Assembly: GCF_022848905.1 (NCBI RefSeq)
Contig: NZ_JAFIRA010000014.1
Coordinates: 1 to 64,000 of the forward strand
Origin: Thermostichus vulcanus str. 'Rupite'
GTDB lineage: Bacteria > Cyanobacteriota > Cyanobacteriia > Thermostichales > Thermostichaceae
DNA length: 64,000 nucleotides
Direction of reading: 5' to 3'
Shown here piece by piece: positions 1 through 64,000 of this stretch (within the stretch, counting starts at the first letter, position 1; the number at the start of each line of letters is the position of its first letter). The position numbers were made by a program, and so were the translations under genes. The notes below the pieces were generated by a model that was not told where the DNA came from, did not search any database, and saw only the letters and a list, made by a program, of their open reading frames with translations.

Positions 1-63
1 TAACTCTACAAACTCTTGGATTTTGACTCCAGCAAGACCCAATAACTTATCAAGAGGAACCAA
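1..63 (-). CDS. Transposase N-terminus, partial (ISL3-like)
   Basis: A frame starting at TTG (61-63 on the minus strand) stays open for 21 codons to the window edge. It encodes a leucine- and glycine-rich start of the form PLDKLLGLAGVKIQEF. The pattern of a short helix, LLGLxGV, then a beta strand is typical of ISL3-family transposase N-termini. It lies about 60 bp inside the element end at 122, as expected for a single-ORF insertion sequence. No Shine-Dalgarno sequence is evident and the rest of the protein is not visible, so the call rests on the combination of terminal sequence, spacing and N-terminal pattern. Confidence 0.5.
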   Translation of the reverse strand, partial: MVPLDKLLGLAGVKIQEFVEL

Positions 64-122
64 TGTTCGTCATGGAACTCAGTATCTCATTATACTATCG
101 ACACCAAAATGTCAGGAGAGCC
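1..122 (-). mobile_element. Insertion sequence, left-end part (ISL3-like)
   Basis: The sequence changes character at position 122. Read on the minus strand, the element begins GGCTCTCCTGACATTTTGG, which looks like an ISL3-family terminal inverted repeat (GGCTCTT-type start with a TTTTGGTGT-like interior). About 60 bases further in, a transposase-like frame opens and runs off the window. The insertion lies inside a histidine kinase gene. The host bases just outside, positions 123-130 (GAACAGAT on the minus strand), are the candidate 8-bp target duplication. The other end and the second copy of the duplication are outside the window, so family and completeness cannot be proved here. Confidence 0.6.
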
Positions 123-2812
123 ATCTGTTCATGGGGGGGAGTGTACTTGATGGCGTTGTTGATTAATTCACTCAAAATTCGGTCAAGTAGGCATTTATCT
201 GTGGTAAGGGGGGGCAAGTCTGACGGAATCTGGCAGAACAGATTCAATTGGCGCTCTTGAGCACGCAACAGAAACCCCTCCAACAAAACCGGGATCCAAT
301 ATTGCAGGCGAACGTTAGCCAGTTCAATGTTTTGGCTACCGGATTCCAGCCGTTGCAAATCAAGGAGATTATTTACCAGCTCCAATTCTTTGGCCCATTC
401 ATTGTTTAAGATGCTGAAGTATTGAGTATGTGTATCCGGGATCCCTTTGAGTTCCATCATTTTCATCGCCATGCGCATAGAAGTAAGGGGGGTGCGCAAC
501 TCATGGGAAACCAGATTGAGAAAATCCTCTTTCATCTGATTCAGTTCAGTGAGTTTTTGTACCTGTTGCTGTAGTTCAGCATGGAGGCGGGCTTGACGGA
601 TCCCGATGGCACACTGGCTGGCCACCTGTTTGGCTAAGCGGATCTCGGCAGAGGTAAACTCCTGATCCTGTGAACGCATCAGTCGTAAAAAGCCCAGTAT
701 CTGTAGCTCATTTTCGATGGAACACACCACATTAACCGTCCGCGGCCAAGGTTCGCAGAGGCGACAAAAATACATCGTCTTCCCTTGTAGCAGTTGTGAG
801 AGAGAATCGAGATTCACCTCTAGCAGGGATCCCTGTAAATTCTCATCATAAACCGTATCTTCGTAAGCAACCTGATACGACAAAGATTCTGGCAAATCAA
901 CACCAAAGTTATGCAGTTGAGGAGGGTCAAAGAAGTTAATGTTACAGCAAGAGAGGTGAAAAACTTGCGCTAGCTCAGAAACGGTTGCTTGCAAAACATC
1001 TTCTTCGTTGAGACTAGAGCGAATCTCATCACTCAACCACCGCAGCAGTTGTTCGTGATTCACCAGTCTTTGGAGTTCTTGATTGCGCACCTGCACTTGG
1101 TATCGCAGTTCATCATTGGTTTCTCGCAGTTGCTGCACCAAATTAGATTGTTGAATAGCAATGCCCAGTTGATTGGCTATCTGACCCAGAAGTTGAACCT
1201 GCTGATCTGTCCAAGGATAGGTCTGATTCAGGAAAAAGAGGGAAAGTCCTCCCCAGGTTTCCGAGCCGATACGAATGGGGACAATCAACCAAGCGCCGGG
1301 ATAGCGTTCCGAGATCTTGACATTGACTGGATCAGACACGGTTGCAGTGTTGTCAATGCGGATGACCTGTCCCTGTTTCAATAAATTAGCAATGGGATTG
1401 TTCCGATCAGGGATTACCAGGTCTTCCTCTTCAATGACTTCTGTCAAGGGAGAATAGGCCGCTTGCCGACGCCAAATGCCTTCGGCGGGCAGATATTGGT
1501 TAATGGAAACTTGATCCACGGGAATGAGCTGGCCAATTCCGGTCGTGGTGGTGCGGAAAATATCCTGGATTTCAAGAGAGTCACGGATCGCTTGGGTGAT
1601 TTGATGGAGCAGTTGCGATTGGGCAAATTGTTCTTGAAGGGCCTGTTCTGCTTGTTTGCGGGCGGTGACATCCAAAATCATCGTGTCCCACAAGACATCG
1701 CCATTTTCAAGTTGCTGCGGTTGTCCTGCGGCTTCCAGCCATTTGAGTTGTCCAGAGGGGGTGCGAATTCGCCAGGCCCAGTGCCAAGGTTCTAAAGTTT
1801 GAGCAGATCTCACCACCGATTCGACCATGGCAGGGCGATCTTCTTCCAACACCATTTGCCACAGTGGACGGGCATCTTCCTGTACCGCTTGGGCCTCTAA
1901 TTCCCACAACTGAAAACAACCGGGACTCATGTAGGTGACTTGATCGGTTCCATCTGGATGCAGCACATATTGAAAGACAGCTCCAGGGATATTAGACACC
2001 AAGTTTTGAAACCGCGTTTCACTGTGTTTAAGGGCCCCTTCGACCTGTTTGCGCTCGCTGATATCCCGCGAAATACACAACAGCGACTCCAATGCCCCTG
2101 CCCCATTCCATTCTGGGGAAATGGTCATCTCAAAGGTGCGGATCCCTTTTAGGGTCTCTGTTTCAAACTCAATTGTTCTCCCCCGCCCGGTGGCAATCAC
2201 CGCTTCGGCTGCCGCCTCCCAAATTGTCACCATCGCTTCCGACAGTCCCACCTCGCGGCAGGTTTTGCCCATCATTTGTTCGGCAGGGATCCCGCTCAGT
2301 CGGTACAGTTCACCACTGACATAAAGATGGCGCAGGTTGAGATCAAAACGCTCGATCACATCGGGGGAGTTATCCAACAGTTGCTGAAAGGTTTGGGCCT
2401 GTTGCTGGGCCACTTGCCAACACACCTGCTGCAGCTGTTCCCGGCGGATGGCCCCCAACACCTGGCCGTTGGCATCCACAACCGGGCAAGAAGGGATCCC
2501 CTGTTGGCTCATCCAGATCAGCAGGTCTTCAGGGTTGCGGTAGGCCTCTAGTTGGACAGGCAGAACCCGCTCCCAAGCCAGATCCGCAGCAGTGATAGCC
2601 GGTGAACAGTGGGTCTGGAGCCATTGCCGATACAGTTGACTCTCCTGCAAAAATCCCCATTCACCGGAAGAGAATAGTAGGAAGGCGTAGTCGTGGGAGG
2701 ATTGCACAAACTGTTCGCGAATCCGCACCAAAGCATCAGAAGGATCAAACACAAGAATACAAGGATCAATGGCTTGCTCCAGCAGTGCCATTGCCTCAGA
2801 TGGCGAGATCAT
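95..2812 (-). pseudogene. CBS/PAS/GAF sensor histidine kinase, interrupted by an insertion sequence
   Basis: This is a large cytoplasmic sensor kinase without membrane segments. In order it has a CBS-like pair (about residues 10-130), two PAS modules (about 140-260 and 265-390, each ending in a PAC-like DIS/DVTxRKQ stretch), two GAF modules (about 400-560 and 600-760) and a HisKA domain with the phospho-acceptor His near residue 770 (SHELRTP). The ATP-binding domain starts normally with the N box (ELINNAIKYT, about 882-891), but the native frame ends a few residues later at position 122, where an insertion sequence begins. The last residues and the stop at 95 are element sequence. The G1/F/G2 boxes are missing, so the kinase cannot bind ATP as read. 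The remaining 3' part should lie beyond the element. The start is ATG at 2812. Confidence 0.85.
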
Positions 2813-2903
2813 GGAGTACCTTGGCCCGATTGCTTAATTCAGTTGTAACCTGACACAAACGGAATTCTGGTTATCCTTTGTGCTCCAGGTATTCAACGGG
2901 TGT

Positions 2904-3530
2904 TCAACGGGTTAACCGGGCAAATCTCACGGTCAGGATAACAGCAGCCACCGTCAGCCCTATCGCCAGCCCCCACCAGAGGCCAAATCCGCCCATCCCT
3001 ACGCCAAAACCCAGCCAGTAGCCAGTCGGCAAACCCACCCCCCAGTAGGCCAAAACCCCGATCAAAAACGGGATCCGCGTATCTTTTAACCCCCGCAACG
3101 CTCCCGCCGCGATCACCTGCCCCCCATCCACCCATTGAAAAACCGCCGCTACCCCCAGCATGAATACCGAACCGAGGGCCAATGCCGCCCATCCTGCCGC
3201 GCGAGTTCCAGGTCGGTTGGCCGCTCCCCACTGCTGCCCCACCTGCACCGTAGCCCCATAGGAAATGCCCCTAACCACCGCAAAGGCCACCGCTGCCGTT
3301 TGAATCGCCATTTGATGAGCCGCCAAAGGGGTTGTTCCCAAAGCCCCAGCCGCCAAGGTCTCTTCCCCCAGCCAACCCATCATCATGGCATCGATAAACG
3401 TGGTGGCGGTTTGGGCCATTTCAGCCGCTGCCAAGGGGGCCGATAAGCACCAACAGGCCCTTAAGGCCAGCAACCAATCGGAGCCGAACTCCTGAAGGAT
3501 CCCTGTGGGAGATTTAGGCGTCTTCTGCAC
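2904..3530 (-). pseudogene. MATE efflux transporter remnant with internal deletions
   Basis: The 208-residue frame aligns in pieces to NorM/MATE multidrug transporters, which normally have about 450 residues and 12 membrane helices. The N-terminal piece (helix 1, ending near LAAGALG, residue 65) is joined directly to a segment that in family members lies in the second half (LAAHQMA, then VGQQWGAANR). A further shorter gap follows before the conserved GALRGLKDTRIPFL motif (about 142-155) and the last helices. So two in-frame deletions seem to have removed most of both helix bundles while keeping the frame open. The start overlaps the ArsR-type gene by 17 bp, so it was probably co-transcribed from the regulator's promoter. 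Transport function is unlikely. An intact MATE gene lies at 59032-60444. Confidence 0.75.
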
Positions 3531-3861
3531 AGGGGGTCGCAGCTTCGGGAGGGTCCGCTTGCCCTAGTTGATCCAAAAAGTGCTGGAGGAGCTGAAAGCG
3601 AGGCGAATTAAGACTGTAGTAAATCCAACGTCCTTGCTGACGAGCATTGACCAGTTCCGCATCTCGCAAGGTTTTCAGGTGAAAGGACAGCTTCGACTGG
3701 CTGACTTCCAAAATTTCACACAGATCACAAACACACAATTCCCGACCCTGCAACAGTTGCAGCACCTGCAGGCGAATCGGATCCGAGAGGGCGTGAAACC
3801 CTCCTTGCAGCTGTTCAGAGGTCAGAGGGTGATCCGCGCGGTTAACCAGAAAAGAAACCAT
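3514..3861 (-). CDS. ArsR/SmtB-family transcriptional repressor
   Basis: This 115-residue winged-helix repressor has the full ArsR layout: ALSDPIRLQVLQLL, then the metal-site helix ELCVCDLCEIL, then the recognition helix QSKLSFHLKTLRDAELV and the wing GRWIYYSL. The three cysteines at residues 43, 45 and 48 match the As(III)/Sb(III) site of Escherichia coli-type ArsR (ELCVCDL), so arsenite or a similar soft metalloid is the likely inducer. It binds as a dimer to its own promoter in known relatives. The downstream overlapping gene is a damaged MATE transporter, and no arsenite pump or arsenate reductase is visible nearby, so its present targets must be elsewhere or only itself. The start is ATG at 3861. 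Confidence 0.88.
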   Translation of the reverse strand: MVSFLVNRADHPLTSEQLQGGFHALSDPIRLQVLQLLQGRELCVCDLCEILEVSQSKLSFHLKTLRDAELVNARQQGRWIYYSLNSPRFQLLQHFLDQLGQADPPEAATPCAEDA

Positions 3862-3969
3862 AACTCAAGGGCTTTTAGTCCCACCATCATAGGACAAGCC
3901 TTCAGGTCACGGGGACGAAGGGAGGTTATACTACAGAAGTAATACATACTGGTTCGGGAGGATCCCTTC

Positions 3970-4302
3970 ATGAGCACTGCTACCACACCCCGCATTCCCA
4001 CCACCGAAATGGAGGTGACCAGCATTCGACTGGAACGGGAACTTAAGGATCGGCTCAAGTTGCTGGCCGGGGATCAGGGCTATCAGGCCTTGGTACGGGA
4101 AATTCTTTGGAGCTACGTGCACCGTCATTCCGGAGACAGCCTTACCCTTAGCCCCGCCGATATTCAAGCCAGCTTCCCCGCCACGGCCCACCAAGCTCAG
4201 CGTTGTGCCCTCACTGGCCAACCCATTCAACCGCAGGATCCCATGTTGCTAGGGTGGACGACCGACGGAAAACTCGTCGCCCTTAGCCCCTCCAGTCTTT
4301 AA
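3970..4302 (+). CDS. Ribbon-helix-helix-like conserved cyanobacterial protein
   Basis: This 110-residue protein has an N-terminal segment VTSIRLERELKDRLKLLAG followed by YQALVREILWSYVHRH (about residues 17-55), which fits a CopG-type ribbon-helix-helix DNA-binding fold. The C-terminal part contains a CALTGQPI turn and LLGWTTDGKLVALS, resembling a small beta domain. There is a good Shine-Dalgarno sequence (GGGAGG, nine bases before the ATG). It reads away from the ArsR-type gene, and the 108 bp between them hold both promoters. No operon partner follows: the next gene is convergent across a hairpin. A role as a small DNA-binding regulator or antitoxin-like protein is possible, but no toxin is adjacent. 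Function unknown. Confidence 0.7.
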   Translation: MSTATTPRIPTTEMEVTSIRLERELKDRLKLLAGDQGYQALVREILWSYVHRHSGDSLTLSPADIQASFPATAHQAQRCALTGQPIQPQDPMLLGWTTDGKLVALSPSSL

Positions 4303-4309
4303 TCCCCTG

Positions 4310-4350
4310 TAGGGGATCCGAATCCACACCCAACTGCACCGGATCCCCTA
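4310..4350. terminator. Shared hairpin between convergent genes
   Basis: An exact 11-bp inverted repeat, TAGGGGATCCG and CGGATCCCCTA, separated by 19 bases, lies between two convergent genes. The right arm includes the stop codon of the minus-strand gene. Both arms contain the genome's GGATCC motif. There is no U-run on either side, so it may be a weak or Rho-assisted bidirectional terminator or a 3'-end stabiliser. Confidence 0.45.
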
Positions 4351-4623
4351 GGTGCCGCGAATTTCCCGATATTTTCTGGCCCGTTCTTCGGCGGGGTCTG
4401 GAGCCTGAGCCTTGGCAATGGCTTCCTCCAGTTGCACCATTACCGTTTCCGCTGGTTCTGTGGAACGGACAACGTAAAACATCATATTGACAGCTTCAGT
4501 GGAGGTCAGCTTCAAGGTTTCTTTGCCCTTGGGTACCAGGGCGATCTTGCCATCAGTGGTAGTAATGGCTGCATGGGATCCCTTGGCGAGAATTTCTCCC
4601 GCTTTTTCCAGAGTGACGAGCAT
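4348..4623 (-). CDS. Conserved hypothetical cyanobacterial protein (91 aa)
   Basis: The protein is small and soluble. It has an N-terminal helix (LVTLEKAGEILAKGSHAAITT), a beta-rich middle (GKIALVPKGKETLKLTSTEA) and a charged C-terminal helix ending KYREIRGT. No known catalytic motif, signal peptide or membrane segment is visible. The amphipathic start and regular length look like a genuine gene, and the codon use matches its neighbours. It is transcribed divergently from nothing and is followed by the hairpin at 4310-4350. It sits 87 bp downstream of the GGDEF/EAL gene end on the other side. I do not recognise the family well enough to name a function. Confidence 0.65.
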   Translation of the reverse strand: MLVTLEKAGEILAKGSHAAITTTDGKIALVPKGKETLKLTSTEAVNMMFYVVRSTEPAETVMVQLEEAIAKAQAPDPAEERARKYREIRGT

Positions 4624-4710
4624 ATCCGTGGCTTACGGAAGCAGAACTCCCTTTATCCTATCGGATGTCTTGGAAGAACAGGGCTAGCTCCATCTAGGCC
4701 ATTTGGCGGA

Positions 4711-7323
4711 TTATGCATGTTCACGCAATTGCTGCAAAAAATCTGTTGCCGTGACGGGACGCCCCAACAAAAAACCTTGCACCTCATCGCACTTCAGGTT
4801 TTGCAAAATATCCAATTGTGAGAGGGTCTCTACCCCTTCGGCGGCCACCCGCAAATCCAAGCTATGGCCCAGATCGATAATGGCAGCTACCACAGCAATA
4901 TCGCTCTTTTCGTAGCGGCTCAGGGGCACCATCGTCGTGTTCAAATCGCGGATGAAGGAGCGATCGATCTTGAGCTTGTGCAAGGGGAATCGCTTCAGGT
5001 AGCTGATGGATGAATAGCCGGTACCAAAATCGTCGATGGCCAACTTCACCCCCAGATGGTAAAGCCGGCGTAGAATCTCGAGAGTTTGTTCAAAATCTTT
5101 GGCAGCGGTGGTCTCGGTGATTTCCACTTCCAAAGCAGCAGCGGGCAGTTGGGTTTCTGCCAAGATACTTTTCAGCCGTGTCACCATATCCTGCTGTTGG
5201 AACTGTCGCATCGATAGATTAACCGCCACTGTAATCTCCGGCCAGCCTTGGGTACGCCAACGTTGAGCTTCGGCGCAGGCCCGCCGCAATACCCATTCCC
5301 CTAGGGGCAAGATCAACCCGGTTTCTTCCGCTAGGGGGATAAACTGCTCGGGTGAGAAAGACTCTGGGCTGGAGGGATCCCAGCGCACCAGAGCTTCTGC
5401 CCCGACAATTTTTTGCCCGTTGATATCCCATTGGGGCTGGTAGAGCACCTGCAGCTGATCTTGCTCAATGGCACGGCGCAGACGGCTTTCTAGGGTGAGG
5501 CGACCTAGGGCTTCTGGCTGAGGGTCGGAGTGATGAACCTGATAACTGTTGCGGGACTGGGCTTTGGCTCGATACATAGCGGCATCGGCATACTGCACCA
5601 GGCTATCTAGGTCGGTGGCATCCTGTGGGTAAAAACTGATGCCAATGCTGCCGCTGACGTACAGCTCATGGTTGTCAAGCAAAATCGGCTGATCAAAGGT
5701 ATCCAACAGAGACTGGGCCAAGTTGAGGGCCCGCTTGGGATTGTCCAGGTGGGTGAGGATAAAGGTAAACTCATCTCCCCCCATACGCGCCATCAAATCT
5801 CCGGCTGGAACCTGTTCTTGCAACCGTTTGGCAATGAGCTGGAGCACCCGATCCCCGGCACTGTGGCCCAGGCTATCGTTGATGGTTTTGAAATCGTCTA
5901 AATCCAAAAACAACACTGCCAAGGGATGGGGCTGCTGGAGGAACTCTTGCAAGCGGCGCTGAAATAGGCTGCGGTTGGGCAGTTGGGTTAGGGGGTCGTA
6001 GTGGGCCAAATGCTCCAGTCGGGCTTCTGCTTCTTTGCGCTCGCTGATATCGATGGCAATGCCAATCACCCCTTCCTGATTGGGCAGGAGATCCACCCGG
6101 CACTCATAAGTGATCCCGGCTACTTTGGCTTCATAGGCACAAGGGATCCCTTGTAGGGCCAGGCGATGATGCCGACTGTGCCAGCCCTCCTCGGATTCCC
6201 CGTACACTTCCGCTAGGGTTCTGCCCAGAGCCGCCTGTGGATCGATGCCAAACTGATGTAAGTTGGCCCCGGAAAAATAGGTGTAACGCAGCTCTCGATC
6301 CACCAACCAAATGACAGCAGGTATGTGGGACAAAATGGCATGGCGTAGGCTTTCACTTTTGCGCAGGGCCTCTTCTGCCCAACGGCGTTTGAACTGATCC
6401 AAAGCAACAGACTCTGGATTGAGGTTCGTGGGTAAGGGTTTATCCCCAGGCTGACGTAGAAAATCTGCCGGTAATTCCTCGGTTGCTTCGCCCTCATGTT
6501 GACTGAGATGACTGAGAAACAATTGCTCGGGCAACAGAATGTGCAACAACTCCTGTGGGCCTACCCATCCCATAACTTGCGCCCGGCGATTCACCACCAA
6601 CAGTTTCTGACTCGGCTCCTGCCGCAAGCATTCGTAGACCGACCCCAAATGTTCAGAAGCATCCAGAGGTGTTCCATAGGGGAGACAGTGGGTTTGGGCG
6701 GGTAAGGATTGCCAATTGGGAGTTTCTTGAGCAATCTGCAACACTTGCTCGGCCTGGATCCAACCGACGGGTGTTTGGCGCTGGGGATCCCATAGCAACA
6801 ACGATGTGACCCGATGGTGGACTAGCAACGACAACACTGCTCCCAGAGACAGATCTGCAGGTGCCTGTAGCTGCAAAGGCTGGATCCAGGGTTCCACTGA
6901 ATTGAGCTGTAGGAGTTTGGTTGGATTGAGGGCTTGCAATAGGCTATGGGGGGTGAGGATTCCTTTCAGGTGTCCTTTGGCATCCAAAACGGGTAAGGCT
7001 TCCGTTTGCTGTTGCGTCAAGAGGCGAGCGGCATCCAGTAAAAAACGCAGCTCCTGTTCGACGGCTCGCTTTGGCCAAGGGATCCCCTGCGGCTCTCTCC
7101 AAGTCAAATCCTGTACGCAGGTATGGGGTGGGATCCCTGAATGAAGCGCCTGTAGCAGATCCAACGCAGAGAGATATCCCAGGAGATGCTTGCCCCGTTC
7201 CACCCAGACAACGGCTGGAATCGCGGGATCCCTTTGGGCCGTGCAGCGAATGGCCTCTAGCACAGGAGTATCCGGCGCTACAGATAACCAACGGCGCAAA
7301 AGAGCAGTTCGCAGGAGTGGCAC
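4711..7323 (-). CDS. CBS-PAS-GGDEF-EAL protein (cyclic di-GMP turnover)
   Basis: This 870-residue soluble signalling protein combines sensor and output modules: CBS-like repeats over about residues 10-275, one PAS/PAC module (about 325-430), a GGDEF domain with an intact GGDEF at 515-519, and an EAL domain with EAL at 643-645 and DDFGTGYSS later on. Both catalytic signatures look complete, so it could make or degrade cyclic di-GMP depending on the sensor state. The RxxD inhibitory site expected just before GGDEF is absent (the sequence there is PAGDLMAR), so product inhibition is not expected. The CBS modules suggest adenine-nucleotide sensing. The start is GTG at 7323, without a clear Shine-Dalgarno. 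Repeats lie just upstream. The pilB-pilT-pilC cluster elsewhere in this window is one plausible process under such control. Confidence 0.9.
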   Translation of the reverse strand: MPLLRTALLRRWLSVAPDTPVLEAIRCTAQRDPAIPAVVWVERGKHLLGYLSALDLLQALHSGIPPHTCVQDLTWREPQGIPWPKRAVEQELRFLLDAARLLTQQQTEALPVLDAKGHLKGILTPHSLLQALNPTKLLQLNSVEPWIQPLQLQAPADLSLGAVLSLLVHHRVTSLLLWDPQRQTPVGWIQAEQVLQIAQETPNWQSLPAQTHCLPYGTPLDASEHLGSVYECLRQEPSQKLLVVNRRAQVMGWVGPQELLHILLPEQLFLSHLSQHEGEATEELPADFLRQPGDKPLPTNLNPESVALDQFKRRWAEEALRKSESLRHAILSHIPAVIWLVDRELRYTYFSGANLHQFGIDPQAALGRTLAEVYGESEEGWHSRHHRLALQGIPCAYEAKVAGITYECRVDLLPNQEGVIGIAIDISERKEAEARLEHLAHYDPLTQLPNRSLFQRRLQEFLQQPHPLAVLFLDLDDFKTINDSLGHSAGDRVLQLIAKRLQEQVPAGDLMARMGGDEFTFILTHLDNPKRALNLAQSLLDTFDQPILLDNHELYVSGSIGISFYPQDATDLDSLVQYADAAMYRAKAQSRNSYQVHHSDPQPEALGRLTLESRLRRAIEQDQLQVLYQPQWDINGQKIVGAEALVRWDPSSPESFSPEQFIPLAEETGLILPLGEWVLRRACAEAQRWRTQGWPEITVAVNLSMRQFQQQDMVTRLKSILAETQLPAAALEVEITETTAAKDFEQTLEILRRLYHLGVKLAIDDFGTGYSSISYLKRFPLHKLKIDRSFIRDLNTTMVPLSRYEKSDIAVVAAIIDLGHSLDLRVAAEGVETLSQLDILQNLKCDEVQGFLLGRPVTATDFLQQLREHA

Positions 7324-7364
7324 ACGCAGCAGAGAAGAATAAAGACGAATCCGCTAAGAACGGC

Positions 7365-7396
7365 GTGAAATAGGTGAATAGGTAGTGAAATAGGTA
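7365..7396. repeat. Triple direct repeat upstream of the GGDEF/EAL gene
   Basis: Three copies of an ATAGGT-centred element (TGAAATAGGT, GTGAATAGGT, GTGAAATAGGT) occur within 32 bp, 40-75 bp before the GTG start of the cyclic di-GMP gene. On the coding strand they read ACCTATTTCAC-like. The spacing of roughly one helical turn fits a regulator-binding array. No -10/-35 pair could be fixed. Confidence 0.4.
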
Positions 7397-7507
7397 ACGG
7401 GGAAGTCACGCAGCAAAGGCCAGATACATCAGATACACTACAGCCCCTTCACTTGTTTGCGCAACAGCGCTTGTGTCCCTTGCCCCTCTGGCTCAGGGAT
7501 AAGCCAG

Positions 7508-8608
7508 TCAGGGATCCCGACTTGATTCGCTATCCAGTGCTCCCCTTTGTTCAGCCAGCCAGGCGTGCAGGTAAGGAAACAACTTTTGATTGGCCCCTGG
7601 GAAGGGAAATTTTGAGAGTTCTGCCGGACGGACCCAACGGACTTCAGTACACTGCAGGGGACGGGCTTCCCCACTCAAATAGCGGCAGATGAAGGCAATC
7701 AAAGTAATAGTGAAATGGGTGTAGGCATGTTCAATGGTGGCCAGTTCCGTCACCACTTCAATATCGATACCGATTTCTTCTTTAACTTCCCGCACCACAC
7801 ATTCAGCCGCCGTTTCCCCCGGTTCAATTTTCCCCCCCGGAAACTCCCACAACCCGCTTAGCATCGAGGTTTCTAGTCGTTGGTCAATGAGGATTTCTTT
7901 TCCTCGCAAAACGATCGCCACGGCAATTTGCTTGTGGGGACGGCTAGGACGAGGCACAGACATAGGCAACTGGTGGTGTTGACCTCGATTGTAGGCGCTA
8001 CATTCCGCTTGCCAAGGACATTCTCCACAGCGCGGCTGTTTGGGGCGACAAACTGTTGCTCCCAAGTCCATGAGCGCTTGATTGAAACGCCGGGGCTGCA
8101 CGGGATCCAATACTTGTTCCGAAAGCTGCCACAAGAGGGGCAAACACTGGGCTGGAGGGTGTTGCAAAGCAACCAGACGCGCCAACACCCGCTTCACATT
8201 GCCATCCAGAATCGGCACAGGTTGATTAAAAGCAGCGCTGAGGATCCCGCCAGCGGTGGTCCGTCCAATCCCTGGTAACGCCAGAACCGTCTCCAGATCA
8301 GTGGGAAATGTGCCCTGCTGCTCCTGCATGAGGATCTGGGCGGCTTTGTGCAGGTTTAAGGCGCGTCGGTAGTAGCCCAAGCCCTCCCAAAGTTTGAGCA
8401 CCCGTTGTTGGGGAGCGGCAGCCAAGTCGGGGATCCGGGGCAACGCCTGCATCCAACGCTGGAAATAGGGGATCACCGTTGCCACCTGGGTCTGCTGCAA
8501 CATCACCTCTGAAACCCAAATCGCATAGGGATCCTGAGTGTGCCGCCAAGGGAGATCCCGACCATGGGCGCGGTACCAACGCCCCAAAGACTCCCGCAGT
8601 CGTTGCAA
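7508..8608 (-). CDS. mutY: A/G-specific adenine glycosylase with NUDIX-like C-terminal domain
   Basis: MutY removes adenine mispaired with 8-oxoguanine. The N-terminal helix-hairpin-helix GPD domain carries WVSEVMLQQTQVATV, the HhH loop LPGIGRTTAGGI, and the catalytic Asp region ILDGNVKRVLARL. The iron-sulfur cluster cysteines follow (CRPKQPRCGECPWQAEC). The C-terminal part is a NUDIX-type domain whose box GGKIEPGETAAECVVREVKEE is unusually well kept, so this could be a bifunctional MutY/MutT-like enzyme. I chose TTG at 8608 because GGGAGGA lies seven bases upstream and the protein then begins LQRLRESLGRWYRAHGRDLPW, as in the family. An ATG 93 bases upstream at 8701 has no Shine-Dalgarno and would overlap the small gene at 8671-8808 by 31 bp. 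Confidence 0.9.
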   Translation of the reverse strand: MQRLRESLGRWYRAHGRDLPWRHTQDPYAIWVSEVMLQQTQVATVIPYFQRWMQALPRIPDLAAAPQQRVLKLWEGLGYYRRALNLHKAAQILMQEQQGTFPTDLETVLALPGIGRTTAGGILSAAFNQPVPILDGNVKRVLARLVALQHPPAQCLPLLWQLSEQVLDPVQPRRFNQALMDLGATVCRPKQPRCGECPWQAECSAYNRGQHHQLPMSVPRPSRPHKQIAVAIVLRGKEILIDQRLETSMLSGLWEFPGGKIEPGETAAECVVREVKEEIGIDIEVVTELATIEHAYTHFTITLIAFICRYLSGEARPLQCTEVRWVRPAELSKFPFPGANQKLFPYLHAWLAEQRGALDSESSRDP

Positions 8609-8670
8609 AACCCCTTCCTCCCAAACAAGCTGGGAAAGTTCAGGTTCTGGGGCAAAAGTTCGCTGAGACT

Positions 8671-8808
8671 TCAAGCAGTGTAGGCGAAGTGCAGCGCCCA
8701 CCAGATTAAGGTCGAAACCACTCCGGCCACAATAACTGCCGAAATCAGAACAACAATCGGGCTATCCGCCCCGTTGAACTTCATGATGCCGCGATTATAG
8801 TCAGCCAT
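8671..8808 (-). CDS. Small single-helix membrane protein (45 aa)
   Basis: This short frame opens with ATG after a strong Shine-Dalgarno (GGGAGGAAACG). It encodes a polar start (MADYNRGIMKFNGADSP) followed by one hydrophobic helix (about residues 17-38) and a short tail, WWALHFAYTA. The layout, a conserved-looking polar N-terminus and one membrane span, resembles the small subunits of cyanobacterial photosynthetic complexes or their assembly modules, but I cannot assign it to a named one. It is the first gene of a minus-strand run and ends 62 bp before the preferred mutY start, so the two are probably co-transcribed. The strong ribosome site supports it as a real gene. Confidence 0.72.
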   Translation of the reverse strand: MADYNRGIMKFNGADSPIVVLISAVIVAGVVSTLIWWALHFAYTA

Positions 8809-9142
8809 CGTTTCCTCCCACCGGCCTTGGCGTTGGGGTTGTCATGGGTATGGGTCAGGATTTGCCAAAACCATTCACAGAATAGCCAATTTTTCCAGGA
8901 TCCGATCTTCTTCTGGAAGCTTACGACTCCTTCCCCTATTATCTCGCACCGGATCAATCGAAGGAAGGATCCCTGTCCTACACAGCACCAGGGACGCAAC
9001 CCTTGCCGGAGTCAGCCTGTGAAGGAGTGTAGCCAATAACCCGTTGCACCTGCCTCTCAATCTGAAATCAACCTGAAACAGAAAAGGATCCCAGCCGGGA
9101 TCCCTGGATTTTGTTAGGTGGAATTGGGTGGAATTCAACCCT
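8809..9142. other. Intergenic stretch without recognisable gene
   Basis: The 334 bp between two minus-strand genes should hold the promoter of the 45-residue protein and the 3' end of the CHRD gene transcript. Several GGATCC motifs occur, including a close inverted pair near 9086-9109. The frames across it are short or lack ribosome sites. I see no tRNA, clear terminator or confident promoter. Confidence 0.5.
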
Positions 9143-9706
9143 CTAGAGTGGGAAAACCACCTGGGCGCGCAGTTCTCCCGGTGGATTGGCCTCGGTATGG
9201 ATATTGATGTAGTAGGCACCAGCTAGAAAGCTGGTTACTTGCTCGGGGGTGAGGCTGGTTTCCAATTGGAAGCTCCCCGACTGATTTCCTGGATTGGGCA
9301 ACATATTCAAGACAAAAACCACCGGCCCTGTGGCCTGCGTAAAGGATTGTCCTGCCTCAGGTTGGGCAATGTGAATGTGGCCGGGGCCAAAGTCAGCGAT
9401 GGGGAGAAGGGGAGTGGTTAAGTTGGTGAAATTGCCCTGCACCCTTAGGGTACGGGTGGTTTGGTTGAGGGTGACAACTGCACTGCCACTGGCAGAACTG
9501 GGCACCGTTACCGGAGGCACCTCAACATCGGGAGAAAGGGTCAAGGCAGCGGTAGACACCACATCCCCAGGAGGCGGAGGCAAAAGAGTAGTACCCGAGC
9601 CACTACTGCTGCCACAACCACTGAGAAATAACAAAGCCGCTAGGCAAAAGCCACAAAAAAGCTTGAAAACCTTGTGGGTCTGAACATTAGAAACACTGAA
9701 CAACAT
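9143..9706 (-). CDS. CHRD-domain lipoprotein
   Basis: This exported protein has a lipoprotein signal: a basic N-terminus, a hydrophobic core CGFCLAALLFLSGC, and the lipobox LSGC, so it is probably anchored in a membrane facing the periplasm. After a low-complexity GSSSGSGTT and PPPPG linker comes one CHRD domain with the motifs TRTLRVQGNFTNLT, ADFGPGHIHIAQ and AGAYYINIHTEANPPGELRAQV near the end. CHRD domains are beta-sandwich modules found in secreted proteins; their bacterial function is not settled. I chose ATG at 9706 because GAGGAG lies nine bases upstream. The longer frame from 9760 adds 18 unlikely residues before the signal peptide. It stands alone, with an 11-bp repeat array 150 bp upstream. 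Confidence 0.85.
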   Translation of the reverse strand: MLFSVSNVQTHKVFKLFCGFCLAALLFLSGCGSSSGSGTTLLPPPPGDVVSTAALTLSPDVEVPPVTVPSSASGSAVVTLNQTTRTLRVQGNFTNLTTPLLPIADFGPGHIHIAQPEAGQSFTQATGPVVFVLNMLPNPGNQSGSFQLETSLTPEQVTSFLAGAYYINIHTEANPPGELRAQVVFPL

Positions 9707-9858
9707 GGAAACAATCTCCTCAAACAGGGGACAGGTTAAGTTGAATACGAACCAAATCACGATTCGGATTCTCCTGAGATGTCATTCTTCGGCAAAATAG
9801 AGCGACATTTTTGAACCATTGCTACCCCAGCAGTGACGGATTATGGGTGTCAACAGAT

Positions 9859-9902
9859 TCTGAATAGACTCTGAATAGATTCCGAGTAGATTCCGAATAG
9901 GA
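9859..9902. repeat. Tandem repeat, four copies of an 11-bp unit
   Basis: Four adjacent copies of TCTGAATAGAY or TCCGARTAGRW occur with no gaps, each 11 bp, close to one helical turn. The array lies between the Rieske gene's stop and the CHRD gene, about 150 bp upstream of the latter's start. It could be a regulator-binding array or plain slippage repeats. Confidence 0.7.
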
Positions 9903-9995
9903 TTGAACTCCTGACCCAGCACAATAAAACAAGGGATCCAGGGCCAGAACATCCCTCTGAAGGTGAGCACTAGGGTCAAAAAGGGATCCCCTTGT

Positions 9996-11021
9996 TCAAA
10001 CAGGAGCACGTCGTTGTTCAATTTCTCCATGCGCCTTCAACAGAGCTGCCAACTTACGGCGCATCAGGATCCCGGGTTTATCAGAAGCCATGTGTTGTTC
10101 GGCTTGAATATCGAGGGGCGTATCGTAGTCGGTGGTTTCCAAGACTTCGCGGTCTTCTTCAGTCACCTGGCGGTCGTAGGCGATGATATCGGCGGCTTTG
10201 GCTTGTTCTTCTGTGTCGTTGCGATAGACAAACTGCACCAACTGGCTGTGGCCATCATCGATGGGGGTGGCTGCCGAGAAGATCAGGTGGTGGAGGCCGT
10301 TGGGATAGTGAATTTTTAGGGTGCGGGCAAAGGGCATATACCAGCGGCGCACATTGGTACGGATGGTCCTTTCCTCTTCCATGTTCAGGTTCTTTTTCTG
10401 GAGTTCGCGGTTGATCACCTCCATCCAGTGACGCACCAGCAGGCCATCCTCCAGCTCAGTCACCTCATCCAGAGGTGGCGGCACCGGGTTGGATTGATCC
10501 CCATGGGTTTTGCCATGGCCATGGACAAAGTGGGGGTGGGCACTGTCAAAAGAGTTTTCCATGAAGCGCAGACCGCTACAGGCCCAGGGCTCGTAAAACT
10601 CGTGAATGTACCGATAGCTGGGATCCGCCGCTTCCGGAATTTCGGGAATGGGCAGCAAGGGATCCGCCAAAGCCACCCAAGCATAGCCGTAGCGTTCTTG
10701 ACAGAGATATGCGGCCACTTTGTAGCTGCGGGGAATGAAGTCTTCGGTCAGTTGGGGCACCTTGACACAGGTTCCTGAGCCGTTGAACTCCCAGCCATGG
10801 TAGGGACAGCGGATATGGCCATCACACACCATTCCTTTGGAGAGCTGTGCAGAGCGATGACAACAGAGATCCTCCACGGCTGCCGGTTTGCCCTCTTTAT
10901 CCAACCACAAGACCAAAGGCTGTCCCAACAGGGTAAAAGACTGCGGCCCCTCTTGCAGGAGCGACATCGGTATCACCGGATACCAGAAGCGTTTGAGAAC
11001 GGGCTGTTGGGTAACCAGCAT
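9996..11021 (-). CDS. Rieske-type aromatic-ring-hydroxylating oxygenase
   Basis: This is a terminal oxygenase component with an N-terminal Rieske [2Fe-2S] domain: ligands C53/H55 in LCCHRSAQL and C72/H75 in RCPYHGWEF. The catalytic domain has the mononuclear iron motif N155-x2-D158-x2-H161-x4-H166 (ENSFDSAHPHFVHG). The 341-residue length and the motif match the cyanobacterial group related to pheophorbide a oxygenase, Tic55 and chlorophyllide a oxygenase. The substrate cannot be read from sequence, but a tetrapyrrole or carotenoid-like molecule is plausible. Electron partners are not adjacent. The C-terminal stretch EQHMASDKPGILMRRKLAALLKAH recurs in a remnant at 17526-17729. A good Shine-Dalgarno (AGAGGAAAG) precedes ATG 11021, and a terminator-like hairpin lies 40 bases upstream. 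Confidence 0.88.
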   Translation of the reverse strand: MLVTQQPVLKRFWYPVIPMSLLQEGPQSFTLLGQPLVLWLDKEGKPAAVEDLCCHRSAQLSKGMVCDGHIRCPYHGWEFNGSGTCVKVPQLTEDFIPRSYKVAAYLCQERYGYAWVALADPLLPIPEIPEAADPSYRYIHEFYEPWACSGLRFMENSFDSAHPHFVHGHGKTHGDQSNPVPPPLDEVTELEDGLLVRHWMEVINRELQKKNLNMEEERTIRTNVRRWYMPFARTLKIHYPNGLHHLIFSAATPIDDGHSQLVQFVYRNDTEEQAKAADIIAYDRQVTEEDREVLETTDYDTPLDIQAEQHMASDKPGILMRRKLAALLKAHGEIEQRRAPV

Positions 11022-11320
11022 GGCACTTTCCTCTAAGTCAACTTTCTGAGTCCATCAATAAAAAAAGAAATCCCGCCCTCTTCTGGCGGGCGTACAGGAA
11101 CTTGACAATTCAAGCCTGAACTATCTTGAACCATTAAACTGTTATTCTGAGCCATATTGTGCAGACTTTCCCGGATTTTGCAGCTCAAAGGCTCACCCGG
11201 AAAGCCTGGCAGCATCGTAGAGGAAACAGATTCGCCATTCCGTATCCGGTGTAACAGTCATCCGAAGGGATCCGATCTCGGCAGTTGTTTAAGATTATTT
11301 AAGATTTTCTAAAGGATTTT
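11022..11320. other. Leader region between glucokinase and the Rieske gene
   Basis: This 299-bp spacer contains the hairpin at 11060-11091. A 60-codon minus-strand frame (11215 to 11033) crosses the hairpin and stops 11 bases before the Rieske start. That frame has no Shine-Dalgarno at its ATG, so I do not call it a gene. The glucokinase-proximal end holds AT-rich direct repeats (TAAGATT and TTTTCTAAAG, each twice, 11289-11326). Confidence 0.5.
11060..11091 (-). terminator. Intrinsic terminator or attenuator
   Basis: On the minus strand an exact 6-bp GC stem (CCCGCC/GGCGGG) with a 7-base loop is followed by ATTTCTTTTTTT. This is a textbook Rho-independent terminator. It lies 230 bp after glucokinase and only about 40 bp before the Rieske ATG, so it either ends the glucokinase transcript or attenuates the Rieske gene. 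Confidence 0.75.
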
Positions 11321-12337
11321 CTAAAGAGTAGAGGCATAGGCAGCCGCTCCCATAAGACCTACCTGTGCATTGACCACCACCTGAACCGATAACTGCTCTA
11401 GCAGGGGACGCATTCGACCCTTATCCAAAAACGAGGGCAAAAACTCCCCTTGGTGCAACAGGCGCAACAGCTTAGGAGCAATGCCGCCGGCGATGAATAG
11501 CCCTCCTCGTGGCAACAGTTGCAGAGCAAAATTTCCGACCGTAGCCCCGTAGAGGCTGATGAACAGACGTAGACATTCCACCGCCAAGGGATCCCGGGCT
11601 TCCATTGCTGCATTGGCAATTTGGGCTGCGGGGTCGATATGTTCAGCGCCTTTTTCCCAAGCCTGAATTTGGGCCAGCAACTGCGCCTCTCCTTGCCCCC
11701 AGCCGCTATCCCGCAGAAATTGGTAAATGGCAACAATCCCCTGCCCCGAGACCACCCGCTCGGTGGAGATGCGCCCGTACCGTTGTTGCAAATATCTCAA
11801 CAACTCCCATTCCAAGGGGGTTCGCGGTGCAAAATCCACATGTCCCCCTTCGCTGGGGTGAACCTGGTAGCCGCCTTCTCCCCAGGTGAGGTAAGCCTGC
11901 CCCAACCCAGTACCTGCCCCAATCACACCAATGGGGGCCTGCGGTTGCCGCTTGCCTGCTTGCAGGGTATCCAGGTCTTTGTCTTTTAGGGTAAGCACGC
12001 CGTACCCCACAGCGCTGAAGTCGTTGATTAAGGCCACATGAGGGATCCCCAGGTCCACTTCCAACTGGCTGGCTTGTAGATCCCAGGGTAGGTTGGTGAC
12101 CTTAGCCCTTTGCTCCACTACCGGGCCAGCAACGGCAAAACAAGCGGCCACCGGTTGGGGATCCCGACCCAACTCCCGCTGAGCTTGCGCCAAAAACTCC
12201 TGCACAATCGGGGTTAGGCTGGGATAGTTTTGGCTGGGATAGCGGCAATGCCACAGGCTGTGCTCTGGATCCCGGGCATCGGCAAGGCTGAGGCTGGTCT
12301 TGGTGCCCCCAATGTCTCCTGCCAAAAGTAAACCCAT
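11321..12337 (-). CDS. glk: Glucokinase
   Basis: Glucokinase phosphorylates glucose with ATP as the entry step to glycolysis and the oxidative pentose phosphate pathway. The 338-residue ASKHA-fold protein starts with the phosphate-1 loop GDIGGTKTSLSL. It continues with CFAVAGPV and TNLPWDL, the catalytic-base region INDFSAVGYG, the phosphate-2 motif GAGTGLG, and the family motif SEGGHVDFAPR with EWELLRYLQQRYG. The C-terminal adenosine motif GGLFIAGGIAPK is present. Length and motif order fit the bacterial Glk group (COG0837) rather than ROK kinases, which carry a zinc-binding cysteine cluster absent here. It is a single minus-strand gene starting with ATG at 12337. Confidence 0.95.
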   Translation of the reverse strand: MGLLLAGDIGGTKTSLSLADARDPEHSLWHCRYPSQNYPSLTPIVQEFLAQAQRELGRDPQPVAACFAVAGPVVEQRAKVTNLPWDLQASQLEVDLGIPHVALINDFSAVGYGVLTLKDKDLDTLQAGKRQPQAPIGVIGAGTGLGQAYLTWGEGGYQVHPSEGGHVDFAPRTPLEWELLRYLQQRYGRISTERVVSGQGIVAIYQFLRDSGWGQGEAQLLAQIQAWEKGAEHIDPAAQIANAAMEARDPLAVECLRLFISLYGATVGNFALQLLPRGGLFIAGGIAPKLLRLLHQGEFLPSFLDKGRMRPLLEQLSVQVVVNAQVGLMGAAAYASTL

Positions 12338-12572
12338 CCTGTTTCCTCCGCAACCTCTTCCCTCTCACCCTGACATCCCTAGGAATGGAATGCCAATCTC
12401 AGCTCAACTCAAGGAGGCACAGGGATCCCCATCAACACCTGTTCCCGCCTCTGTCCTCACCAAGCTGCCCTTATCAAGCCATTGGGAACTGGAGAATTGC
12501 CCTCCATTAGAGGGCAGGCAAGGACAGAGAAGGTGCTATGTTAACTGATGTAAAGGTTTTTAATATTGCATT

Positions 12573-13319
12573 TTGTCTTCTACACCTTTTTTGCCGCCGT
12601 TCCGGGATGAGCCTTTGCTCCAGTCCCAGAGCCTAGCAGGAATCCATTCTCGCTCTCTTCGTTCCGGAAAACGCCTCAAGCCTGCCTATGTCATGGGGGG
12701 GATGTCTGCTTTATTGGTCAGCCTGCCGGTTTTTCTACAAGCGCCTCTGGTGCGCTATGCCCCTTGGGTGAGTTTGGTGTTGTCTTTGGGCTGGCTGGCC
12801 CTCAGTTTGCACCTCTACTCCCAGTCCCGTACCCGTATCTGGGGAGATTTGCTCTACGGCTTCACCCTGACTTGGTTGGCGGGATCCCTCTATTGGGGTT
12901 GGTTGCGGTTTGAGCCCCTTTGGCATATGCCCGTAGAAGCCCTAGGGATCCCGATTGTGGGGTGGGGAGCACGGCAACGGTTTGCCCGCATTGGTACCTG
13001 GTTTTATCTCGGCTCTCTTTGGGGCACGGCGATCACTGATCTTTATATTCATTCAGTTGGTTTGCTGCCGGAGTGGCGACAGGCAATGCAGTTCGACCGT
13101 TTGGATCAGGCGGTGATACCCTTCATGGCCGCTCTTGATAAGATGGCAACTCCATTGGGGGTGACTTGGGGAATTGGTTTGGGACTGCTGTTATTGGGGG
13201 TCGGCCTGTGGATGATTCAGGGATCCCGGCGGTTACATCATTGGGCTTTTGCGGGAGCCGTTTTGAACACATTGCTGGTGGATGGTTTATTTGGTTGGGG
13301 GGCAGCTTTGTTGCGATAA
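12573..13319 (+). CDS. DUF3120 membrane protein
   Basis: This polytopic membrane protein of about 248 residues has roughly six hydrophobic segments. It contains the DUF3120 features SLPVFLQAPLVRYAPW, LLYGFTLTWLAGSLYWGWLR, HMPVEALGIPIVGW, and FYLGSLWGTAITDLYI. The family occurs in cyanobacteria and plastid-bearing lineages and has no assigned function. The frame opens with TTG at 12573 behind a weak AAAGG. The first ATGs, at 12690 and 12702, would cut into the first membrane helix, so the TTG is preferred with limited certainty. The gene reads divergently from glucokinase. A small hairpin (GCCCTC/GAGGGC, 12499-12515) lies in the spacer. Confidence 0.75.
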   Translation: MSSTPFLPPFRDEPLLQSQSLAGIHSRSLRSGKRLKPAYVMGGMSALLVSLPVFLQAPLVRYAPWVSLVLSLGWLALSLHLYSQSRTRIWGDLLYGFTLTWLAGSLYWGWLRFEPLWHMPVEALGIPIVGWGARQRFARIGTWFYLGSLWGTAITDLYIHSVGLLPEWRQAMQFDRLDQAVIPFMAALDKMATPLGVTWGIGLGLLLLGVGLWMIQGSRRLHHWAFAGAVLNTLLVDGLFGWGAALLR

Positions 13320-13562
13320 GGGCTTGCCGCGCTGACCGGTTGGATCTCGTGCTTGGGTTGGAAAACCCCAACGCTACAATTGGGCAAGTCTTGAATGGGA
13401 ACCGAACAGGTCGCCCAGGCTTTTAACTTACGGATTGCTTGAATCTCCGACTGAGCACCTCTCAACATCCGAAGAATCCTTACAGCCAATTGAGCCCACC
13501 CACGGGATCCCTTACACTACCCCTTGCCTAGGTCTGTATTCGGATCCCTTCTCACCGTTGTC

Positions 13563-15521
13563 ATGTCTCAACCAACGCTCGAATCCATCCTGCAGGAGAA
13601 CCGCCTTTTCCCACCGCCTCCTGCCTTTGCCCAACAAGCCCGCATCACCCCCGAACGCTACGAACAGCTTTGTCGAGAGGCCGAACGGGATCCCTTGGGG
13701 TTTTGGGAACGGTTGGCGCGTGAGGAATTGCACTGGTTCAAACCCTGGCAGCAGGTCTTACAGTGGGATCCGCCGCAAGCGCAGTGGTTTGTGGGAGGAC
13801 AACTGAACCTCAGTTACAACTGCCTGGATCGTCATCTGGAGAATGGCCGCCGCCACAAAACCGCCTTGATTTGGGAAGGAGAGCCGGGCGATATTCGCAC
13901 CTTGACCTATGAACAACTGCATCAGGAGGTCTGTCGCTTCGCCAATGGTCTAAAAGCGTTGGGCATCCAAACGGGGGATCGGGTGGGGATTTACATGCCG
14001 ATGATCCCCGAGGCAGCGATGGCCATGCTGGCCTGTGCCCGAATTGGGGCGGCTCATACAGTAGTGTTTGGGGGGTTTAGTGCCGAGGCTCTCAAGGATC
14101 GGCTGCGGGATGCAGAAGCCAAAGCCGTGATCACAGCCGACGGGGGTTGGCGCAAAGATGCCATCGTTCCCCTGAAGCCCCAGGTGGATCTGGCGCTGGC
14201 AGAGGGGGTACCGAGCGTTGAAAAAGTCCTGGTGGTGCAGCGGACGGGGCAAGCGGTGGAGATGACCCCAGGCCGAGATATTTGGTGGCATGAACTGGCC
14301 CCCACCGTCAGCGAGGACTGTCCGGCCCAACCGATGGATGCAGAGGCCATGCTGTTTATCCTCTACACCTCCGGCACCACCGGTAAACCCAAAGGCGTTG
14401 TCCATACCACCGGCGGCTACAACCTCTACGCCCATATCACCTGTCAGTGGATCTTCGATCTGCAGGAAGAAGATATCTACTGGTGTACTGCCGATGTTGG
14501 TTGGATTACGGGGCACAGCTACATCGTCTACGGCCCTTTGTCCAACGGGGCCACCGTCTTTATGTACGAAGGAGCCCCCCGACCGTCTAAGCCCGATTGT
14601 TTTTGGGAGTTGATCGCTCGGCATCGGATTTCCATTTTCTACACAGCCCCGACGGCGATTCGCGCCTTCATGAAAAGCGGGGATGCCCTGCCCCGCCAAC
14701 ACGATCTGTCTTCCTTGCGTTTGTTGGGTACCGTTGGTGAGCCGATTAACCCAGAAGCCTGGATCTGGTATCACACCGTCATCGGCAACGAACGCTGCCC
14801 GATTGTCGATACTTGGTGGCAAACGGAAACTGGCGGTATCATGATCTCCCCCTTGCCAGGGGTGACGGCAACCAAACCGGGATCCGCCACCCGTCCTTTT
14901 CCAGGCATTCAAGCGGATGTGGTGGATTTGGAAGGGGATCCCGCGCCCGCAGGGGGGTATCTGGTGATTCGCCAGCCCTGGCCGGGGATGATGCGCACCG
15001 TGTACAAGGATCCGCAGCGATTTCGAGCCAGCTACTGGGAGAAGATCCCCCCCAAGGATGGGCAGTACTTTTACTTTGCCGGGGATGGTGCCCACCGAGA
15101 TGAAGACGGGTACTTTTGGGTGATGGGTCGGGTGGACGATGTGATCAGTGTGGCGGGGCATCGCCTCGGAACCATGGAACTGGAATCCGCTTTGGTGTCT
15201 CATCCTGCGGTTGCCGAAGCGGCTGTCGTCGGTCGCCCGGATGAGTTGAAAGGAGAAGCAATCGTTGCCTTTGTTATTTTGTCAGATGGCCAAGAGGGTA
15301 GCGAATCTCTACGCCAAGAGCTGATGCAACACGTCGTTACCGAAATTGGGGCGATTGCCCGACCCAGTGAAATCCGGTTTACGGATGCTTTACCCAAGAC
15401 CCGTTCGGGTAAAATCATGCGCCGTTTGTTGCGCAATCTGGCTGCTGGATCTGGTATTTCAGGCGATACCTCTACCCTTGAAGACCGCGGAGTGCTGGAA
15501 CGGTTGCGACAAGAGGTTTAA
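13563..15521 (+). CDS. acs: Acetyl-CoA synthetase (AMP-forming)
   Basis: Acs activates acetate to acetyl-CoA through an acetyl-adenylate. The 652-residue protein has the N-terminal family block ([27 protein letters not shown]), the AMP-binding P-loop [17 protein letters not shown], the core WWQTETGG, the hinge and C-terminal domain ([16 protein letters not shown]), and the acetylation-site motif TRSGKIMRR with its conserved lysine near the end. The preferred start is ATG at 13563, giving the usual N-terminus; an upstream TTG extension of 13 codons lacks support. It is followed after 94 bp by the cysteine desulfurase in the same direction, with no clear terminator between them. Lys acetylation is the known regulatory point in this family. 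Confidence 0.96.
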
Positions 15522-15615
15522 TCGACAGGGATCCTGCCCAATCCCCTACCCTCAGACAGGCCCCCCATTGGGAGCACACTAAGATGAGGAAGTATGGAGT
15601 TCCTCGCGTGTGTTC

Positions 15616-16866
15616 ATGCTGCCTCTGGATCCCGCCCTTTATTTTGACCACAGCGCCACTACCCCGCCCCGGCCCGAGGTGATCGAGGCGATGCAACAGG
15701 CGATGCAGGACAGTTGGGGCAATCCCTCCAGTTTGCACGCTTGGGGAGAGCGGGCGGCAATGGCCATGGAGCGGGCACGACAGCAGGTGGCGGATCTCCT
15801 CCACTGTGAGCCGGAATCGCTGCTGTTTACTTCCGGCGGCACTGAGTCCAATAATCTTGCGTTGTTCGGGGTTGCCCAAGCCTATTCCACCCCCCAACAC
15901 CTGATTATTTCCAGCGTTGAACATTCTTCGGTGGAAAATGCGGCCCGTCAGTTACAGTCCCAAGGCTGGCAGGTGACCCGCTTGCCGGTGAACCGCTTTG
16001 GACAGGTGGATCCCGAGCAGTTAAAGGGTGCCTTGCAGCCCAATACTGCTTTGGTCTCGATCCTGCACGGCCAAAATGAGGTGGGATCCCTGCAACCCAT
16101 TGCTGAACTGGGCCACATTTGTCGCCAAGCCGGGGTACTGTTCCACACGGATGCTGTACAGACGGTGGGGCGGATCCGGTTGGATCTGGCGCAATTGCCC
16201 ATCGATATGCTCTCGCTGTCTGGCCATAAGCTCTATGGGCCGCAGGGGGTGGGGGCCTTGTATCTGCGACCGGGGGTGGAGTTAAGACCTTTGCTGCGGG
16301 GGGGTGGCCAAGAACGACGTTTACGATCTGGCACCCAAGGGATCCCGGGGATAGTGGGCTTGGGGGTGGCTGCGGCCTTAGCAGCTGAAGAATTAGAGGC
16401 GGAAACAGAGCGGTTGCGCCGTTTGCAGCGCCAGTTGGATAGGGCATTGCAGAGAATCCCTGGACTGACCCTGACAGGGCCGCCCGATCTGCAACAACGC
16501 CTACCCCATCACCTCAGCTACTGTACTGACTGGATCCCGGGCAATATGTTGGTTACAGCTATGAGTCGTCAAGGCATCGGCATCAGTGCTGGATCCGCCT
16601 GTAGCAGCGGCCAATTGATCCCCAGCCGCATCCTCTTGGCGATGGGCTACTCAGAAGCGGAAGCGTTGGGATCCATTCGCTTGAGTCTTGGCAAAGCCAC
16701 CACTGCCGCTGCTGTGGAGCATGTGGCCTGTTGTTTGCAAGGGCACTTCCTTTCTAATCCGGGATCCGGATCCCTTGTAGAGTTGGGAACTCAGCCCCTG
16801 TTGGTGGGTTCCTATCGCGCTACGCGCCGTGCGGAGCACGAACGCGCCAGCGGGCCGGAGGCATAG
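15616..16866 (+). CDS. Cysteine desulfurase (NifS/IscS-type)
   Basis: This PLP enzyme mobilises sulfur from cysteine for iron-sulfur clusters and thio-modifications. Visible motifs are YFDHSATTPP, TSGGTESNN, HILQ-type HGQNEVGSLQP, TDAVQTVG, the Schiff-base region SLSGHKLYGPQG (Lys), RSGTQ, and the mobile catalytic cysteine loop SAGSACSSG. The family ends near the segment HVACCLQGHFLS. Here about 35 further residues follow, and the last 15 or so are encoded by a copy of a dispersed repeat (16813-16854), so the tail is a repeat-derived extension of doubtful function. ATG 15616 is preferred over the in-frame GTG two codons upstream. It could serve the Isc/Suf system generally; no scaffold gene is adjacent. 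Confidence 0.92.
   Translation: MLPLDPALYFDHSATTPPRPEVIEAMQQAMQDSWGNPSSLHAWGERAAMAMERARQQVADLLHCEPESLLFTSGGTESNNLALFGVAQAYSTPQHLIISSVEHSSVENAARQLQSQGWQVTRLPVNRFGQVDPEQLKGALQPNTALVSILHGQNEVGSLQPIAELGHICRQAGVLFHTDAVQTVGRIRLDLAQLPIDMLSLSGHKLYGPQGVGALYLRPGVELRPLLRGGGQERRLRSGTQGIPGIVGLGVAAALAAEELEAETERLRRLQRQLDRALQRIPGLTLTGPPDLQQRLPHHLSYCTDWIPGNMLVTAMSRQGIGISAGSACSSGQLIPSRILLAMGYSEAEALGSIRLSLGKATTAAAVEHVACCLQGHFLSNPGSGSLVELGTQPLLVGSYRATRRAEHERASGPEA
16813..16854 (+). repeat. Dispersed repeat, copy 1 (inside a coding region)
   Basis: This 42-bp GC-rich segment (core CGCGCTACGCGCC, then CGGAGCACGAACGCG) matches the reverse complement of 41446-41487 at 38 of 42 positions. It forms the 3' end of the cysteine desulfurase gene. 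The CGCTACGCG core resembles small palindromic repeats common in cyanobacterial genomes. Confidence 0.75.
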
Positions 16867-16920
16867 TGCCTTGTGGGCTGGGTTTGGTTAAGGTATTGGA
16901 GAGTTCCAGGGCTGGTCATC

Positions 16921-17529
16921 ATGGCTGAGATGAGTCCGTATCAAGTGTTGGGAATCAGCGAAGAAGCCTCCTTCGAGGAGATTCAGTCGGCGCGAGAGCA
17001 ATTGCTGGCTAACTTGAGTGCGGATGAACAACAACAGGAACGGGTGGAGCAAGCCTACGATGCCATCTTGATGCAGCGGCTGCGCATGCGCAAAGAGGGC
17101 AAAATTGCCGTCCCCGACCGGATTCGCTATGCCGAACAACGGGCTACCACCCTTGAACCGGAGCTGAGTGTACCACCACCTGCCAACCAAACTCCGCGCT
17201 GGGTTAACCGCTGGCTGGATACCCCTACTGCTGCGGATACCCTCTTGCCCGCTGGCATTTTAGGGGGATTGGTCGGTTGGGTGGTCTTAGCTCCTGATGA
17301 ATACCCTTCCCTGCAGTTGGCACTGGGGTTGATGGCCTGTATTTATTTTCTCTACCGCAAAGAGCGGCGCTTCATTCGCTCCTTTCTCTTAGCCCTGGGA
17401 GGATTGAGTTTGGGGTTGTTACTGGCCTATGGCATTGCCATCCCCCTCACGGGTGGAGATGCTCCCGGAGCACTGTTGGTGGGGATCACTTTTGCGGTGA
17501 TGTGGTTGGTGACCAGCTTCTTACGCTAA
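16921..17529 (+). CDS. CPP1-like family protein (J-domain-like, membrane)
   Basis: The protein has about 202 residues. An N-terminal J-like helical module (SPYQVLGISEEASFEEIQSAREQLL and VEQAYDAILMQRL) lacks the HPD tripeptide needed to stimulate Hsp70. A short basic linker and three or four C-terminal membrane helices (from about residue 105 to the end) follow. This is the architecture of cyanobacterial homologues of plant CPP1, a chaperone-like protein that stabilises protochlorophyllide oxidoreductase. A role in tetrapyrrole-enzyme or membrane-protein biogenesis is therefore inferred by family. ATG 16921 gives the expected N-terminus; the longer GTG frame adds 16 implausible residues. Its stop overlaps the end of the opposed Rieske remnant by four bases. 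Confidence 0.82.
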   Translation: MAEMSPYQVLGISEEASFEEIQSAREQLLANLSADEQQQERVEQAYDAILMQRLRMRKEGKIAVPDRIRYAEQRATTLEPELSVPPPANQTPRWVNRWLDTPTAADTLLPAGILGGLVGWVVLAPDEYPSLQLALGLMACIYFLYRKERRFIRSFLLALGGLSLGLLLAYGIAIPLTGGDAPGALLVGITFAVMWLVTSFLR

Positions 17530-17729
17530 CTGTGGGCTTTGATTAAGGCTGCCAATTTGCGCCGCATTAGGATCCCCGGTTTATCCGCTGGCATGTGCTG
17601 TTCGGCTTCCAAGTTGAGAGGCACATCGGGGTTTGTGATCTCTAGAGTTCTCCCATCTTTCATCAGTTCCCATTCAATAGCCCCAACACGGGTTGTTCTC
17701 GATCTAGAACAGATCGGGATCCCGGCCAC
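17526..17729 (-). pseudogene. Remnant of a second Rieske oxygenase gene (C-terminal end)
   Basis: The last 40-odd codons of this minus-strand frame match the C-terminus of the intact Rieske oxygenase at 9996-11021. Here it reads LEAEQHMPADKPGILMRRKL, there QAEQHMASDKPGILMRRKL, and the terminal AALIKAHS aligns with AALLKAHG. The nucleotide sequences are also clearly alike (17540-17620 against 10040-10120). Nothing upstream resembles the Rieske or iron-binding domains, so only the 3' tip of a paralogue survives. It lies between convergent CPP1-like coding sequence and the ftsI promoter region. The upstream half of the frame (before about 17680) is not recognisably homologous. Confidence 0.75.
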
Positions 17730-17763
17730 AGGAGTTCCGACCTACACTAGCGGTGGTATCGGT

Positions 17764-19713
17764 ATGGGAATCATGCTCGAAGGCAGGTCTAGGGGTGGGT
17801 TATCTCGGTTGGCCTTGAAACGGGCTTCGCGTTTGCGTCAGCCTGCCCTGAGTCCAGGCCAGCGGTCTTTATCCGAGAATGCAGGGCCGGTCCGGATCCC
17901 ACGCCGACGCCGCGCCGAACCAGGGCAGTACCTTCCCGAGCGATTGGGGCTATGGCTGCGGTGGATCCTAGGGAATCGGATCCCGACGGTACGGCAACTG
18001 GACTTTCGCACCTGGATGACTGGCTTGGTACTAGTCATTGCCCTGTTTCTGACGGGGGTGCGTTTGGTCTACCTGCAGCATCAACAGGCGCCGATGTTGC
18101 AGGAGCGGGCACAGGCCCAACAGCGTGCCCAGTTACGACCCTTCATTCCCCGCCGCTCCATCCTGGATCGCCACTCGATTGCCAAACAGCAAGCAGAGCT
18201 TCTGGCGGTTGATCGCCCTGTCTATACCCTCTGGGCCCATCCACGCTTGTTCGGCAAACGTACCCCCCAGGAGATTGCTGCTGCCCTTGCCCCTCTGTTG
18301 CGTCGTCCGGTGGAGCAACTGACAGAACAACTCACCAGCAATCGGGCTGTGCGGGTGGAGCGCTGGATTTCCCAGGAGGTGGCGGATCAAATTCAGGCGC
18401 TCTTTCTGGATGGGCTGGAGTTGGTGAGCGAACGGCAACGCATTTATCCCCAAAAGGAAATGGCTGCTGAGGTGGTGGGCTATGTGGATCTGGATCATCA
18501 AGGGCAAGCGGGATTGGAATACTCCCAGCAAGGGTTGATGGAGCGTACTGTACAGCCGGTTACCATTCCCCGCGACGGCTATGGGCAACTGTTGGCGGCG
18601 GAAGTACCCGAGGGTTTGCTGCAATCCCGCGAGACGGTGCTGCAACTGACCCTGGACATGCGGCTGCAACGGGCCGCCCGCGCTGCTCTGAAAACGCAAC
18701 TGCAACGGTTTCAAGCGCTGCGGGGCACGGTGATCATTCTGCAACCGCAAACGGGAGAAATTTTGGCTTTGGTGAGTGAACCCACCTATGACCCCAACCG
18801 CTATTTCGAATTTGACCCAGGCCTATTTCGCAACTGGGCCGTCACCGATTTGTACGAGCCGGGATCCACCTTCAAGCCGATTAACATCGCCATTGGGTTG
18901 GATGCTGGGGCTTTTTCCGCGGATGAACGGGTGTACGACGAAGGGCGCATCCTCATCGGCCAATGGCCGATCCAAAACTACGACTACAACCAGCGGGGAG
19001 CCCATGGCTGGATGAGCGTCACCGATATTCTCAGACAATCCAGCAATGTCGGCATGGTGCATCTGATGCGCAAGCTGGATCCACGGCAGTACTACAATGC
19101 TTTGGTGCGGCTGGGACTCAACGAGCGCAGCGGGGTGGATTTGCCCTTCGAGCCCGCCAGCCGTTTGAAGCCGCTGCGGCAATTTCTGACGGTGCCAGTG
19201 GAACGGGCTACCACAGCTTTTGGCCAAGGGTTTGCCCTGACGCCGCTGCAATTGGCCAGCTTGCATTGCATCATCGCCAATGGGGGATTGAAGGTGCAGC
19301 CCCATGTGGTCCGGGGTTTGGTGGAGAAGGATACTGATACCCTGGTCTGGGGATCCGCCCAACCCCAACCGGTGCGGGTTCTCTCGGAGCAGGCAACCTT
19401 GAGTGTGCGCACCCAAATGCGGGATGTGGTGGACTTTGGCACAGGGCAATCCGCCAAGATCGAGGGTTATGAAATCGGCGGGAAAACCGGCACGGCCCAG
19501 AAGGCGGGCCCGCGGGGAGGCTATTTGCCGGGCAAACGCATCACCAGTTTTGTCGGTTATTTTCCGGCCATTCGCCCCAATTATGTGATTTTGGCCGTCA
19601 TTGATGAACCGCGTGGGGAAGATGCGTTTGGGTCAACGACGGCTGCCCCGATTGTTCGCTCGGTGATTCAAGAGATCATCACTTTGGAAGGGATCCGCCC
19701 CAATGCAACTTAA
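17764..19713 (+). CDS. ftsI: Peptidoglycan transpeptidase, FtsI/PBP3-type
   Basis: This class B penicillin-binding protein cross-links septal peptidoglycan. A basic N-terminal cytoplasmic part (about 85 residues) precedes one membrane anchor (TGLVLVIALFLTGVRLVYL). A dimerisation/pedestal domain starting RRSILDRHSIAKQQ follows, then the transpeptidase domain with the active-site serine in GSTFKP, the SSN motif in QSSNVGMV and the KTGT motif in GGKTGTAQK. The open frame extends upstream to 17539, but that part is antisense to the Rieske remnant, so I place the start at ATG 17764; an ATG three codons later is equally possible. murG is in the same window but not adjacent. The cytoplasmic tail is longer than in Escherichia coli, as in other cyanobacteria. 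Confidence 0.92.
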   Translation: MGIMLEGRSRGGLSRLALKRASRLRQPALSPGQRSLSENAGPVRIPRRRRAEPGQYLPERLGLWLRWILGNRIPTVRQLDFRTWMTGLVLVIALFLTGVRLVYLQHQQAPMLQERAQAQQRAQLRPFIPRRSILDRHSIAKQQAELLAVDRPVYTLWAHPRLFGKRTPQEIAAALAPLLRRPVEQLTEQLTSNRAVRVERWISQEVADQIQALFLDGLELVSERQRIYPQKEMAAEVVGYVDLDHQGQAGLEYSQQGLMERTVQPVTIPRDGYGQLLAAEVPEGLLQSRETVLQLTLDMRLQRAARAALKTQLQRFQALRGTVIILQPQTGEILALVSEPTYDPNRYFEFDPGLFRNWAVTDLYEPGSTFKPINIAIGLDAGAFSADERVYDEGRILIGQWPIQNYDYNQRGAHGWMSVTDILRQSSNVGMVHLMRKLDPRQYYNALVRLGLNERSGVDLPFEPASRLKPLRQFLTVPVERATTAFGQGFALTPLQLASLHCIIANGGLKVQPHVVRGLVEKDTDTLVWGSAQPQPVRVLSEQATLSVRTQMRDVVDFGTGQSAKIEGYEIGGKTGTAQKAGPRGGYLPGKRITSFVGYFPAIRPNYVILAVIDEPRGEDAFGSTTAAPIVRSVIQEIITLEGIRPNAT

Positions 19714-19809
19714 CTTCTACAGTCGCAGCGGTTAGAGTCGGATCAGGATCTCAAGATCTGGATCTTCGAAGATCTGCAAGATTTGTTTTGACGTGTTTTG
19801 GGATTGCGA

Positions 19810-22455
19810 ATGCCTTCTCTTGCTTCCACCCAGCTGGGTCCGATTGACCTGGATCAACTGCTCACCCCTGAGATTCAGCGCCCAGCTCGCTACTTGGGGA
19901 AAGAGTTTGGCGCCGCTCATCGACCGTGGGACTCGGCCCAAGTGCGCTGGGTACTGAGTTACCCAGAACTGTACGAGGTGGGGGCCTCCAACCTGGGCCA
20001 CCTTATCCTTTACAACATCCTCAACGCCCAATCGGATCAACTGTGTGACCGTGCTTATCTGCCGGGGCCGGATCTGAGTGCTCGCATGCGGCAGTTGGGG
20101 ATCCCGCTGTTTGCGGTAGAATCCCGCCGTCCCTTGCGGGAGTTTCACCTCATCGGTTTTAGCCTTGCCTACGAGCTGGGGGGAACCAACATTCTGGAGA
20201 TGCTGGATCTGGCCGGGATCCCGCTCCACTGGACAGAACGACAGTCCCTGAGGGTACAGGATTGCCCCTTGATTTTTGCGGGTGGGCCAACAGCCACTTC
20301 CAACCCAGAACCCTTTGCGGACTTTTTTGATTTCTTTGTCTTTGGGGATGGCGAAGAGGTGCTGCCGGAGATCGGCGCGGTTTTGGCCCAATCCCTAGAC
20401 AAGCCCCGCCAGGAGGTGTTGCTGGATCTGGCCCAGGTGCCAGGGGTGTATGTGCCGCAATTCTACTCCGGGATCCCGCCCAAGCCGATGGTGACCGGGG
20501 TACCCACCCGAATCCGGCGGCGGGTGGCTATGCCGCAACCGGAATACTCCGTCGGATTGGTGCCCTTTGTGGAAACCGTGCATGACCGACTGGTGATGGA
20601 GGTGCGGCGGGGTTGTACCCGTGGCTGCCGCTTTTGCCAACCGGGCATGCTCACCCGTCCAGCACGGGATGTGGATCCCGAACAACTGGTGGAGGCAGTG
20701 GTCCAAGGCTTACAAAAAACCGGCTACAACGAATTTTCCCTCTCTTCCCTCAGTTGCTCCGATTACCTGTCGCTGCCGGCGGTCGGGGCAGAACTGCACA
20801 ATCGCCTTCTCAACGAACACATCGCCCTTTCTCTGCCCAGCCAGCGGGTGGATCGCTTCGATACACAAATTGCCGCCATTATGAAGGGATCCCGGCGTTC
20901 CGGCCTCACCTTTGCTCCGGAAGCGGGTACCCAACGGTTGCGGGACATCATCAATAAGGGACTGACCGATGCCGATCTGATCCGGGGCATTCGCACCGCC
21001 GCCCAAGAGGGCTGGGACAAGATCAAGCTGTATTTTATGATCGGGCTGCCGGGGGAAACCGATGCGGACGTGATCGGGATTGCCCGCACCGTGCAGATGT
21101 TGCAACGGGAATGTGCCGCTGTTAGTCGTCAGCGGGTGAACTTTACCTTGACGATTTCCAACTTCACCCCCAAGCCCCATACCCCCTTCCAGTGGCATCG
21201 GGTGGACTACGCCGATATCCAGCGGAAACAGGCCCTGCTTAAACAGGAGCTGCGGCCGTTGCGGGGGGTGAAAGCCCACTTCACGGATATTCGCTTCAGC
21301 ATTCTGGAGGATCTAATTGGGAAAGGGGACCGCTCTCTGGGTCGGATGATCGAACGGGCTTGGCGATCCGGGGCTGGTATGGATGCCTGGTGGGAAAACA
21401 TTGATGCTGCCTATGCGGCCTGGGTGAGGGCCTATCGCGGGGAAGAAACGGCGGCAGCAGCAGAGCCTGACCTGCCCAATGCTCATCTGCCCATTCATGA
21501 GTTTGACCTAGAGGATCCTCTCCCCTGGGATCATGTGGATACCGGTATCGACAAAAAGTGGCTGCAAAAAGATTATCGGCGTGCCCTCGAGGCCATGACC
21601 GTCGAAGACTGTTCCTTTGAGGGCTGTTCCGCCTGTGGCATCTGTGGCCCTGGGTTTGGTCACAACATTGTCCTTCCCCCTGCCCCTATTCCGCCGCTGC
21701 AAAGCAAACCCACCCCCACCAACGATCCCCTCGAACCGGAACAGGCCGCCCAACGCTTTCGCATCACCTATGGCAAAACCGGGGATCTGCGCTGGTTGGG
21801 CCACCTAGACTTGATGCGTCTTTGGGAACGAGCCTGTCGGCGAGCGGGTTTGCCCTTAGCCTTCAGTGGGGGGTATCACCCAATGCCGCGCCTTTCCAAT
21901 GCCAATGCTCTGCCCATCGGACAGGTGGGATCCGGTGAAATTTTGGATGTGGAACTGCTGCCCCGCTACCTCTTTGGGGAACGATTGCCCTTTACCCCGG
22001 AGGAGCTGCAGGCTCGCCTCAGGGAACAACTGCCTGCCGAAATCCCCATCCAGGCCATCCGGGAGATCGACCGGCGGGATCCCTCTGCCACCGAGGCGGT
22101 TTATGCAGCAGAGTATCAACTCACCGTCCGGGCTGAAGGCGCGGACCCCGATTGGTCAGCCTGGGTGAATCGGATCCTAGATGCTTCAGAAATTTGGATT
22201 GAGAAACGCTCCAAATCCGGCAAACCCTACCCGCTCAACGCCCGGGCTCTGCTTTACCATCTGGAGTTTCAAGGCCAAGCCTCAGCGGGATCCGCCTGCC
22301 TTTTCTATCGGGGCAGTTGCCGCAATGATGGTGCCTACCTACGGCCTGCTCATCTGGTTCAAATGGCTCAACATTTGGGGTTACCGACCTGGGAGCTGGT
22401 GGCGGTGGAACGGTTGCGCTTACTACTCCAGGATCCGGAGTCGAGCTTGGGTTGA
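19810..22455 (+). CDS. Radical SAM protein, TIGR03960 family fused to DUF2344
   Basis: This 881-residue protein fuses two parts. The N-terminal part (to about residue 600) has a B12-binding-like start (VSYPELYEVGASNLGHLILYNILN-type features) and a radical SAM barrel with the cluster motif RGCTRGCRFCQPG (CX3CX2C), ending in a cysteine-rich stretch (CSFEGCSACGICG). The C-terminal part (about 640-870) starts RFRITYGKTGDLRWLGHLDLMRLWERA and is the DUF2344/TIGR03936 domain. Both parts are typical of this cyanobacterial/Firmicutes family, whose reaction is unknown; RNA modification or cofactor chemistry has been suggested for such domains. In many cyanobacteria it precedes rne, as here. I chose ATG 19810 over an upstream TTG. 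Confidence 0.88.
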   Translation: MPSLASTQLGPIDLDQLLTPEIQRPARYLGKEFGAAHRPWDSAQVRWVLSYPELYEVGASNLGHLILYNILNAQSDQLCDRAYLPGPDLSARMRQLGIPLFAVESRRPLREFHLIGFSLAYELGGTNILEMLDLAGIPLHWTERQSLRVQDCPLIFAGGPTATSNPEPFADFFDFFVFGDGEEVLPEIGAVLAQSLDKPRQEVLLDLAQVPGVYVPQFYSGIPPKPMVTGVPTRIRRRVAMPQPEYSVGLVPFVETVHDRLVMEVRRGCTRGCRFCQPGMLTRPARDVDPEQLVEAVVQGLQKTGYNEFSLSSLSCSDYLSLPAVGAELHNRLLNEHIALSLPSQRVDRFDTQIAAIMKGSRRSGLTFAPEAGTQRLRDIINKGLTDADLIRGIRTAAQEGWDKIKLYFMIGLPGETDADVIGIARTVQMLQRECAAVSRQRVNFTLTISNFTPKPHTPFQWHRVDYADIQRKQALLKQELRPLRGVKAHFTDIRFSILEDLIGKGDRSLGRMIERAWRSGAGMDAWWENIDAAYAAWVRAYRGEETAAAAEPDLPNAHLPIHEFDLEDPLPWDHVDTGIDKKWLQKDYRRALEAMTVEDCSFEGCSACGICGPGFGHNIVLPPAPIPPLQSKPTPTNDPLEPEQAAQRFRITYGKTGDLRWLGHLDLMRLWERACRRAGLPLAFSGGYHPMPRLSNANALPIGQVGSGEILDVELLPRYLFGERLPFTPEELQARLREQLPAEIPIQAIREIDRRDPSATEAVYAAEYQLTVRAEGADPDWSAWVNRILDASEIWIEKRSKSGKPYPLNARALLYHLEFQGQASAGSACLFYRGSCRNDGAYLRPAHLVQMAQHLGLPTWELVAVERLRLLLQDPESSLG

Positions 22456-22563
22456 GTCTGGCGTAAGGTTGGCTCGGCCAGTTCCCGACCCATTGGCACC
22501 TTCTTGCTATCCCTGCTGGCGTACCGACGAACGAGGCTATGGGCTTAGGGAGTCCACAAGCGC

Positions 22564-22569
22564 TATAAT
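22564..22569 (+). promoter_or_regulatory. Possible -10 element of an rne promoter
   Basis: An exact TATAAT occurs in CGCTATAATTTTG with a purine-containing start region about seven bases downstream. No good -35 hexamer lies 17 bp upstream, which is common for cyanobacterial promoters. If used, the rne leader would be about 600 nt and would include the hairpins at 22733-22777. Confidence 0.3.
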
Positions 22570-22732
22570 TTTGCCATTGCTGGCTCTTGCTGCTGTAAAA
22601 CTCGCTAGACCTCAACCTCGCCGGTGGCAGGGCGGGCAGCGAGTCAAACATTGGGCCGGATCCCGGAATGGAAACAGTCTTTGCTCAATGCCCAGAGGAC
22701 GCAAACACGCGCGATGTGGTGGATATGAGTAA

Positions 22733-22758
22733 AGGGGGCAACTCACCCCTGGTTTTTT
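22733..22758 (+). terminator. Terminator-like hairpin in the rne upstream region
   Basis: AGGGG and CCCCT pair around an 8-base loop and are followed after GG by six T residues. It may end the radical SAM transcript. The 3' arm and U-run can alternatively pair with downstream bases (CACCCCTGG with CCATCAGGGTG to 22778), which would dissolve the terminator. Confidence 0.4.
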
Positions 22759-23104
22759 CCATCAGGGTGCTTCTTCCCGGTTGCCTACTTCCTGCTATGT
22801 AACCTGTTGAGGTTGCACTTGGGGATTGGCAACAGAACAGAACCTTGGGCAAAGTTTGGGCTGGATCGGAGTCATGTTCAAGCCGGAATGTGAGCAGCCG
22901 TTCTCACCCTCCCAGGATGCTCGAGGGATTTCCTATCCTTGGCACATGGCCATCCCCGTTGATGCCCAGGCATCCAAACCGAAACAAGGCTTACGGGCCA
23001 GCCACGACAAAGCTTAGTTCAAGCATCAGTTCAAGAAATGGATAACCCCATGTTCATTAGGTTTTGGCTAGCGGATCCCCGGTGGATCCCGGTAAGGAGG
23101 TTTT

Positions 23105-23130
23105 TAGTGTCCTTCCGTAGTGTCCTTCCG
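23105..23130 (+). repeat. Perfect 13-bp tandem duplication in the rne leader
   Basis: TAGTGTCCTTCCG occurs twice in direct succession without mismatches. The first copy contains the GTG start of the leader ORF. The exact identity suggests a recent duplication or a selected binding element. Confidence 0.8.
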
Positions 23131-23181
23131 TATAGAGATGTCGCTGGCATTGTCTGCTCCTGGCGCAGGGAGGCCTGTTGA
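23107..23181 (+). CDS. Leader ORF coupled to rne (24 aa, putative)
   Basis: A GTG codon stands six bases after a perfect Shine-Dalgarno (AAGGAGG, 23094-23100), the strongest ribosome site I noticed in the window. It opens 24 codons that end in TGA, whose last base is the first base of the rne ATG (TGATG). The rne Shine-Dalgarno (GGGAGG) lies inside this ORF, so translating ribosomes would pass over it. The peptide begins SFRSVLPYRD and is not recognisable. The geometry fits a translationally coupled leader peptide that could adjust RNase E synthesis. It is too short to be certain of as a protein-coding gene. Confidence 0.5.
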   Translation: MSFRSVLPYRDVAGIVCSWRREAC

Positions 23182-25415
23182 TGCCTAGGCAGATCGTCAT
23201 TGCCGAGCAACATCGAGTTGCAGCCGTCTTCGCCGAAGATCAAGTGCAAGAGCTCATCGTCGCCAGTGGCGTTCACCAAGTAGGGGACGTTTACGTGGGG
23301 GTGATCGAGAACGTCCTGCCCAGCATCGATGCTGCTTTTGTCAATATCGGCCCTTCCGAGCGCAATGGTTTTATTCACGTCACCGACCTCGGCCCACTGC
23401 GCATCAAGCGGAGCCATGCTTCCATTACTGAGCTGGTGTTACCCCAGCAAAAAGTATTGGTTCAGGTGATGAAGGAGCCCACTGGCAACAAAGGGCCACG
23501 CCTTACCGGAGATCTGGCCTTTCCAGGGCGGTATTTGGTGCTGCGCCCCTACGGTAAGGGCGTTCATTTGTCCCGCCGCATTGAGGATCGAGAAGAACGC
23601 AACCGCCTAAAATCCCTGGCCATTCTGATCAAACCGCCGCAAATGGGTCTCCTGGTGCGCACTGAGGCAGAAGGGGTGTCTGAAGAGGCGATGATCGACG
23701 ACCTGGAGCAATTGAAAAAGCTCTGGGAAGATATTCAGCAGCAGTACCAGTCGGCGCGTGGGCCAGGACTACTCAACCGGGATGACGATTTTATTCAACG
23801 GGTTTTGCGGGATGTTTACTCCGAAGATGTGAACCGCATCGTCACGGATTCTCCGGCAGGAGCCAAGCGAGTCCGTGGCTATCTGCAAAGTTGGAACAAA
23901 GGTCAAATGCCTGCTGGGGTCTTTGTGGATGCCCACCGCGAACCCACCCATATCCTGGAATATTTCCGGGTGAATGCTGTCATTCGCCAAGCTTTGCGCC
24001 CGCGGGTGGATCTGCCTTCGGGTGGCTATATCATTATCGAGCCCACTGAAGCCCTGACGGTGATCGATGTCAACTCTGGCTCCTTCACCCAATCGGCCAC
24101 CTCTCGTGAGACGGTGCTGTGGACCAACTGTGAGGCTGCCACCGAAATTGCCCGCCAACTGAAATTGCGCAACATTGCCGGGGTAATCGTGGTGGATTTC
24201 ATCGATATGGATTCCCGCCGGGACCAGTTGCAGGTGTTGGAGCACTTTAATAAAGCGCTTTCCAGTGACAAAGCCCGCCCACAGGTGGCACAACTGTCGG
24301 AATTGGGGTTGGTGGAACTCACTCGCAAACGGCAAGGACAAAGTCTATACGAGATCTTCGGCCACTCCTGCCCCACTTGTGAGGGATTGGGGATCCTAGC
24401 GCGATTGCCGGGGGTTGAGCCTGGTCGCCTGCTCACGATCGAAAACGGTCTAACTGTGACCCTGCCCGATGATACGAGTGAGGGAGATGAAGACGGTTCG
24501 AGCCCAATCTTGCCCCGTGACAGCGATTCCCAGCGGGTGCGGTTGCGAGTGGGGAACGATGGGGTGCCACGTGCAGAGAGTCGTGTCCCGCTACGGCGAT
24601 CCCATTCTGGCCCAGGAAAACGACGGTACAGTCCCGCCGGTGGCCTGGATCCCTTTTCTCCCTTTGGTAGCCCAGTGGAGTTGGAGGAGGCTCGCTCAGA
24701 AGGTGGGCCAGGCTCTGGCCCACAAGGAGGACGTAAGCGTCAAGACTGGGGGGATCCCCGGCAGCGCAGTGGATCCCGGGGGATCGGTAGCGAAGGAGAT
24801 GCCCTCCCGGCTGCAGAAGCTTTTGCGGATGAGTTTCTGCCAGAAACGGCCAGCGAGCTTAGCTCTAGTCCACGAGCCGGCCAAAAACACAGAGATTCCC
24901 GTCGTCCTGGACGCGGAGAAGAGGGGGAAGGCTACAGCCCCCGTAAAGACTACATCTCGTCAACCCGAACGGAAGAAAGTCGGCCTGCTCCAGCCCGGCA
25001 AACCATCACCGTTGAGATGACGCCGTTGCAGCAACGGGTGTACTCAGAATTGGGCCTGTCACCGCTCTTGCTTCTCAAGCAGCCGCCGCCCCTGGGTCGA
25101 GATACGGTGGTTACAGTGGCCCTGCCGGGTAAGGCGCCAGCCTCAGTGAATACGACAGTAGATACGACAACAGCGTTAGAAGTCCGTGAATCGGCGCCTG
25201 TCGATACATCGGAACCTCAAGTGGATGTTGGGATTGAACCAGAAGCAGAACCACCGGTTCCCAGCCTTTCTCCTCCAGCAAACTTGGCTGAGCCAGAGGA
25301 TACTCCGCCGCAGTCAGGTGCCGAGCCACTGGCCCCGGAGCCGGAAGAACTGGCGGTGAACCCAGCCCAGCAATCTCCAGCAGCCTCAAGACGACGGCGC
25401 TCCCGCAGCAGTTAG
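23181..25415 (+). CDS. rne: Ribonuclease E/G
   Basis: RNase E is the main endonuclease of mRNA decay and rRNA processing. The catalytic half (to about residue 420) starts with an RNase H-like part, then the S1 domain (VGDVYVGVIENVLPSIDAAFVNIG and RNGFIHVTDL), the 5' sensor, and the DNase I-like region with the metal-binding aspartates (LTVIDVNSGSFT and VVDFIDMD). The Zn-link is in SCPTCEGLG. The C-terminal half is long, low-complexity and charged, and ends with arginines and serines (SRRRRSRSS), the tail that in cyanobacteria contacts PNPase. ATG 23181 has GGGAGG seven bases upstream and overlaps the leader ORF stop. The window shows no rnhB directly after it, unlike many relatives. Confidence 0.95.
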   Translation: MPRQIVIAEQHRVAAVFAEDQVQELIVASGVHQVGDVYVGVIENVLPSIDAAFVNIGPSERNGFIHVTDLGPLRIKRSHASITELVLPQQKVLVQVMKEPTGNKGPRLTGDLAFPGRYLVLRPYGKGVHLSRRIEDREERNRLKSLAILIKPPQMGLLVRTEAEGVSEEAMIDDLEQLKKLWEDIQQQYQSARGPGLLNRDDDFIQRVLRDVYSEDVNRIVTDSPAGAKRVRGYLQSWNKGQMPAGVFVDAHREPTHILEYFRVNAVIRQALRPRVDLPSGGYIIIEPTEALTVIDVNSGSFTQSATSRETVLWTNCEAATEIARQLKLRNIAGVIVVDFIDMDSRRDQLQVLEHFNKALSSDKARPQVAQLSELGLVELTRKRQGQSLYEIFGHSCPTCEGLGILARLPGVEPGRLLTIENGLTVTLPDDTSEGDEDGSSPILPRDSDSQRVRLRVGNDGVPRAESRVPLRRSHSGPGKRRYSPAGGLDPFSPFGSPVELEEARSEGGPGSGPQGGRKRQDWGDPRQRSGSRGIGSEGDALPAAEAFADEFLPETASELSSSPRAGQKHRDSRRPGRGEEGEGYSPRKDYISSTRTEESRPAPARQTITVEMTPLQQRVYSELGLSPLLLLKQPPPLGRDTVVTVALPGKAPASVNTTVDTTTALEVRESAPVDTSEPQVDVGIEPEAEPPVPSLSPPANLAEPEDTPPQSGAEPLAPEPEELAVNPAQQSPAASRRRRSRSS

Positions 25416-25653
25416 AAGTTCGATGTGGAGTTGACTGGGTTTACAGCCCTTTAAGGCTCCGCACCGCTGTCGCGAAGGGGATTAACCCTAGGTGACTAGC
25501 GTTGCGCCCTGTGGCCCCCTGTAGGACGATGAACCGCCGGGTTGTCCGTAGGACGAGAGGTGTTACTAAGTTGGCCCTGTCAATTTGAATCGGGAGTGGG
25601 AAGCTGCAGTTGTCCGGAACGAAGCTGAGGTTTGTGAAGAGAAGAACTTGAGC
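25416..25653. other. Gap after rne, possible insertion-sequence relic
   Basis: This 238-bp spacer between convergent rne and chlP contains imperfect repeats (GTAGGACGA twice, near 25521 and 25548). A short plus-strand open tail (about 25583-25665) reads NREWEAAVVRNEAEV before stopping. Both features remind me of 3' ends of IS200/IS605-type elements, but no transposase or TnpB body is present. I see no strong terminator; a short AGCCCTTTAAGGCT palindrome lies near 25447. Confidence 0.3.
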
Positions 25654-26874
25654 TTAGGGCGCTAGAGCATTGCCCCGAATCAGGCTACCCAGAGTCTTAA
25701 CTGTGACTTTCAACTGCACCCAAGGGTTCATGGGAACCACTGTTTTGTAGAGATAACTGTCGAAGGTCATCTTCTGCACATCTTTATCAGCACACATTTC
25801 TACAAAGGCTTCGCGGGTCGCATTGGAGCGATAAAACACCCGTTGCAAAATATCCAGCACTTTGTAGGTCATGCCGTACTGGCGATCCCAGCGCTTGAGA
25901 TACAGTTTCAGGTCATTTTCACTGGGGATCCGTGTCCCTTGGTTGGAGACTTCCACAAGGGTTTCAGCGCACATACGACCGGACTTGGCGGCAAAGTAGA
26001 TCCCTTCCCCACTGGATTTGGTGACGTAGCCCGCTGCATCTCCCACCAAAGCCGCACGCCCCACCACCCGGCGTGGACGCGGATGTTCTGGAATCGGATG
26101 GGCTTCGACTTTGATCACCTGCCCACCCCGAATCCGTTCGGCAGCCCGAGCCCGGATCCCGGCTTGCAGCTTTTGGATATTCGCTTGGTTCACCTTCATG
26201 GTGCCGGTGCCCACAGCCACATGATTGGATTTGGGAAAGACCCAAGCATAAAAGTCCGTGGAAACGTCATCCCCCACGTACATTTCCGCTCGATCTTCGT
26301 AGTAGGCCATTTTGTCATCGGGGATTTTGATTCGCTCCTGAAAGGCCAAGGCATAGTTGTAGTCACCGGCATCGATGGCTTCTGCCACCTTGGAGTGGAA
26401 GCCATCGGCCCCAATCACCACATCCACGGCCAAAGAACGGGGTAAACCCTGTTTGGAGCCATCGGAAAAATCGTTGTAGTGCAAGATGTAGGGATCCCGG
26501 CCATTTTTCGGGATCTCCAGATGCATCACTTTGCCGTTAATCAGCTCTGCCCCTTTTTCGTGGGCCCGATTGCGCAAGAAAGCATCGAGAATCTCGCGGC
26601 GGCACATGCCGATATATTCGTCTTCATTCTCCAAACTGATGTCCACCTCGTAGTTGGAAGGGGAGATCATTTTCATCTTGCGCACTTTGCGGTCGATGAT
26701 CTCTGGGGGTAGGTCGAACTCTGACACCATGCAGAGGGGAATGGCACCTCCACAGGGCTTGGCATTATCCAACTTGCGTTCGAACAAGAAGGTTTCAATA
26801 CCGGATCGGGCTAGAACTTCAGCAGCAGAAGATCCGGCTGGCCCGCCTCCCACAACAGCAACTCTCAGGCTCAA
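25654..26874 (-). CDS. chlP: Geranylgeranyl diphosphate/chlorophyll reductase
   Basis: ChlP reduces the geranylgeranyl chain to phytyl for chlorophyll and tocopherol synthesis, using NADPH at the thylakoid or envelope membranes. The FAD-binding Rossmann motif VVGGGPAGSSAAE is at the N-terminus. It is followed by the family block FLFERKLDNAKPCGGAIPLCMVSEF-type (LDNAKPCGGAIPL), the GADGFHSKVAEAI motif and the second FAD motif ALVGDAAGYVTKSSGEGIY. From TTG 26874 the protein is 406 residues, the usual length, and GAGGAGAG lies directly upstream. An ATG 48 bases upstream at 26922 would add a 16-residue extension not typical of the family. It is convergent with rne and is followed on the other side by the macroglobulin gene on the same strand. 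Confidence 0.96.
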   Translation of the reverse strand: MSLRVAVVGGGPAGSSAAEVLARSGIETFLFERKLDNAKPCGGAIPLCMVSEFDLPPEIIDRKVRKMKMISPSNYEVDISLENEDEYIGMCRREILDAFLRNRAHEKGAELINGKVMHLEIPKNGRDPYILHYNDFSDGSKQGLPRSLAVDVVIGADGFHSKVAEAIDAGDYNYALAFQERIKIPDDKMAYYEDRAEMYVGDDVSTDFYAWVFPKSNHVAVGTGTMKVNQANIQKLQAGIRARAAERIRGGQVIKVEAHPIPEHPRPRRVVGRAALVGDAAGYVTKSSGEGIYFAAKSGRMCAETLVEVSNQGTRIPSENDLKLYLKRWDRQYGMTYKVLDILQRVFYRSNATREAFVEMCADKDVQKMTFDSYLYKTVVPMNPWVQLKVTVKTLGSLIRGNALAP

Positions 26875-27014
26875 AGCTCTCTCCTCGATGCAAATGCGAT
26901 CTGTCTTATTGACAGCAGGCATCCTACCACAGCTCTCCAGAAGCCTTGCGAACTTTGACGAAGTGTTGCAGTTCCCGTTGGTGAAGTCTTGCGGGAAAAC
27001 GGAAAACTCTATCT

Positions 27015-30000
27015 TCAGGGAACAACCCTAAGGAAGTGGCTGGCGCTGCGGCCATGGCGACTGGGATCGTACATTTCCTCGGCAAAGGCCGGTGAAATTT
27101 GGAATTGGCCAGGAATTTCGGGACGGAAAAGATAGACAAACTCATGGCTCCCTTTCTCTAGGAAGGTGCTGAAGAAGGCCACCCGATCCTCCCGATTCTC
27201 TTGGTGGGTCCAAAACCAGTTCCACCAGTATTCCGCTGTGGAGCCGGTGAGCAGCCGCGGATCCTGAGAGGTAATCTCTGCTCCACTAGGCAAGGGATCC
27301 TCGATCATCACGTAGTGGCTATCCTGTTCTGCTTCCACCGTCAGCCGACCCAGCAGCATTTCTCCTGCGTGGACAGAGTCGCCTGCTTGTAGGGGCCGTT
27401 CGCGGTAAAGAATTTGTCCATTCGATTGGCGTTGGGGTTGCAGGCGGAAGTAGCTGCGGGTTACCCGGAAGCCTTGGTTCTCCGCTGGGGGTGGGTTGGG
27501 GGTAAAGGCTTCTCCTGTCAGGCTGTAGTAAAGGGGGCCTGGGCCGGATTTTTCCAGGCGCAGGCTGCTGAGGGTATCCACATCCGTATCTGCCAGCTCA
27601 ATCCGCTGGCGAGGATTATCCGCAGTGGCCGACCAGCGACCAACTGGGGATCCGGTTGTCCCATTCAAAACCAAAACTTCCCCTGGGCCGGGAGTTTCCT
27701 GGATCTGGGCCTGGTAATAGGCGGTGAGGCCAAGGAGGGCATCGGCAGTAGCTTTGGTGGTACGCCAACGGTTGTCTTGCCGCTGCTGAAGGATGGCTGT
27801 TGCCAGTTCTGCCGTGCGGGGATCCCGCAATTGGGTGGCCAACTGTAACAAAGGCCCCGCCACCTCCATCTCGTCATAGGTGGAGCGCTCATGGAAGGGT
27901 GCCTGGGCCAAGGGGGCAGGGGCTGGGATAAACCAGCGTCCTTGGGGGTCGGCTTGATGCCGTTGTAGGGCCTGATCCAAGGCCGCTTGCGCCAGGTCGG
28001 TTTGTCCTTGTTGGATGGCGGTCAAGCCTTGATAGGTCAGGCCAAAGGTGGAAAGCTCCTCCCCAGTGGGCAGGGTTGATGGAGAACTTGAGGGATCCCA
28101 AAGGGCGAGGCTGTAGGTGACAAAAGCTTGCATGTCGGGGGAGAGGGCTTGTGGCCGGCCCAGTTGCTCCCGCAGATAGGTGAGGGCGCGTTCCACCTGC
28201 CACTCTTTCGGGGCATAGCCGGCGGCTTTGGCCAGAGCCAATCCCTGCAGGATGTACCCGGTCAAGTAAGGGTTGCTGCTGTCGTAGGCCCACCAACCCC
28301 AACCGCCATCAAAATTTTGGGATTCCTCGAGGCGCTGTAAACCCGCCCGCAGGACTTTGGGCAGCCGCTCCAGGGTTTGAGACAGCAGGCTCAGACCCAA
28401 CTGCTCCGTAGCTTGAGCCACCGCCAGGGCCGGCAGGAAGCGGCTTAAGGTTTGTTCAGTGCAACCGTAGGGGAACTCCACCAAGTAATCCAGTGGCCCC
28501 AGCAAAGCCGCCACTGGGCTAGAGGCCAGTTCCAGGCGAGTCTGCCGGGATCCGGGCACCCAGGTTTGCGGCCAGGGTAAGGGTAGGGTACGAGCGGTGG
28601 ATCCCTGCAGTTGTCCGGCCTCGGAGAACCGTTGTACCGCACCGAAAGGCTGGCTGGGGATCCGCAGTTGCAGAACATCTTGTAGAGTGCTCCCCTCCGC
28701 CCAAACTCGCACGGTGGTCTCCCCGGCCCCCAGCACCTGCACCGGCCACTCCACCCGTTCTGCCCCTTGAGCCGCCACAGTGATGCGTTGACGCGGATTG
28801 CTAGAAAGCTGCAGGTTCCCCGGCACCTCCAGGTGTACCTCCACCCGTTGCACCTGATCGGTGCGGTTTTGCACGATGGCTGCCAAAGTGAGGGTATCCC
28901 CCACCCGGAAAAAGCGGGGGGCAGCCAGCCGCACCAGCAGATCTTTACTCACCACAAGGTTGCTCAGGGCGGATCCCACTTGGGTATCGGCGGTGGCGGC
29001 ACGAGCAGTCAGTCGCCAGGTGGTGAGGTTGTCTGGCCAGCGGACCTGCACTTGCGCCCAGCCATTGTCATCCGTGACCAGATCGGGGAACCAAGCAGCT
29101 GTGTCTTGAAAGTCCTGACGGATTTGGTTGGCCAGCTTATCCGCTCCACCTGGGTATTGCTGGGGGAAAGAAGTGGTCGTAGTGACTTGGTTGTAGCGGC
29201 GCCCGTAGAAGAAGCGGCGAATATCCGGGGTGCGATCTGGGCGTAGCAGGTAGATGGCGCTGTCCACAATGCCCAACCCGACTTCAGCACTAACCGGTTG
29301 CCCTTGGGCATCGCGGGTGCGGATCTGGATTTGGGCGGTTTCCCCTGGTTGATAGGTGGGCTTGTCCGTTTGCAGATCGACTTGCAAGAAGCGATCCAAG
29401 GGGGAGACCCGCAGAATCGTCTCATTTTGGTACAGCCGCCGCTCTGGGCCAACCACGGTGGCGGTGGCATAAATGTTGGGGCGATAGTCACCAGTAATGG
29501 GGAGGGTGAGGGTGGCGGTATGCCCCTGGAGACGGAGCACCTGCACCTGATGCAGTCGGGATCCCTCGATGCCCACCAAGACCGGCACATCCGGCACCGG
29601 TGAGACAATCAACAACTGGGCCACTTCCCCCACCTGATACACCTGCCGATCCGGGATGACCGCAAGGCTCTGGGCTGCTCCCCAGCTGTGGAGAGGGCTA
29701 CCCGGTTGCACCACCCAAAGATCAGAAATCTCCTGAGCCTGATGCCGTTGCGGATCCCGTGCTGTGAATCGCACCCGATAATCTCCGGGTTCTAGGTCGG
29801 CGGGTAAGTTTAGCGTGAGTGTTCCTGCTCCATTGTCAATCTGAAAGGGCTGGCGGCGGAGGATATCTTGGCGTTGGTAGGTGCTGCTGCGGGGATCCCA
29901 ATCCCAGCGTTCCAGGCTTATTTCCCCCCTGGTGCTCACGGGGTTGCCATCGTAATCTCGGGCTTGCAACCGATAGGTGACCAACTCGCCGGGGGCAGGC

Positions 30001-31772
30001 AGATGGCGATCCGCTTCCGCAAACAAGGCAAATTGAGCAGCTGTCACCCAGGCACGACCGGAGCCGGTGACAACACGACGGCTAATATCCGTCACCTCCA
30101 CCTCGATGCGCAGTTGCTGCACCTGCTGGCTGCCCCAATAGCTTTCCTCCTCCCAGTTCAGATCCTGTAAAAGCCGGTTGAGACGCAATTCGGCTCTACC
30201 ATTGGCATCCGTGAAGCCCTTCCCTTCCGCCACTAGCCGACCATAGCCACCGTAATACCCCTCATCCGCTCCAATATCGCTGGCAAAAAAGTCTTCCGCC
30301 TCAGAGCGGAGCAACAGGCCGTAGCGTAGGCTCCAATCGGGGCTGCTAAACACACGGTAGTGCAGCTGAGCATCGGCCACAGGCCCGCCGAAGAGATATT
30401 GGGACTCAACCTGAACCGTCAGGGATCCCCCTCGCAGCAACCAAGGACGGGAGGGGGAAACCGTCACCTCAAATTCCGGCTTGCGGTAGGCTTCCACCTG
30501 AAAAGAGGTGTACTCACGGCTGGTACCCTGCGGGCCCAAAACCTGCCAATCCAGACCATAGCTGCCCAATGGGGCTTCTTCTGGCAAGGTAAACTCCCCG
30601 TGAACACTACCGAAGGGATTGGTGGTTAGGGTTTGCTCGCTCAGGGGATCCCCATTGGGGGCGGTAATGGAGAGGCGGACGGGACTACCAATGGGGGGAG
30701 GGGTGAGGGTGGTTTGATCCCGGACAAGGGCCCGAAAATAAACCGTTTGGCCAGGTCGGTACAGGGGGCGGTCAGTGTAAGTGTAGAGGCTCTCACCCTG
30801 GTTCCAGCCATAGGCATAGCTGGTGGACAAGGATTGCAGACTGGGGTCGGATCCCTGGGCATAGATCAGGATCGAAGGGTTATCTTCTGAGGGCAACGTG
30901 AACCTGGCTAGCCCATCCGCATCCGTTGTCCCCGTCAAGGGATCCCCTGCCGGCAGGAGAATCTGCAATTGGATCCCAGCCAGAGGCCGTAACTCCCGCA
31001 AATGAACCGCTTGCACCACCAGTTCGCTGGGGGTTTGCTTTTGGATCAGCCCCAGGTCACTGACCCAAAACCAATGGTCGGAACGGGGCAATGGACTGGA
31101 GGGATCGGGGCTTTCCTGTCCCTCCGCTTCTACCCAGTAGGCACCCGGGGGCAGGATCCCCAAATCCAGGGTTTGGGTAGTCCAACCTTCCGGTTCCTGT
31201 CGGATGGGTTGCGACCAGCTGCGGATGAGCTCTTGCCGCACCAGAGGCTGCAGCGCAGGGTTTAAGGAGCCATAGCCGGCGTTGGCCAACTCCCGCAGCA
31301 GGGGGGATCCCTGCACATCCCGCAGAGAGAAGCGATAGAGATGGAGCTGTACTGAACGTAAGCTGGTGGCCCGCAGCTGGAGTTGGGCTTTTTCTGCGGA
31401 GGTAAAAACCTGGCTGGTGCTGTAGAGGGTGAGGCTGGGGGACAAAAGCCGAGGTCGTAGGGTGGGAATCCGCGCTGTCGCCCCTTCCCGCACTTGAGCC
31501 AACCCTTCGCTGCGCAAAGTTTCCAGTCCAGTGCTTTGCACAGTCACCTGGTATTGACCCACGGGCAAACGATCCAGCCGATATTGGCCTTCTTCATTGA
31601 GGCCAACGCTGCGAGTAACTGGGCCGGAAGCAATCACTTGCACCCTTGCAGGAGTAGCCCCTATTGGCAGCTCTACACTCCCCACCAGGGATCCCGTCGG
31701 TTGTTCCGAGAGCAAAACTGCTAATCCCAGCCCCAGGAACACCACCAGGGCTATCAACCACCGCCGCAGCAT
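27015..31772 (-). CDS. Alpha-2-macroglobulin-like periplasmic protein with thioester
   Basis: This very large protein (1585 residues) is anchored by an N-terminal signal-anchor helix (LIALVVFLGLGLAVLL) with no lipobox cysteine. A carboxypeptidase-regulatory-like beta domain follows, then the MG2/MG domains (YTDRPLYRPGQTVYFRALV near residue 330; QTDKPTYQPGETAQI near 790). Next come the A2M domain (WFPDLVTDDNGWAQVQVRWPDNLTTWR) and the thioester domain with the reactive C1104-T-E-Q1107 motif in PYGCTEQT. In bacteria such proteins trap proteases and protect the cell envelope, usually together with PBP1C, whose gene is not next to it here. It stands as a single gene between chlP and pilC. An intact CxEQ argues for protease trapping rather than a thioester-less homologue. 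Confidence 0.93.
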   Translation of the reverse strand: MLRRWLIALVVFLGLGLAVLLSEQPTGSLVGSVELPIGATPARVQVIASGPVTRSVGLNEEGQYRLDRLPVGQYQVTVQSTGLETLRSEGLAQVREGATARIPTLRPRLLSPSLTLYSTSQVFTSAEKAQLQLRATSLRSVQLHLYRFSLRDVQGSPLLRELANAGYGSLNPALQPLVRQELIRSWSQPIRQEPEGWTTQTLDLGILPPGAYWVEAEGQESPDPSSPLPRSDHWFWVSDLGLIQKQTPSELVVQAVHLRELRPLAGIQLQILLPAGDPLTGTTDADGLARFTLPSEDNPSILIYAQGSDPSLQSLSTSYAYGWNQGESLYTYTDRPLYRPGQTVYFRALVRDQTTLTPPPIGSPVRLSITAPNGDPLSEQTLTTNPFGSVHGEFTLPEEAPLGSYGLDWQVLGPQGTSREYTSFQVEAYRKPEFEVTVSPSRPWLLRGGSLTVQVESQYLFGGPVADAQLHYRVFSSPDWSLRYGLLLRSEAEDFFASDIGADEGYYGGYGRLVAEGKGFTDANGRAELRLNRLLQDLNWEEESYWGSQQVQQLRIEVEVTDISRRVVTGSGRAWVTAAQFALFAEADRHLPAPGELVTYRLQARDYDGNPVSTRGEISLERWDWDPRSSTYQRQDILRRQPFQIDNGAGTLTLNLPADLEPGDYRVRFTARDPQRHQAQEISDLWVVQPGSPLHSWGAAQSLAVIPDRQVYQVGEVAQLLIVSPVPDVPVLVGIEGSRLHQVQVLRLQGHTATLTLPITGDYRPNIYATATVVGPERRLYQNETILRVSPLDRFLQVDLQTDKPTYQPGETAQIQIRTRDAQGQPVSAEVGLGIVDSAIYLLRPDRTPDIRRFFYGRRYNQVTTTTSFPQQYPGGADKLANQIRQDFQDTAAWFPDLVTDDNGWAQVQVRWPDNLTTWRLTARAATADTQVGSALSNLVVSKDLLVRLAAPRFFRVGDTLTLAAIVQNRTDQVQRVEVHLEVPGNLQLSSNPRQRITVAAQGAERVEWPVQVLGAGETTVRVWAEGSTLQDVLQLRIPSQPFGAVQRFSEAGQLQGSTARTLPLPWPQTWVPGSRQTRLELASSPVAALLGPLDYLVEFPYGCTEQTLSRFLPALAVAQATEQLGLSLLSQTLERLPKVLRAGLQRLEESQNFDGGWGWWAYDSSNPYLTGYILQGLALAKAAGYAPKEWQVERALTYLREQLGRPQALSPDMQAFVTYSLALWDPSSSPSTLPTGEELSTFGLTYQGLTAIQQGQTDLAQAALDQALQRHQADPQGRWFIPAPAPLAQAPFHERSTYDEMEVAGPLLQLATQLRDPRTAELATAILQQRQDNRWRTTKATADALLGLTAYYQAQIQETPGPGEVLVLNGTTGSPVGRWSATADNPRQRIELADTDVDTLSSLRLEKSGPGPLYYSLTGEAFTPNPPPAENQGFRVTRSYFRLQPQRQSNGQILYRERPLQAGDSVHAGEMLLGRLTVEAEQDSHYVMIEDPLPSGAEITSQDPRLLTGSTAEYWWNWFWTHQENREDRVAFFSTFLEKGSHEFVYLFRPEIPGQFQISPAFAEEMYDPSRHGRSASHFLRVVP

Positions 31773-31885
31773 CGGATCCCTCCCCTAAGTTGATCCCATA
31801 CTGCCCTAGCAGAGGGCTTCTCCAAACAAGCTACGGATCTGGATCAGAATCGGGATCCTAACTGGGCAATCCGCGCGGGCTGAGC

Positions 31886-33115
31886 CTATTTCACCAGATC
31901 AAACACCCCGAACATGGGCAGATACATGGCAACGATAATACAACCCACCATACCCCCCAGAACCACAATCATCAGGGGCTCGATCAAGCTGGTGAGGGCG
32001 CGCACCGCCTCTTCCACCTCTAATTCGTAGAAATCCGCCGTCTTCATCAACATAGCATCCAGCTCACCGGTTTCTTCGCCGACGCTAATCATCTGCACCG
32101 CCATGAGCGGGAAAACTTTTGCCTTGTCCAGAGCTGGCGCGATCTGACCCCCTTCGGAGATCGCCTGCCGGGATGCATCAATGGCGTTGGCCACCACCTG
32201 ATTACCCGAGGTATCGCGGACAATTTCCAGAGAGGTGAGCACTGGCACGCCTGAGCGAGTCAGGGCCCCGAAGGTGCGGCAAAAACGGGCAACAGCAGAC
32301 TTCTGGATTAGATCCCCAAAAATTGGCAGTTTCAGGGCAATCGCATCAATGGTTTCTTTGCCAGCGGGAGTTCTATAAAAGCGTTGATAGGCAAAAAACA
32401 GAGCCACCAAGAAGCCCACTAAGCCCAAGCTGTATTGGGGGGTGCGCAGGAACTTACTGATGTTGATAAAAAACTGGGTAAAAGCGGGCAATTCCCCACC
32501 CAAGTCATTGTAAATACTTTCAAAGGTGGGCAGAATAAATAGCACCATACCCAAGAAGATCGCTGTCGCTAGGATGGTGACCACAACGGGATAAGTCATG
32601 GCCGACTTAATTTGTTTCTGGAGTCGATCCATGTCTTCTAGCAGTTTGGCCAGACGATTCAGTACCTCATCCAGCACACCACCCACTTCCCCCGCCTGTA
32701 CCATGCTGCAGTAAAGGCCATCAAAGGCATCCGGGAAAGGGCGAATGGAATCGGACAGGTTTTTCCCCGCCTCCACATCAGAACGAATGGCTTTCAGATA
32801 TTTCTTGAGTTTGGGGTTGCCAGTTTGCTCCTCCATAATCGTCAGGGAGCGCACCATCGATACACCAGAGTTGATCAGGGCAGCAAACTGTCGAGAGAAG
32901 ACCGCTTTATCGCGGGTATCGATGGATCCCATCATCGACAGATCAAAAGAAGACTTGTCGAAGGAGATCAGGGGCTTCTCCTCCTGAATATCTTCAGGCT
33001 TGGCGAAAATACCCTCCTGACGCAGCCGTGAGCGGGCATCCGCTAAGCTATTGGCCACCACCGTTCGGCGTACAGGTTGACCGGCTTGTAACCCCCGAAC
33101 CTTAAAGCGAGGCAT
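31886..33115 (-). CDS. pilC: Type IV pilus inner-membrane platform protein PilC
   Basis: PilC is the polytopic platform on which the PilB and PilT motors act. The 409-residue protein has two T2SF modules: DKAVFSRQFAALINSGVSMVRSL (about 69-90) and SAVARFCRTFGALTRSGVPVL (about 270-290), each with downstream helices including LFILPTFESIYNDLG and the C-terminal LIEPLMIVVLGGMVGCIIVAMYLPMF. The N-terminal cytoplasmic part carries the basic, alanine-rich segment typical of GspF/PilC proteins. It is the third gene of the pilB-pilT-pilC cluster, 182 bp after pilT. Start ATG at 33115 is the only good choice. Confidence 0.96.
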   Translation of the reverse strand: MPRFKVRGLQAGQPVRRTVVANSLADARSRLRQEGIFAKPEDIQEEKPLISFDKSSFDLSMMGSIDTRDKAVFSRQFAALINSGVSMVRSLTIMEEQTGNPKLKKYLKAIRSDVEAGKNLSDSIRPFPDAFDGLYCSMVQAGEVGGVLDEVLNRLAKLLEDMDRLQKQIKSAMTYPVVVTILATAIFLGMVLFILPTFESIYNDLGGELPAFTQFFINISKFLRTPQYSLGLVGFLVALFFAYQRFYRTPAGKETIDAIALKLPIFGDLIQKSAVARFCRTFGALTRSGVPVLTSLEIVRDTSGNQVVANAIDASRQAISEGGQIAPALDKAKVFPLMAVQMISVGEETGELDAMLMKTADFYELEVEEAVRALTSLIEPLMIVVLGGMVGCIIVAMYLPMFGVFDLVK

Positions 33116-33297
33116 GGCTTCACCTCTGGTAGATCATTCAAGTGATTCAGTGTAACGGAGTCGGATCCCTGAGTTTGATATACAAACCCAAACCTGTGAC
33201 CCATTCTGCTCTCTTAAGCTAGAGCTTAGCCACAAATTGGTTCTCTCGCTAGAGATTGGTGATGAACCCTCACCCAGGGATCCTTTTTACTTAGGGT

Positions 33298-34437
33298 CTA
33301 GCGACGGGCAGCCACTGCAGCCGGTCGTTGTTGAGCCGCCGCCCCAGCCGCCGGCGCCCCAGCTGTATTCCCCAAAAGCCGTTGCAGTTCTTCGGGACGG
33401 GAAGTCTTGGACATGGCGGTATCGAAGTCGATCTTGCCCTCCAGGTAAAGATCCGCGAGATCCCGTTCTAGGGTCTTCATGCCCTGCTTACCACCCGTTT
33501 GAATGGCGGAATAGATCTGGGCTGTTTTCCCTTCCCGAATCAGGTTGGCGATGGCGGGAGTCACAACCATGATCTCCTGTACCAGCACCCGGCCCGGTTC
33601 ACCCGGTTTGGGATTGAGGCGGCGAGCTAGGGTTTGGGTGAAGACGGCTCGCAGGGAGTTGGACAACTGCACCCGAATCTGTTGCTGTTGCTCGGGCGGA
33701 AACACATCCACCAAGCGGTCAACCGTCTGAGCAGCAGAGCTGGTGTGGACGGTGGCAAAGCAGAGGTGACCGGTTTCGGCAGCGGTGATGGCCAACTGAA
33801 TGGTTTCTAGATCTCGCATTTCCCCGATCAAAATAACGTCAGGATCCTCCCGCATCGCCGCTTTTAGAGCGTTGGCGAAACTCTTGGTGTCTTCCCCCAG
33901 TTGCCGTTGGTGAACAATGCTGCGAATGGGGGTATAGATGTACTCGATTGGATCTTCGATGGTGAGGATGTGCTCGGCCCGCTCGCGGTTGATCATGTCT
34001 ATCATTGAGGCCAGCGTTGTCGATTTGCCGGATCCCGTTGGGCCTGTCACCAGCACCAAGCCCCGGGGTAAGCGGGCCATCTCTTTACAAATATCCGGTA
34101 ACCCCAGTTTGTCGATGTGGGGGATCTCAGCCGCGAGGGCACGCATGGCACAGGCATAGGTGCCGCGATCCCGGTAAACGTTGACCCGAAAACGGCCAAT
34201 ACCCCGCACCCCGTAGGAACAGTCCAACTCCCAGTTTTGTTCCAGATGCTTACGCTGGGTGTTATTGAGCATGCTGAAGATCAACCGCTGCACTTCCTCT
34301 GCTGAAAGGGGGTCATGTTCTGTCGGTTCCAGGCGACCATTGACACGGAAGTAGGGGGGCAGACCCACCGAAATGTGAATATCGGAGCCGCCCTTTTGGA
34401 CGACTGCCTCCATCAAGTCTTCGATCATCAGTTGCAT
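33298..34437 (-). CDS. pilT: Type IV pilus retraction ATPase PilT
   Basis: PilT powers pilus retraction and twitching motility as a hexameric ATPase. Visible motifs are the N-terminal GGSDIHISVGLPPYFRVNG, Walker A GPTGSGKSTT, the Asp box SIEDPIEY-like LTIEDPIEYIY, Walker B DVILIGEMRDLETI, and the His box TGHLCFATVHTSSA; the AIRNLIRE-like C-terminal helix is present (AIANLIREGKTAQIY). The C-terminus has an alanine/proline-rich tail. I chose ATG 34437, giving MQLMIEDLMEAVVQKGGSD as in family members. An upstream TTG at 34482 would add 15 residues of no family similarity. It lies between pilB and pilC and is separated from pilB by 137 bp. Confidence 0.96.
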   Translation of the reverse strand: MQLMIEDLMEAVVQKGGSDIHISVGLPPYFRVNGRLEPTEHDPLSAEEVQRLIFSMLNNTQRKHLEQNWELDCSYGVRGIGRFRVNVYRDRGTYACAMRALAAEIPHIDKLGLPDICKEMARLPRGLVLVTGPTGSGKSTTLASMIDMINRERAEHILTIEDPIEYIYTPIRSIVHQRQLGEDTKSFANALKAAMREDPDVILIGEMRDLETIQLAITAAETGHLCFATVHTSSAAQTVDRLVDVFPPEQQQQIRVQLSNSLRAVFTQTLARRLNPKPGEPGRVLVQEIMVVTPAIANLIREGKTAQIYSAIQTGGKQGMKTLERDLADLYLEGKIDFDTAMSKTSRPEELQRLLGNTAGAPAAGAAAQQRPAAVAARR

Positions 34438-34574
34438 AGGGTCGGGGTCTCCAAAAGTGAAAAAATAAGGTGGATCCGGCAATCAAAGGGAAGCAATGGC
34501 GGTGTGACAAAGTGGCAACCGTATAGGACTGTTATAGTCGACACCTCAGCATCGTCAAGCATTCAGCCAATTTC

Positions 34575-36635
34575 CTAAAACTTCGGCGTTAGACAATAGG
34601 GGCAATCCATCCAGTCGATGTGCAGCGCGGCCCCACAGTTGCGACAGGTGTTGAGGGCCTTGGCGCGGGCTTTTAATTCACTTTCTAGGCCCTTGTCGGT
34701 GAGGGTGACCCGGTCGACTTCCTCCAAAGTGGTGTGGCCCTGTTTCACCAGCATTAAGCTGTAGGCCAGCAGGGTCTTCATGCCGCTTTCCACTGCTGCT
34801 TCTTTGATCACCTCAGTGGGAGCCTCCTTGTTAATCAACTCGGCAATGCGGTCGTTCATGCGCATCAATTCATAAACACCAATACGACCTTTGTAGCCGA
34901 CTCCACCACATTTTTCGCAAATGGGTTTGCCGGAGGCTTTGTGTTGCTCCACTTCTTTGGGTGACAATTTGTTGGCTTTGTAAAAGGTGAGTTGTTCGCC
35001 ATCGCCGGATAGGGTGAGGCCGTAGCGAGCCAATTCTTCTGGGCTGGGATGGTATGGGATCCGACAGTTGCTGCAAACCCGACGCATCAAGCGTTGCGCC
35101 AGTACTCCCAACAACGAGCTGGAGATCATAAAGGGTTCGATCCCCATCTCCGTTAGGCGGGCGATGGCTCCAGGGGCATCATTGGTGTGCAGAGTTGTCA
35201 ACACCAGGTGGCCGGTCAGAGAGGCTTCGATGGCCGTTTTGGCGGTTTCATGGTCGCGGGTTTCTCCCACCAGAATCACATCCGGATCCTGCCGCAGAAA
35301 AGCTCGCAGAATCATGGCAAAGTCCATACCCTTTTCCCGGATCACCTGCACCTGGGTGATCCCTGGTAGGGAGTATTCGATCGGATCCTCGGCGGTACTG
35401 ATGTTGATGCCCGGATCGTTGACTTCGGAGAGGGCCGAATAGAGAGAGGTGGTTTTCCCAGATCCGGTTGGCCCGGTAACCAGGATCAAGCCAAAGGGTC
35501 GCTTGACGATCTCTTTGAAGCTCTCAAGGGTTTCTGGATCCGTGATCAATTTATCCAAACCCAGTTGTGTGGCGGAGTTGTCCAGGATCCGCATCACGAT
35601 CTTCTCGCCGTAGCGGGAGGGCAGGGTGCTGACCCGGAAATCGACTTTGCGCCCCTTGAACACACGGCGAATCCGTCCATCTTGGGGCATACGCCGCTCG
35701 GCAATGTTCAGGTTGGAGATGATTTTGAAGCGGGCGGTGAGGGCGGGGACGATCTTTTTGGGGAACTGTTCAAAGGCTTGGCGCAACACCCCATCTTTGC
35801 GGAATCGTACCCGTAGGTACTCCTCCTGGGGTTCGATGTGGATATCAGAAACTCCCTCCTGCAGGGCTTTGATAAGAATTTGGTTGGCCAGCTTGACAAT
35901 GGGGGCATCGTCGGCAGATTTGACCTGCTGCTCCAGGGATCCCTCGCTGGCTTCATCAGTGGTAATATCCTCGATACTGTCTAGGTCAATCTCGGCAGTG
36001 TTGACGACCACCTCTTCTTCCGGCTGAGCGGCAGCAGTGTCGTTGATCCCCTTAATGGCCAGCAGATCCGCCTGCACATCCATGTAGCGGTTGATCAAAG
36101 TATCAAAATCCCGCTGGCTAAAAACTCGCCGCTGCAGTTTCAAGCCCTGAATGCGGAATCGGCGATGAATGTCGTCTAACGCCTGGAGATTATCCGGCTT
36201 CACCATTGCCACCAGCACCTGGTTGTCTTGCTGGCGGATGGGCAGAAATTTGTAGCGGTTACAGATATCTAGAGGCAGGATCGAGTCGATTAAGGCTGTA
36301 ATCTCCGATATCTCTACCTGCTCCAAATCCAAGTCGAGGGACGGGATCCCATAAATAATTTTTAGCTCAAACAGTTGTTGACGTTTGTAAGCGCGCTCAA
36401 GATCGGGAGTAATTTCCTTGCCGACAATGTCTTTAACAATCAGGGCAAGCGCTTTGCCATTACCATCTCGCTCTCCCTTGAAAGCGTTTTGAATTTCTTG
36501 AATCTGAGTATCATTGGCTAAACCCAGCTCTTTTAATTTGCGGCCAAAGGGGGTGATGCTGGCATTGGCGATGGCCAGGGCTTTGCTGGCAGCAGTGCTG
36601 CGGCGGGGGGTAAAGGGAGGAGGAAGGTCATTCAT
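34575..36635 (-). CDS. pilB: Type IV pilus extension ATPase PilB
   Basis: PilB drives pilus assembly. The 686-residue protein has the N-terminal GspE/MshEN domain (about 30-190), the linker, and the ATPase domain: SDIHIEPQEEYLRVRFRKDG, Walker A GPTGSGKTTS, the Asp box TAEDPIEYSLPG, Walker B DVILVGETRDHETA and the His box TGHLVLTTLHTNDA. The tetracysteine zinc site CSNCRIPY/CEKCGGVGYKGR is followed by a C-terminal zinc-ribbon-like tail CRNCGAALHIDWMDCPYC. This tail is characteristic of cyanobacterial PilB and has been linked to Hfq binding in Synechocystis. It is the first gene of the cluster. Cyclic di-GMP binding by MshEN-type N-domains gives a possible link to the GGDEF/EAL protein in this window. 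Confidence 0.96.
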   Translation of the reverse strand: MNDLPPPFTPRRSTAASKALAIANASITPFGRKLKELGLANDTQIQEIQNAFKGERDGNGKALALIVKDIVGKEITPDLERAYKRQQLFELKIIYGIPSLDLDLEQVEISEITALIDSILPLDICNRYKFLPIRQQDNQVLVAMVKPDNLQALDDIHRRFRIQGLKLQRRVFSQRDFDTLINRYMDVQADLLAIKGINDTAAAQPEEEVVVNTAEIDLDSIEDITTDEASEGSLEQQVKSADDAPIVKLANQILIKALQEGVSDIHIEPQEEYLRVRFRKDGVLRQAFEQFPKKIVPALTARFKIISNLNIAERRMPQDGRIRRVFKGRKVDFRVSTLPSRYGEKIVMRILDNSATQLGLDKLITDPETLESFKEIVKRPFGLILVTGPTGSGKTTSLYSALSEVNDPGINISTAEDPIEYSLPGITQVQVIREKGMDFAMILRAFLRQDPDVILVGETRDHETAKTAIEASLTGHLVLTTLHTNDAPGAIARLTEMGIEPFMISSSLLGVLAQRLMRRVCSNCRIPYHPSPEELARYGLTLSGDGEQLTFYKANKLSPKEVEQHKASGKPICEKCGGVGYKGRIGVYELMRMNDRIAELINKEAPTEVIKEAAVESGMKTLLAYSLMLVKQGHTTLEEVDRVTLTDKGLESELKARAKALNTCRNCGAALHIDWMDCPYCLTPKF

Positions 36636-36721
36636 GCTACTAGGCCACCAATGATGTTTCTATTTCACTGCACTTGGCTACAGGGGTCAATGGTAAGGAT
36701 ACGCAAGCTTCCCCTCCCTGG

Positions 36722-36754
36722 ATGGGGGCAAGCCTGGGTTTACTATGCCCCCAT
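36722..36754 (-). terminator. Hairpin just after the acetolactate synthase gene
   Basis: A perfect 9-bp inverted repeat, ATGGGGGCA and TGCCCCCAT, with a 15-base loop lies seven bases past the stop codon of the minus-strand acetolactate synthase gene. There is no U-run after it. It may slow decay or act as a Rho-assisted terminator before the pilB promoter. Confidence 0.45.
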
Positions 36755-36760
36755 TGAGCC

Positions 36761-38398
36761 TCAAATCTCGCAAACTAAGGCTTGGGAGCGTTGGCTGAAG
36801 TAGAGATTCTCGCTGTAGTCAACGGGGCAGTCGATAATGCTGGGGACGGGCTGAGCCAGAGCTTGCTTGAGGGTGGGAATTAGTTCGCCGGTTGATTCAA
36901 CGCGGTAGCCCTTTAGTCCCATACTTTCCGCCAGCTTGACGAAGTCTGGATTGCCAAATTTGATGAAGGCGGAATCCCCATATTGGTTGTGCTGCTTCCA
37001 CTCGATCAGGCCGTAGCCGCCATCGTTGAAGATGAGGGTCACGAAGGGGGTGCCGACCCGAAGGGCCGTTTCCAGTTCTTGGCAGTTCATCATGAAGCCG
37101 CCATCCCCTGTGACGGCCACAATGCGGCGCTCGGGATGCACCAACTTGGCGGCTAAGGCCCCCGGGATGGCAATGCCCATGGCGGCAAAGCCGTTGGAGA
37201 TCAAGCAGGTATTGGGCTTATCGCAGTGGTATAGGCGGGCCATCCACATTTTGTGGGCTCCCACATCCGAAATAACGATATCCTCTGGTTCCAAGACCTG
37301 GCGTAGGTCGTAAATCAATTTTTGTGGTTTGACCGGGTAGCTCTGATCTTGGGCATAGTGGTGATATTCGCGGTAGATATTCGCCCGCAGGCTGATGCCG
37401 TAGGGATCCGGTTTACCAGAGCGATCGGAGCGGCGCAGCAGTTCTAACAGAGAGTCGGAGATATCCCCTACCACCTCCACCTGTGGGATATAGCTGCTGT
37501 CGATTTCCGCCGGTAGAGCGGCGATGTGGATGATGGGGATGCTGCCATCGGGGTTCCATTTCTTGGGGGAATACTCGATCAGGTCATAGCCGACGGCGAT
37601 CACCAGATCGGTTTTGTCGAAGCCACAACTGATCAGATCCCGCTGTTGCAATCCCACTGCCCACAAAGACAAGGGATGAGTATAAGGGATCACTCCTTTG
37701 CCCATAAAGGTATTGGCGACGGGGATATTGAGGCGGGTGGCAAATTCTGTCAGGGCGTCACTGGCTTGGGCACGGATGGCGCCGTTGCCCGCTAGAATCA
37801 GAGGGTTTTGGGCGCGGGAGATTAAGGCGGCGGCTTCGTTGAGACTCTGGAAAGAGGCGTAGGTTTTTTTAAGGCGATCTCGGCCCAGGGGGATCCCGCT
37901 GGCTTCCATGGCGGCGATGTTCTCCGGCAGGTCGATGTGAACGGCTCCCGGTTTTTCCGTTTGCGCCAATTTGAAGGCTTTGCGCACAATTTCGGGGGTA
38001 ATGCTGGGGCGGACAATCTGGGCATTCCACTTGGTGACCGGCTCAAACATGGCCACCAAATCCAGGTATTGATGGGATTCGATGTGCATGCGATCGGTGC
38101 CCACCTGTCCGGTAATGGCCACAAGCGGCGCTCCATCCAGGTTGGCATCAGCTACTCCGGTCATCAGGTTGGTTGCTCCCGGCCCCAGGGTGGATAGGCA
38201 GACCCCCGCTTTACCGGTGAGGCGACCGTAAACATCTGCCATAAAGGCGGCCCCCTGTTCGTGGCGGGTGGTGATGAATTGGATGGAAGAGTGGCGGAGG
38301 GCTTGTAAGACCTCTAGGTTCTCTTCTCCGGGTAGGCCGAAGATATACTCTACCCCCTCGTTTTCAAGACAGCGGATCAGCAGTTCGGCGGTATTCAT
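36761..38398 (-). CDS. Acetolactate synthase large-subunit-like enzyme
   Basis: This ThDP-dependent enzyme of 545 residues has the ThDP-activating glutamate in FGLPGEENLEVL, RHEQGAAFMADVYGRLTGKAGVCLSTLGPGATNL, the central domain, and the ThDP/Mg motif TGDGGFMMNCQELETALR with NDGGYGLIEWKQ. Acetolactate synthases make 2-acetolactate from two pyruvates for valine, leucine and isoleucine. The shorter length, lack of a transit-like extension and QHNQYGDSAFIKFGNPDFVKLAESMG stretch resemble the catabolic AlsS-like group rather than the ilvB/ilvN biosynthetic holoenzyme, and no ilvN lies nearby. The FAD-binding residues were not assessed, so a related decarboxylase cannot be wholly excluded. It is transcribed divergently from dgcA across 184 bp. 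Start ATG 38398. Confidence 0.85.
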   Translation of the reverse strand: MNTAELLIRCLENEGVEYIFGLPGEENLEVLQALRHSSIQFITTRHEQGAAFMADVYGRLTGKAGVCLSTLGPGATNLMTGVADANLDGAPLVAITGQVGTDRMHIESHQYLDLVAMFEPVTKWNAQIVRPSITPEIVRKAFKLAQTEKPGAVHIDLPENIAAMEASGIPLGRDRLKKTYASFQSLNEAAALISRAQNPLILAGNGAIRAQASDALTEFATRLNIPVANTFMGKGVIPYTHPLSLWAVGLQQRDLISCGFDKTDLVIAVGYDLIEYSPKKWNPDGSIPIIHIAALPAEIDSSYIPQVEVVGDISDSLLELLRRSDRSGKPDPYGISLRANIYREYHHYAQDQSYPVKPQKLIYDLRQVLEPEDIVISDVGAHKMWMARLYHCDKPNTCLISNGFAAMGIAIPGALAAKLVHPERRIVAVTGDGGFMMNCQELETALRVGTPFVTLIFNDGGYGLIEWKQHNQYGDSAFIKFGNPDFVKLAESMGLKGYRVESTGELIPTLKQALAQPVPSIIDCPVDYSENLYFSQRSQALVCEI

Positions 38399-38582
38399 AG
38401 CGGCAGGCGGAGAGGGGGGATGATGGGTCTGCCTCCCACCCTAGACGGCGGGGCGGGAGGGCAGGGCAACGGGTAACTTTATTTTCTGGGTTCGGGAGGT
38501 GCCAGGGAAAGAGGGGGATGGGGGGAGAAGCTAAGCTCAGAAGAAACTGGCACACAGGCTCCATTCGAAAGGATTCCTCCCT

Positions 38583-39641
38583 ATGCAGGTTTATGTCGAA
38601 ACTTTCACCATCCACAAGCGCTACGCCCTCACCATTAGTCGCGGTACCCACACCGATACCACTTTGGCTTGGGTCAGGATCGAGCAGGAGGGGGTGGAGG
38701 GTTGGGGAGAGGCTTGTCCGTTCTCGCTAAGTGAAGATCAGCACCAATCCCTAGAGGATATTTTGACGGGGCTGGAAGTGACCAAGGGGTTGCTGCGGCG
38801 ATACTCGGCTTGGGAGCGACAACAGGTAGAAGAGCGGCTGCGGCAAGAAGGGATCCCTTCGGCGGCTCGGGCAGCGGTGGATATGGCTTTGCACGATTGG
38901 ATGGGGAAAAAGCTGGGGATGCCGTTGTGGCAGTTGTGGGGGTTGGATCGGGCCCGCATTCAACCGACCACGATGACAATCGGGATTGCTTCACCTCAGG
39001 AAGCTCAGCAGCGGGCTTTGGTCTGGATGAAAGAAACCCAAACCCAGTCCTTCAAAATCAAGCTGGGTAGTGATCAGGGGCTGATGGCGGATCAAAACAT
39101 GTTGATCGCGGTGCAGGAGGTGATCCCACTGGGATCCCTGATCACGGTGGATGCAAATGGGGCTTGGACAGTGGAGCAGAGCTTGAGCATGAGCAACTGG
39201 CTGGCGGGGCAGGGGGTGAGTTACCTGGAGCAGCCTCTTAATCGGGGACAGGAGGCGGGGTTGATCACCCTCTGGCACGAATCCAAGCTGCCGATCTTTG
39301 TGGATGAAAGTTGCTTGGATAGCCGTGATATTCCGGCTCTGACGGATCGGGTGCATGGGATCAACATCAAGCTGATGAAATGTGGGGGCCTGAGCGAAGC
39401 GCTGCGCATGATCCACACGGCCAAATCCAACGGGTTGCAAGTCATGTTGGGCTGCTACAGCAATACGGCTTTGGGCAATACGGCGGCTGCTCATCTGGCT
39501 CCTTTGGTGGATTATTTGGATTTGGATAGCCACCTAAATCTGGTCGATGATCCTTTTTCGGGGGCCATCCTGCACAATGGCTGTTTAGTGCCTACCGACC
39601 AACCGGGCTTGGGGGTGACTTTGTCAGGCGTTTTGGGGTAG
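38583..39641 (+). CDS. dgcA: Enolase-superfamily racemase/epimerase (DgcA-like)
   Basis: This enolase-superfamily member of the muconate-lactonising/dipeptide-epimerase group has 352 residues. The N-terminal capping domain ends with ARAAVDMALHDWMGKKLGMPLW. The barrel shows the catalytic lysine motif SFKIKLG, metal ligands in DANGAW, EQP and DESC, and the second lysine in INIKLMKCGG. Such pairs of basic residues on both faces allow 1,1-proton transfer, hence racemisation or epimerisation. It is followed after nine bases by a DUF1611/DgcN gene. That pairing matches the DgcN-DgcA route, in which D-glutamate is N-acetylated and then racemised to N-acetyl-L-glutamate. L-Ala-D/L-Glu epimerase is the other possibility. 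Confidence 0.82.
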   Translation: MQVYVETFTIHKRYALTISRGTHTDTTLAWVRIEQEGVEGWGEACPFSLSEDQHQSLEDILTGLEVTKGLLRRYSAWERQQVEERLRQEGIPSAARAAVDMALHDWMGKKLGMPLWQLWGLDRARIQPTTMTIGIASPQEAQQRALVWMKETQTQSFKIKLGSDQGLMADQNMLIAVQEVIPLGSLITVDANGAWTVEQSLSMSNWLAGQGVSYLEQPLNRGQEAGLITLWHESKLPIFVDESCLDSRDIPALTDRVHGINIKLMKCGGLSEALRMIHTAKSNGLQVMLGCYSNTALGNTAAAHLAPLVDYLDLDSHLNLVDDPFSGAILHNGCLVPTDQPGLGVTLSGVLG

Positions 39642-39650
39642 CAGTCGTTC

Positions 39651-40712
39651 ATGTCAGGAGTGGGATCCCTTTCCAGTCAGAGCCGTGTGGCTATCCTATT
39701 GCACGGGGGTCTACTGCGGGAGCAAGGGAAAACGGGGCTATCGCTGCTGCGCTACGGTCAGTTTCAGATAGTGGCGGTGATCGATCGGGAGCAGGCGGGG
39801 GGATCCTTGCCGGAACTGACGGGGATCCCGAAGTCGATTCCGATTGTGGCTTCGGTGGCAGAAGCCCTGGCCTATCAGCCGCAGGTTTTGGTGATTGGGA
39901 TTGCACCTTCTGGAGGACAGCTGCCCCAGGAGTGGCGGGAGGAGGTGGGTCAGGCCTTGCGGGCGGGTTTATCTCTGGTCAATGGGTTGCATACCCCCAT
40001 GGCGGGGGATCCCCAGTTTCAGGAGTGGCTCCAGCCGGGGGCCTGGATCTGGGATATTCGCCAGGAACCACAGGGGTTGTCGGTGGGGAAAGCCTTGGCG
40101 CGGACGCTTCCCTGCAAACGGGTGTTAACGGTAGGGACAGACATGAGTGTGGGCAAAATGTCCACCAGTCTAGAACTCCACCAGGCTAGCCTTCGGCGCG
40201 GCTTGCGCTCCCGTTTTTTGGCTACTGGACAAACCGGGATCATGCTCAGTGGCGATGGGATCCCGTTGGACGCGGTACGGGTGGACTATGCCAGTGGGGC
40301 GGTGGAGCAAGGGGTGCTGCGGTATGGCTCCGACTGTGACATTCTCCACATTGAAGGCCAGGGATCCCTGCTCAACCCCGCCTCGACGGCAACCTTACCC
40401 CTGCTGCGTGGATCCCAGCCGACCCATCTGATTTTGGTGCACCGGGCTGGACAAACCCACATCAAGGGCATGGACTATGTACCGATTCCACCCTTGCCCA
40501 AGGTGATTGAGTTGTACGAGCAGGTGGCGGGCGCTGGTGGCGCCTTTGCCTCTGTACGGGTTGCGGGCATTGCCCTGAATACCTTTGGCTGGGAGGAAAC
40601 GGCTGCCCTGGAACAGATCCGGCAGGTGGAAGCAGAAACGGGACTGCCTTGTGTGGATGTGGTACGGTTTGGGGCGGATCCCTTGTTGGAGGAGATTTTG
40701 GCGGGAGATTAA
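39651..40712 (+). CDS. dgcN: DUF1611 protein, D-glutamate N-acetyltransferase-like (DgcN)
   Basis: This 353-residue two-domain protein has an N-terminal Rossmann-like part (VAILLHGGLLREQGKTGLSLLRYG and VLVIGIAPSGGQLP) and a C-terminal P-loop-like part with VGTDMSVGKMSTSLEL, GQTGIMLSGDGIPLDAVRVDY, and DILHIEGQGSLLNPAST. These are DUF1611 hallmarks. DgcN members acetylate D-glutamate, while older annotations call the family NAD-dependent or unknown. The gene follows the enolase-type partner with a nine-base gap and no terminator, so they are almost certainly one operon. The likely role is recycling of D-glutamate from peptidoglycan into arginine/glutamate metabolism. The acetyltransferase label depends on family transfer and has not been tested here. 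Confidence 0.78.
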   Translation: MSGVGSLSSQSRVAILLHGGLLREQGKTGLSLLRYGQFQIVAVIDREQAGGSLPELTGIPKSIPIVASVAEALAYQPQVLVIGIAPSGGQLPQEWREEVGQALRAGLSLVNGLHTPMAGDPQFQEWLQPGAWIWDIRQEPQGLSVGKALARTLPCKRVLTVGTDMSVGKMSTSLELHQASLRRGLRSRFLATGQTGIMLSGDGIPLDAVRVDYASGAVEQGVLRYGSDCDILHIEGQGSLLNPASTATLPLLRGSQPTHLILVHRAGQTHIKGMDYVPIPPLPKVIELYEQVAGAGGAFASVRVAGIALNTFGWEETAALEQIRQVEAETGLPCVDVVRFGADPLLEEILAGD

Positions 40713-40732
40713 TTCTCTGCAGGGTTTGGGTA

Positions 40733-41173
40733 TCAGGCGTCGTGATCGGGGAAGAAACCGTCATCCAGAAGCTGCTCCAAGCTGTAGGGCAGGGTGCTGG
40801 GCAAATCCCTGTAGTCAAGAGGGGTTTCTTGGACTACCTGATCGACCCCCCGCTCAAAGGCTCGGGACAGGGCTTCCATCAGATAGGGCTTGAGGCTGGG
40901 GTTTTCCGCGAGTAGGTCTTGCACCTCTCGTCGTTGGATGCGTAGGGTCGCTACCCAACTTTTGCCCCGCAACTGGGGTTGAAACTGCCACTTCAACAGC
41001 TGAGCGATCAAGATCGCCAATCGATTGCGCAACTCCTGTCGCTGTTGTCTCCCCAAAGACTCAATTTCCTCCACCAGGTGTTCGCGATCCAAGCGCTCCC
41101 ATTGGCGGGATTCTAGAAGCTGAGCCTGCTCCAGTGTCCAGGCATAGAAATCGGTTTCGTAAAGGGTGTTCAT
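40733..41173 (-). CDS. DUF29 family protein
   Basis: This 146-residue, fully helical, soluble protein has the DUF29 signature: LYETDFYAWTLEQAQLL at the start, LDREHLVEEIESLGRQQRQELRNRLAILIAQLLKWQ in the middle, and a C-terminal LPYSLEQLLDDGFFP. The family is expanded in cyanobacteria with many copies per genome and has no established function; structural work suggests a small helical bundle. It is convergent with the DgcN gene (21 bp apart) and stands alone on the minus strand. No adjacent toxin-antitoxin partner or transposase is visible. Confidence 0.85.
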   Translation of the reverse strand: MNTLYETDFYAWTLEQAQLLESRQWERLDREHLVEEIESLGRQQRQELRNRLAILIAQLLKWQFQPQLRGKSWVATLRIQRREVQDLLAENPSLKPYLMEALSRAFERGVDQVVQETPLDYRDLPSTLPYSLEQLLDDGFFPDHDA

Positions 41174-41261
41174 TCTTAGATATTCCTAGATTGAGCCCAT
41201 GGATGCAAATGCACAGTCAAGATGGGATCCTAAAGATCATCCTTCCTCACTGGATTCAATC

Positions 41262-41411
41262 ATGGCTACTCCTCCCGAAAAGCCGGAACCCAAAACCGGA
41301 TCTGGATCCCTGCAATCTCTGTTTAGCATCACCCTGTTCGTGTTTTTGGTGGCCTTGGTTTCCTATTTGGGTCTGAATTTCCTCTTGGCTTTGGTGGATA
41401 AGCTCACCTAA
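41262..41411 (+). CDS. Small single-helix membrane protein (49 aa)
   Basis: The frame opens at ATG 41262 with a proline/lysine-rich polar start (ATPPEKPEPKTGSGS) and then a single hydrophobic helix (SITLFVFLVALVSYLGLNFLLALV) near a short basic end, DKLT. It looks like a genuine small membrane protein of the type common in cyanobacteria. An in-frame ATG at 41199 would add 21 residues of low complexity; neither start has a strong Shine-Dalgarno. It reads divergently from the DUF29 gene. A dispersed repeat follows 35 bp after the stop. No function can be assigned. Confidence 0.55.
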   Translation: MATPPEKPEPKTGSGSLQSLFSITLFVFLVALVSYLGLNFLLALVDKLT

Positions 41412-41445
41412 TGAGATGGGATCCCGCACCCTCAAAGGCCTCTGT

Positions 41446-41487
41446 CCCGCTGACGCGTTCGTGCTCCGTATGGCGCGTAGCGCGAAA
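41446..41487 (-). repeat. Dispersed repeat, copy 2
   Basis: The reverse complement of this segment matches 16813-16854 at 38 of 42 bases, with the same CGCGCTACGCGCC and CGGAGCACGAACGCG blocks. Here it is intergenic, after the small membrane-protein gene and before the DUF2062 gene. Confidence 0.75.
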
Positions 41488-41604
41488 GGAGAGTCCTATT
41501 TCGAATGAGCCCTTGGGAGATAACTAGAGAAAGGGCTGTATCGCCAGCAGCGGGAAAGATACACTGGATTTACAGGACTTAACACCTTCTCTTCCCTTGC
41601 CACC

Positions 41605-42165
41605 ATGAGTCCCCCTCTTTGGTTGAGGCTGCCTCCTCTACCCTCCTTTTTTCGCCCATTGGGATCTGCTGTGCCCAATTTCCAGTCTCAATCTATTCTC
41701 ACCTTGACCCGCCGGGATCCCTCCTGGAAGCGCGGGTTACGCTATCTTTACCTGCGCCTATTGCGGCTGCAATCTAGCCCGAAGGAAATTGCCCGGGGCT
41801 TGGCGGTGGGGGTGTTTGCCGGCTGTTTCCCGATCTTTGGCTTTCAAACTTTGGCTGCTTTGGTGTTGGCTGTCCCCTTTCGCGGCAATAAGCTGGTGGC
41901 GGCGGCGGGAACCTGGGTGAGCAACCCCTTCACCTATGTGCCCATCTACGCCTTTAACTACCAGGTGGGGGAATGGCTACTGGGATCCCAGTCTTCGATT
42001 GCAACCACCGAGTTGGTGGCAGCCACTTGGCAAAGTTGGATGCAGTGGGGTATGGAGGTTTCCCGTACCCTGTTTGTGGGCTGTGCCTTCGTGGGTTTTT
42101 GGGGAGCTCTCGTCAGCTATTTTCTGGGACTGTGGCTGGTGCAGCGGATTCGGCACCGGCGGTAG
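41605..42165 (+). CDS. DUF2062 membrane protein
   Basis: This 186-residue protein begins with a proline-rich N-terminus and a basic stretch (SWKRGLRYLYLRLLRLQSSP), then the DUF2062 core: PKEIARGLAVGVFAGCFPIFGFQTLAALVLAVPFRGNK, GTWVSNPFTYVPIYAFNYQVGEWLLG, and a final membrane helix LFVGCAFVGFWGALVSYFLGLWLV. The family is membrane-embedded, widely conserved and of unknown function. The first helix contains the FAGCFPIFGFQT motif typical of the family. It is followed by map in the same direction, 117 bp downstream. Start ATG 41605 has a weak ribosome site; a start further in would remove only the proline-rich part. Confidence 0.85.
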   Translation: MSPPLWLRLPPLPSFFRPLGSAVPNFQSQSILTLTRRDPSWKRGLRYLYLRLLRLQSSPKEIARGLAVGVFAGCFPIFGFQTLAALVLAVPFRGNKLVAAAGTWVSNPFTYVPIYAFNYQVGEWLLGSQSSIATTELVAATWQSWMQWGMEVSRTLFVGCAFVGFWGALVSYFLGLWLVQRIRHRR

Positions 42166-42282
42166 GGATCCTGAACCTGTCGATGGACTCCTTTTTCTGC
42201 AACCTCCACAGACAAACTCAGGCTCCCCTGCAGAAGTTAGTTGTAGCCCTCCCAACCGTAAGCCTCATGGAAAGTCTTAACG

Positions 42283-43155
42283 ATGGAAGATATGCGTACT
42301 CTCTGGACTGATCTCGGTCGCCGTTCGCAGCGTTTGGGGAAACAACTGGGATCCGCTCTGCAAATGGGTATGAACCAACTCACCCAAGCTCCTCAACCTC
42401 TGGTCTTGCTCTCTTCCCGCGAGCTGGAAAAAATGCGGCGGGCCTGCCAGCTGGCAGCGGAATTGCTCAATCACCTGGAGCCGATGGTGCAGCCTGGGGT
42501 CACCACCCAAGAGCTGAACGATGAAGCGGAACGCTGGACACAGGCTCACGGTGCCAAAAGCGCACCCTTGGGGTACCACGGTTTTCCCAAATCCATCTGC
42601 ACCAGTGTCAATCATGTGGTCTGTCACGGGATCCCGAGCCCGAAGCAGATTCTCAGAGAAGGGGACATCATCAACATCGATGTCACCCCCATCTTGGGTG
42701 GCTACCACGGCGATACTTCCAAAACTTACTTTGTTGGGCAGCCTTCTGAACGGGCGCGGCGGCTGGTGGAGGTGACGGAAGAATGTCTGCGGCGCGGAAT
42801 TGCGGCGGTGAAACCTGGTGGTCGAGTTGGGGATATCGGTGCTGCGATTCAGGAATATGCCGAGTCCCAGGGCTACTCAGTGGTGCGGGATTTTGTCGGG
42901 CATGGGGTGGGGCGGCAATTTCATACTGCCCCTCAAATCCCCCATTATGGTCAGGCGGGGCAGGGAGAAAAACTGCGCCCCGGTATGGTGTTTACCATTG
43001 AGCCGATGATCAATGAGGGGACTTGGGAGGTGAAGGTGCTGGCCGACAAGTGGACGGCTGTGACTTTGGATGGCAAGCTCTCGGCCCAATTTGAGCACAC
43101 GGTAGCCGTAACCGAAACGGGTGTGGAGATCTTGACTCTATCGCCCACCGCCTGA
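42283..43155 (+). CDS. map: Methionine aminopeptidase, type I
   Basis: MAP removes the initiator methionine from nascent proteins. The five metal ligands of the pita-bread fold are visible: Asp in INIDVTPIL, Asp in GYHGDTSKTY, His in VGHGVGRQFH, Glu in FTIEPMI and Glu in AQFEHTVAVT. The catalytic-core motif HGIPS is also present. The 290-residue protein carries an N-terminal extension of about 40 residues before SSRELEKMRRACQLAAELL, longer than in Escherichia coli but seen in some cyanobacteria. A later ATG at 42370 is possible. The ClC channel gene follows seven bases after the stop, so the two are likely co-transcribed. Confidence 0.95.
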   Translation: MEDMRTLWTDLGRRSQRLGKQLGSALQMGMNQLTQAPQPLVLLSSRELEKMRRACQLAAELLNHLEPMVQPGVTTQELNDEAERWTQAHGAKSAPLGYHGFPKSICTSVNHVVCHGIPSPKQILREGDIINIDVTPILGGYHGDTSKTYFVGQPSERARRLVEVTEECLRRGIAAVKPGGRVGDIGAAIQEYAESQGYSVVRDFVGHGVGRQFHTAPQIPHYGQAGQGEKLRPGMVFTIEPMINEGTWEVKVLADKWTAVTLDGKLSAQFEHTVAVTETGVEILTLSPTA

Positions 43156-43162
43156 GGAACCC

Positions 43163-45016
43163 ATGAACAGCGTTTCGGATCCTCGCCTGCGCCTTTCTTC
43201 AGAGAACCTGTTGCTGCTGTTGGCGGCAGGGGTGGGTTTGGGTACGGGGTTGTTGGTGATTGGGTTTCGGTATCTCATCGGCTGGTTTCGCCACTTGCTC
43301 CAGGATACTCTCGTCGATAGCCTGTTGCCGCTGGGATCCTGGGTGTTGGCCTTGGCACCAATGTTGGGGGGGGTTTTGATCAGTGCCCTCTGGGTGGCGG
43401 TGCCCCTGCCCAGCTTTAGCCTCTCCAGTCTGGTCAGCCCGGCTCGCCCTTTGGCCCCTCGACCGTGGTGGATCCCGCTGAAGCTGCTGGCTGCTGCGAT
43501 TTCTTTGGGGGCAGGGGCTTCTCTGGGCCCGGAGGCTCCTAGTGTGGAAAGTGGTGGCCTGCTGGGATCCCTGTTGGGGCAGAACCTGAACCTATCACGG
43601 GAGCGGGTGCAACTGCTGGTGGCAGCGGGGGCAGCGGCGGGGTTGGCGGCGGGGTTTAATGCTCCGATTGCTGGGGTTTTTTTGGCCCTGGAGTTGGCCT
43701 TATCCCGCAGTTTTACCACCTCGGCGGTGAGTGTGGTGGTGTTGGCGGCGGTGGTGTCTGCTCTGATTGCCCAGGTGGGGTTGGGGGCACAGCCGGCTTT
43801 TCTCCTGCCCGCCATTACCCAGCCGGCTTTTGTGCTGCCTGCCTACGAGGTGCAGGGGCTGCTGGAGGTGCCTTTTTATCTGGGCTTGGGCCTTTTGGCC
43901 AGCTTGGTTTCGATTGCTTTGAGCTACAGCCTGGAATGGGGGAAACGCCTGTTTGTTTGGGGTCCACTGGCTGGCTGGCCTGCCTGGAGCAAGCCAATCC
44001 TGGGGGGGTGGTGCCTAGGTCTTTTGGGGTTGGGGATCCCCTTGGGGTTAGGGGTGGGCTACGAGACGATTGAGTCCATTTTACAGGCTGTGCCCTTCTC
44101 CTTGAGCCAATTAGGGCTGTTGCTACTGGGTAAGTTGCTGTTAAGTGCTTTGAGTGTCGGTAGCGGCTTTGTGGGGGGAACCTTTGCTCCGGCTTTGTTT
44201 TTGGGAGCGGTGTTGGGGGCGGGGTATGGTCAGGTGCTGAGCCAGGTGCTGCCGTTAATTTCCCTTTCTCCTCCAGCCGCCTACGCGATGGTGGGCATGG
44301 CGGCGGTATTGGCGGCCAGTGTGCGGGCCCCTTTGACGGCTATTTTGCTGCTGTTTGAAATGACACGGGACTATCACATTGTTCTACCCTTAATGGCGGC
44401 GGTGGGCTTGAGCATTTGGTTAACGGAGCAGTTGCATCCTCCTGCCGTTTACCCCTCGGTTCGACTGGAGAGCCTGCGGGCCAAGGGTGAAGCAGGGCAG
44501 AAGGCTGGGTTAACGGTGGAGGAGGTGATGGTGGCCCCCTCTTTGCTGTTGCGGCAAGATACGCCGGTGCGCGAGGCTCTGGATAGTTTGGTGCAGGGGA
44601 AGTGCCACAGCGCTTTGGTGGTGGATGCTCAGGAGCGGCTGCGGGGTATTCTCACCCTCCAGGATCTAGAACGGGCTTTGGCCCGCAAGGAAAGCTCGGA
44701 ACTGGCGGAATTGACGGTGCAGGAGGTGAGTCAGGCTCCTGTTCTGACCACTTTCCCGGATGAAGCGGTGGTGGTGGCGGCTGAGCCGATGTACCAATAC
44801 GATTTGCGCCAGTTGCCGGTGGTGTCCCGCGAGGATCCGGAGCACATTGTCGGTCTGTTGGATCGGGAGCGGGTGTTGCTTTCGCAGGAGTTGCAATCGG
44901 TGCGGCAGGCCCTAGAGCCGGAGATTCCTGCCGAGGAAGACGGGATCCCTGGCCCGAGTTCCGATTCTCAACCTGTCCCACAACCTGTCCCAGAAGAATC
45001 AACGCTGTCGCAGTAG
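43163..45016 (+). CDS. ClC-family chloride channel/transporter with CBS domains
   Basis: This 617-residue protein has about ten membrane helices. ClC motifs are present: GAGASLGPEAPSVESG (the gating glutamate is in GPEAP), GLAAGFNAPIAGVFLALE, GSGFVGGTFAPALFLGA and MVGMAAVLAASVRAPLTAILLLFE. After about residue 440 a cytosolic CBS pair follows (TVEEVMVAPSLLLRQDTPVREALDSLV and LTVQEVSQAPVLTTFPDEAVVVA), presumably sensing adenine nucleotides. The gating glutamate suggests a Cl-/H+ exchanger or channel; the C-terminal tail is low-complexity and acidic. The last 18 bases overlap the end of convergent nth. Function in anion balance or acid tolerance is inferred. Confidence 0.92.
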   Translation: MNSVSDPRLRLSSENLLLLLAAGVGLGTGLLVIGFRYLIGWFRHLLQDTLVDSLLPLGSWVLALAPMLGGVLISALWVAVPLPSFSLSSLVSPARPLAPRPWWIPLKLLAAAISLGAGASLGPEAPSVESGGLLGSLLGQNLNLSRERVQLLVAAGAAAGLAAGFNAPIAGVFLALELALSRSFTTSAVSVVVLAAVVSALIAQVGLGAQPAFLLPAITQPAFVLPAYEVQGLLEVPFYLGLGLLASLVSIALSYSLEWGKRLFVWGPLAGWPAWSKPILGGWCLGLLGLGIPLGLGVGYETIESILQAVPFSLSQLGLLLLGKLLLSALSVGSGFVGGTFAPALFLGAVLGAGYGQVLSQVLPLISLSPPAAYAMVGMAAVLAASVRAPLTAILLLFEMTRDYHIVLPLMAAVGLSIWLTEQLHPPAVYPSVRLESLRAKGEAGQKAGLTVEEVMVAPSLLLRQDTPVREALDSLVQGKCHSALVVDAQERLRGILTLQDLERALARKESSELAELTVQEVSQAPVLTTFPDEAVVVAAEPMYQYDLRQLPVVSREDPEHIVGLLDRERVLLSQELQSVRQALEPEIPAEEDGIPGPSSDSQPVPQPVPEESTLSQ

Positions 45017-45757
45017 AGCGGAAGGACACTCTCGTCGCAGCGGGCAACGGCCACATTCGGGCATGCGGGCTTTGCAGATGCGTTTACCGAGGCGGATGAG
45101 GTTGATGTGCAGGGAATAGGCTTTGCCGACAGGAATGTGACTGGACAGTTGCACAAAGGTATCGTCGGGTGCTTTGGCCCGAACTAAGCCCAGACGATTG
45201 GCTACCCGATGCACATGGGTATCCACCGGGCAGAGGTCACGGCCCAACCCAAACAGCAAGACACAGGTGGCGGTTTTTAGCCCTACCCCTTTTAGGGAGA
45301 GCAAGTAGTCGAGGGCCTGTTCGGTGTCCAGTTCTGCCAAAAAGTTTAGTTGCAGGGATCCCTGTCGGTCTTGGATTTCTGCCAACAGTTCTTGAATACG
45401 GGCGGCTTTGAGGTTGGCCAATCCCCCGGGACGAAGGATTAGGGCTAGCGCTTCCGGATCGGCAGTCAAGACCTGTTCCCAATGGGGATAGGCGGCTTTG
45501 AGGGCGCGAAAGGCACGACTGCGGTTGTGAAAGGGCTCTGCACCACTAACACGAACGGTGGTGTTTTGGGAAAGAATCGCGCCCACCAGTTCATCCAGTA
45601 GGTCAGGGTGGAAAGACACGTCACCAGGGCTAACGGGCCTGGGGATCCCAAAGCACTGCTCTAGCCGAGTCAAAACCTGCTCTACAGTTAGGGGCTCTAG
45701 AGCTTCGGAGTGGTTGCGTAAGCGGTGCGGCGTACTGTCCAATCCCTGCGGTATCAC
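44999..45757 (-). CDS. nth: Endonuclease III
   Basis: Nth removes oxidised pyrimidines by base excision and cleaves the abasic site. The 252-residue protein has VGAILSQNTT, the HhH-GPD motif LLSLKGVGLKTATCVLLF with the catalytic lysine, the essential aspartate in PVDTHVHRVANRLGL, and four cluster cysteines in CKARMPECGRCPLRREC. The start is GTG 45757, with AAGGGG six bases upstream. It follows murG by 18 bp on the same strand and is probably co-transcribed in a rubA-ycf48-murG-nth run. Its 3' end overlaps the ClC gene by 18 bases. Together with mutY it represents the iron-sulfur DNA glycosylases in this window. Confidence 0.95.
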   Translation of the reverse strand: MIPQGLDSTPHRLRNHSEALEPLTVEQVLTRLEQCFGIPRPVSPGDVSFHPDLLDELVGAILSQNTTVRVSGAEPFHNRSRAFRALKAAYPHWEQVLTADPEALALILRPGGLANLKAARIQELLAEIQDRQGSLQLNFLAELDTEQALDYLLSLKGVGLKTATCVLLFGLGRDLCPVDTHVHRVANRLGLVRAKAPDDTFVQLSSHIPVGKAYSLHINLIRLGKRICKARMPECGRCPLRRECPSALLRQR

Positions 45758-45775
45758 AGCTGACCCCTTGTGGGA

Positions 45776-46852
45776 CTAACGGGCCGAATCTTGGAAGATC
45801 CCTTGCAACAGGTGGGCCATCGCTTTGCCCGCTGCTGGATAGGCAGTGGTTTTCAGGTGAGTGGCCATTTGAGTGACCGTTTGGGGATGAGCCAACCAAG
45901 TCAACACCTTTTGCCGGAGTAGGTCTAGATTCTCTTCGGATTCTCGCATGACCACTCCCCCACCGTACTGCACGAAAGCGAGAGCATTGTGGTACTGATG
46001 ATCCTCAGCCGCGAAGGGATAAGGTATCAAAATGGCCGGTGTGCCTGTAGCTAGCAACTCCGCCACACTCATCGCTCCAGCACGGCTAATGGCAAAATGG
46101 GCTCGCTGCAATAGATTGGCCACATCCGCTCGAAAGGGAAACCGCCAGTAACGGGGATGCTGCGGGATCCCAGACGGTGGAGCCTGAGCTTCTGCCTCGC
46201 CGGTCAAATGGACAATCCAGGCCCCCGCCTGCAACCAAGCCTCTGCACAGGCGGCGACCATGCGGTTCAATCCCCTTGCCCCTTGGCTACCCCCCATCAC
46301 CAAAATGAGGGGTTCCCCGTCGGGGATGGGGATATCGGCAGGAACGGGTTGGGGGCTGTAGAACTCAGACCGAACGGGTGTCCCCACCACTTGGGTGGTC
46401 ACTCCCGGTAGATAGTTTGCGGTTTCCGCCATCCCCAAGGCCACCAGCCGGCACCATCTGCCCAACCGCCGGGTGACTTTGCCGGGGATAACATTGGACT
46501 CATGAAGCACCACCGGCACCCCAAGGGAGCGTGCCGCCAAAATGGCCGGCGCGGCAATATACCCACCTGTACTGAGCACCCCATCAAACTGTTCTGCTTG
46601 TAGCAGCTGACGCACTTGCCAGGTAGCTGCTATAAGCTGCAAAAGGGCTCGTCCCTTGTCCAAGAGGGATCCCTGTAGGCCAGACATGGCAATGGCATGG
46701 AGCCGATAGCGATCCTGCACCAGCTTCACCTCTATCCGATCCGGTACCCCCAACCACTCGATGTGCCAATCGGGTAGTTGCTCGGCAACGGCTAAGGCGG
46801 GAAACACATGCCCCCCGGTACCACTGGCAGCAATCAACAGCCTTGGGGGCAT
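45776..46852 (-). CDS. murG: UDP-GlcNAc transferase MurG
   Basis: MurG adds N-acetylglucosamine to lipid I to make lipid II at the cytoplasmic membrane face. The GT-B protein of 358 residues shows GTGGHVFPALAVAEQLP near the N-terminus, GVLSTGGYIAAPAILAAR, VPVVLHESNVIPG, and the donor-binding LVMGGSQGARGLNRMV and SRAGAMSVAELLATGTPAILIPYPFAAEDHQ. I place the start at ATG 46852, which has GAGGAAGG six bases upstream; a GTG 15 bases earlier overlaps that ribosome site. It follows ycf48 by 45 bp, an unusual neighbour, since ycf48 normally precedes psbEFLJ. Confidence 0.95.
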   Translation of the reverse strand: MPPRLLIAASGTGGHVFPALAVAEQLPDWHIEWLGVPDRIEVKLVQDRYRLHAIAMSGLQGSLLDKGRALLQLIAATWQVRQLLQAEQFDGVLSTGGYIAAPAILAARSLGVPVVLHESNVIPGKVTRRLGRWCRLVALGMAETANYLPGVTTQVVGTPVRSEFYSPQPVPADIPIPDGEPLILVMGGSQGARGLNRMVAACAEAWLQAGAWIVHLTGEAEAQAPPSGIPQHPRYWRFPFRADVANLLQRAHFAISRAGAMSVAELLATGTPAILIPYPFAAEDHQYHNALAFVQYGGGVVMRESEENLDLLRQKVLTWLAHPQTVTQMATHLKTTAYPAAGKAMAHLLQGIFQDSAR

Positions 46853-46897
46853 AGCGCCCTTCCTCACGGGTTTGGGTACAAGGATCCCTGTGGGTTG

Positions 46898-47893
46898 CTA
46901 GGAGTCAGAACCAACGTAGCGCAGTAGGGTTCCCCGTTGGCCGAGGATGAAACCTTGCTCGGGGGTCGGGAACTCAATGCTGTAGAAATTGGCCGGTATA
47001 TTGCTGAGCTTGGTGGCCTGTTCCCAGGTTTTGCCACCATCTGGGCTGTGAATCAGGGTAGCCCCTCCCCCGACGACCCAAAGATCATGGTCGTTCTGGT
47101 AGGCAGCATTCAAGTAGCCGAAGCTCAGGGCACGACCGGGACGGATGGGTTGTATCCACTCACCGGAGGTGAAATCGTCGGTAAGGGTAATCTCCGCCCC
47201 TTGGTTCAGCTTCCAGGCGCTGCCATTGGGGCCGAAGCCCATATTCTGGATACGACGGGAACTTTCGCGGGGATAGGGCTTCCAGGTTTGGCTTTCGGGG
47301 GAGTAGAGGAAGTAAAAGCTACCCCGAGAGGAGACCGCCAGGTATTCCCCATTGGGGCTACGGGCGATGTTTTTCACCACACCGATGGGTTGATCCACGC
47401 GGGCATGCCAGTTTTGCCCACCATCTTCGGTACGGTAGATGGCTCCAACATTGGTGACCATCTCGGCTGACCCTGGACCCAAAGCCTCGATTAAGAGAGG
47501 CTCACCTGGCAACTGAGCGCTGAGGCGGATGAGAGTCCAGTCGGCTCCTTCGTTCAGGGTGTGCAAAAGAATCTTCGGTTGCCCGACCACCCAGCCTTCT
47601 GATCCTGCAAAGCTGATGGAAGATAGGTAGGCTTCCGGATCCAACCCTGTCAAGTCTCGATTTTGCCAGCTGAGGCCGCCATCTTGAGATTCCAGCAACG
47701 TCGCCTTGTCCCCCACCAACCAACCATGGGACCCGGTACTGCCGGTGAAGGCGATGTCCAAAAGGGTATTTTCTGTGGGCACTTGCACCTGTTGCCACGG
47801 CACCTCTCGCATGCTAGGCATTCGCGCCGCCATCAGTAGCACTGACAAGGAGAGGAGCAGCACCATTCTCAGAGGTTTGAACATTTTGACCAT
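46898..47893 (-). CDS. ycf48: Photosystem II assembly factor Ycf48/HCF136
   Basis: Ycf48 is a lumenal seven-bladed beta-propeller that stabilises newly made D1 during photosystem II assembly and repair. The sequence starts with a signal peptide or anchor (FKPLRMVLLLSLSVLLMA). It then shows repeated propeller blades with GWLVGDKATLLESQDGGLSWQ, GWVVGQPKILLHTLNEGADWT, GAIYRTEDGGQNWHA, and GGGATLIHSPDGGKTWEQ. The long open frame to 48091 overlaps rubA. I choose ATG 47893, which overlaps the rubA stop in TGATG and gives a 331-residue protein, normal for the family. The pair rubA-ycf48 is therefore translationally coupled. Confidence 0.93.
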   Translation of the reverse strand: MVKMFKPLRMVLLLSLSVLLMAARMPSMREVPWQQVQVPTENTLLDIAFTGSTGSHGWLVGDKATLLESQDGGLSWQNRDLTGLDPEAYLSSISFAGSEGWVVGQPKILLHTLNEGADWTLIRLSAQLPGEPLLIEALGPGSAEMVTNVGAIYRTEDGGQNWHARVDQPIGVVKNIARSPNGEYLAVSSRGSFYFLYSPESQTWKPYPRESSRRIQNMGFGPNGSAWKLNQGAEITLTDDFTSGEWIQPIRPGRALSFGYLNAAYQNDHDLWVVGGGATLIHSPDGGKTWEQATKLSNIPANFYSIEFPTPEQGFILGQRGTLLRYVGSDS

Positions 47894-48315
47894 CACTCGA
47901 CAAAGTAGAAACTCATCAGGAATAAAAATCCAAGCGCCAGACCCAAGAAAATGAGCAGGTTCTTTTGGATGGGGGGCATCGCATTCACCCCAAGCCCATA
48001 GCGCAAATTCTCCTGAAAACCTGAGGGCTTCCCTTTTACCCCCACCGCCTGGAACAGACGCTTGTCCGCCCGACACACCGGACATTTCCAATCCGCAGGC
48101 AACTCTTCAAAGGGTACTCCCACTGGGATCCGATTGAGCTGATCCCCTTTGGCAGGCTCATAGACATAGCCACAGGAACGACATTCGTAGCGCTGCATCT
48201 GCAGAGGATCGCTCAGCTGTGCATCAGTTTCGTCTTCAGCCAGCTCAATCAGGCGAAGCGGCTTTGACCCCAAACTGGGATCCGGTTGCGAGCCTTTCAT
48301 GGGTAAGGGATCCAT
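47893..48315 (-). CDS. rubA: Membrane-anchored rubredoxin RubA
   Basis: This rubredoxin is needed for photosystem assembly. The fold is clear: YECRSCGYVYEPAKGD and PADWKCPVCRADKRLF give four cysteines (CxxC twice) for the iron centre. The N-terminus has an acidic, proline-rich extension, and the C-terminus holds one membrane helix (NLLIFLGLALGFLFLMSFYF) that anchors it to the thylakoid. The organisation matches cyanobacterial RubA. The downstream ycf48 starts on the last base of the stop codon, so the two proteins are produced in coupled fashion. The start is ATG 48315. Confidence 0.94.
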   Translation of the reverse strand: MDPLPMKGSQPDPSLGSKPLRLIELAEDETDAQLSDPLQMQRYECRSCGYVYEPAKGDQLNRIPVGVPFEELPADWKCPVCRADKRLFQAVGVKGKPSGFQENLRYGLGVNAMPPIQKNLLIFLGLALGFLFLMSFYFVE

Positions 48316-48569
48316 TTGTGTTGTGTCTTTGATCCCATTATGAGAGGGTTTGTTACAAAAATCTACCTGAAGGCGGCCAATCGCTCCGCCAGGGTGCCGG
48401 TGTGTGATTCAAAGCTGGAGATACGCTTGAGATGGGTTGGGATTCATCCAATTAACCCTTATCCTTCTCCGCCTTACCTAGAGTCCAGTAAGGGAGCTAA
48501 AGTTGCTACAGGATCCCATGTTATCGTTTTGGCAATCCTGCTTCCGTGGTGTGCAAGCGGGTGTACCTC

Positions 48570-48980
48570 ATGACCAAGCCTCCTCCCCGACCCACCCTCA
48601 ATCATGTGCTGATCGTCAAGGATCGCAACGGGCCTAAGGCCTACTGGTTAACGGCTGAGCTGTATTCGCTGGGCCGGGATCCGGGTAATAGCATTCGCAT
48701 TGATTCGCAATATGCTTCCCGCCATCACGCTATTTTGGTAAAAACGGAATCTCCTTCCTCGCCGGATGGGTTCACCTACCAGATCATCGATGGAGACATT
48801 CACGGCACTCCCAGTACCAATGGCTTGTACGTCCGGGGGCAGCGGGTGGAGTTCCAGGATTTGGAAGATGGGGATGAAATTCAATTTGGCAATGATGCGA
48901 CTGCCACCTATTCGTTGCAAACTAAGGAGCTGGATGCGATTCTCTCGACCTTCGAAAACACCCAGATTGTGGGTCTATAG
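48570..48980 (+). CDS. FHA-domain protein (136 aa)
   Basis: This is a single phosphothreonine-binding FHA module over about residues 10-125, with the conserved turn motifs YSLGRDPGNSIRIDSQYASRHHAIL and DIHGTPSTNGLYVRGQRV and the end of the sandwich LEDGDEIQFGN. The Arg, Ser, His and Asn residues that contact phosphothreonine are present. There is no catalytic domain, so it must act as an adaptor for a kinase-phosphorylated partner; no Ser/Thr kinase lies nearby. ATG 48570 is preferred over an upstream GTG. It reads divergently from rubA and precedes accC by 126 bp. A longer relative with the same motifs is encoded at 62407-63003. Confidence 0.9.
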   Translation: MTKPPPRPTLNHVLIVKDRNGPKAYWLTAELYSLGRDPGNSIRIDSQYASRHHAILVKTESPSSPDGFTYQIIDGDIHGTPSTNGLYVRGQRVEFQDLEDGDEIQFGNDATATYSLQTKELDAILSTFENTQIVGL

Positions 48981-49106
48981 ATGCTCTGGCATCCTTGCCA
49001 GCAGGCCCTATAAGCCGTGGTAGGATCAATTTTCGCAAGTTCTGTGTTTAGCAGGGGCCGCTGGACTCTGGCGGCTAAGGTTTCCACTTTCGCTTGAACG
49101 CCCCTC

Positions 49107-50459
49107 ATGCCGCCCATCACCAAGATCCTGATCGCCAACCGAGGTGAGATCGCCCTACGCATCATCCGCACCTGTCAGGAAATGGGGATCCCGACGGTCG
49201 CTGTTTATTCCACCGCCGATGAAAACTCTCTGCACGTGCAACTGGCAGACGAAGCTGTCTGTGTCGGAGATGCCCCGGTAGCCAAAAGTTACCTGAATAT
49301 CCCCAACATTATTTCAGCAGCCCTTACCCGTGGGGCAACAGCCATTCATCCCGGCTATGGGTTTCTGGCGGAAAATGCCAAGTTTGCCGAAATGTGTGCG
49401 GATCACCATCTGATTTTTATCGGCCCCTCTCCCGAGTCCATGCGCAAGATGGCAGACAAAGCCACAGCCCGGGAAACCATGCAATCGGTGGGGGTACCTA
49501 CAGTGCCCGGTAGTCGAGGATTAATTAGCTCTGATGATGAGGCGTTAAAGTTGGCGGAGAAAATTGGCTATCCCGTGATCATCAAGGCGACAGCAGGGGG
49601 AGGCGGGCGCGGCATGCGGGTGGCCAAAGATGCCCAGGAGTTGCTCAAGATGATGCGCACCGCTCAGGGGGAAGCCCAGGCAGCTTTTGGAGATGGCGGG
49701 ATCTATCTGGAGAAGTTTATTGAGCGGCCCCGCCATGTGGAGTTTCAGGTACTGGCGGATACCCACGGGAATGTGGTGCATCTCTACGAGCGGGATTGCT
49801 CCATTCAACGGCGACATCAAAAGCTCTTGGAAGAGGCCCCCAGCCCAGCCCTGACGACAACTCTCCGCGCTCGTATGGGAGCTGCTGCGGTGAAAGCAGC
49901 TAAGGTGGTGAACTACGTGGGGGCGGGGACGGTGGAGTTTTTGCTGGATAAACACGGCCAGTTTTATTTTATCGAGATGAATACCCGCATTCAGGTGGAG
50001 CATCCCGTCACGGAAATGGTGACTGGGCTAGATCTGATTGCTGAGCAAATTCGTATTGCCCAGGGGCAGGCTCTTTCCTTTCGTCAGAAGGATGTGCAAC
50101 TGCGGGGGCACGCCATCGAATGTCGTATCAATGCTGAGGATCCAAAGCAGCAGTTTCGCCCGCAATCGGGCACGATCAGCGCTTACCTGCCACCGGGGGG
50201 GCCAGGGGTACGGATGGACTCCCACATCTACACCGACTATCGGATCCCGCCCTATTACGATTCCCTGTTGGGTAAATTAATCGCCTGGGGGCCCAACCGA
50301 GCAGCGGCCATCCGGCGTATGCAACGGGCTTTGGGTGAATGTGCCATCACTGGGGTACCGACTACGATCCCTTTCCACCAGCAAATTCTGCGTCACGAGG
50401 CTTTTTTAAAGGGTGAGGTTTATACGGATTTCATTCCGCAACATATGCCCCTCGGATAA
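49107..50459 (+). CDS. accC: Biotin carboxylase subunit of acetyl-CoA carboxylase
   Basis: AccC carboxylates biotin on the carrier protein with bicarbonate and ATP, the first step of fatty-acid synthesis. The 450-residue protein shows [39 protein letters not shown], the glycine-rich ATP lid [13 protein letters not shown], the catalytic/metal motifs [16 protein letters not shown] and [13 protein letters not shown], and the C-terminal domain with [13 protein letters not shown]. Length and motifs match single-domain AccC rather than larger pyruvate or propionyl-CoA carboxylases. It is a stand-alone gene, as usual in cyanobacteria, where accA, accB and accD are scattered. The promoter likely lies within 48981-49106. 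Confidence 0.97.
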
Positions 50460-50582
50460 CTTTCCTATTGGCACGTTGTATTTCTAGACAGGACTCGAAG
50501 TTAGAGAATTTTTTCATCGGATACGATTGAATCTCCTAGGATTTTATATCAATAGAGGCTTCCTGAATTTAATGTGAATATG

Positions 50583-52325
50583 CTAAATAGTAACCGGAGA
50601 TTCCACATAGATAGTTGGATCCTGAAGGAAAAACTGGATGCCAAATTTCATGAGTTTTTTGGAAATCTTTTCGTTGGCCAACTCCAAGAGCCTCTTGCGT
50701 AACTGAATGGAGTTTTCGCTAGAGCCAAGAATAAAGAAGGTGATTCTGGCCCTAGTGATGCGTTCTTCTGCATTACGGAGTAAAGAGATGTTGGTACTGC
50801 CTGGGTCAATACCAAATAAAGAATTGGTTTCTTCCGAAATCACTTGCTTTACCAAAGCTGCATCTTGATCCTCAAGGGGCTTGAGAAAATCCAGGTACAG
50901 CAATACCATCACCTTTTTGGCCATGGTCAGGTTTTCAATCTCAGCATTGACCAAATTGGAGTTGGGAACGATCATCAGAGTGCTTTTGGCGGCAGTACGA
51001 ATTTTGGTGGAGCGTAGACCGATGGACTCGATACGACCGATTTGTCCATTTGCCATGCGGATATAATCTCCAGGGACAAAGGGACGATCTAAGTATAAAA
51101 CAATGGTACTAAGGATTTGTTCGATAATTTTTTGAGCGGCAAAAGCTACTGCCAATCCACCAATTCCCAGGCTGGTGAGCAACCCAATCAAGTTAAATTG
51201 TTGGGTTTGAGCAAAGACAAATATAGAGAATACAATGATTACTGCATTGATAATGGTCTCAATCACTAACACAAATTCATCAATTTCCAATCCCAGCTTA
51301 CGAATGAGATCTATGCCGTAGAGCCGTACCACTTGTCGAAACCCTCTAGATAAAAGCCAGGCCAAGCTGACGACGAGAGCTAGGTCGAGCCAAGGGCGCA
51401 ACAAAGCAAACAGTGTGGAGTAAGGCCTTAAAATATTGAGAGAGGCATGTAAAAGTAAGACTGTTCCTGCTATCTGTTGAGCTCCTCGTAAAGGAGTGAG
51501 AACTTTTTCCAAAATGACAAAGACTTTGGCAGAGCTGAAACGATGAAATAGAGCGATGAGGATGGATGGTGTGCTATAGCCAATCAGGAGTGACAATGTC
51601 ACTAAGCCCAGAAAGATTGGTAAACGAGGAGTTGGATCTGGGTCTACGCTCCAATTTAAGGCAATGCTAACTTGGTAAAACCAATGACGTGTGCGGGGGA
51701 AGAGGCGGATGATGTAGGCTCCTGTCACCAGCCATAAACTCAACTGACTGAACAGAATGACTAGGGTTAACAGGGGTTGTGGAGAATTGGATCCTCTCCC
51801 CCAACGGCGACGTAACCAGCCCAAGACACTATGCAAAACCAAGGCAGCACCGACGGCAATCCCAGCTTGAATCCCAGCGGTTTGTAGGTACTCGACACTG
51901 CGTTGGGCTTGGGCTTCTGCTAGTGCTGTTTCTAGGAGAGCTGCCCATGCTTCCGCTTGTGCTTGGGGAGACTGATTCTCCTCGACATCTTGGTCGGTGA
52001 CTGTCAGTAGATATCGTCCATCCAAGAGTAGGGTGGGTAAGTTATTCCGCTCCTCAATTTGAACTTGTACAGGTTCTGGAGTGGTGATGGCGTCTGCTAA
52101 GAAAAGGTTAATGAAGTTGGCGCGTTCCTGGGCATTGAATTGGCCGGAAGCCCGTACTTGAAACAACACCTGCCCGTCCAGCACAATCGATGCGGAGTCG
52201 CTTTCTCTGTTGATGATGTTCGATTGAGGCCAAGCCGGGATCCCTAGCAGGATCAACAACAGGATCCCAATGCAAAACCCATGAGCGATTTGAGAAGCGC
52301 TGCGACGACTTGTGAATCTGCACAT
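50583..52325 (-). CDS. MscS-family mechanosensitive ion channel
   Basis: This is a large MscS-type channel of about 580 residues. It starts with a signal-peptide-like segment (FCIGILLLILLGIPAWP), then a periplasmic domain with two similar stretches (VLDGQVLFQVRASGQFNAQERANFIN), then about five membrane helices. The MscS core follows: the pore helix GLLTSLGIGGLAVAFAAQKIIEQILSTIVLYLDRPFVPGDYI and the beta domain GRIESIGLRSTKIRT. Such channels release solutes under hypo-osmotic shock. I prefer ATG 52325, which places the signal peptide at the N-terminus; the GTG at 52373 adds 16 residues. The gene is AT-richer than its neighbours and has few GGATCC motifs, which may indicate transfer. Confidence 0.9.
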   Translation of the reverse strand: MCRFTSRRSASQIAHGFCIGILLLILLGIPAWPQSNIINRESDSASIVLDGQVLFQVRASGQFNAQERANFINLFLADAITTPEPVQVQIEERNNLPTLLLDGRYLLTVTDQDVEENQSPQAQAEAWAALLETALAEAQAQRSVEYLQTAGIQAGIAVGAALVLHSVLGWLRRRWGRGSNSPQPLLTLVILFSQLSLWLVTGAYIIRLFPRTRHWFYQVSIALNWSVDPDPTPRLPIFLGLVTLSLLIGYSTPSILIALFHRFSSAKVFVILEKVLTPLRGAQQIAGTVLLLHASLNILRPYSTLFALLRPWLDLALVVSLAWLLSRGFRQVVRLYGIDLIRKLGLEIDEFVLVIETIINAVIIVFSIFVFAQTQQFNLIGLLTSLGIGGLAVAFAAQKIIEQILSTIVLYLDRPFVPGDYIRMANGQIGRIESIGLRSTKIRTAAKSTLMIVPNSNLVNAEIENLTMAKKVMVLLYLDFLKPLEDQDAALVKQVISEETNSLFGIDPGSTNISLLRNAEERITRARITFFILGSSENSIQLRKRLLELANEKISKKLMKFGIQFFLQDPTIYVESPVTI

Positions 52326-52472
52326 GATTGATTTGATAAGGACTGGAAGGGGCAGATCCAGCATACCCAGCACGGGTCAAGGGATCCCTTTTGCCCTAAT
52401 GAGTGCAATAGGTCTGGGTTACCCACTGATGGGCGAGCCTACCTTGCAGGATTTGAAGGAGCTGTTCCTCTT

Positions 52473-52955
52473 TTACCCATCGAGGTAAAACTCGCCATTC
52501 TTGTGGGCTCCGACTGTGCCGGTTTCCGTTTCTATCCACAGCAAATCATCATCAGGGTAAAATGCAACGTCTCCAGGGATGCGGCTACCGATTTCCAGAT
52601 ATTGGGCAGGCTGATCGGAATGGTTGATGAAGTGATGGGCATCTCGCTGCCCGGCAGGGTAACCGGCACACATGCCTGCTTTCAAGATTTGTTGACCCCG
52701 ATCAGTGACGAGTGTTACCTCACCCGAGAGGATATAGACAAATTCGTCTTCAAGGGTGTGCCAATGGCGTAACGCAGATTGACCGCCTGGCCCTAGGGTA
52801 ACCAGGTTGACCCCGAATTGAGTCAGGCCACAGGCTTCTCCCAGGCGTTTTTTGAGGCGATCTCCCATACGGGAGCGAAAGGGTTCGGGATATCCTGATC
52901 CGCCCACATCTGGAACCTTTGCGGGATCTTGTGCGGGAGGTTGAGGAGTCTGCAT
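52473..52955 (-). CDS. Cupin-domain protein
   Basis: The protein has 160 residues and one cupin barrel: LRHWHTLEDEFVYILSGEVTLVT (metal-binding His, His and Glu in HWHxxxxE) and a second motif region AGYPAGQRDAHHFINHS with the later histidine. The start is rich in proline and the end carries GTVGAHKNGEFYLDG. It resembles cyanobacterial cupins annotated as transcriptional-regulator-like or oxalate decarboxylase-like small enzymes; the substrate cannot be inferred. Metal ligands are complete, so it probably binds Mn, Fe or Zn. It stands alone, divergent from the ABA4-like gene over an AT-rich spacer (52979-53007). Confidence 0.85.
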   Translation of the reverse strand: MQTPQPPAQDPAKVPDVGGSGYPEPFRSRMGDRLKKRLGEACGLTQFGVNLVTLGPGGQSALRHWHTLEDEFVYILSGEVTLVTDRGQQILKAGMCAGYPAGQRDAHHFINHSDQPAQYLEIGSRIPGDVAFYPDDDLLWIETETGTVGAHKNGEFYLDG

Positions 52956-53076
52956 GACAAACTCTGGGAGAGGAGGTTTATTATTTATTTTTTTATTTTT
53001 ATTATCCGGTGCAGCTTAGGGATCCGAACAGGTGCGGGGGCCGATAATGAACAGGTAGCGTTGTGGGTTGCCGAAC

Positions 53077-53568
53077 ATGCTGGAGATGATCTTTAACGGG
53101 GCCAACTGGTTTGCGTTGCCGTTTTGGGTTTTGATGATCCTGCTGCCGGGTTGGAAGGTAACCCGTCAGGTGATGGAGTCGTTGTTGCCGATTGCAGTGT
53201 TGGCGGCGGTGTACTTGTACCTGCTGGTGACGGGGTTTGATGGGGCGAGTTTGCAGAGCTTTTCGGATCCGCAGCTTTCTCTGTCGGATTTAACTCAACT
53301 GTTTGCCCGACCGCAGGTGATGGCTGCTGGTTGGGTTCACTACATTGTGATGGATTTGTTTGTCGGTCGTTGGATCTATCTGGAAGGACGGGACAAGCAG
53401 GTTTGGACAAGCCATTCGCTGCTGTTGTGCTTGTTTGCGGGGCCGGTTGGGCTGCTTGTCCACTTGTTCACAGTGGCTATTGTGCAAGCGATTCGACACA
53501 ATCGATCCCATGCTGCTGAGTCTCAGTTGTCTGAGCCAAGTGTAGAAGCACCGAAGGAATCGACTTAG
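53077..53568 (+). CDS. ABA4-like membrane protein (DUF4281)
   Basis: This 163-residue protein has four membrane helices and the DUF4281 features IFNGANWFALPFWVLMILLPGW, the lumen-facing stretch FARPQVMAAGWVHYIVMDLFVGRWIY, and GPVGLLVHLFTVAIVQAI. In plants, ABA4 is required for neoxanthin synthesis; in cyanobacteria the homologues are of uncertain function, perhaps in carotenoid metabolism. ATG 53077 gives the family N-terminus; an upstream in-frame TTG at 53068 adds three residues. It is transcribed alone, away from the cupin gene, and convergent with the prohibitin gene. The C-terminal tail is polar and low-complexity. Confidence 0.87.
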   Translation: MLEMIFNGANWFALPFWVLMILLPGWKVTRQVMESLLPIAVLAAVYLYLLVTGFDGASLQSFSDPQLSLSDLTQLFARPQVMAAGWVHYIVMDLFVGRWIYLEGRDKQVWTSHSLLLCLFAGPVGLLVHLFTVAIVQAIRHNRSHAAESQLSEPSVEAPKEST

Positions 53569-53626
53569 GGTGCTGTGAGTGTGGGGTTGATGACCGGGAT
53601 CCCACATTATTTTTCAATGATCTTAT

Positions 53627-54496
53627 TTATTCAGATTTGCTCAGAAAATCTCCAAAGTTGAGAATGACGTTTTGCTCGCTGACGATGGTTTTGATGTCAT
53701 CGGGCAGGTTGCGGACATACTCCAACTGAATCACGTTTGGATTGTTACGGAGCGCTTCTCCTTTCAAGGTAATGGCTTGGGCTTCACCACTGGCTTTGAC
53801 GATCATTCTTTGTTTGATCAGTTCAGCTTGTTCTACTCGGAACACTTCCCGTTGCTTTTCCTGTTCGGCAATTTGCTTGGCTTCGATAGCCGACTGAAAC
53901 TCCTTAGAAAACTCAACATTCCGCAGCAACAAGCTTTGTAACACAAGCCCTTCTGCCTGCATGAGGTTGGTCAATTCTGCCGCAATTTGTTCTTGAATCT
54001 CAGCCCGTTGCTCGGAGTAAACACCAATGGCGGAGTAGCGGGCAATCACGTTGCGGACTACGGCCTGAGAGGCGGGACGAATAATTTTATTCAGGTAATT
54101 GGGGCCAACATTTTGATGGATCTCGGGAACTCGTGCCGGATCCAAGCGATAGCGCACAGACACATCCAGATCCACCCGTTGACCATCGGCGGTGAGAGCT
54201 GTCAAAGAATCATCCGCTTTGACGCTGCGTTCCTCACTTTGGCTGGTCATGTTGTAGGTTTGGGTGCGGACGTCGTAGAGGGTGGGGAATTGCAGCACCG
54301 GGATCAGCAGATGGATCCCTTCCCGGCGGGGGCTCATTTCGACGCCAGTCAGACGGTTGAAAATGACGGCTTCATAACCGGGCTGAACCACTAGCAAGCA
54401 ACGGGGCAAGAAAATCAGTGCTGCCAAAAGCAAGCCAATCAGAGGTAAGAAGCGGGAGATCTCAAAGTCGAGGGGCAACCGGTTGGGTCGTCGCAT
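53627..54496 (-). CDS. Prohibitin-family (SPFH) membrane protein
   Basis: The protein has 289 residues: an N-terminal membrane anchor (FLPLIGLLLAALIFLPRCLLVV) and the SPFH domain from PGYEAVIFNRLTGVE through VDLDVSVRYRLDPARVPEIHQNVG to the long amphipathic helix EFQSAIEAKQIAEQEKQREVFRVEQAELIKQRMIVKASGEAQA. Prohibitin/HflKC-type proteins form ring assemblies in membranes and modulate FtsH proteases; in cyanobacteria they also localise to thylakoids. No ftsH lies nearby. It is followed upstream on the same strand by the coiled-coil and thioredoxin-fold genes (about 75 bp and 4-bp spacing), so all three may form one unit read leftwards. Confidence 0.92.
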   Translation of the reverse strand: MRRPNRLPLDFEISRFLPLIGLLLAALIFLPRCLLVVQPGYEAVIFNRLTGVEMSPRREGIHLLIPVLQFPTLYDVRTQTYNMTSQSEERSVKADDSLTALTADGQRVDLDVSVRYRLDPARVPEIHQNVGPNYLNKIIRPASQAVVRNVIARYSAIGVYSEQRAEIQEQIAAELTNLMQAEGLVLQSLLLRNVEFSKEFQSAIEAKQIAEQEKQREVFRVEQAELIKQRMIVKASGEAQAITLKGEALRNNPNVIQLEYVRNLPDDIKTIVSEQNVILNFGDFLSKSE

Positions 54497-54571
54497 GGTA
54501 GAGGGGGGGTGGCGTCTAAGAGCCTTTTTATCTTAAGGGCTGGATTGGGTCAGGTGGCAGGTGGCTTGGGC

Positions 54572-54862
54572 TTAGGTGAGAAGCCACCGTTGTAGGGCAA
54601 CACCGAGCAGAAGGCCAAGGCCACCAAAGCGTACCACTTGCCAGAAGGTGGCAGGGATGGGGTTGAACACTTCTAGTAGATAGGCTTGAAGGCGCTGTTC
54701 CAGTTGGCCGGCTTCTGCTTGAATTTCGGCCCATTGATCGGGGGGGAGTTGGGTGATACGCTCCATTTCTCTGAGATCCGCAAGGCGGGCCTGGAGGGTG
54801 CTGAGTTGGTGTTCCAGTTGGGTGAGGGGATCCGGAGGGTCTGGCTGGGGAAGGGCTGTCAC
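54572..54862 (-). CDS. Small coiled-coil membrane protein (96 aa)
   Basis: The protein is a proline-rich start, then a predicted coiled coil (QLEHQLSTLQARLADLREMERITQLPPDQWAEIQAEAGQLEQRLQAYLLEV) and one C-terminal membrane helix (VVRFGGLGLLLGVALQRWLL). It is probably a tail-anchored or type II membrane protein with its coil in the cytosol or lumen. The start overlaps the stop of the upstream thioredoxin-fold gene by four bases (ATGA-type), so the two are translationally coupled. No family name can be given. The tight coupling suggests it functions with that protein. Confidence 0.7.
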   Translation of the reverse strand: MTALPQPDPPDPLTQLEHQLSTLQARLADLREMERITQLPPDQWAEIQAEAGQLEQRLQAYLLEVFNPIPATFWQVVRFGGLGLLLGVALQRWLLT

Positions 54863-55431
54863 GGTTCGGCCTCTGCTGGAGCTGGGGTTGGGGCTGCAGG
54901 GAAACGGGATCCGGCAAATCCGGTTTGGATTTCATTGAAGGGTTTGGCTTTGATCACGCCTGGAGGAACGGGATCCAACTTAAACAGGGCGCGAATGGCG
55001 TTTTCCACTTCGGTGATGGGGCGATTACCGACGGATTGGTAGGCAATATTTCCTTCCGGGTCGAAGAGGAGGGTCTGGGGGACTTGGCCGGTGTAGTACT
55101 GGCCACGCTCATCCTCCGGCGAGAGGGAATCGACCGAATAGGGGATGAAATAGACACCTAAGCCATAGCGAACTTGTAGGTTGGCAACGGTAGCGGCGTA
55201 TTTTTTGCAGTCACTGCTGTCGTCGATGTAGTACACAAGTAAGGCCGGGATCCCTTGTTCTTTGGCTTGTTTGAGGGTAACGCGGGGAGGGATCATGCCG
55301 CCATTAGATCCATATAGAGCAAAGATATTGCCGTCATAACGATCATCATTGAGGAGGGCGCTAGCGGGGGCTGCAGACAGACTCATATAGACGACCAGCA
55401 GAAAAACCAGGAAAATACGGAGCAATAGCAT
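54859..55431 (-). CDS. Exported thioredoxin-fold protein
   Basis: This 190-residue protein has a signal peptide (LLRIFLVFLLVVYMSLSAAPASA, cleavage near residue 25). It contains a thioredoxin-like fold (LLVYYIDDSSDCKKYAATVANLQVRYG and YTGQVPQTLLFDPEGNIAYQSVGNRPITEVENAI) and a proline/alanine-rich tail. The single cysteine in DSSDCK replaces a CxxC, so it is unlikely to be a disulfide oxidoreductase. It resembles the cyanobacterial thylakoid protein family linked to photosystem I accumulation, a link that rests on my recollection of the family. The gene is first in the operon with the coiled-coil protein and probably prohibitin. Start ATG at 55431. Confidence 0.8.
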   Translation of the reverse strand: MLLLRIFLVFLLVVYMSLSAAPASALLNDDRYDGNIFALYGSNGGMIPPRVTLKQAKEQGIPALLVYYIDDSSDCKKYAATVANLQVRYGLGVYFIPYSVDSLSPEDERGQYYTGQVPQTLLFDPEGNIAYQSVGNRPITEVENAIRALFKLDPVPPGVIKAKPFNEIQTGFAGSRFPAAPTPAPAEAEP

Positions 55432-55657
55432 GAGCAGCGGCTAAATCCTTAAGACAAACGAGGGATTCTCTCATTCTGCCATCTGATCCCCACGCTACAA
55501 TGCGGGTGAGTCCTGTGAATCGCAAGTGGTTTGATTTGTTGACGGGTTTTCCCACCTCTGGCGACGCTCTATTATGGGAAGACCAACTTAAGATTATTGG
55601 GGCTACTTGCTGAAATCAGCTCAGTCATAAGCTTAGATTTAATTTAGGAGAACCCCT

Positions 55658-55924
55658 ATGGCCACTACGGCTGAATCTTCAAATATGCCTACAGAACTAT
55701 TTGGCAATCTTTATCGTGGGGCGCGGGTGAAACATGCCACTTTTGGAGCAGGATTGGTGGTTAAGGTCACCCCTGCTTTTGCCTTTGATGTGGTTACTGT
55801 TAAGTTTCATGAGGCAAGCCAAAAACAAATTCAGGTCTCGAGAGGATCCCATCACCTCGTTCTGGAATCAGTATGGATTGAATGTCCTGAAGAAGTTGTG
55901 AAGCAGGGGGAGAATCCGCTTTAG
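55658..55924 (+). CDS. Small Tudor/KOW-like protein (88 aa)
   Basis: After a short flexible start, the protein has the pattern LYRGARVKHATFGAGLVVKVTPAFAFDVVTVKFHEASQKQIQV, which looks like the small beta-barrel seen in UvrD/helicase tails and KOW-type modules (RVRHxxFGxGxV). It therefore may bind nucleic acid or protein. There is a clear Shine-Dalgarno (TAGGAG, seven bases before the ATG) and it stands alone. It is convergent with rca, whose stop overlaps its last four bases. No further function can be read from the sequence. Confidence 0.7.
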   Translation: MATTAESSNMPTELFGNLYRGARVKHATFGAGLVVKVTPAFAFDVVTVKFHEASQKQIQVSRGSHHLVLESVWIECPEEVVKQGENPL

Positions 55925-57144
55925 GGACGCTGAATGATGGTCTCTACCATGCGTTGTTTCTTGACGGGATCCACTCCCACTAGGCGGACATATTCTCCGG
56001 GAAAATGGCTCAAGCACTGCTCAACTGCGGCGCAAGCTTGGGCTAGTTCTCTTAGGTGTGTGGCTCCACAACCTTGCCAGGAATTGACTCGATAACGGCG
56101 TTTGTCCACGTGTTCGACCTGGATTTCATAGCCTTGTGCCAATATCTGCCGAATTTGGGTTTCTACATTTGAGGGCAACTGCAGGCCAGGATGGGCCACA
56201 GACTGGTTGGAGGGGGTGACCTGATGTGAACTTGGCTTTGGAGAATGTTCTCGAGTTGGCGACGGTTTGAGGCCGAGATATTCTTCGGAGAGGCGGCGGG
56301 TTTCCACCTGTTGTTGTTGGGTTTTGAGCTGGTGGCCCCATTCCAGCAACTGTTCCAGAGAAAATTGGGGGGGTGGGAAGCTGGGAGTGCCTTCTTTGCT
56401 TTTGAGGAGACGGAAGGAAACTCTTTCTAGGCCCACTTGTTGGATGAAATGCCACACCTGTTGATCGTAGATCTGTGAGCGCAAGGCCCCGAAAAAGTCG
56501 ATGGCTTGATCTGAAAAGGTATCCACCAATCGCTCGATGTCTGAGAAGGGGATTCCTTCGGATTGGAACATGCCTTGCACAATGTGGAGGCGATCCTCAC
56601 GACTGGGATCCCAGTAAAACTTGCTCATGCGGCCATCGCGGATGAGGGGGGCATACAGGGTGGAGAAGTCGTTGCCCGTGACGATGATCGGCACTCTGGG
56701 GAGGGGTTTGGGATCATAACTGCCGGGGAGCTGCACATTGGTGGGGTTATCAGCGATGTTCATCAGGGTGGCGCTGACCAGTTGTGTATTGACGGTGTAC
56801 TGGGTCATGGCGTTTAGACGACCGGCTCCGGCATCCAAGTCGTTGATCATTAACACGGCCATTTGGCCGAATTTGCGGATATGCTCGCCAGCTTCCCGAT
56901 ACCGGAGGCGGATCATACGGGCGGGATCCCCGGCATCGGGGCTTTCTAACTCTCCGCCAGAAATAAGGATGGCATGAACCTTCATGCGCTCAAAGATCAA
57001 ATCACACTGAAAGGTTTTGCCTTCTCCTTTGCGGCCATGAATTCCGAGGATGAGGGGAACGCGCAGATTGGGGAGGTCGAGATGATTTTTGGTCAGGTGG
57101 AGGGCGACGGTTTTGAGAAAGGCGGGGGCGATGTAGTAGCTCAT
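55921..57144 (-). CDS. rca: Rubisco activase with SSU-like C-terminal domain
   Basis: Rca is an AAA+ ATPase that removes inhibitory sugar phosphates from Rubisco. The AAA+ part (about 1-270) has Walker A GIHGRKGEGKTFQC, LISGGELESPDAGDPARMIRLRYREA, Walker B VLMINDLDAG, and the sensor region PIIVTGNDFSTLYAPLIRDGRMSKFYW. After a linker, residues from about 325 form a CcmM-type SSUL domain (GYEIQVEHVDKRRYRVNSW, then GEYVRLVGVDPVKKQRMVETIIQRP). In cyanobacteria this domain recruits Rca to Rubisco in carboxysomes. No Rubisco or ccm genes are next to it. A near-perfect 35-bp interrupted palindrome lies about 150 bp upstream. Confidence 0.93.
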   Translation of the reverse strand: MSYYIAPAFLKTVALHLTKNHLDLPNLRVPLILGIHGRKGEGKTFQCDLIFERMKVHAILISGGELESPDAGDPARMIRLRYREAGEHIRKFGQMAVLMINDLDAGAGRLNAMTQYTVNTQLVSATLMNIADNPTNVQLPGSYDPKPLPRVPIIVTGNDFSTLYAPLIRDGRMSKFYWDPSREDRLHIVQGMFQSEGIPFSDIERLVDTFSDQAIDFFGALRSQIYDQQVWHFIQQVGLERVSFRLLKSKEGTPSFPPPQFSLEQLLEWGHQLKTQQQQVETRRLSEEYLGLKPSPTREHSPKPSSHQVTPSNQSVAHPGLQLPSNVETQIRQILAQGYEIQVEHVDKRRYRVNSWQGCGATHLRELAQACAAVEQCLSHFPGEYVRLVGVDPVKKQRMVETIIQRP

Positions 57145-57290
57145 CTGATCTCGGCTCTGACCTCAGAGCAATGGGTGCGAGGGCATTCCTGTTCATTGTC
57201 TGTCACAAGACGGGTGGATCCCTGGGGTTGAGGCTGGTTCTGGGGAGATTTTGGGGTGGCGAGGGGCGGAATCTGATAAGAAAACACCTC

Positions 57291-57325
57291 GATACTCCAG
57301 ATAAGTATCAATTATCTGGACTATC
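57291..57325. repeat. Interrupted palindrome between rca and ABC genes
   Basis: The arms GATACTCCAGATAA and TTATCTGGACTATC are complementary at 13 of 14 bases around a 7-base spacer. It is 147 bp upstream of rca and 47 bp downstream of the ABC ATPase gene. It may be a dimeric regulator's operator or, with the following TTTTC on the minus strand, a terminator for the ABC operon. Confidence 0.6.
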
Positions 57326-57371
57326 AACCCACTCATAACGGCTGGGACAGCCCAGGGATCCCTGAAAATCC

Positions 57372-58151
57372 TCAAGTCCTCAGGTAGTAGGCCAAATACT
57401 CCTGCACAGCCCGACTCGGTGGAGCCAGCATCAGCTCCTGCGGGGATCCCGCCGCCACAAAATATCCCCCTTCTCCACTCTCCTGCCGCTCGAGCAGCAG
57501 CAGCCAATCGGCAATCCTCAGTGCCGCTCGATATCCCCGACTGGCCACAACCACCGCGCATCGAGAACAGAGACTGCGCAGCAGGTGATTCAGATGGGCT
57601 TGGGCCACTGCATCCAACCCCATCCAAGGTTCATCCAGTAGCAGCACCTCCGGTTTAACCGCCAGTGCCCGCGCCAAAGCCAGTTGCTGTTTTTGCCCTG
57701 GAGATAATCCCTCAGGAGAGTCTCGCCAATTCGGAATCAAATCGTCCAAACCCACCTGGATTAGGCATTCGGCCACCCAATTTTCAAAATCAGAGTCGGG
57801 ATGCCCCGCTAGCCTCAAGCCATAGGCCACATTGGCAAAAATGGATCCCGGAAACACCTGCGGAACCACCAGGGCCCTAGATTGATAGCCTGTCTCCTGC
57901 CACTCGGCCTGCAGGCATTGCCCCCGAAACCGTAGGCTTCCCATCGTCTGAATTGAGCAACTGGGTTGAGTTGCCAAAAGAGCTGTGAAGCCTTTGAGAG
58001 CGCGTAAAAGTAAGGTCTTCCCGCTTCGCTCCGGCCCCAAAATGGCTGTCACAGCTTTTTCAGGAATAGGACAAGTAACATTCCTCAGAAGTGTTTTCTG
58101 ACCGATTTGGATCCCATACTGCTCTAACTCAAAGAGGGGAAAATGAGCCAT
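57372..58151 (-). CDS. ABC transporter ATP-binding protein (PstB-like)
   Basis: This 259-residue ATPase has Walker A GPERSGKT, the Q-loop in LVVPQVFPGSIFANVAYGLRLAG, the signature LSPGQKQQLALARAL and Walker B VLLLDEPWMGLD. The region NVAYGLRLAG resembles phosphate-transporter PstB subunits. The switch (H-loop) histidine expected after Walker B is missing: the site reads VVVASRGYRAALRIAD instead of a VTH-type sequence, so ATP turnover may be altered. It follows the permease gene by 36 bp on the same strand and is the last gene of a MATE-permease-ATPase run. No substrate-binding protein is adjacent. Confidence 0.85.
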   Translation of the reverse strand: MAHFPLFELEQYGIQIGQKTLLRNVTCPIPEKAVTAILGPERSGKTLLLRALKGFTALLATQPSCSIQTMGSLRFRGQCLQAEWQETGYQSRALVVPQVFPGSIFANVAYGLRLAGHPDSDFENWVAECLIQVGLDDLIPNWRDSPEGLSPGQKQQLALARALAVKPEVLLLDEPWMGLDAVAQAHLNHLLRSLCSRCAVVVASRGYRAALRIADWLLLLERQESGEGGYFVAAGSPQELMLAPPSRAVQEYLAYYLRT

Positions 58152-58187
58152 CTCTTTCTAATCACGACAGCGGTACAAAGCATCCTA

Positions 58188-59081
58188 CTAGGGGCGATTC
58201 TGCCAACCCATCAAGCCTTTTTCCAGCAGCCCAATCCCCTGTACCAAGAGGATCCCTAAAGCTGCCGCCACTAACATAATCACCCACAACCCCACCATGT
58301 CACTGTAGTAGGAGCGGCTGAGTAACATCGGCCCCAACCCAGAGAAACTGACAATCGAAATCTCTGCCACAATCGCCCCCACCAAAGCCATCGCCGCTGA
58401 AATTTTCAAACTGGTAAACAACATCGGCAAAGCCGCCGGGATCCTTAACAAATAAAATACTTGTAACGGGTGGGCATGGTAAGTGCGCATCAAATCCAAC
58501 TGCAAAGGCGGCACACTACTCAACCCTTTGGCAATGCCAACCGACAACGGGAAAAAAGCAATATAAGCCGCTACAATTGCCTTCGGTAACCATCCCTGTA
58601 CCCCGTATTGCCCCAGTAACACCGCCAGTACCGGCGCCAAGGCCACAATCGGTACATTCTGGGACGCCACAATCCAGGGCAACATCATCCGTTCAAAGGC
58701 CCGCGAAAACACCAGCGCCACCGCCGAGACAAACCCCACCACCAGCGCCAACCCCAGCCCGACCAAGGTTTCTGCCGCCGTGATCAAGGCGTTATACCCG
58801 ACCGTACTGGTAGATCCCAGAGGCAACGCCATATTCGCCAACCCCCGACCCAACTGCCCCAAAGAAGGCACGATCGGGTTGCGTAACTGCCTTGCACATT
58901 CAATCACCGTCTGACAATCCGCCGTCCCCCGTTCCAACAGGCGCTCCGCTGCCGGGCTATTCACCCAAATTGCCACGGGATCCCACACCAACACCAGCAG
59001 GATCCCCACCACAAGGATCGGCAAGCCATGGTCACTCAGCTTTTTCAGGTTGCGCATCAAGGTGTGGAGAAGAAACATCAT
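58188..59081 (-). CDS. ABC transporter permease, NitT/TauT type
   Basis: The permease has about 298 residues and six membrane helices with the BPD core (GYNALITAAETLVGLGLALVVGFVSAVALV) and the EAA-like loop AYIAFFPLSVGIAKGLSSVPPLQLDLMRTYHAHPLQVF. The cytoplasmic helix IPAALPMLFTSLKISAAMALVGAIVAEI is present. It resembles nitrate/sulfonate/thiamine-precursor permeases (SsuC/TauC/ThiX). A periplasmic insert of about 40 residues lies after the first helix. The frame opens at TTG 59099, but I prefer ATG 59081; ATGs follow at 59078 and 59057. It overlaps the end of the MATE gene by about 50 bp, an unusually long overlap. The substrate is not determinable here. Confidence 0.82.
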   Translation of the reverse strand: MMFLLHTLMRNLKKLSDHGLPILVVGILLVLVWDPVAIWVNSPAAERLLERGTADCQTVIECARQLRNPIVPSLGQLGRGLANMALPLGSTSTVGYNALITAAETLVGLGLALVVGFVSAVALVFSRAFERMMLPWIVASQNVPIVALAPVLAVLLGQYGVQGWLPKAIVAAYIAFFPLSVGIAKGLSSVPPLQLDLMRTYHAHPLQVFYLLRIPAALPMLFTSLKISAAMALVGAIVAEISIVSFSGLGPMLLSRSYYSDMVGLWVIMLVAAALGILLVQGIGLLEKGLMGWQNRP

Positions 59082-60444
59082 GGCCAGTTTTGCATACAAC
59101 TAAAGACAAAGTACGCGGCACCTGGGATCCCAAACCAATCACCCGTGCCAGCATAAAGCAGACCATGGCCAACCAGAGTCGCTGCGGATCCCGGCTCACC
59201 CAAGCCCATAAACCAACGGGTAAAAAGCCCACCGTTGTCGAAAACAGGCTAGCCCAGCGCAAAGTTCCCCCTTCCGTCAGACCCAAAAAATACCCATCCA
59301 ACACAAACGCCAGGGATCCCAAACCCAATACGGGCATCAACCACCCCGTGTACCGCTCGATCTGCTCCAAGACCAACCCTTGGCTGGTGATCAGCCCGAA
59401 CAGACTCCCCGAAAACCCTGTGAAAACCCCAGCAATCCCCAAACCTGATACCAAGCTCAACCCACCCGCCAACCCCAGCACCGCCCCCAATTGTCCCACC
59501 GCCCCTGCCACATCCCCGTTCTGTTTCCGCCCGTGATAAAAACCCGCCAAACTCTCCGTCGCAAAAGCAAATCCATCCACAACATAGGCCGCCAACGTCA
59601 GCACCTGTAGCAGCACCGTGTTCGCGGCTAGGATCTCCACCCCCATCCCAGAACTGAAATGGGTAAACAGCGCAAAACTGAGCACCAACGCAAAAGTCCG
59701 CACCGCAATATCCCCATTCAAAGCAAATAACGCCCCTAGAGCTTTCGTGTTCCACAGGGATCCCCACAGCCGCTTCCCAGGGATCCCCTCTTGAGCCACC
59801 CAGTACCCCAGCCCCGTCAACACCGTCAAATACTCACTGCCCGCTGTTGCCAGCCCGGCCCCCCAACTGCCCCACCCCAACACTACCACCCCGATATAAT
59901 TCAGCACCCCATTGCTTAGATTCCCCACCAGCGAAAGGATCAACACCACCCGCCCCTGCTCCCGTCCCAGGAACCAACCCAGGATCCCTAAACTCAGCAA
60001 ATAGGCAGGAGCCCCCCAAATCCGAGCATTGAAATAATCTCGCCCCGCTGCCTTCACCTCATCCGTACCGCTCAATAGGGCAAACCCCACCTCCCGCAAA
60101 AGCGGATGCAACAGCAACAGGATTAACCCAATCCCCATACCCAACCCCAGCGCCCGTAGGCCCACCCGCCACACCTCCTCCCCATCCCCTCGTCCGGCAG
60201 CCTGAGCCACCAAACCCGTCGTGGACATGCGCAAAAAACCAAACGACCAGTAGATAAAGTTGAAGATCACCGTTGCCAGCGCCACCCCTGCCAAATGACG
60301 GATTTCTGGTAAATGCCCCAAAAAGGCCACATCCAGCACCCCCGCCAGCGGCACCATCAGGTTGGAGAGAATGGTGTAGGCGGACAACTTCAGAAAGCGT
60401 CCACCCAGTTCCCGCGAGATCTCAAACTTGATCACCTGTTTCAT
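59032..60444 (-). CDS. MATE-family efflux transporter (DinF-like)
   Basis: This intact 470-residue MATE protein has 12 predicted helices and family motifs such as LAGVLDVAFLGHLPEIRHLAGVALATVIFNFIYWSFGFLRMSTTGLVAQAAGRGD and GLRALGLGMG in the first half, and ANTVLLQVLTLAAYVVDGFAFATESLAGFYHGRKQNGD in the second. It belongs to the DinF-like branch rather than NorM. I place the start at ATG 60444; the longer frame from 60522 runs through a 20-bp tandem duplication and lacks family similarity. The 3' end overlaps the ABC permease start, suggesting co-transcription. Confidence 0.9.
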   Translation of the reverse strand: MKQVIKFEISRELGGRFLKLSAYTILSNLMVPLAGVLDVAFLGHLPEIRHLAGVALATVIFNFIYWSFGFLRMSTTGLVAQAAGRGDGEEVWRVGLRALGLGMGIGLILLLLHPLLREVGFALLSGTDEVKAAGRDYFNARIWGAPAYLLSLGILGWFLGREQGRVVLILSLVGNLSNGVLNYIGVVVLGWGSWGAGLATAGSEYLTVLTGLGYWVAQEGIPGKRLWGSLWNTKALGALFALNGDIAVRTFALVLSFALFTHFSSGMGVEILAANTVLLQVLTLAAYVVDGFAFATESLAGFYHGRKQNGDVAGAVGQLGAVLGLAGGLSLVSGLGIAGVFTGFSGSLFGLITSQGLVLEQIERYTGWLMPVLGLGSLAFVLDGYFLGLTEGGTLRWASLFSTTVGFLPVGLWAWVSRDPQRLWLAMVCFMLARVIGLGSQVPRTLSLVVCKTGHDVSSPHLDAQPEKAE

Positions 60445-60875
60445 GCCTGAATCATAGACATCGACTCCGTCCGATAGCCCCTCTGATCCTGCAAAACAGA
60501 TATTCAAATAAAGATAATTCAAATCAAATAAAGATAATTCAAACCATTTATAGCTCCCCGCTCAATCCGCAATCGGGCCAGCCGACCGCCCCCAGAGGGA
60601 TCCTGCTCTTCAACTCTTCAACGGTGAATCCACCGGCAAGAAGCCGAAACAGGACCAGCTCTCGGCCAGGAGTAACCGACCTCTCAACCCAAAATTGGAT
60701 TTTGTCCCGTTAAAAGTACTGATCTGGGCGTTGCAAGCGGATCCCAATGAAGGTTAGCTTTTGTAACAGTCTTCTGGCAGGGGACAAGGGATCCCGTCCT
60801 CATCCCCATCTTGTTTGCGCCAGCAGAAGACACAAGGCTGTCCCATCTGAGGTTGAGATCTTGCTGTTCAATTGC
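60445..60875. other. Spacer between divergent MATE and antiporter genes
   Basis: This 431-bp region should contain both promoters. It holds the 20-bp tandem duplication (60504-60543), a CTCTTCAA direct repeat (60608-60626), and GGATCC motifs. The plus-strand frame from 60747 is continuous with the antiporter but is probably untranslated leader. No RNA gene or clear terminator is seen. Confidence 0.5.
60504..60543. repeat. Perfect 20-bp tandem duplication upstream of MATE gene
   Basis: The unit TCAAATAAAGATAATTCAAA occurs twice back to back, 60-100 bp upstream of the preferred MATE start. It is AT-rich in GC-rich surroundings, so it may be a promoter UP-type element or recent slippage. Confidence 0.8.
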
Positions 60876-62381
60876 ATGAACCCGCTGTTGCTCGCCGTAG
60901 AAACCGCCGGCCCCGCCGAAGCAGAAGTAGCAGCCAATCTTTCTCCCCTAATCCTGGTTGCGGTGCTGATGGCTTTGGTGGTGATCTACCTAGCCAGCCG
61001 TATTGCTGGAGAAATTGCCGTTCGTCTTAGCTTTCCCCCCGTGCTTGGCGAGCTGCTCGGTGGCGTCATGGTGGGTGCTTCCGTGCTGGGGCTGCTGGTG
61101 TTCCGCGAAGGACAGGTAACCGGGGAAGAACTGCAAACCCTGGCCCATTCCTCCACGCTGATGCAATTTTTGCAGGCCACCGCTGGTCTCAGCGAGGGAT
61201 CCCTGACCGAGGTGTTCTCCGCCCAAAGCGAGATCATCGATATCCTCTCCGAAATTGGAGTGATCATTCTTTTGTTCGAAATCGGCCTGGAATCGGATCT
61301 CAGCGAACTGTTGCGAGTCGGCCCGCAAGCGGCAGCCGTAGCCGTCATTGGTGTCGCTGTCCCCTTTCTCGCTGGTACTCTCGGCTTGCTCTACTTCTTT
61401 CAGGTGCCCGTCATTCCCGCCGTCTTCGCCGGAGCTGCCCTGACCGCAACCAGCATCGGCATCACCGCCCGTGTCTTGGCCGAATTACAGAAACTCACTT
61501 CCCCAGAAGGACAAGTGATCATCGGTGCCGCCGTCTTGGATGACGTTCTCGGCATCATCATCTTGGCAGTGGTTGCCGGATTGGCCAAAAACGGAGAAGT
61601 TAACCTCACCGATATCGGCATCATTATTGTCAGTGCCATCGTTTTCTTGGTCGGTTCTATTGTCTTGGGGCGTCTGCTCAGCTCTTATTTTGTTGCTCTC
61701 CTCAACAGCCTCAAAACCCGAGGCAATCCCCTTCTACCGGCCCTTGTCCTTGCGTTTGTATTGGCGTATGTTGGTCAAATCATTCACCTAGAGGCCATTT
61801 TGGGAGCCTTTGCTGCAGGCTTAATCCTGGCAGAAACCGATAAACGACAGGAGCTAGAAGAACAAATTAAACCCATCTCCGATCTGTTGGTACCCATCTT
61901 TTTTGTCTGTGTCGGGGCCAAAACCAATCTCGCCGTTCTTAACCCCGCCATTCCCGCCAACCGAGAAGGTTTGGTGATTGCCCTCTTTTTGATTGGGGTG
62001 GCCATCCTCGGCAAGTTAGCCGCCGGTTTGGGAGCGTTTGGCAAACCGGGCATCAACCGATATGCGATTGGGGTAGGCATGATCCCGCGCGGTGAAGTCG
62101 GTTTGGTCTTCGCCGGTGTTGGGGCTGCTAGCGGTGTTCTCTCCGATGCCCTCGATGTCAGCATTATTGTGATGGTTATCGCCACTACGTTTGTTGCCCC
62201 CCTCTGGCTACGTGGGGTATTGGTGAGAGCCGAAGCTGAGTCAAAGGAAGAAGAAATACCCTCCCTACGGGATCTCCAAGCAGACGTGGCCGAACAAGAC
62301 CGAGAAAACAGCCGAGCCAACTCCGACGGGATCCCTGCTGATATGGCGGAAGTGGATCAGGTGGGCATTCCCGAGGGATAA
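60876..62381 (+). CDS. Cation/proton antiporter, NhaS3/KefB-type (CPA2)
   Basis: This CPA2 antiporter of about 500 residues has roughly 12 helices: SFPPVLGELLGGVMVGAS, IGVIILLFEIGLESDLSELL, the paired aspartates in VIIGAAVLDDVLGIIILAVV, and AIGVGMIPRGEVGLVFAGVGA. The DD motif fits electrogenic Na+/H+ (NapA-like) exchange, as in cyanobacterial NhaS3, which sits in thylakoids and is clock-controlled in Synechocystis. The acidic C-terminal tail (about 40 residues) is polar. I prefer ATG 60876 (MNPLLLAVETAGPAE), giving the usual N-terminus; the open frame starts at 60747. KefB-type K+ efflux cannot be excluded, but no Rossmann RCK domain is attached. Confidence 0.88.
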   Translation: MNPLLLAVETAGPAEAEVAANLSPLILVAVLMALVVIYLASRIAGEIAVRLSFPPVLGELLGGVMVGASVLGLLVFREGQVTGEELQTLAHSSTLMQFLQATAGLSEGSLTEVFSAQSEIIDILSEIGVIILLFEIGLESDLSELLRVGPQAAAVAVIGVAVPFLAGTLGLLYFFQVPVIPAVFAGAALTATSIGITARVLAELQKLTSPEGQVIIGAAVLDDVLGIIILAVVAGLAKNGEVNLTDIGIIIVSAIVFLVGSIVLGRLLSSYFVALLNSLKTRGNPLLPALVLAFVLAYVGQIIHLEAILGAFAAGLILAETDKRQELEEQIKPISDLLVPIFFVCVGAKTNLAVLNPAIPANREGLVIALFLIGVAILGKLAAGLGAFGKPGINRYAIGVGMIPRGEVGLVFAGVGAASGVLSDALDVSIIVMVIATTFVAPLWLRGVLVRAEAESKEEEIPSLRDLQADVAEQDRENSRANSDGIPADMAEVDQVGIPEG

Positions 62382-62406
62382 GTGTGCTGTAAAGAGAAGG
62401 AAAGAA

Positions 62407-63003
62407 TTACCGCTTGTCCTGTCGCAAACGCCGCCACACGGTCTGAATCAACAGCCAAAGGGCGTTGCGGCGGCGGGGCATAGCTTCTTTGATATTCTCT
62501 GTCGTCTCCTCCTTCGGCAAAATCACCTGAGTCACAGGTGGATCAAACTTTTGCATCGTGGTCGAGCGCCGATCCACCACCTCCGCCTTTACACTGCGAA
62601 AGCTGGCCGATTGCAAGTATTGCTGAAAATCTTCTTCCGACAACTGGCGAATGCAATACTGAATCGGCACCTGATCCCCCAGCAGGATCTGATCCCCATC
62701 CTTGAGATCCCAGGAAAAACACTTCTTCCCATTCACCGAGATGCCGTTGGTACTGCGCTTGCCCTCGATATTCCCATCCAGCAGCCGATAGGCGTACTGA
62801 CCCGTCTTTTGCGGAAGCCGCAGCAGCAGCGCATGTTGCCGGGAAATGGCCGACGAATGAACCACAATCGCACTATTGGGATCCCGGCCAATCGAATAGG
62901 TTGCCGCATTCAGCGCCACGGCCCGCCGCCCTTGGTCATCATCGATCACCAGTACATGCCAGGTTCGCAGAGCGGAAGAAGAAGAATCGGTATCAGTAGC
63001 CAT
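62407..63003 (-). CDS. FHA-domain protein (198 aa)
   Basis: An N-terminal FHA module (about residues 14-115) shows [44 protein letters not shown] and [13 protein letters not shown], with the Arg, Ser, His and Asn phosphothreonine contacts kept. The next 80 residues form a charged linker ([24 protein letters not shown]) and a basic C-terminal helix ending in [19 protein letters not shown], which may be a membrane-binding or amphipathic segment. It likely reads out Thr phosphorylation. ATG 63003 is chosen over GTG 63006. It is convergent with the antiporter and divergent from ndhS over about 95 bp. It resembles the shorter FHA protein at 48570-48980. Confidence 0.9.
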
Positions 63004-63098
63004 CACACGGGTACTTTACCTGTTGGGATGTTGGAATGTTGGGATGGGCTTTCCCCCATAATGATAGGGCAGGGCTACTGAAGAAATGGAAAGCCGCC

Positions 63099-63329
63099 AT
63101 GAACACAACGACCCCAAACCCCTCCTTGATGGAAGACCCCCTCATCTACCCCGGAGCTGCCGTGCGCGTCACCAACCCCGCCGACACCTACTATCTCTTC
63201 GAAGGCCAGGTGCAGCGCATCACCGATGACCGAGCTGCTGTTCTGTTTGAAGGGGGCAACTGGGATAAATTGGTCAGTTTTCGTTTAACAGAACTGGAAG
63301 TGGTTGATAAATCCATGAGCCGCCCCTAG
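63099..63329 (+). CDS. ndhS: NDH-1 subunit S (ferredoxin-binding)
   Basis: NdhS is a peripheral subunit of the photosynthetic NDH-1 complex that helps ferredoxin docking in cyclic electron flow. The 76-residue protein starts with a short polar region followed by the conserved block [52 protein letters not shown], the SH3-like fold of the family, and a short C-terminal end. ATG 63099 is the start giving the expected length; the longer frame from 63036 is not supported. It is followed after 54 bp by a membrane-protein gene in the same direction, a possible operon. Confidence 0.92.
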
Positions 63330-63383
63330 ATCACCCAGGCTTTTCCCATTCAGCTACCCACCACTCGCCGGAACGACTGAACC

Positions 63384-64000
63384 ATGCGCAAACACTGGCA
63401 GGAGCCTTTCCTCTGGATCCATGCTGCCGGGATCCTCGTCTTTCCCCTCTGGATCGGATTGACCCTCATCGGTTTGGCCACAGGGGATCCCCTTTTTCCG
63501 GTGGGGGTGGAGCAGGCTTGGGTAGCGGTAGTGGGCATTGTGCCGACATTTGTCATGCAGTGGCGCAAACCCTTCAATATCTTTAGCCTGCTGGTGGTGT
63601 CTATTGCCCCCAAAGACCTCACCCCTGAACAGCGCCGGATCCTGGCTGCTTTTCTCAGACCCGAGCAGAAAATTCTCACGGTTTTGACCGCGATCCTGAT
63701 GCTGGAAGTCTGTGAGCGCCTTTATGACTTTGCCCCACTGTTTGCGGCACTCACCCCTGGCACAGGCACCCGCATCGCCGGTTTGGCCATTGCTGCCTTT
63801 GGTTTTTGGGGGGCCAACTTGTTTTTGCAGATCCCCGTGGCAGTAGCACGAGTACTCCTCTTGAGTGAGCCAGAGTTAGCCCAAATTGAGCCGATTCCCA
63901 CCGACCAGATCGAAAGCCAGTTTTCTGTAGTCGGCAGCCAGCGCACTCAACTTTTGCAGCGGTTGCTTGGGTGGCTTGCTTGGTCCAGTCCAGAACCCAC
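63384..64000 (+). CDS. Low-complexity-tail-type membrane protein, partial
   Basis: The frame opens at ATG 63384 and is still open at the window edge after 205 codons. It has four or five membrane segments: WIHAAGILVFPLWIGLTLIGLATG, QAWVAVVGIVPTFVMQW, PFNIFSLLVVSIAP, ILTVLTAILMLEVC and GTRIAGLAIAAFGFWGANLFLQIPVAVARVLLL. The pattern PFLWIHAAGI, GDPLFPVGVE and FNIFSLLVVSIAPKDLTPEQRRIL matches cyanobacterial proteins annotated as low-complexity tail membrane proteins; a polar tail begins near residue 170 and continues off the window. Function unknown. It lies 54 bp downstream of ndhS. Confidence 0.75.
   Translation, partial: MRKHWQEPFLWIHAAGILVFPLWIGLTLIGLATGDPLFPVGVEQAWVAVVGIVPTFVMQWRKPFNIFSLLVVSIAPKDLTPEQRRILAAFLRPEQKILTVLTAILMLEVCERLYDFAPLFAALTPGTGTRIAGLAIAAFGFWGANLFLQIPVAVARVLLLSEPELAQIEPIPTDQIESQFSVVGSQRTQLLQRLLGWLAWSSPEP

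What the first reader, a model, noticed from the sequence alone, without database searches (positions are those of the whole stretch)
23094..23181. Translationally coupled leader ORF with a perfect ribosome site in front of rne
Seen: AAGGAGG, six-base spacer, GTG, 24 codons, then TGA overlapping the rne ATG (TGATG). A perfect 13-bp tandem duplication covers its start, and the rne Shine-Dalgarno lies inside it. Known: RNase E commonly autoregulates through its 5' leader, and cyanobacterial rne leaders are long. Inference: translation of this leader may set RNase E synthesis or mask a cleavage site. I know of no described leader peptide of this kind for cyanobacterial rne.
Basis: partly seen in the sequence, partly recalled or inferred. 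Interest (0 to 1): 0.7.

Follow-up and report, generated by a model that had tools for sequence, protein, structure and literature searches.

The report
Longer conserved leader ORF before rne

Summary
The letters are as described: AAGGAGG 23094-23100, GTG 23107, 24 codons, TGA 23179-23181 sharing its A with the rne ATG at 23181, and an exact 13-bp tandem repeat at 23105-23130. The reading needs correcting. Among six species of the genus, the ribosome site and the repeat occur only in the window's genome and lie in the fastest-changing part of the uORF. The conserved object is longer: an in-frame ORF from ATG 23038 (47 codons here, 42-44 elsewhere), open in 6/6. It ends TGATG or TAATG on the rne start in 5/6 and overlaps it by 8 nt in the sixth. 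Column permutation of the alignment gives all six open in 0.06-0.14% of trials. Peptide conservation is weak and confined to the N-terminus (MD[NS]xM..R.WL); the C-terminus changes frame, yet termination stays at the rne start. That favours coupling in cis over a peptide function. The ORF is absent from the two other family members examined, and coupled uORFs are no commoner than chance in 106 other cyanobacteria. No conserved hairpin was found. Most likely a genus-specific translationally coupled uORF inside a ~600-nt leader. Translation is not shown. Ordinary mechanism, new place; moderate interest.

The parts
22564..22569 (+). probable -10 box (TATAAT) of the rne promoter; start about 22576, leader about 605 nt
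   Evidence: context CACAAGCGCTATAAT conserved in 5 of 6 genus genomes at -574 to -702 from rne; GGCTATAAT / GGGCTATAAT in the two other family members at -450 and -306. Transcription start inferred, not mapped.
23038..23181 (+). conserved upstream ORF, 47 codons from ATG, MDNPMFIRFWLADPRWIPVRRFLVSFRSVLPYRDVAGIVCSWRREAC, stop TGA overlaps rne ATG
   Evidence: open in 6/6 genus genomes, stop at +1 in 5 and +8 in 1 relative to rne A(+1); all-six-open in 27/20000 and 12/20000 column permutations, other two frames open in 0/6
23094..23100 (+). AAGGAGG, possible internal ribosome site, this genome only
   Evidence: absent from the other five genomes; AAGGAGG-N4-9-RTG once in window, 2.5 expected
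   Evidence: not conserved as an SD-led start
23105..23130 (+). 13-bp tandem duplication TAGTGTCCTTCCG x2, this genome only; moves the uORF stop from +8 to +1
   Evidence: one-copy register ends at +8, as in the nearest relative G006
23168..23173 (+). Shine-Dalgarno GGGAGG of rne, inside the uORF
   Evidence: GGGAGG or GTGAGG with a 7-nt spacer in all six genus genomes
23181..25415 (+). rne (RNase E), start ATG 23181
   Evidence: first 15 residues (MPRQIVI[AD]EQHRVAA) alike in six genomes; matched in 289/292 genomes of the phylum

Best explanation
A genus-specific, translationally coupled upstream ORF in the long rne leader. Ribosomes start at ATG 23038 (without a clear Shine-Dalgarno), translate 42-47 codons and stop on or just past the rne start codon. 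There the conserved rne Shine-Dalgarno, which lies in the last codons of the uORF, recaptures the ribosome for rne (termination-reinitiation). The role is in cis: leader translation tunes the ribosome supply for rne and keeps the last ~140 nt of leader covered by ribosomes. The peptide itself is mostly not selected. In this genome a 13-bp duplication and a chance-level AAGGAGG may add an in-frame internal start (GTG 23107). Shown: conserved open frame, overlap and SD position. Inferred: translation, reinitiation, regulatory role.
For: Six of six genus genomes carry the ATG and open frame; stop position +1 in five (TGATG x2, TAATG x3) and +8 in one. All six open in only 27/20000 (single columns) or 12/20000 (pairs) permutations; frames 2 and 3 open in none. 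The 5' end of the uORF (23023-23082) is an island of between-clade identity (0.56-0.62) above the leader just upstream (0.20-0.35). The C-terminal frame differs between G006 and G007/G000, and the duplication in G000 shifts it again, yet the stop stays within 8 nt of the rne start. TGATG overlaps with an SD in the upstream ORF are an anatomy shown to couple by termination-reinitiation; that study also reports that cyanobacteria use SD rarely for de novo starts but amply at overlapping pairs (PMC6728339).
Against: No good Shine-Dalgarno before ATG 23038 (clade A none; clade B AAGG/GAGGG too close). Codon evidence is weak: pN/pS 0.53 over the first 19 codons against 0.99 and 0.62 in the other frames; permutation 101/4000 for similarity and 298/4000 for identity; G003 pairs near 1 over all 42 codons. 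rne has its own strong SD, as in cyanobacteria without a uORF, so coupling need not be required. No RNA or ribosome data. Only six species, about two independent clades.
Confidence: 0.5

Rival explanations
1. The leader is conserved as RNA (promoter-distal leader, RNase E entry site or binding site for a regulator); the open frame is not translated and its overlap with rne is incidental.
For: Synechocystis RNase E cuts its own leader at a U-rich site and about 96% of polymerases stop in the leader (PMC10989929); weak codon-level signal; nucleotide islands elsewhere in the leader are conserved without an ORF being known there (22541-22716); no SD for ATG 23038.
Against: Open frame in 6/6 with stop at the rne start against 0.06-0.14% of permutations; no conserved structure: folds of the region have z between -0.8 and +1.0, only 4 of 30 consensus pairs show a two-sided change, covariation term -2.0; no Rfam match.
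Confidence: 0.3
2. One reading: in this strain the 24-codon GTG ORF with AAGGAGG is the working leader ORF.
For: Ideal SD and spacing; the only AAGGAGG-N4-9-RTG in 64 kb; same frame and stop as the conserved uORF.
Against: SD and repeat in one genome of six; the match is at chance level for the window (1 found, 2.5 expected); 23103-23142 is the least conserved part of the uORF even within the near clade (0.38).
Confidence: 0.12
3. The uORF encodes a peptide with a function of its own (arrest peptide or trans-acting small protein) that regulates RNase E.
For: N-terminal pattern MD[NS]xM..R.WL shared by both clades; amino-acid similarity reached by only 101 of 4000 column permutations.
Against: C-terminal half, where arrest sequences act, is unrelated between clades and out of frame in G006; over all 42 codons pN/pS about 0.9-1.0 for G003 pairs.
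Confidence: 0.08

Closest known systems
Translational coupling by termination-reinitiation at ATGA/TGATG overlaps (PMC6728339)
   Same: TGATG/TAATG overlap; SD of the second gene inside the first ORF; cyanobacterial SD use fits
   Different: there the first ORF is a gene; here a 42-47-codon leader ORF in front of rne, with translation untested
iraD short upstream ORF coupled to iraD, controlled by CsrA (E. coli, PMC5574718; abstract only)
   Same: short leader ORF translationally coupled to a regulatory gene
   Different: no controller of the uORF is known here; another gene and phylum
Synechocystis 6803 rne 5' UTR autoregulation (PMC10989929)
   Same: very long rne leader in a cyanobacterium, with an RNase E-sensitive U-rich site and premature termination
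   Different: the terms uORF, leader peptide and upstream open reading do not occur in that paper; the U6 run here lies at about +180, far from the uORF
E. coli rne 5' UTR (Rfam rne5) autoregulation
   Same: rne leader acting in cis (general knowledge; cited in PMC10989929)
   Different: no Rfam match at E<=1 in 22300-23600

Membership tests
[quoted passage not shown]
   +1 overlap in 5/6 and +8 in 1/6 genomes
translationally coupled uORF | downstream ribosome site lies within the upstream ORF | tested here: met
   GGGAGG/GTGAGG with 7-nt spacer in all six
translationally coupled uORF | open frame kept by selection | tested here: met
   27/20000 and 12/20000 permutations; limited to one genus
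translationally coupled uORF | uORF is translated | not testable with these tools
   no ribosome profiling or peptide data; no SD at ATG 23038
translationally coupled uORF | downstream expression depends on uORF translation | not testable with these tools
   needs reporters
coupling through a hairpin that hides the downstream SD | conserved structure sequestering the rne SD | tested here: not met
   no conserved or unusually stable fold
arrest-peptide / amino-acid attenuator leader | conserved C-terminal residues or run of regulatory codons | tested here: not met
   C-terminus differs between clades and shifts frame in G006
E. coli-type rne leader element (Rfam rne5) | match to the covariance model | tested here: not met
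   no match at E<=1
Synechocystis-type rne leader autoregulation | long leader with U-rich RNase E site and premature termination | tested here: inconclusive
   conserved far-upstream -10 box and a terminator-like hairpin with U6 at 22733-22758, but the hairpin is no more stable than shuffles and U6 is in 3/6 genomes

The most novel reading that the evidence does not exclude
The uORF is a feedback sensor for RNase E: when RNase E is plentiful it cuts the long leader upstream of or within the uORF, removing the leader start, and rne loses the coupled ribosomes; when it is scarce or overloaded the intact leader delivers ribosomes to rne. Leader translation would then set RNase E level in this genus, in place of the U-box control described in Synechocystis.
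Probability: 0.12. Interest if true: 0.6.

Novelty: new member of a known kind. Interest (0 to 1): 0.38.

Why it matters
RNase E is essential in cyanobacteria, and how its level is set has been studied mainly in Synechocystis, through leader cleavage and premature termination. A genus-specific leader ORF joined to the rne start by an overlap would show that translation of the leader can be built into that control, and that a lineage has rewired it.

Tried and rejected
Conserved RNA structure around the rne start: no support. A CTCCTGGCGCAGGGAG hairpin hiding the SD was considered from the sequence of clade A; it is not the predicted fold and clade B lacks it. Rfam search of 22300-23600 with permissive threshold: nothing. 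A phylum-wide coupled uORF: 10 of 106 other cyanobacteria have an ATG ORF of at least 15 codons ending within -12..+13 of rne, against 14.4 expected in shuffles, so rejected. The sigma-70 scan found no two-hexamer promoter; the conserved -10 was found by comparison instead. The TIER-seq paper of Synechocystis (PMC8682795) is not held. A paper search on JA-2-3B'a / JA-3-3Ab gave none that looked like transcript starts or proteomics for these strains from title and abstract (papers not read through).

Full report
What is there. The gene at 23181 is rne: the start MPRQIVIAEQH is shared by relatives and the product is matched in 289 of 292 genomes of the phylum. The frame of the reported 24-codon GTG ORF is, however, open further upstream, to an ATG at 23038 (47 codons).

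Comparison within the genus. In a leader alignment AAGGAGG and the 13-bp repeat are present in the window's genome only. What all six share is ATGGA(T/C)A(A/G)CC(C/T)CATG at 23038 and an open frame from it to the rne start. The peptides are 42-47 residues. The stop shares one base with the rne ATG in five genomes (TGATG in G000 and G007; TAATG in G003, G004, G005) and ends at rne +8 in G006 (ATGCCTAG). The two other family members lack it: one shows no coupled ORF of 15 codons or more (L008/L039), the other has a 49-codon ORF without the MDxPM start ending 14 nt before rne, which is in the range expected by chance.

Is it chance? Permuting alignment columns between the conserved ATG and the rne start, keeping rows together, leaves all six genomes open in 27 of 20000 trials, or 12 of 20000 when columns are moved in pairs; the two other frames are open in none. 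This does not yet count the stop lying at the rne start. Shuffling single leaders gives a coupled ORF of 40 codons or more in 0.76 of six genomes on average, at most 4 in 2000 trials. Across 106 other cyanobacteria such ORFs are no commoner than in shuffles (10 against 14.4), so the feature belongs to this genus.

Peptide or coupling? Over the first 19 codons pN/pS is 0.53 (0.99 and 0.62 in the other frames), and the observed amino-acid similarity is reached by 101 of 4000 column permutations (identity: 298 of 4000). That is weak. Over all 42 codons of the G003-G005 group, pairs with G003 are near 1. The C-terminal half differs between clades and is read in another frame in G006. In the window's genome, reading with one copy of the 13-bp repeat gives the G006 register with the stop at +8; the second copy moves it to +1. 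The stop thus stays at the rne start while the peptide's end changes. With one such case this is suggestive only.

Structure. Folds of the region do not beat shuffles and the consensus fold has little covariation. I do not claim a hidden ribosome site.

Leader. A TATAAT in a conserved context lies at 22564-22569 in the window and in four more genus genomes, and a like box in both other family members, so transcription probably starts near 22576 and the leader is about 605 nt. G003 has a degenerate form of the context further away, with other sequence between. Long rne leaders have been mapped in several cyanobacteria; in Synechocystis RNase E cuts a six-U stretch in the leader and about 96% of polymerases stop before the coding region (PMC10989929). 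The terms for upstream ORFs do not occur in that paper.

Mechanism. The most likely reading is termination-reinitiation: ribosomes ending on TGATG are recaptured by the rne SD lying in the last codons of the uORF. Such overlaps were shown to couple genes in archaea and bacteria, and cyanobacteria are reported there to use SD rarely for de novo starts but amply at overlaps (PMC6728339). The uORF's own start lacks a good SD, which fits cyanobacterial habit but leaves its translation unproven. The AAGGAGG/GTG of this genome may be an added in-frame start; such a match is expected 2.5 times in a window of this size and composition.

Verdict. The corrected object, ATG 23038 to TGA 23181, is a plausible genus-specific coupled uORF: a known kind of device in a new place.

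Noticed in passing
L010-L117, 1-20 nt upstream of rne: The rne initiation region is strikingly uniform across 106 other cyanobacteria: TTTTTGAGGAAATTGA before the ATG, with GAGGAA in 90 and GAGGAAATTGA in 53. This seems more than a ribosome site needs and may be an RNase E or regulator target; the window's genus has lost it.
   Followed up: partly
22733-22758: Terminator-like hairpin AGGGGGCAACTCACCCCT followed by GGTTTTTTCC, about 180 nt after the probable rne transcription start; U6 also in G006 and, in another context, G003. It recalls the Synechocystis U-rich site and premature termination, but its fold is no more stable than shuffles.
   Followed up: partly
22657-22716 and 22766-22779: Conserved blocks in the rne leader between clades (AACTCAGTACCCAGGG-like block, identity about 0.67; GGTGCTTCTTYCCG), without Rfam match.
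   Followed up: no
L007 about 500-860: In G003 the rne promoter context (GGCGCTATGTTGTCTATTGCTGGC) lies roughly 940 nt upstream of rne, with unrelated sequence between it and the rest of the leader.
   Followed up: no
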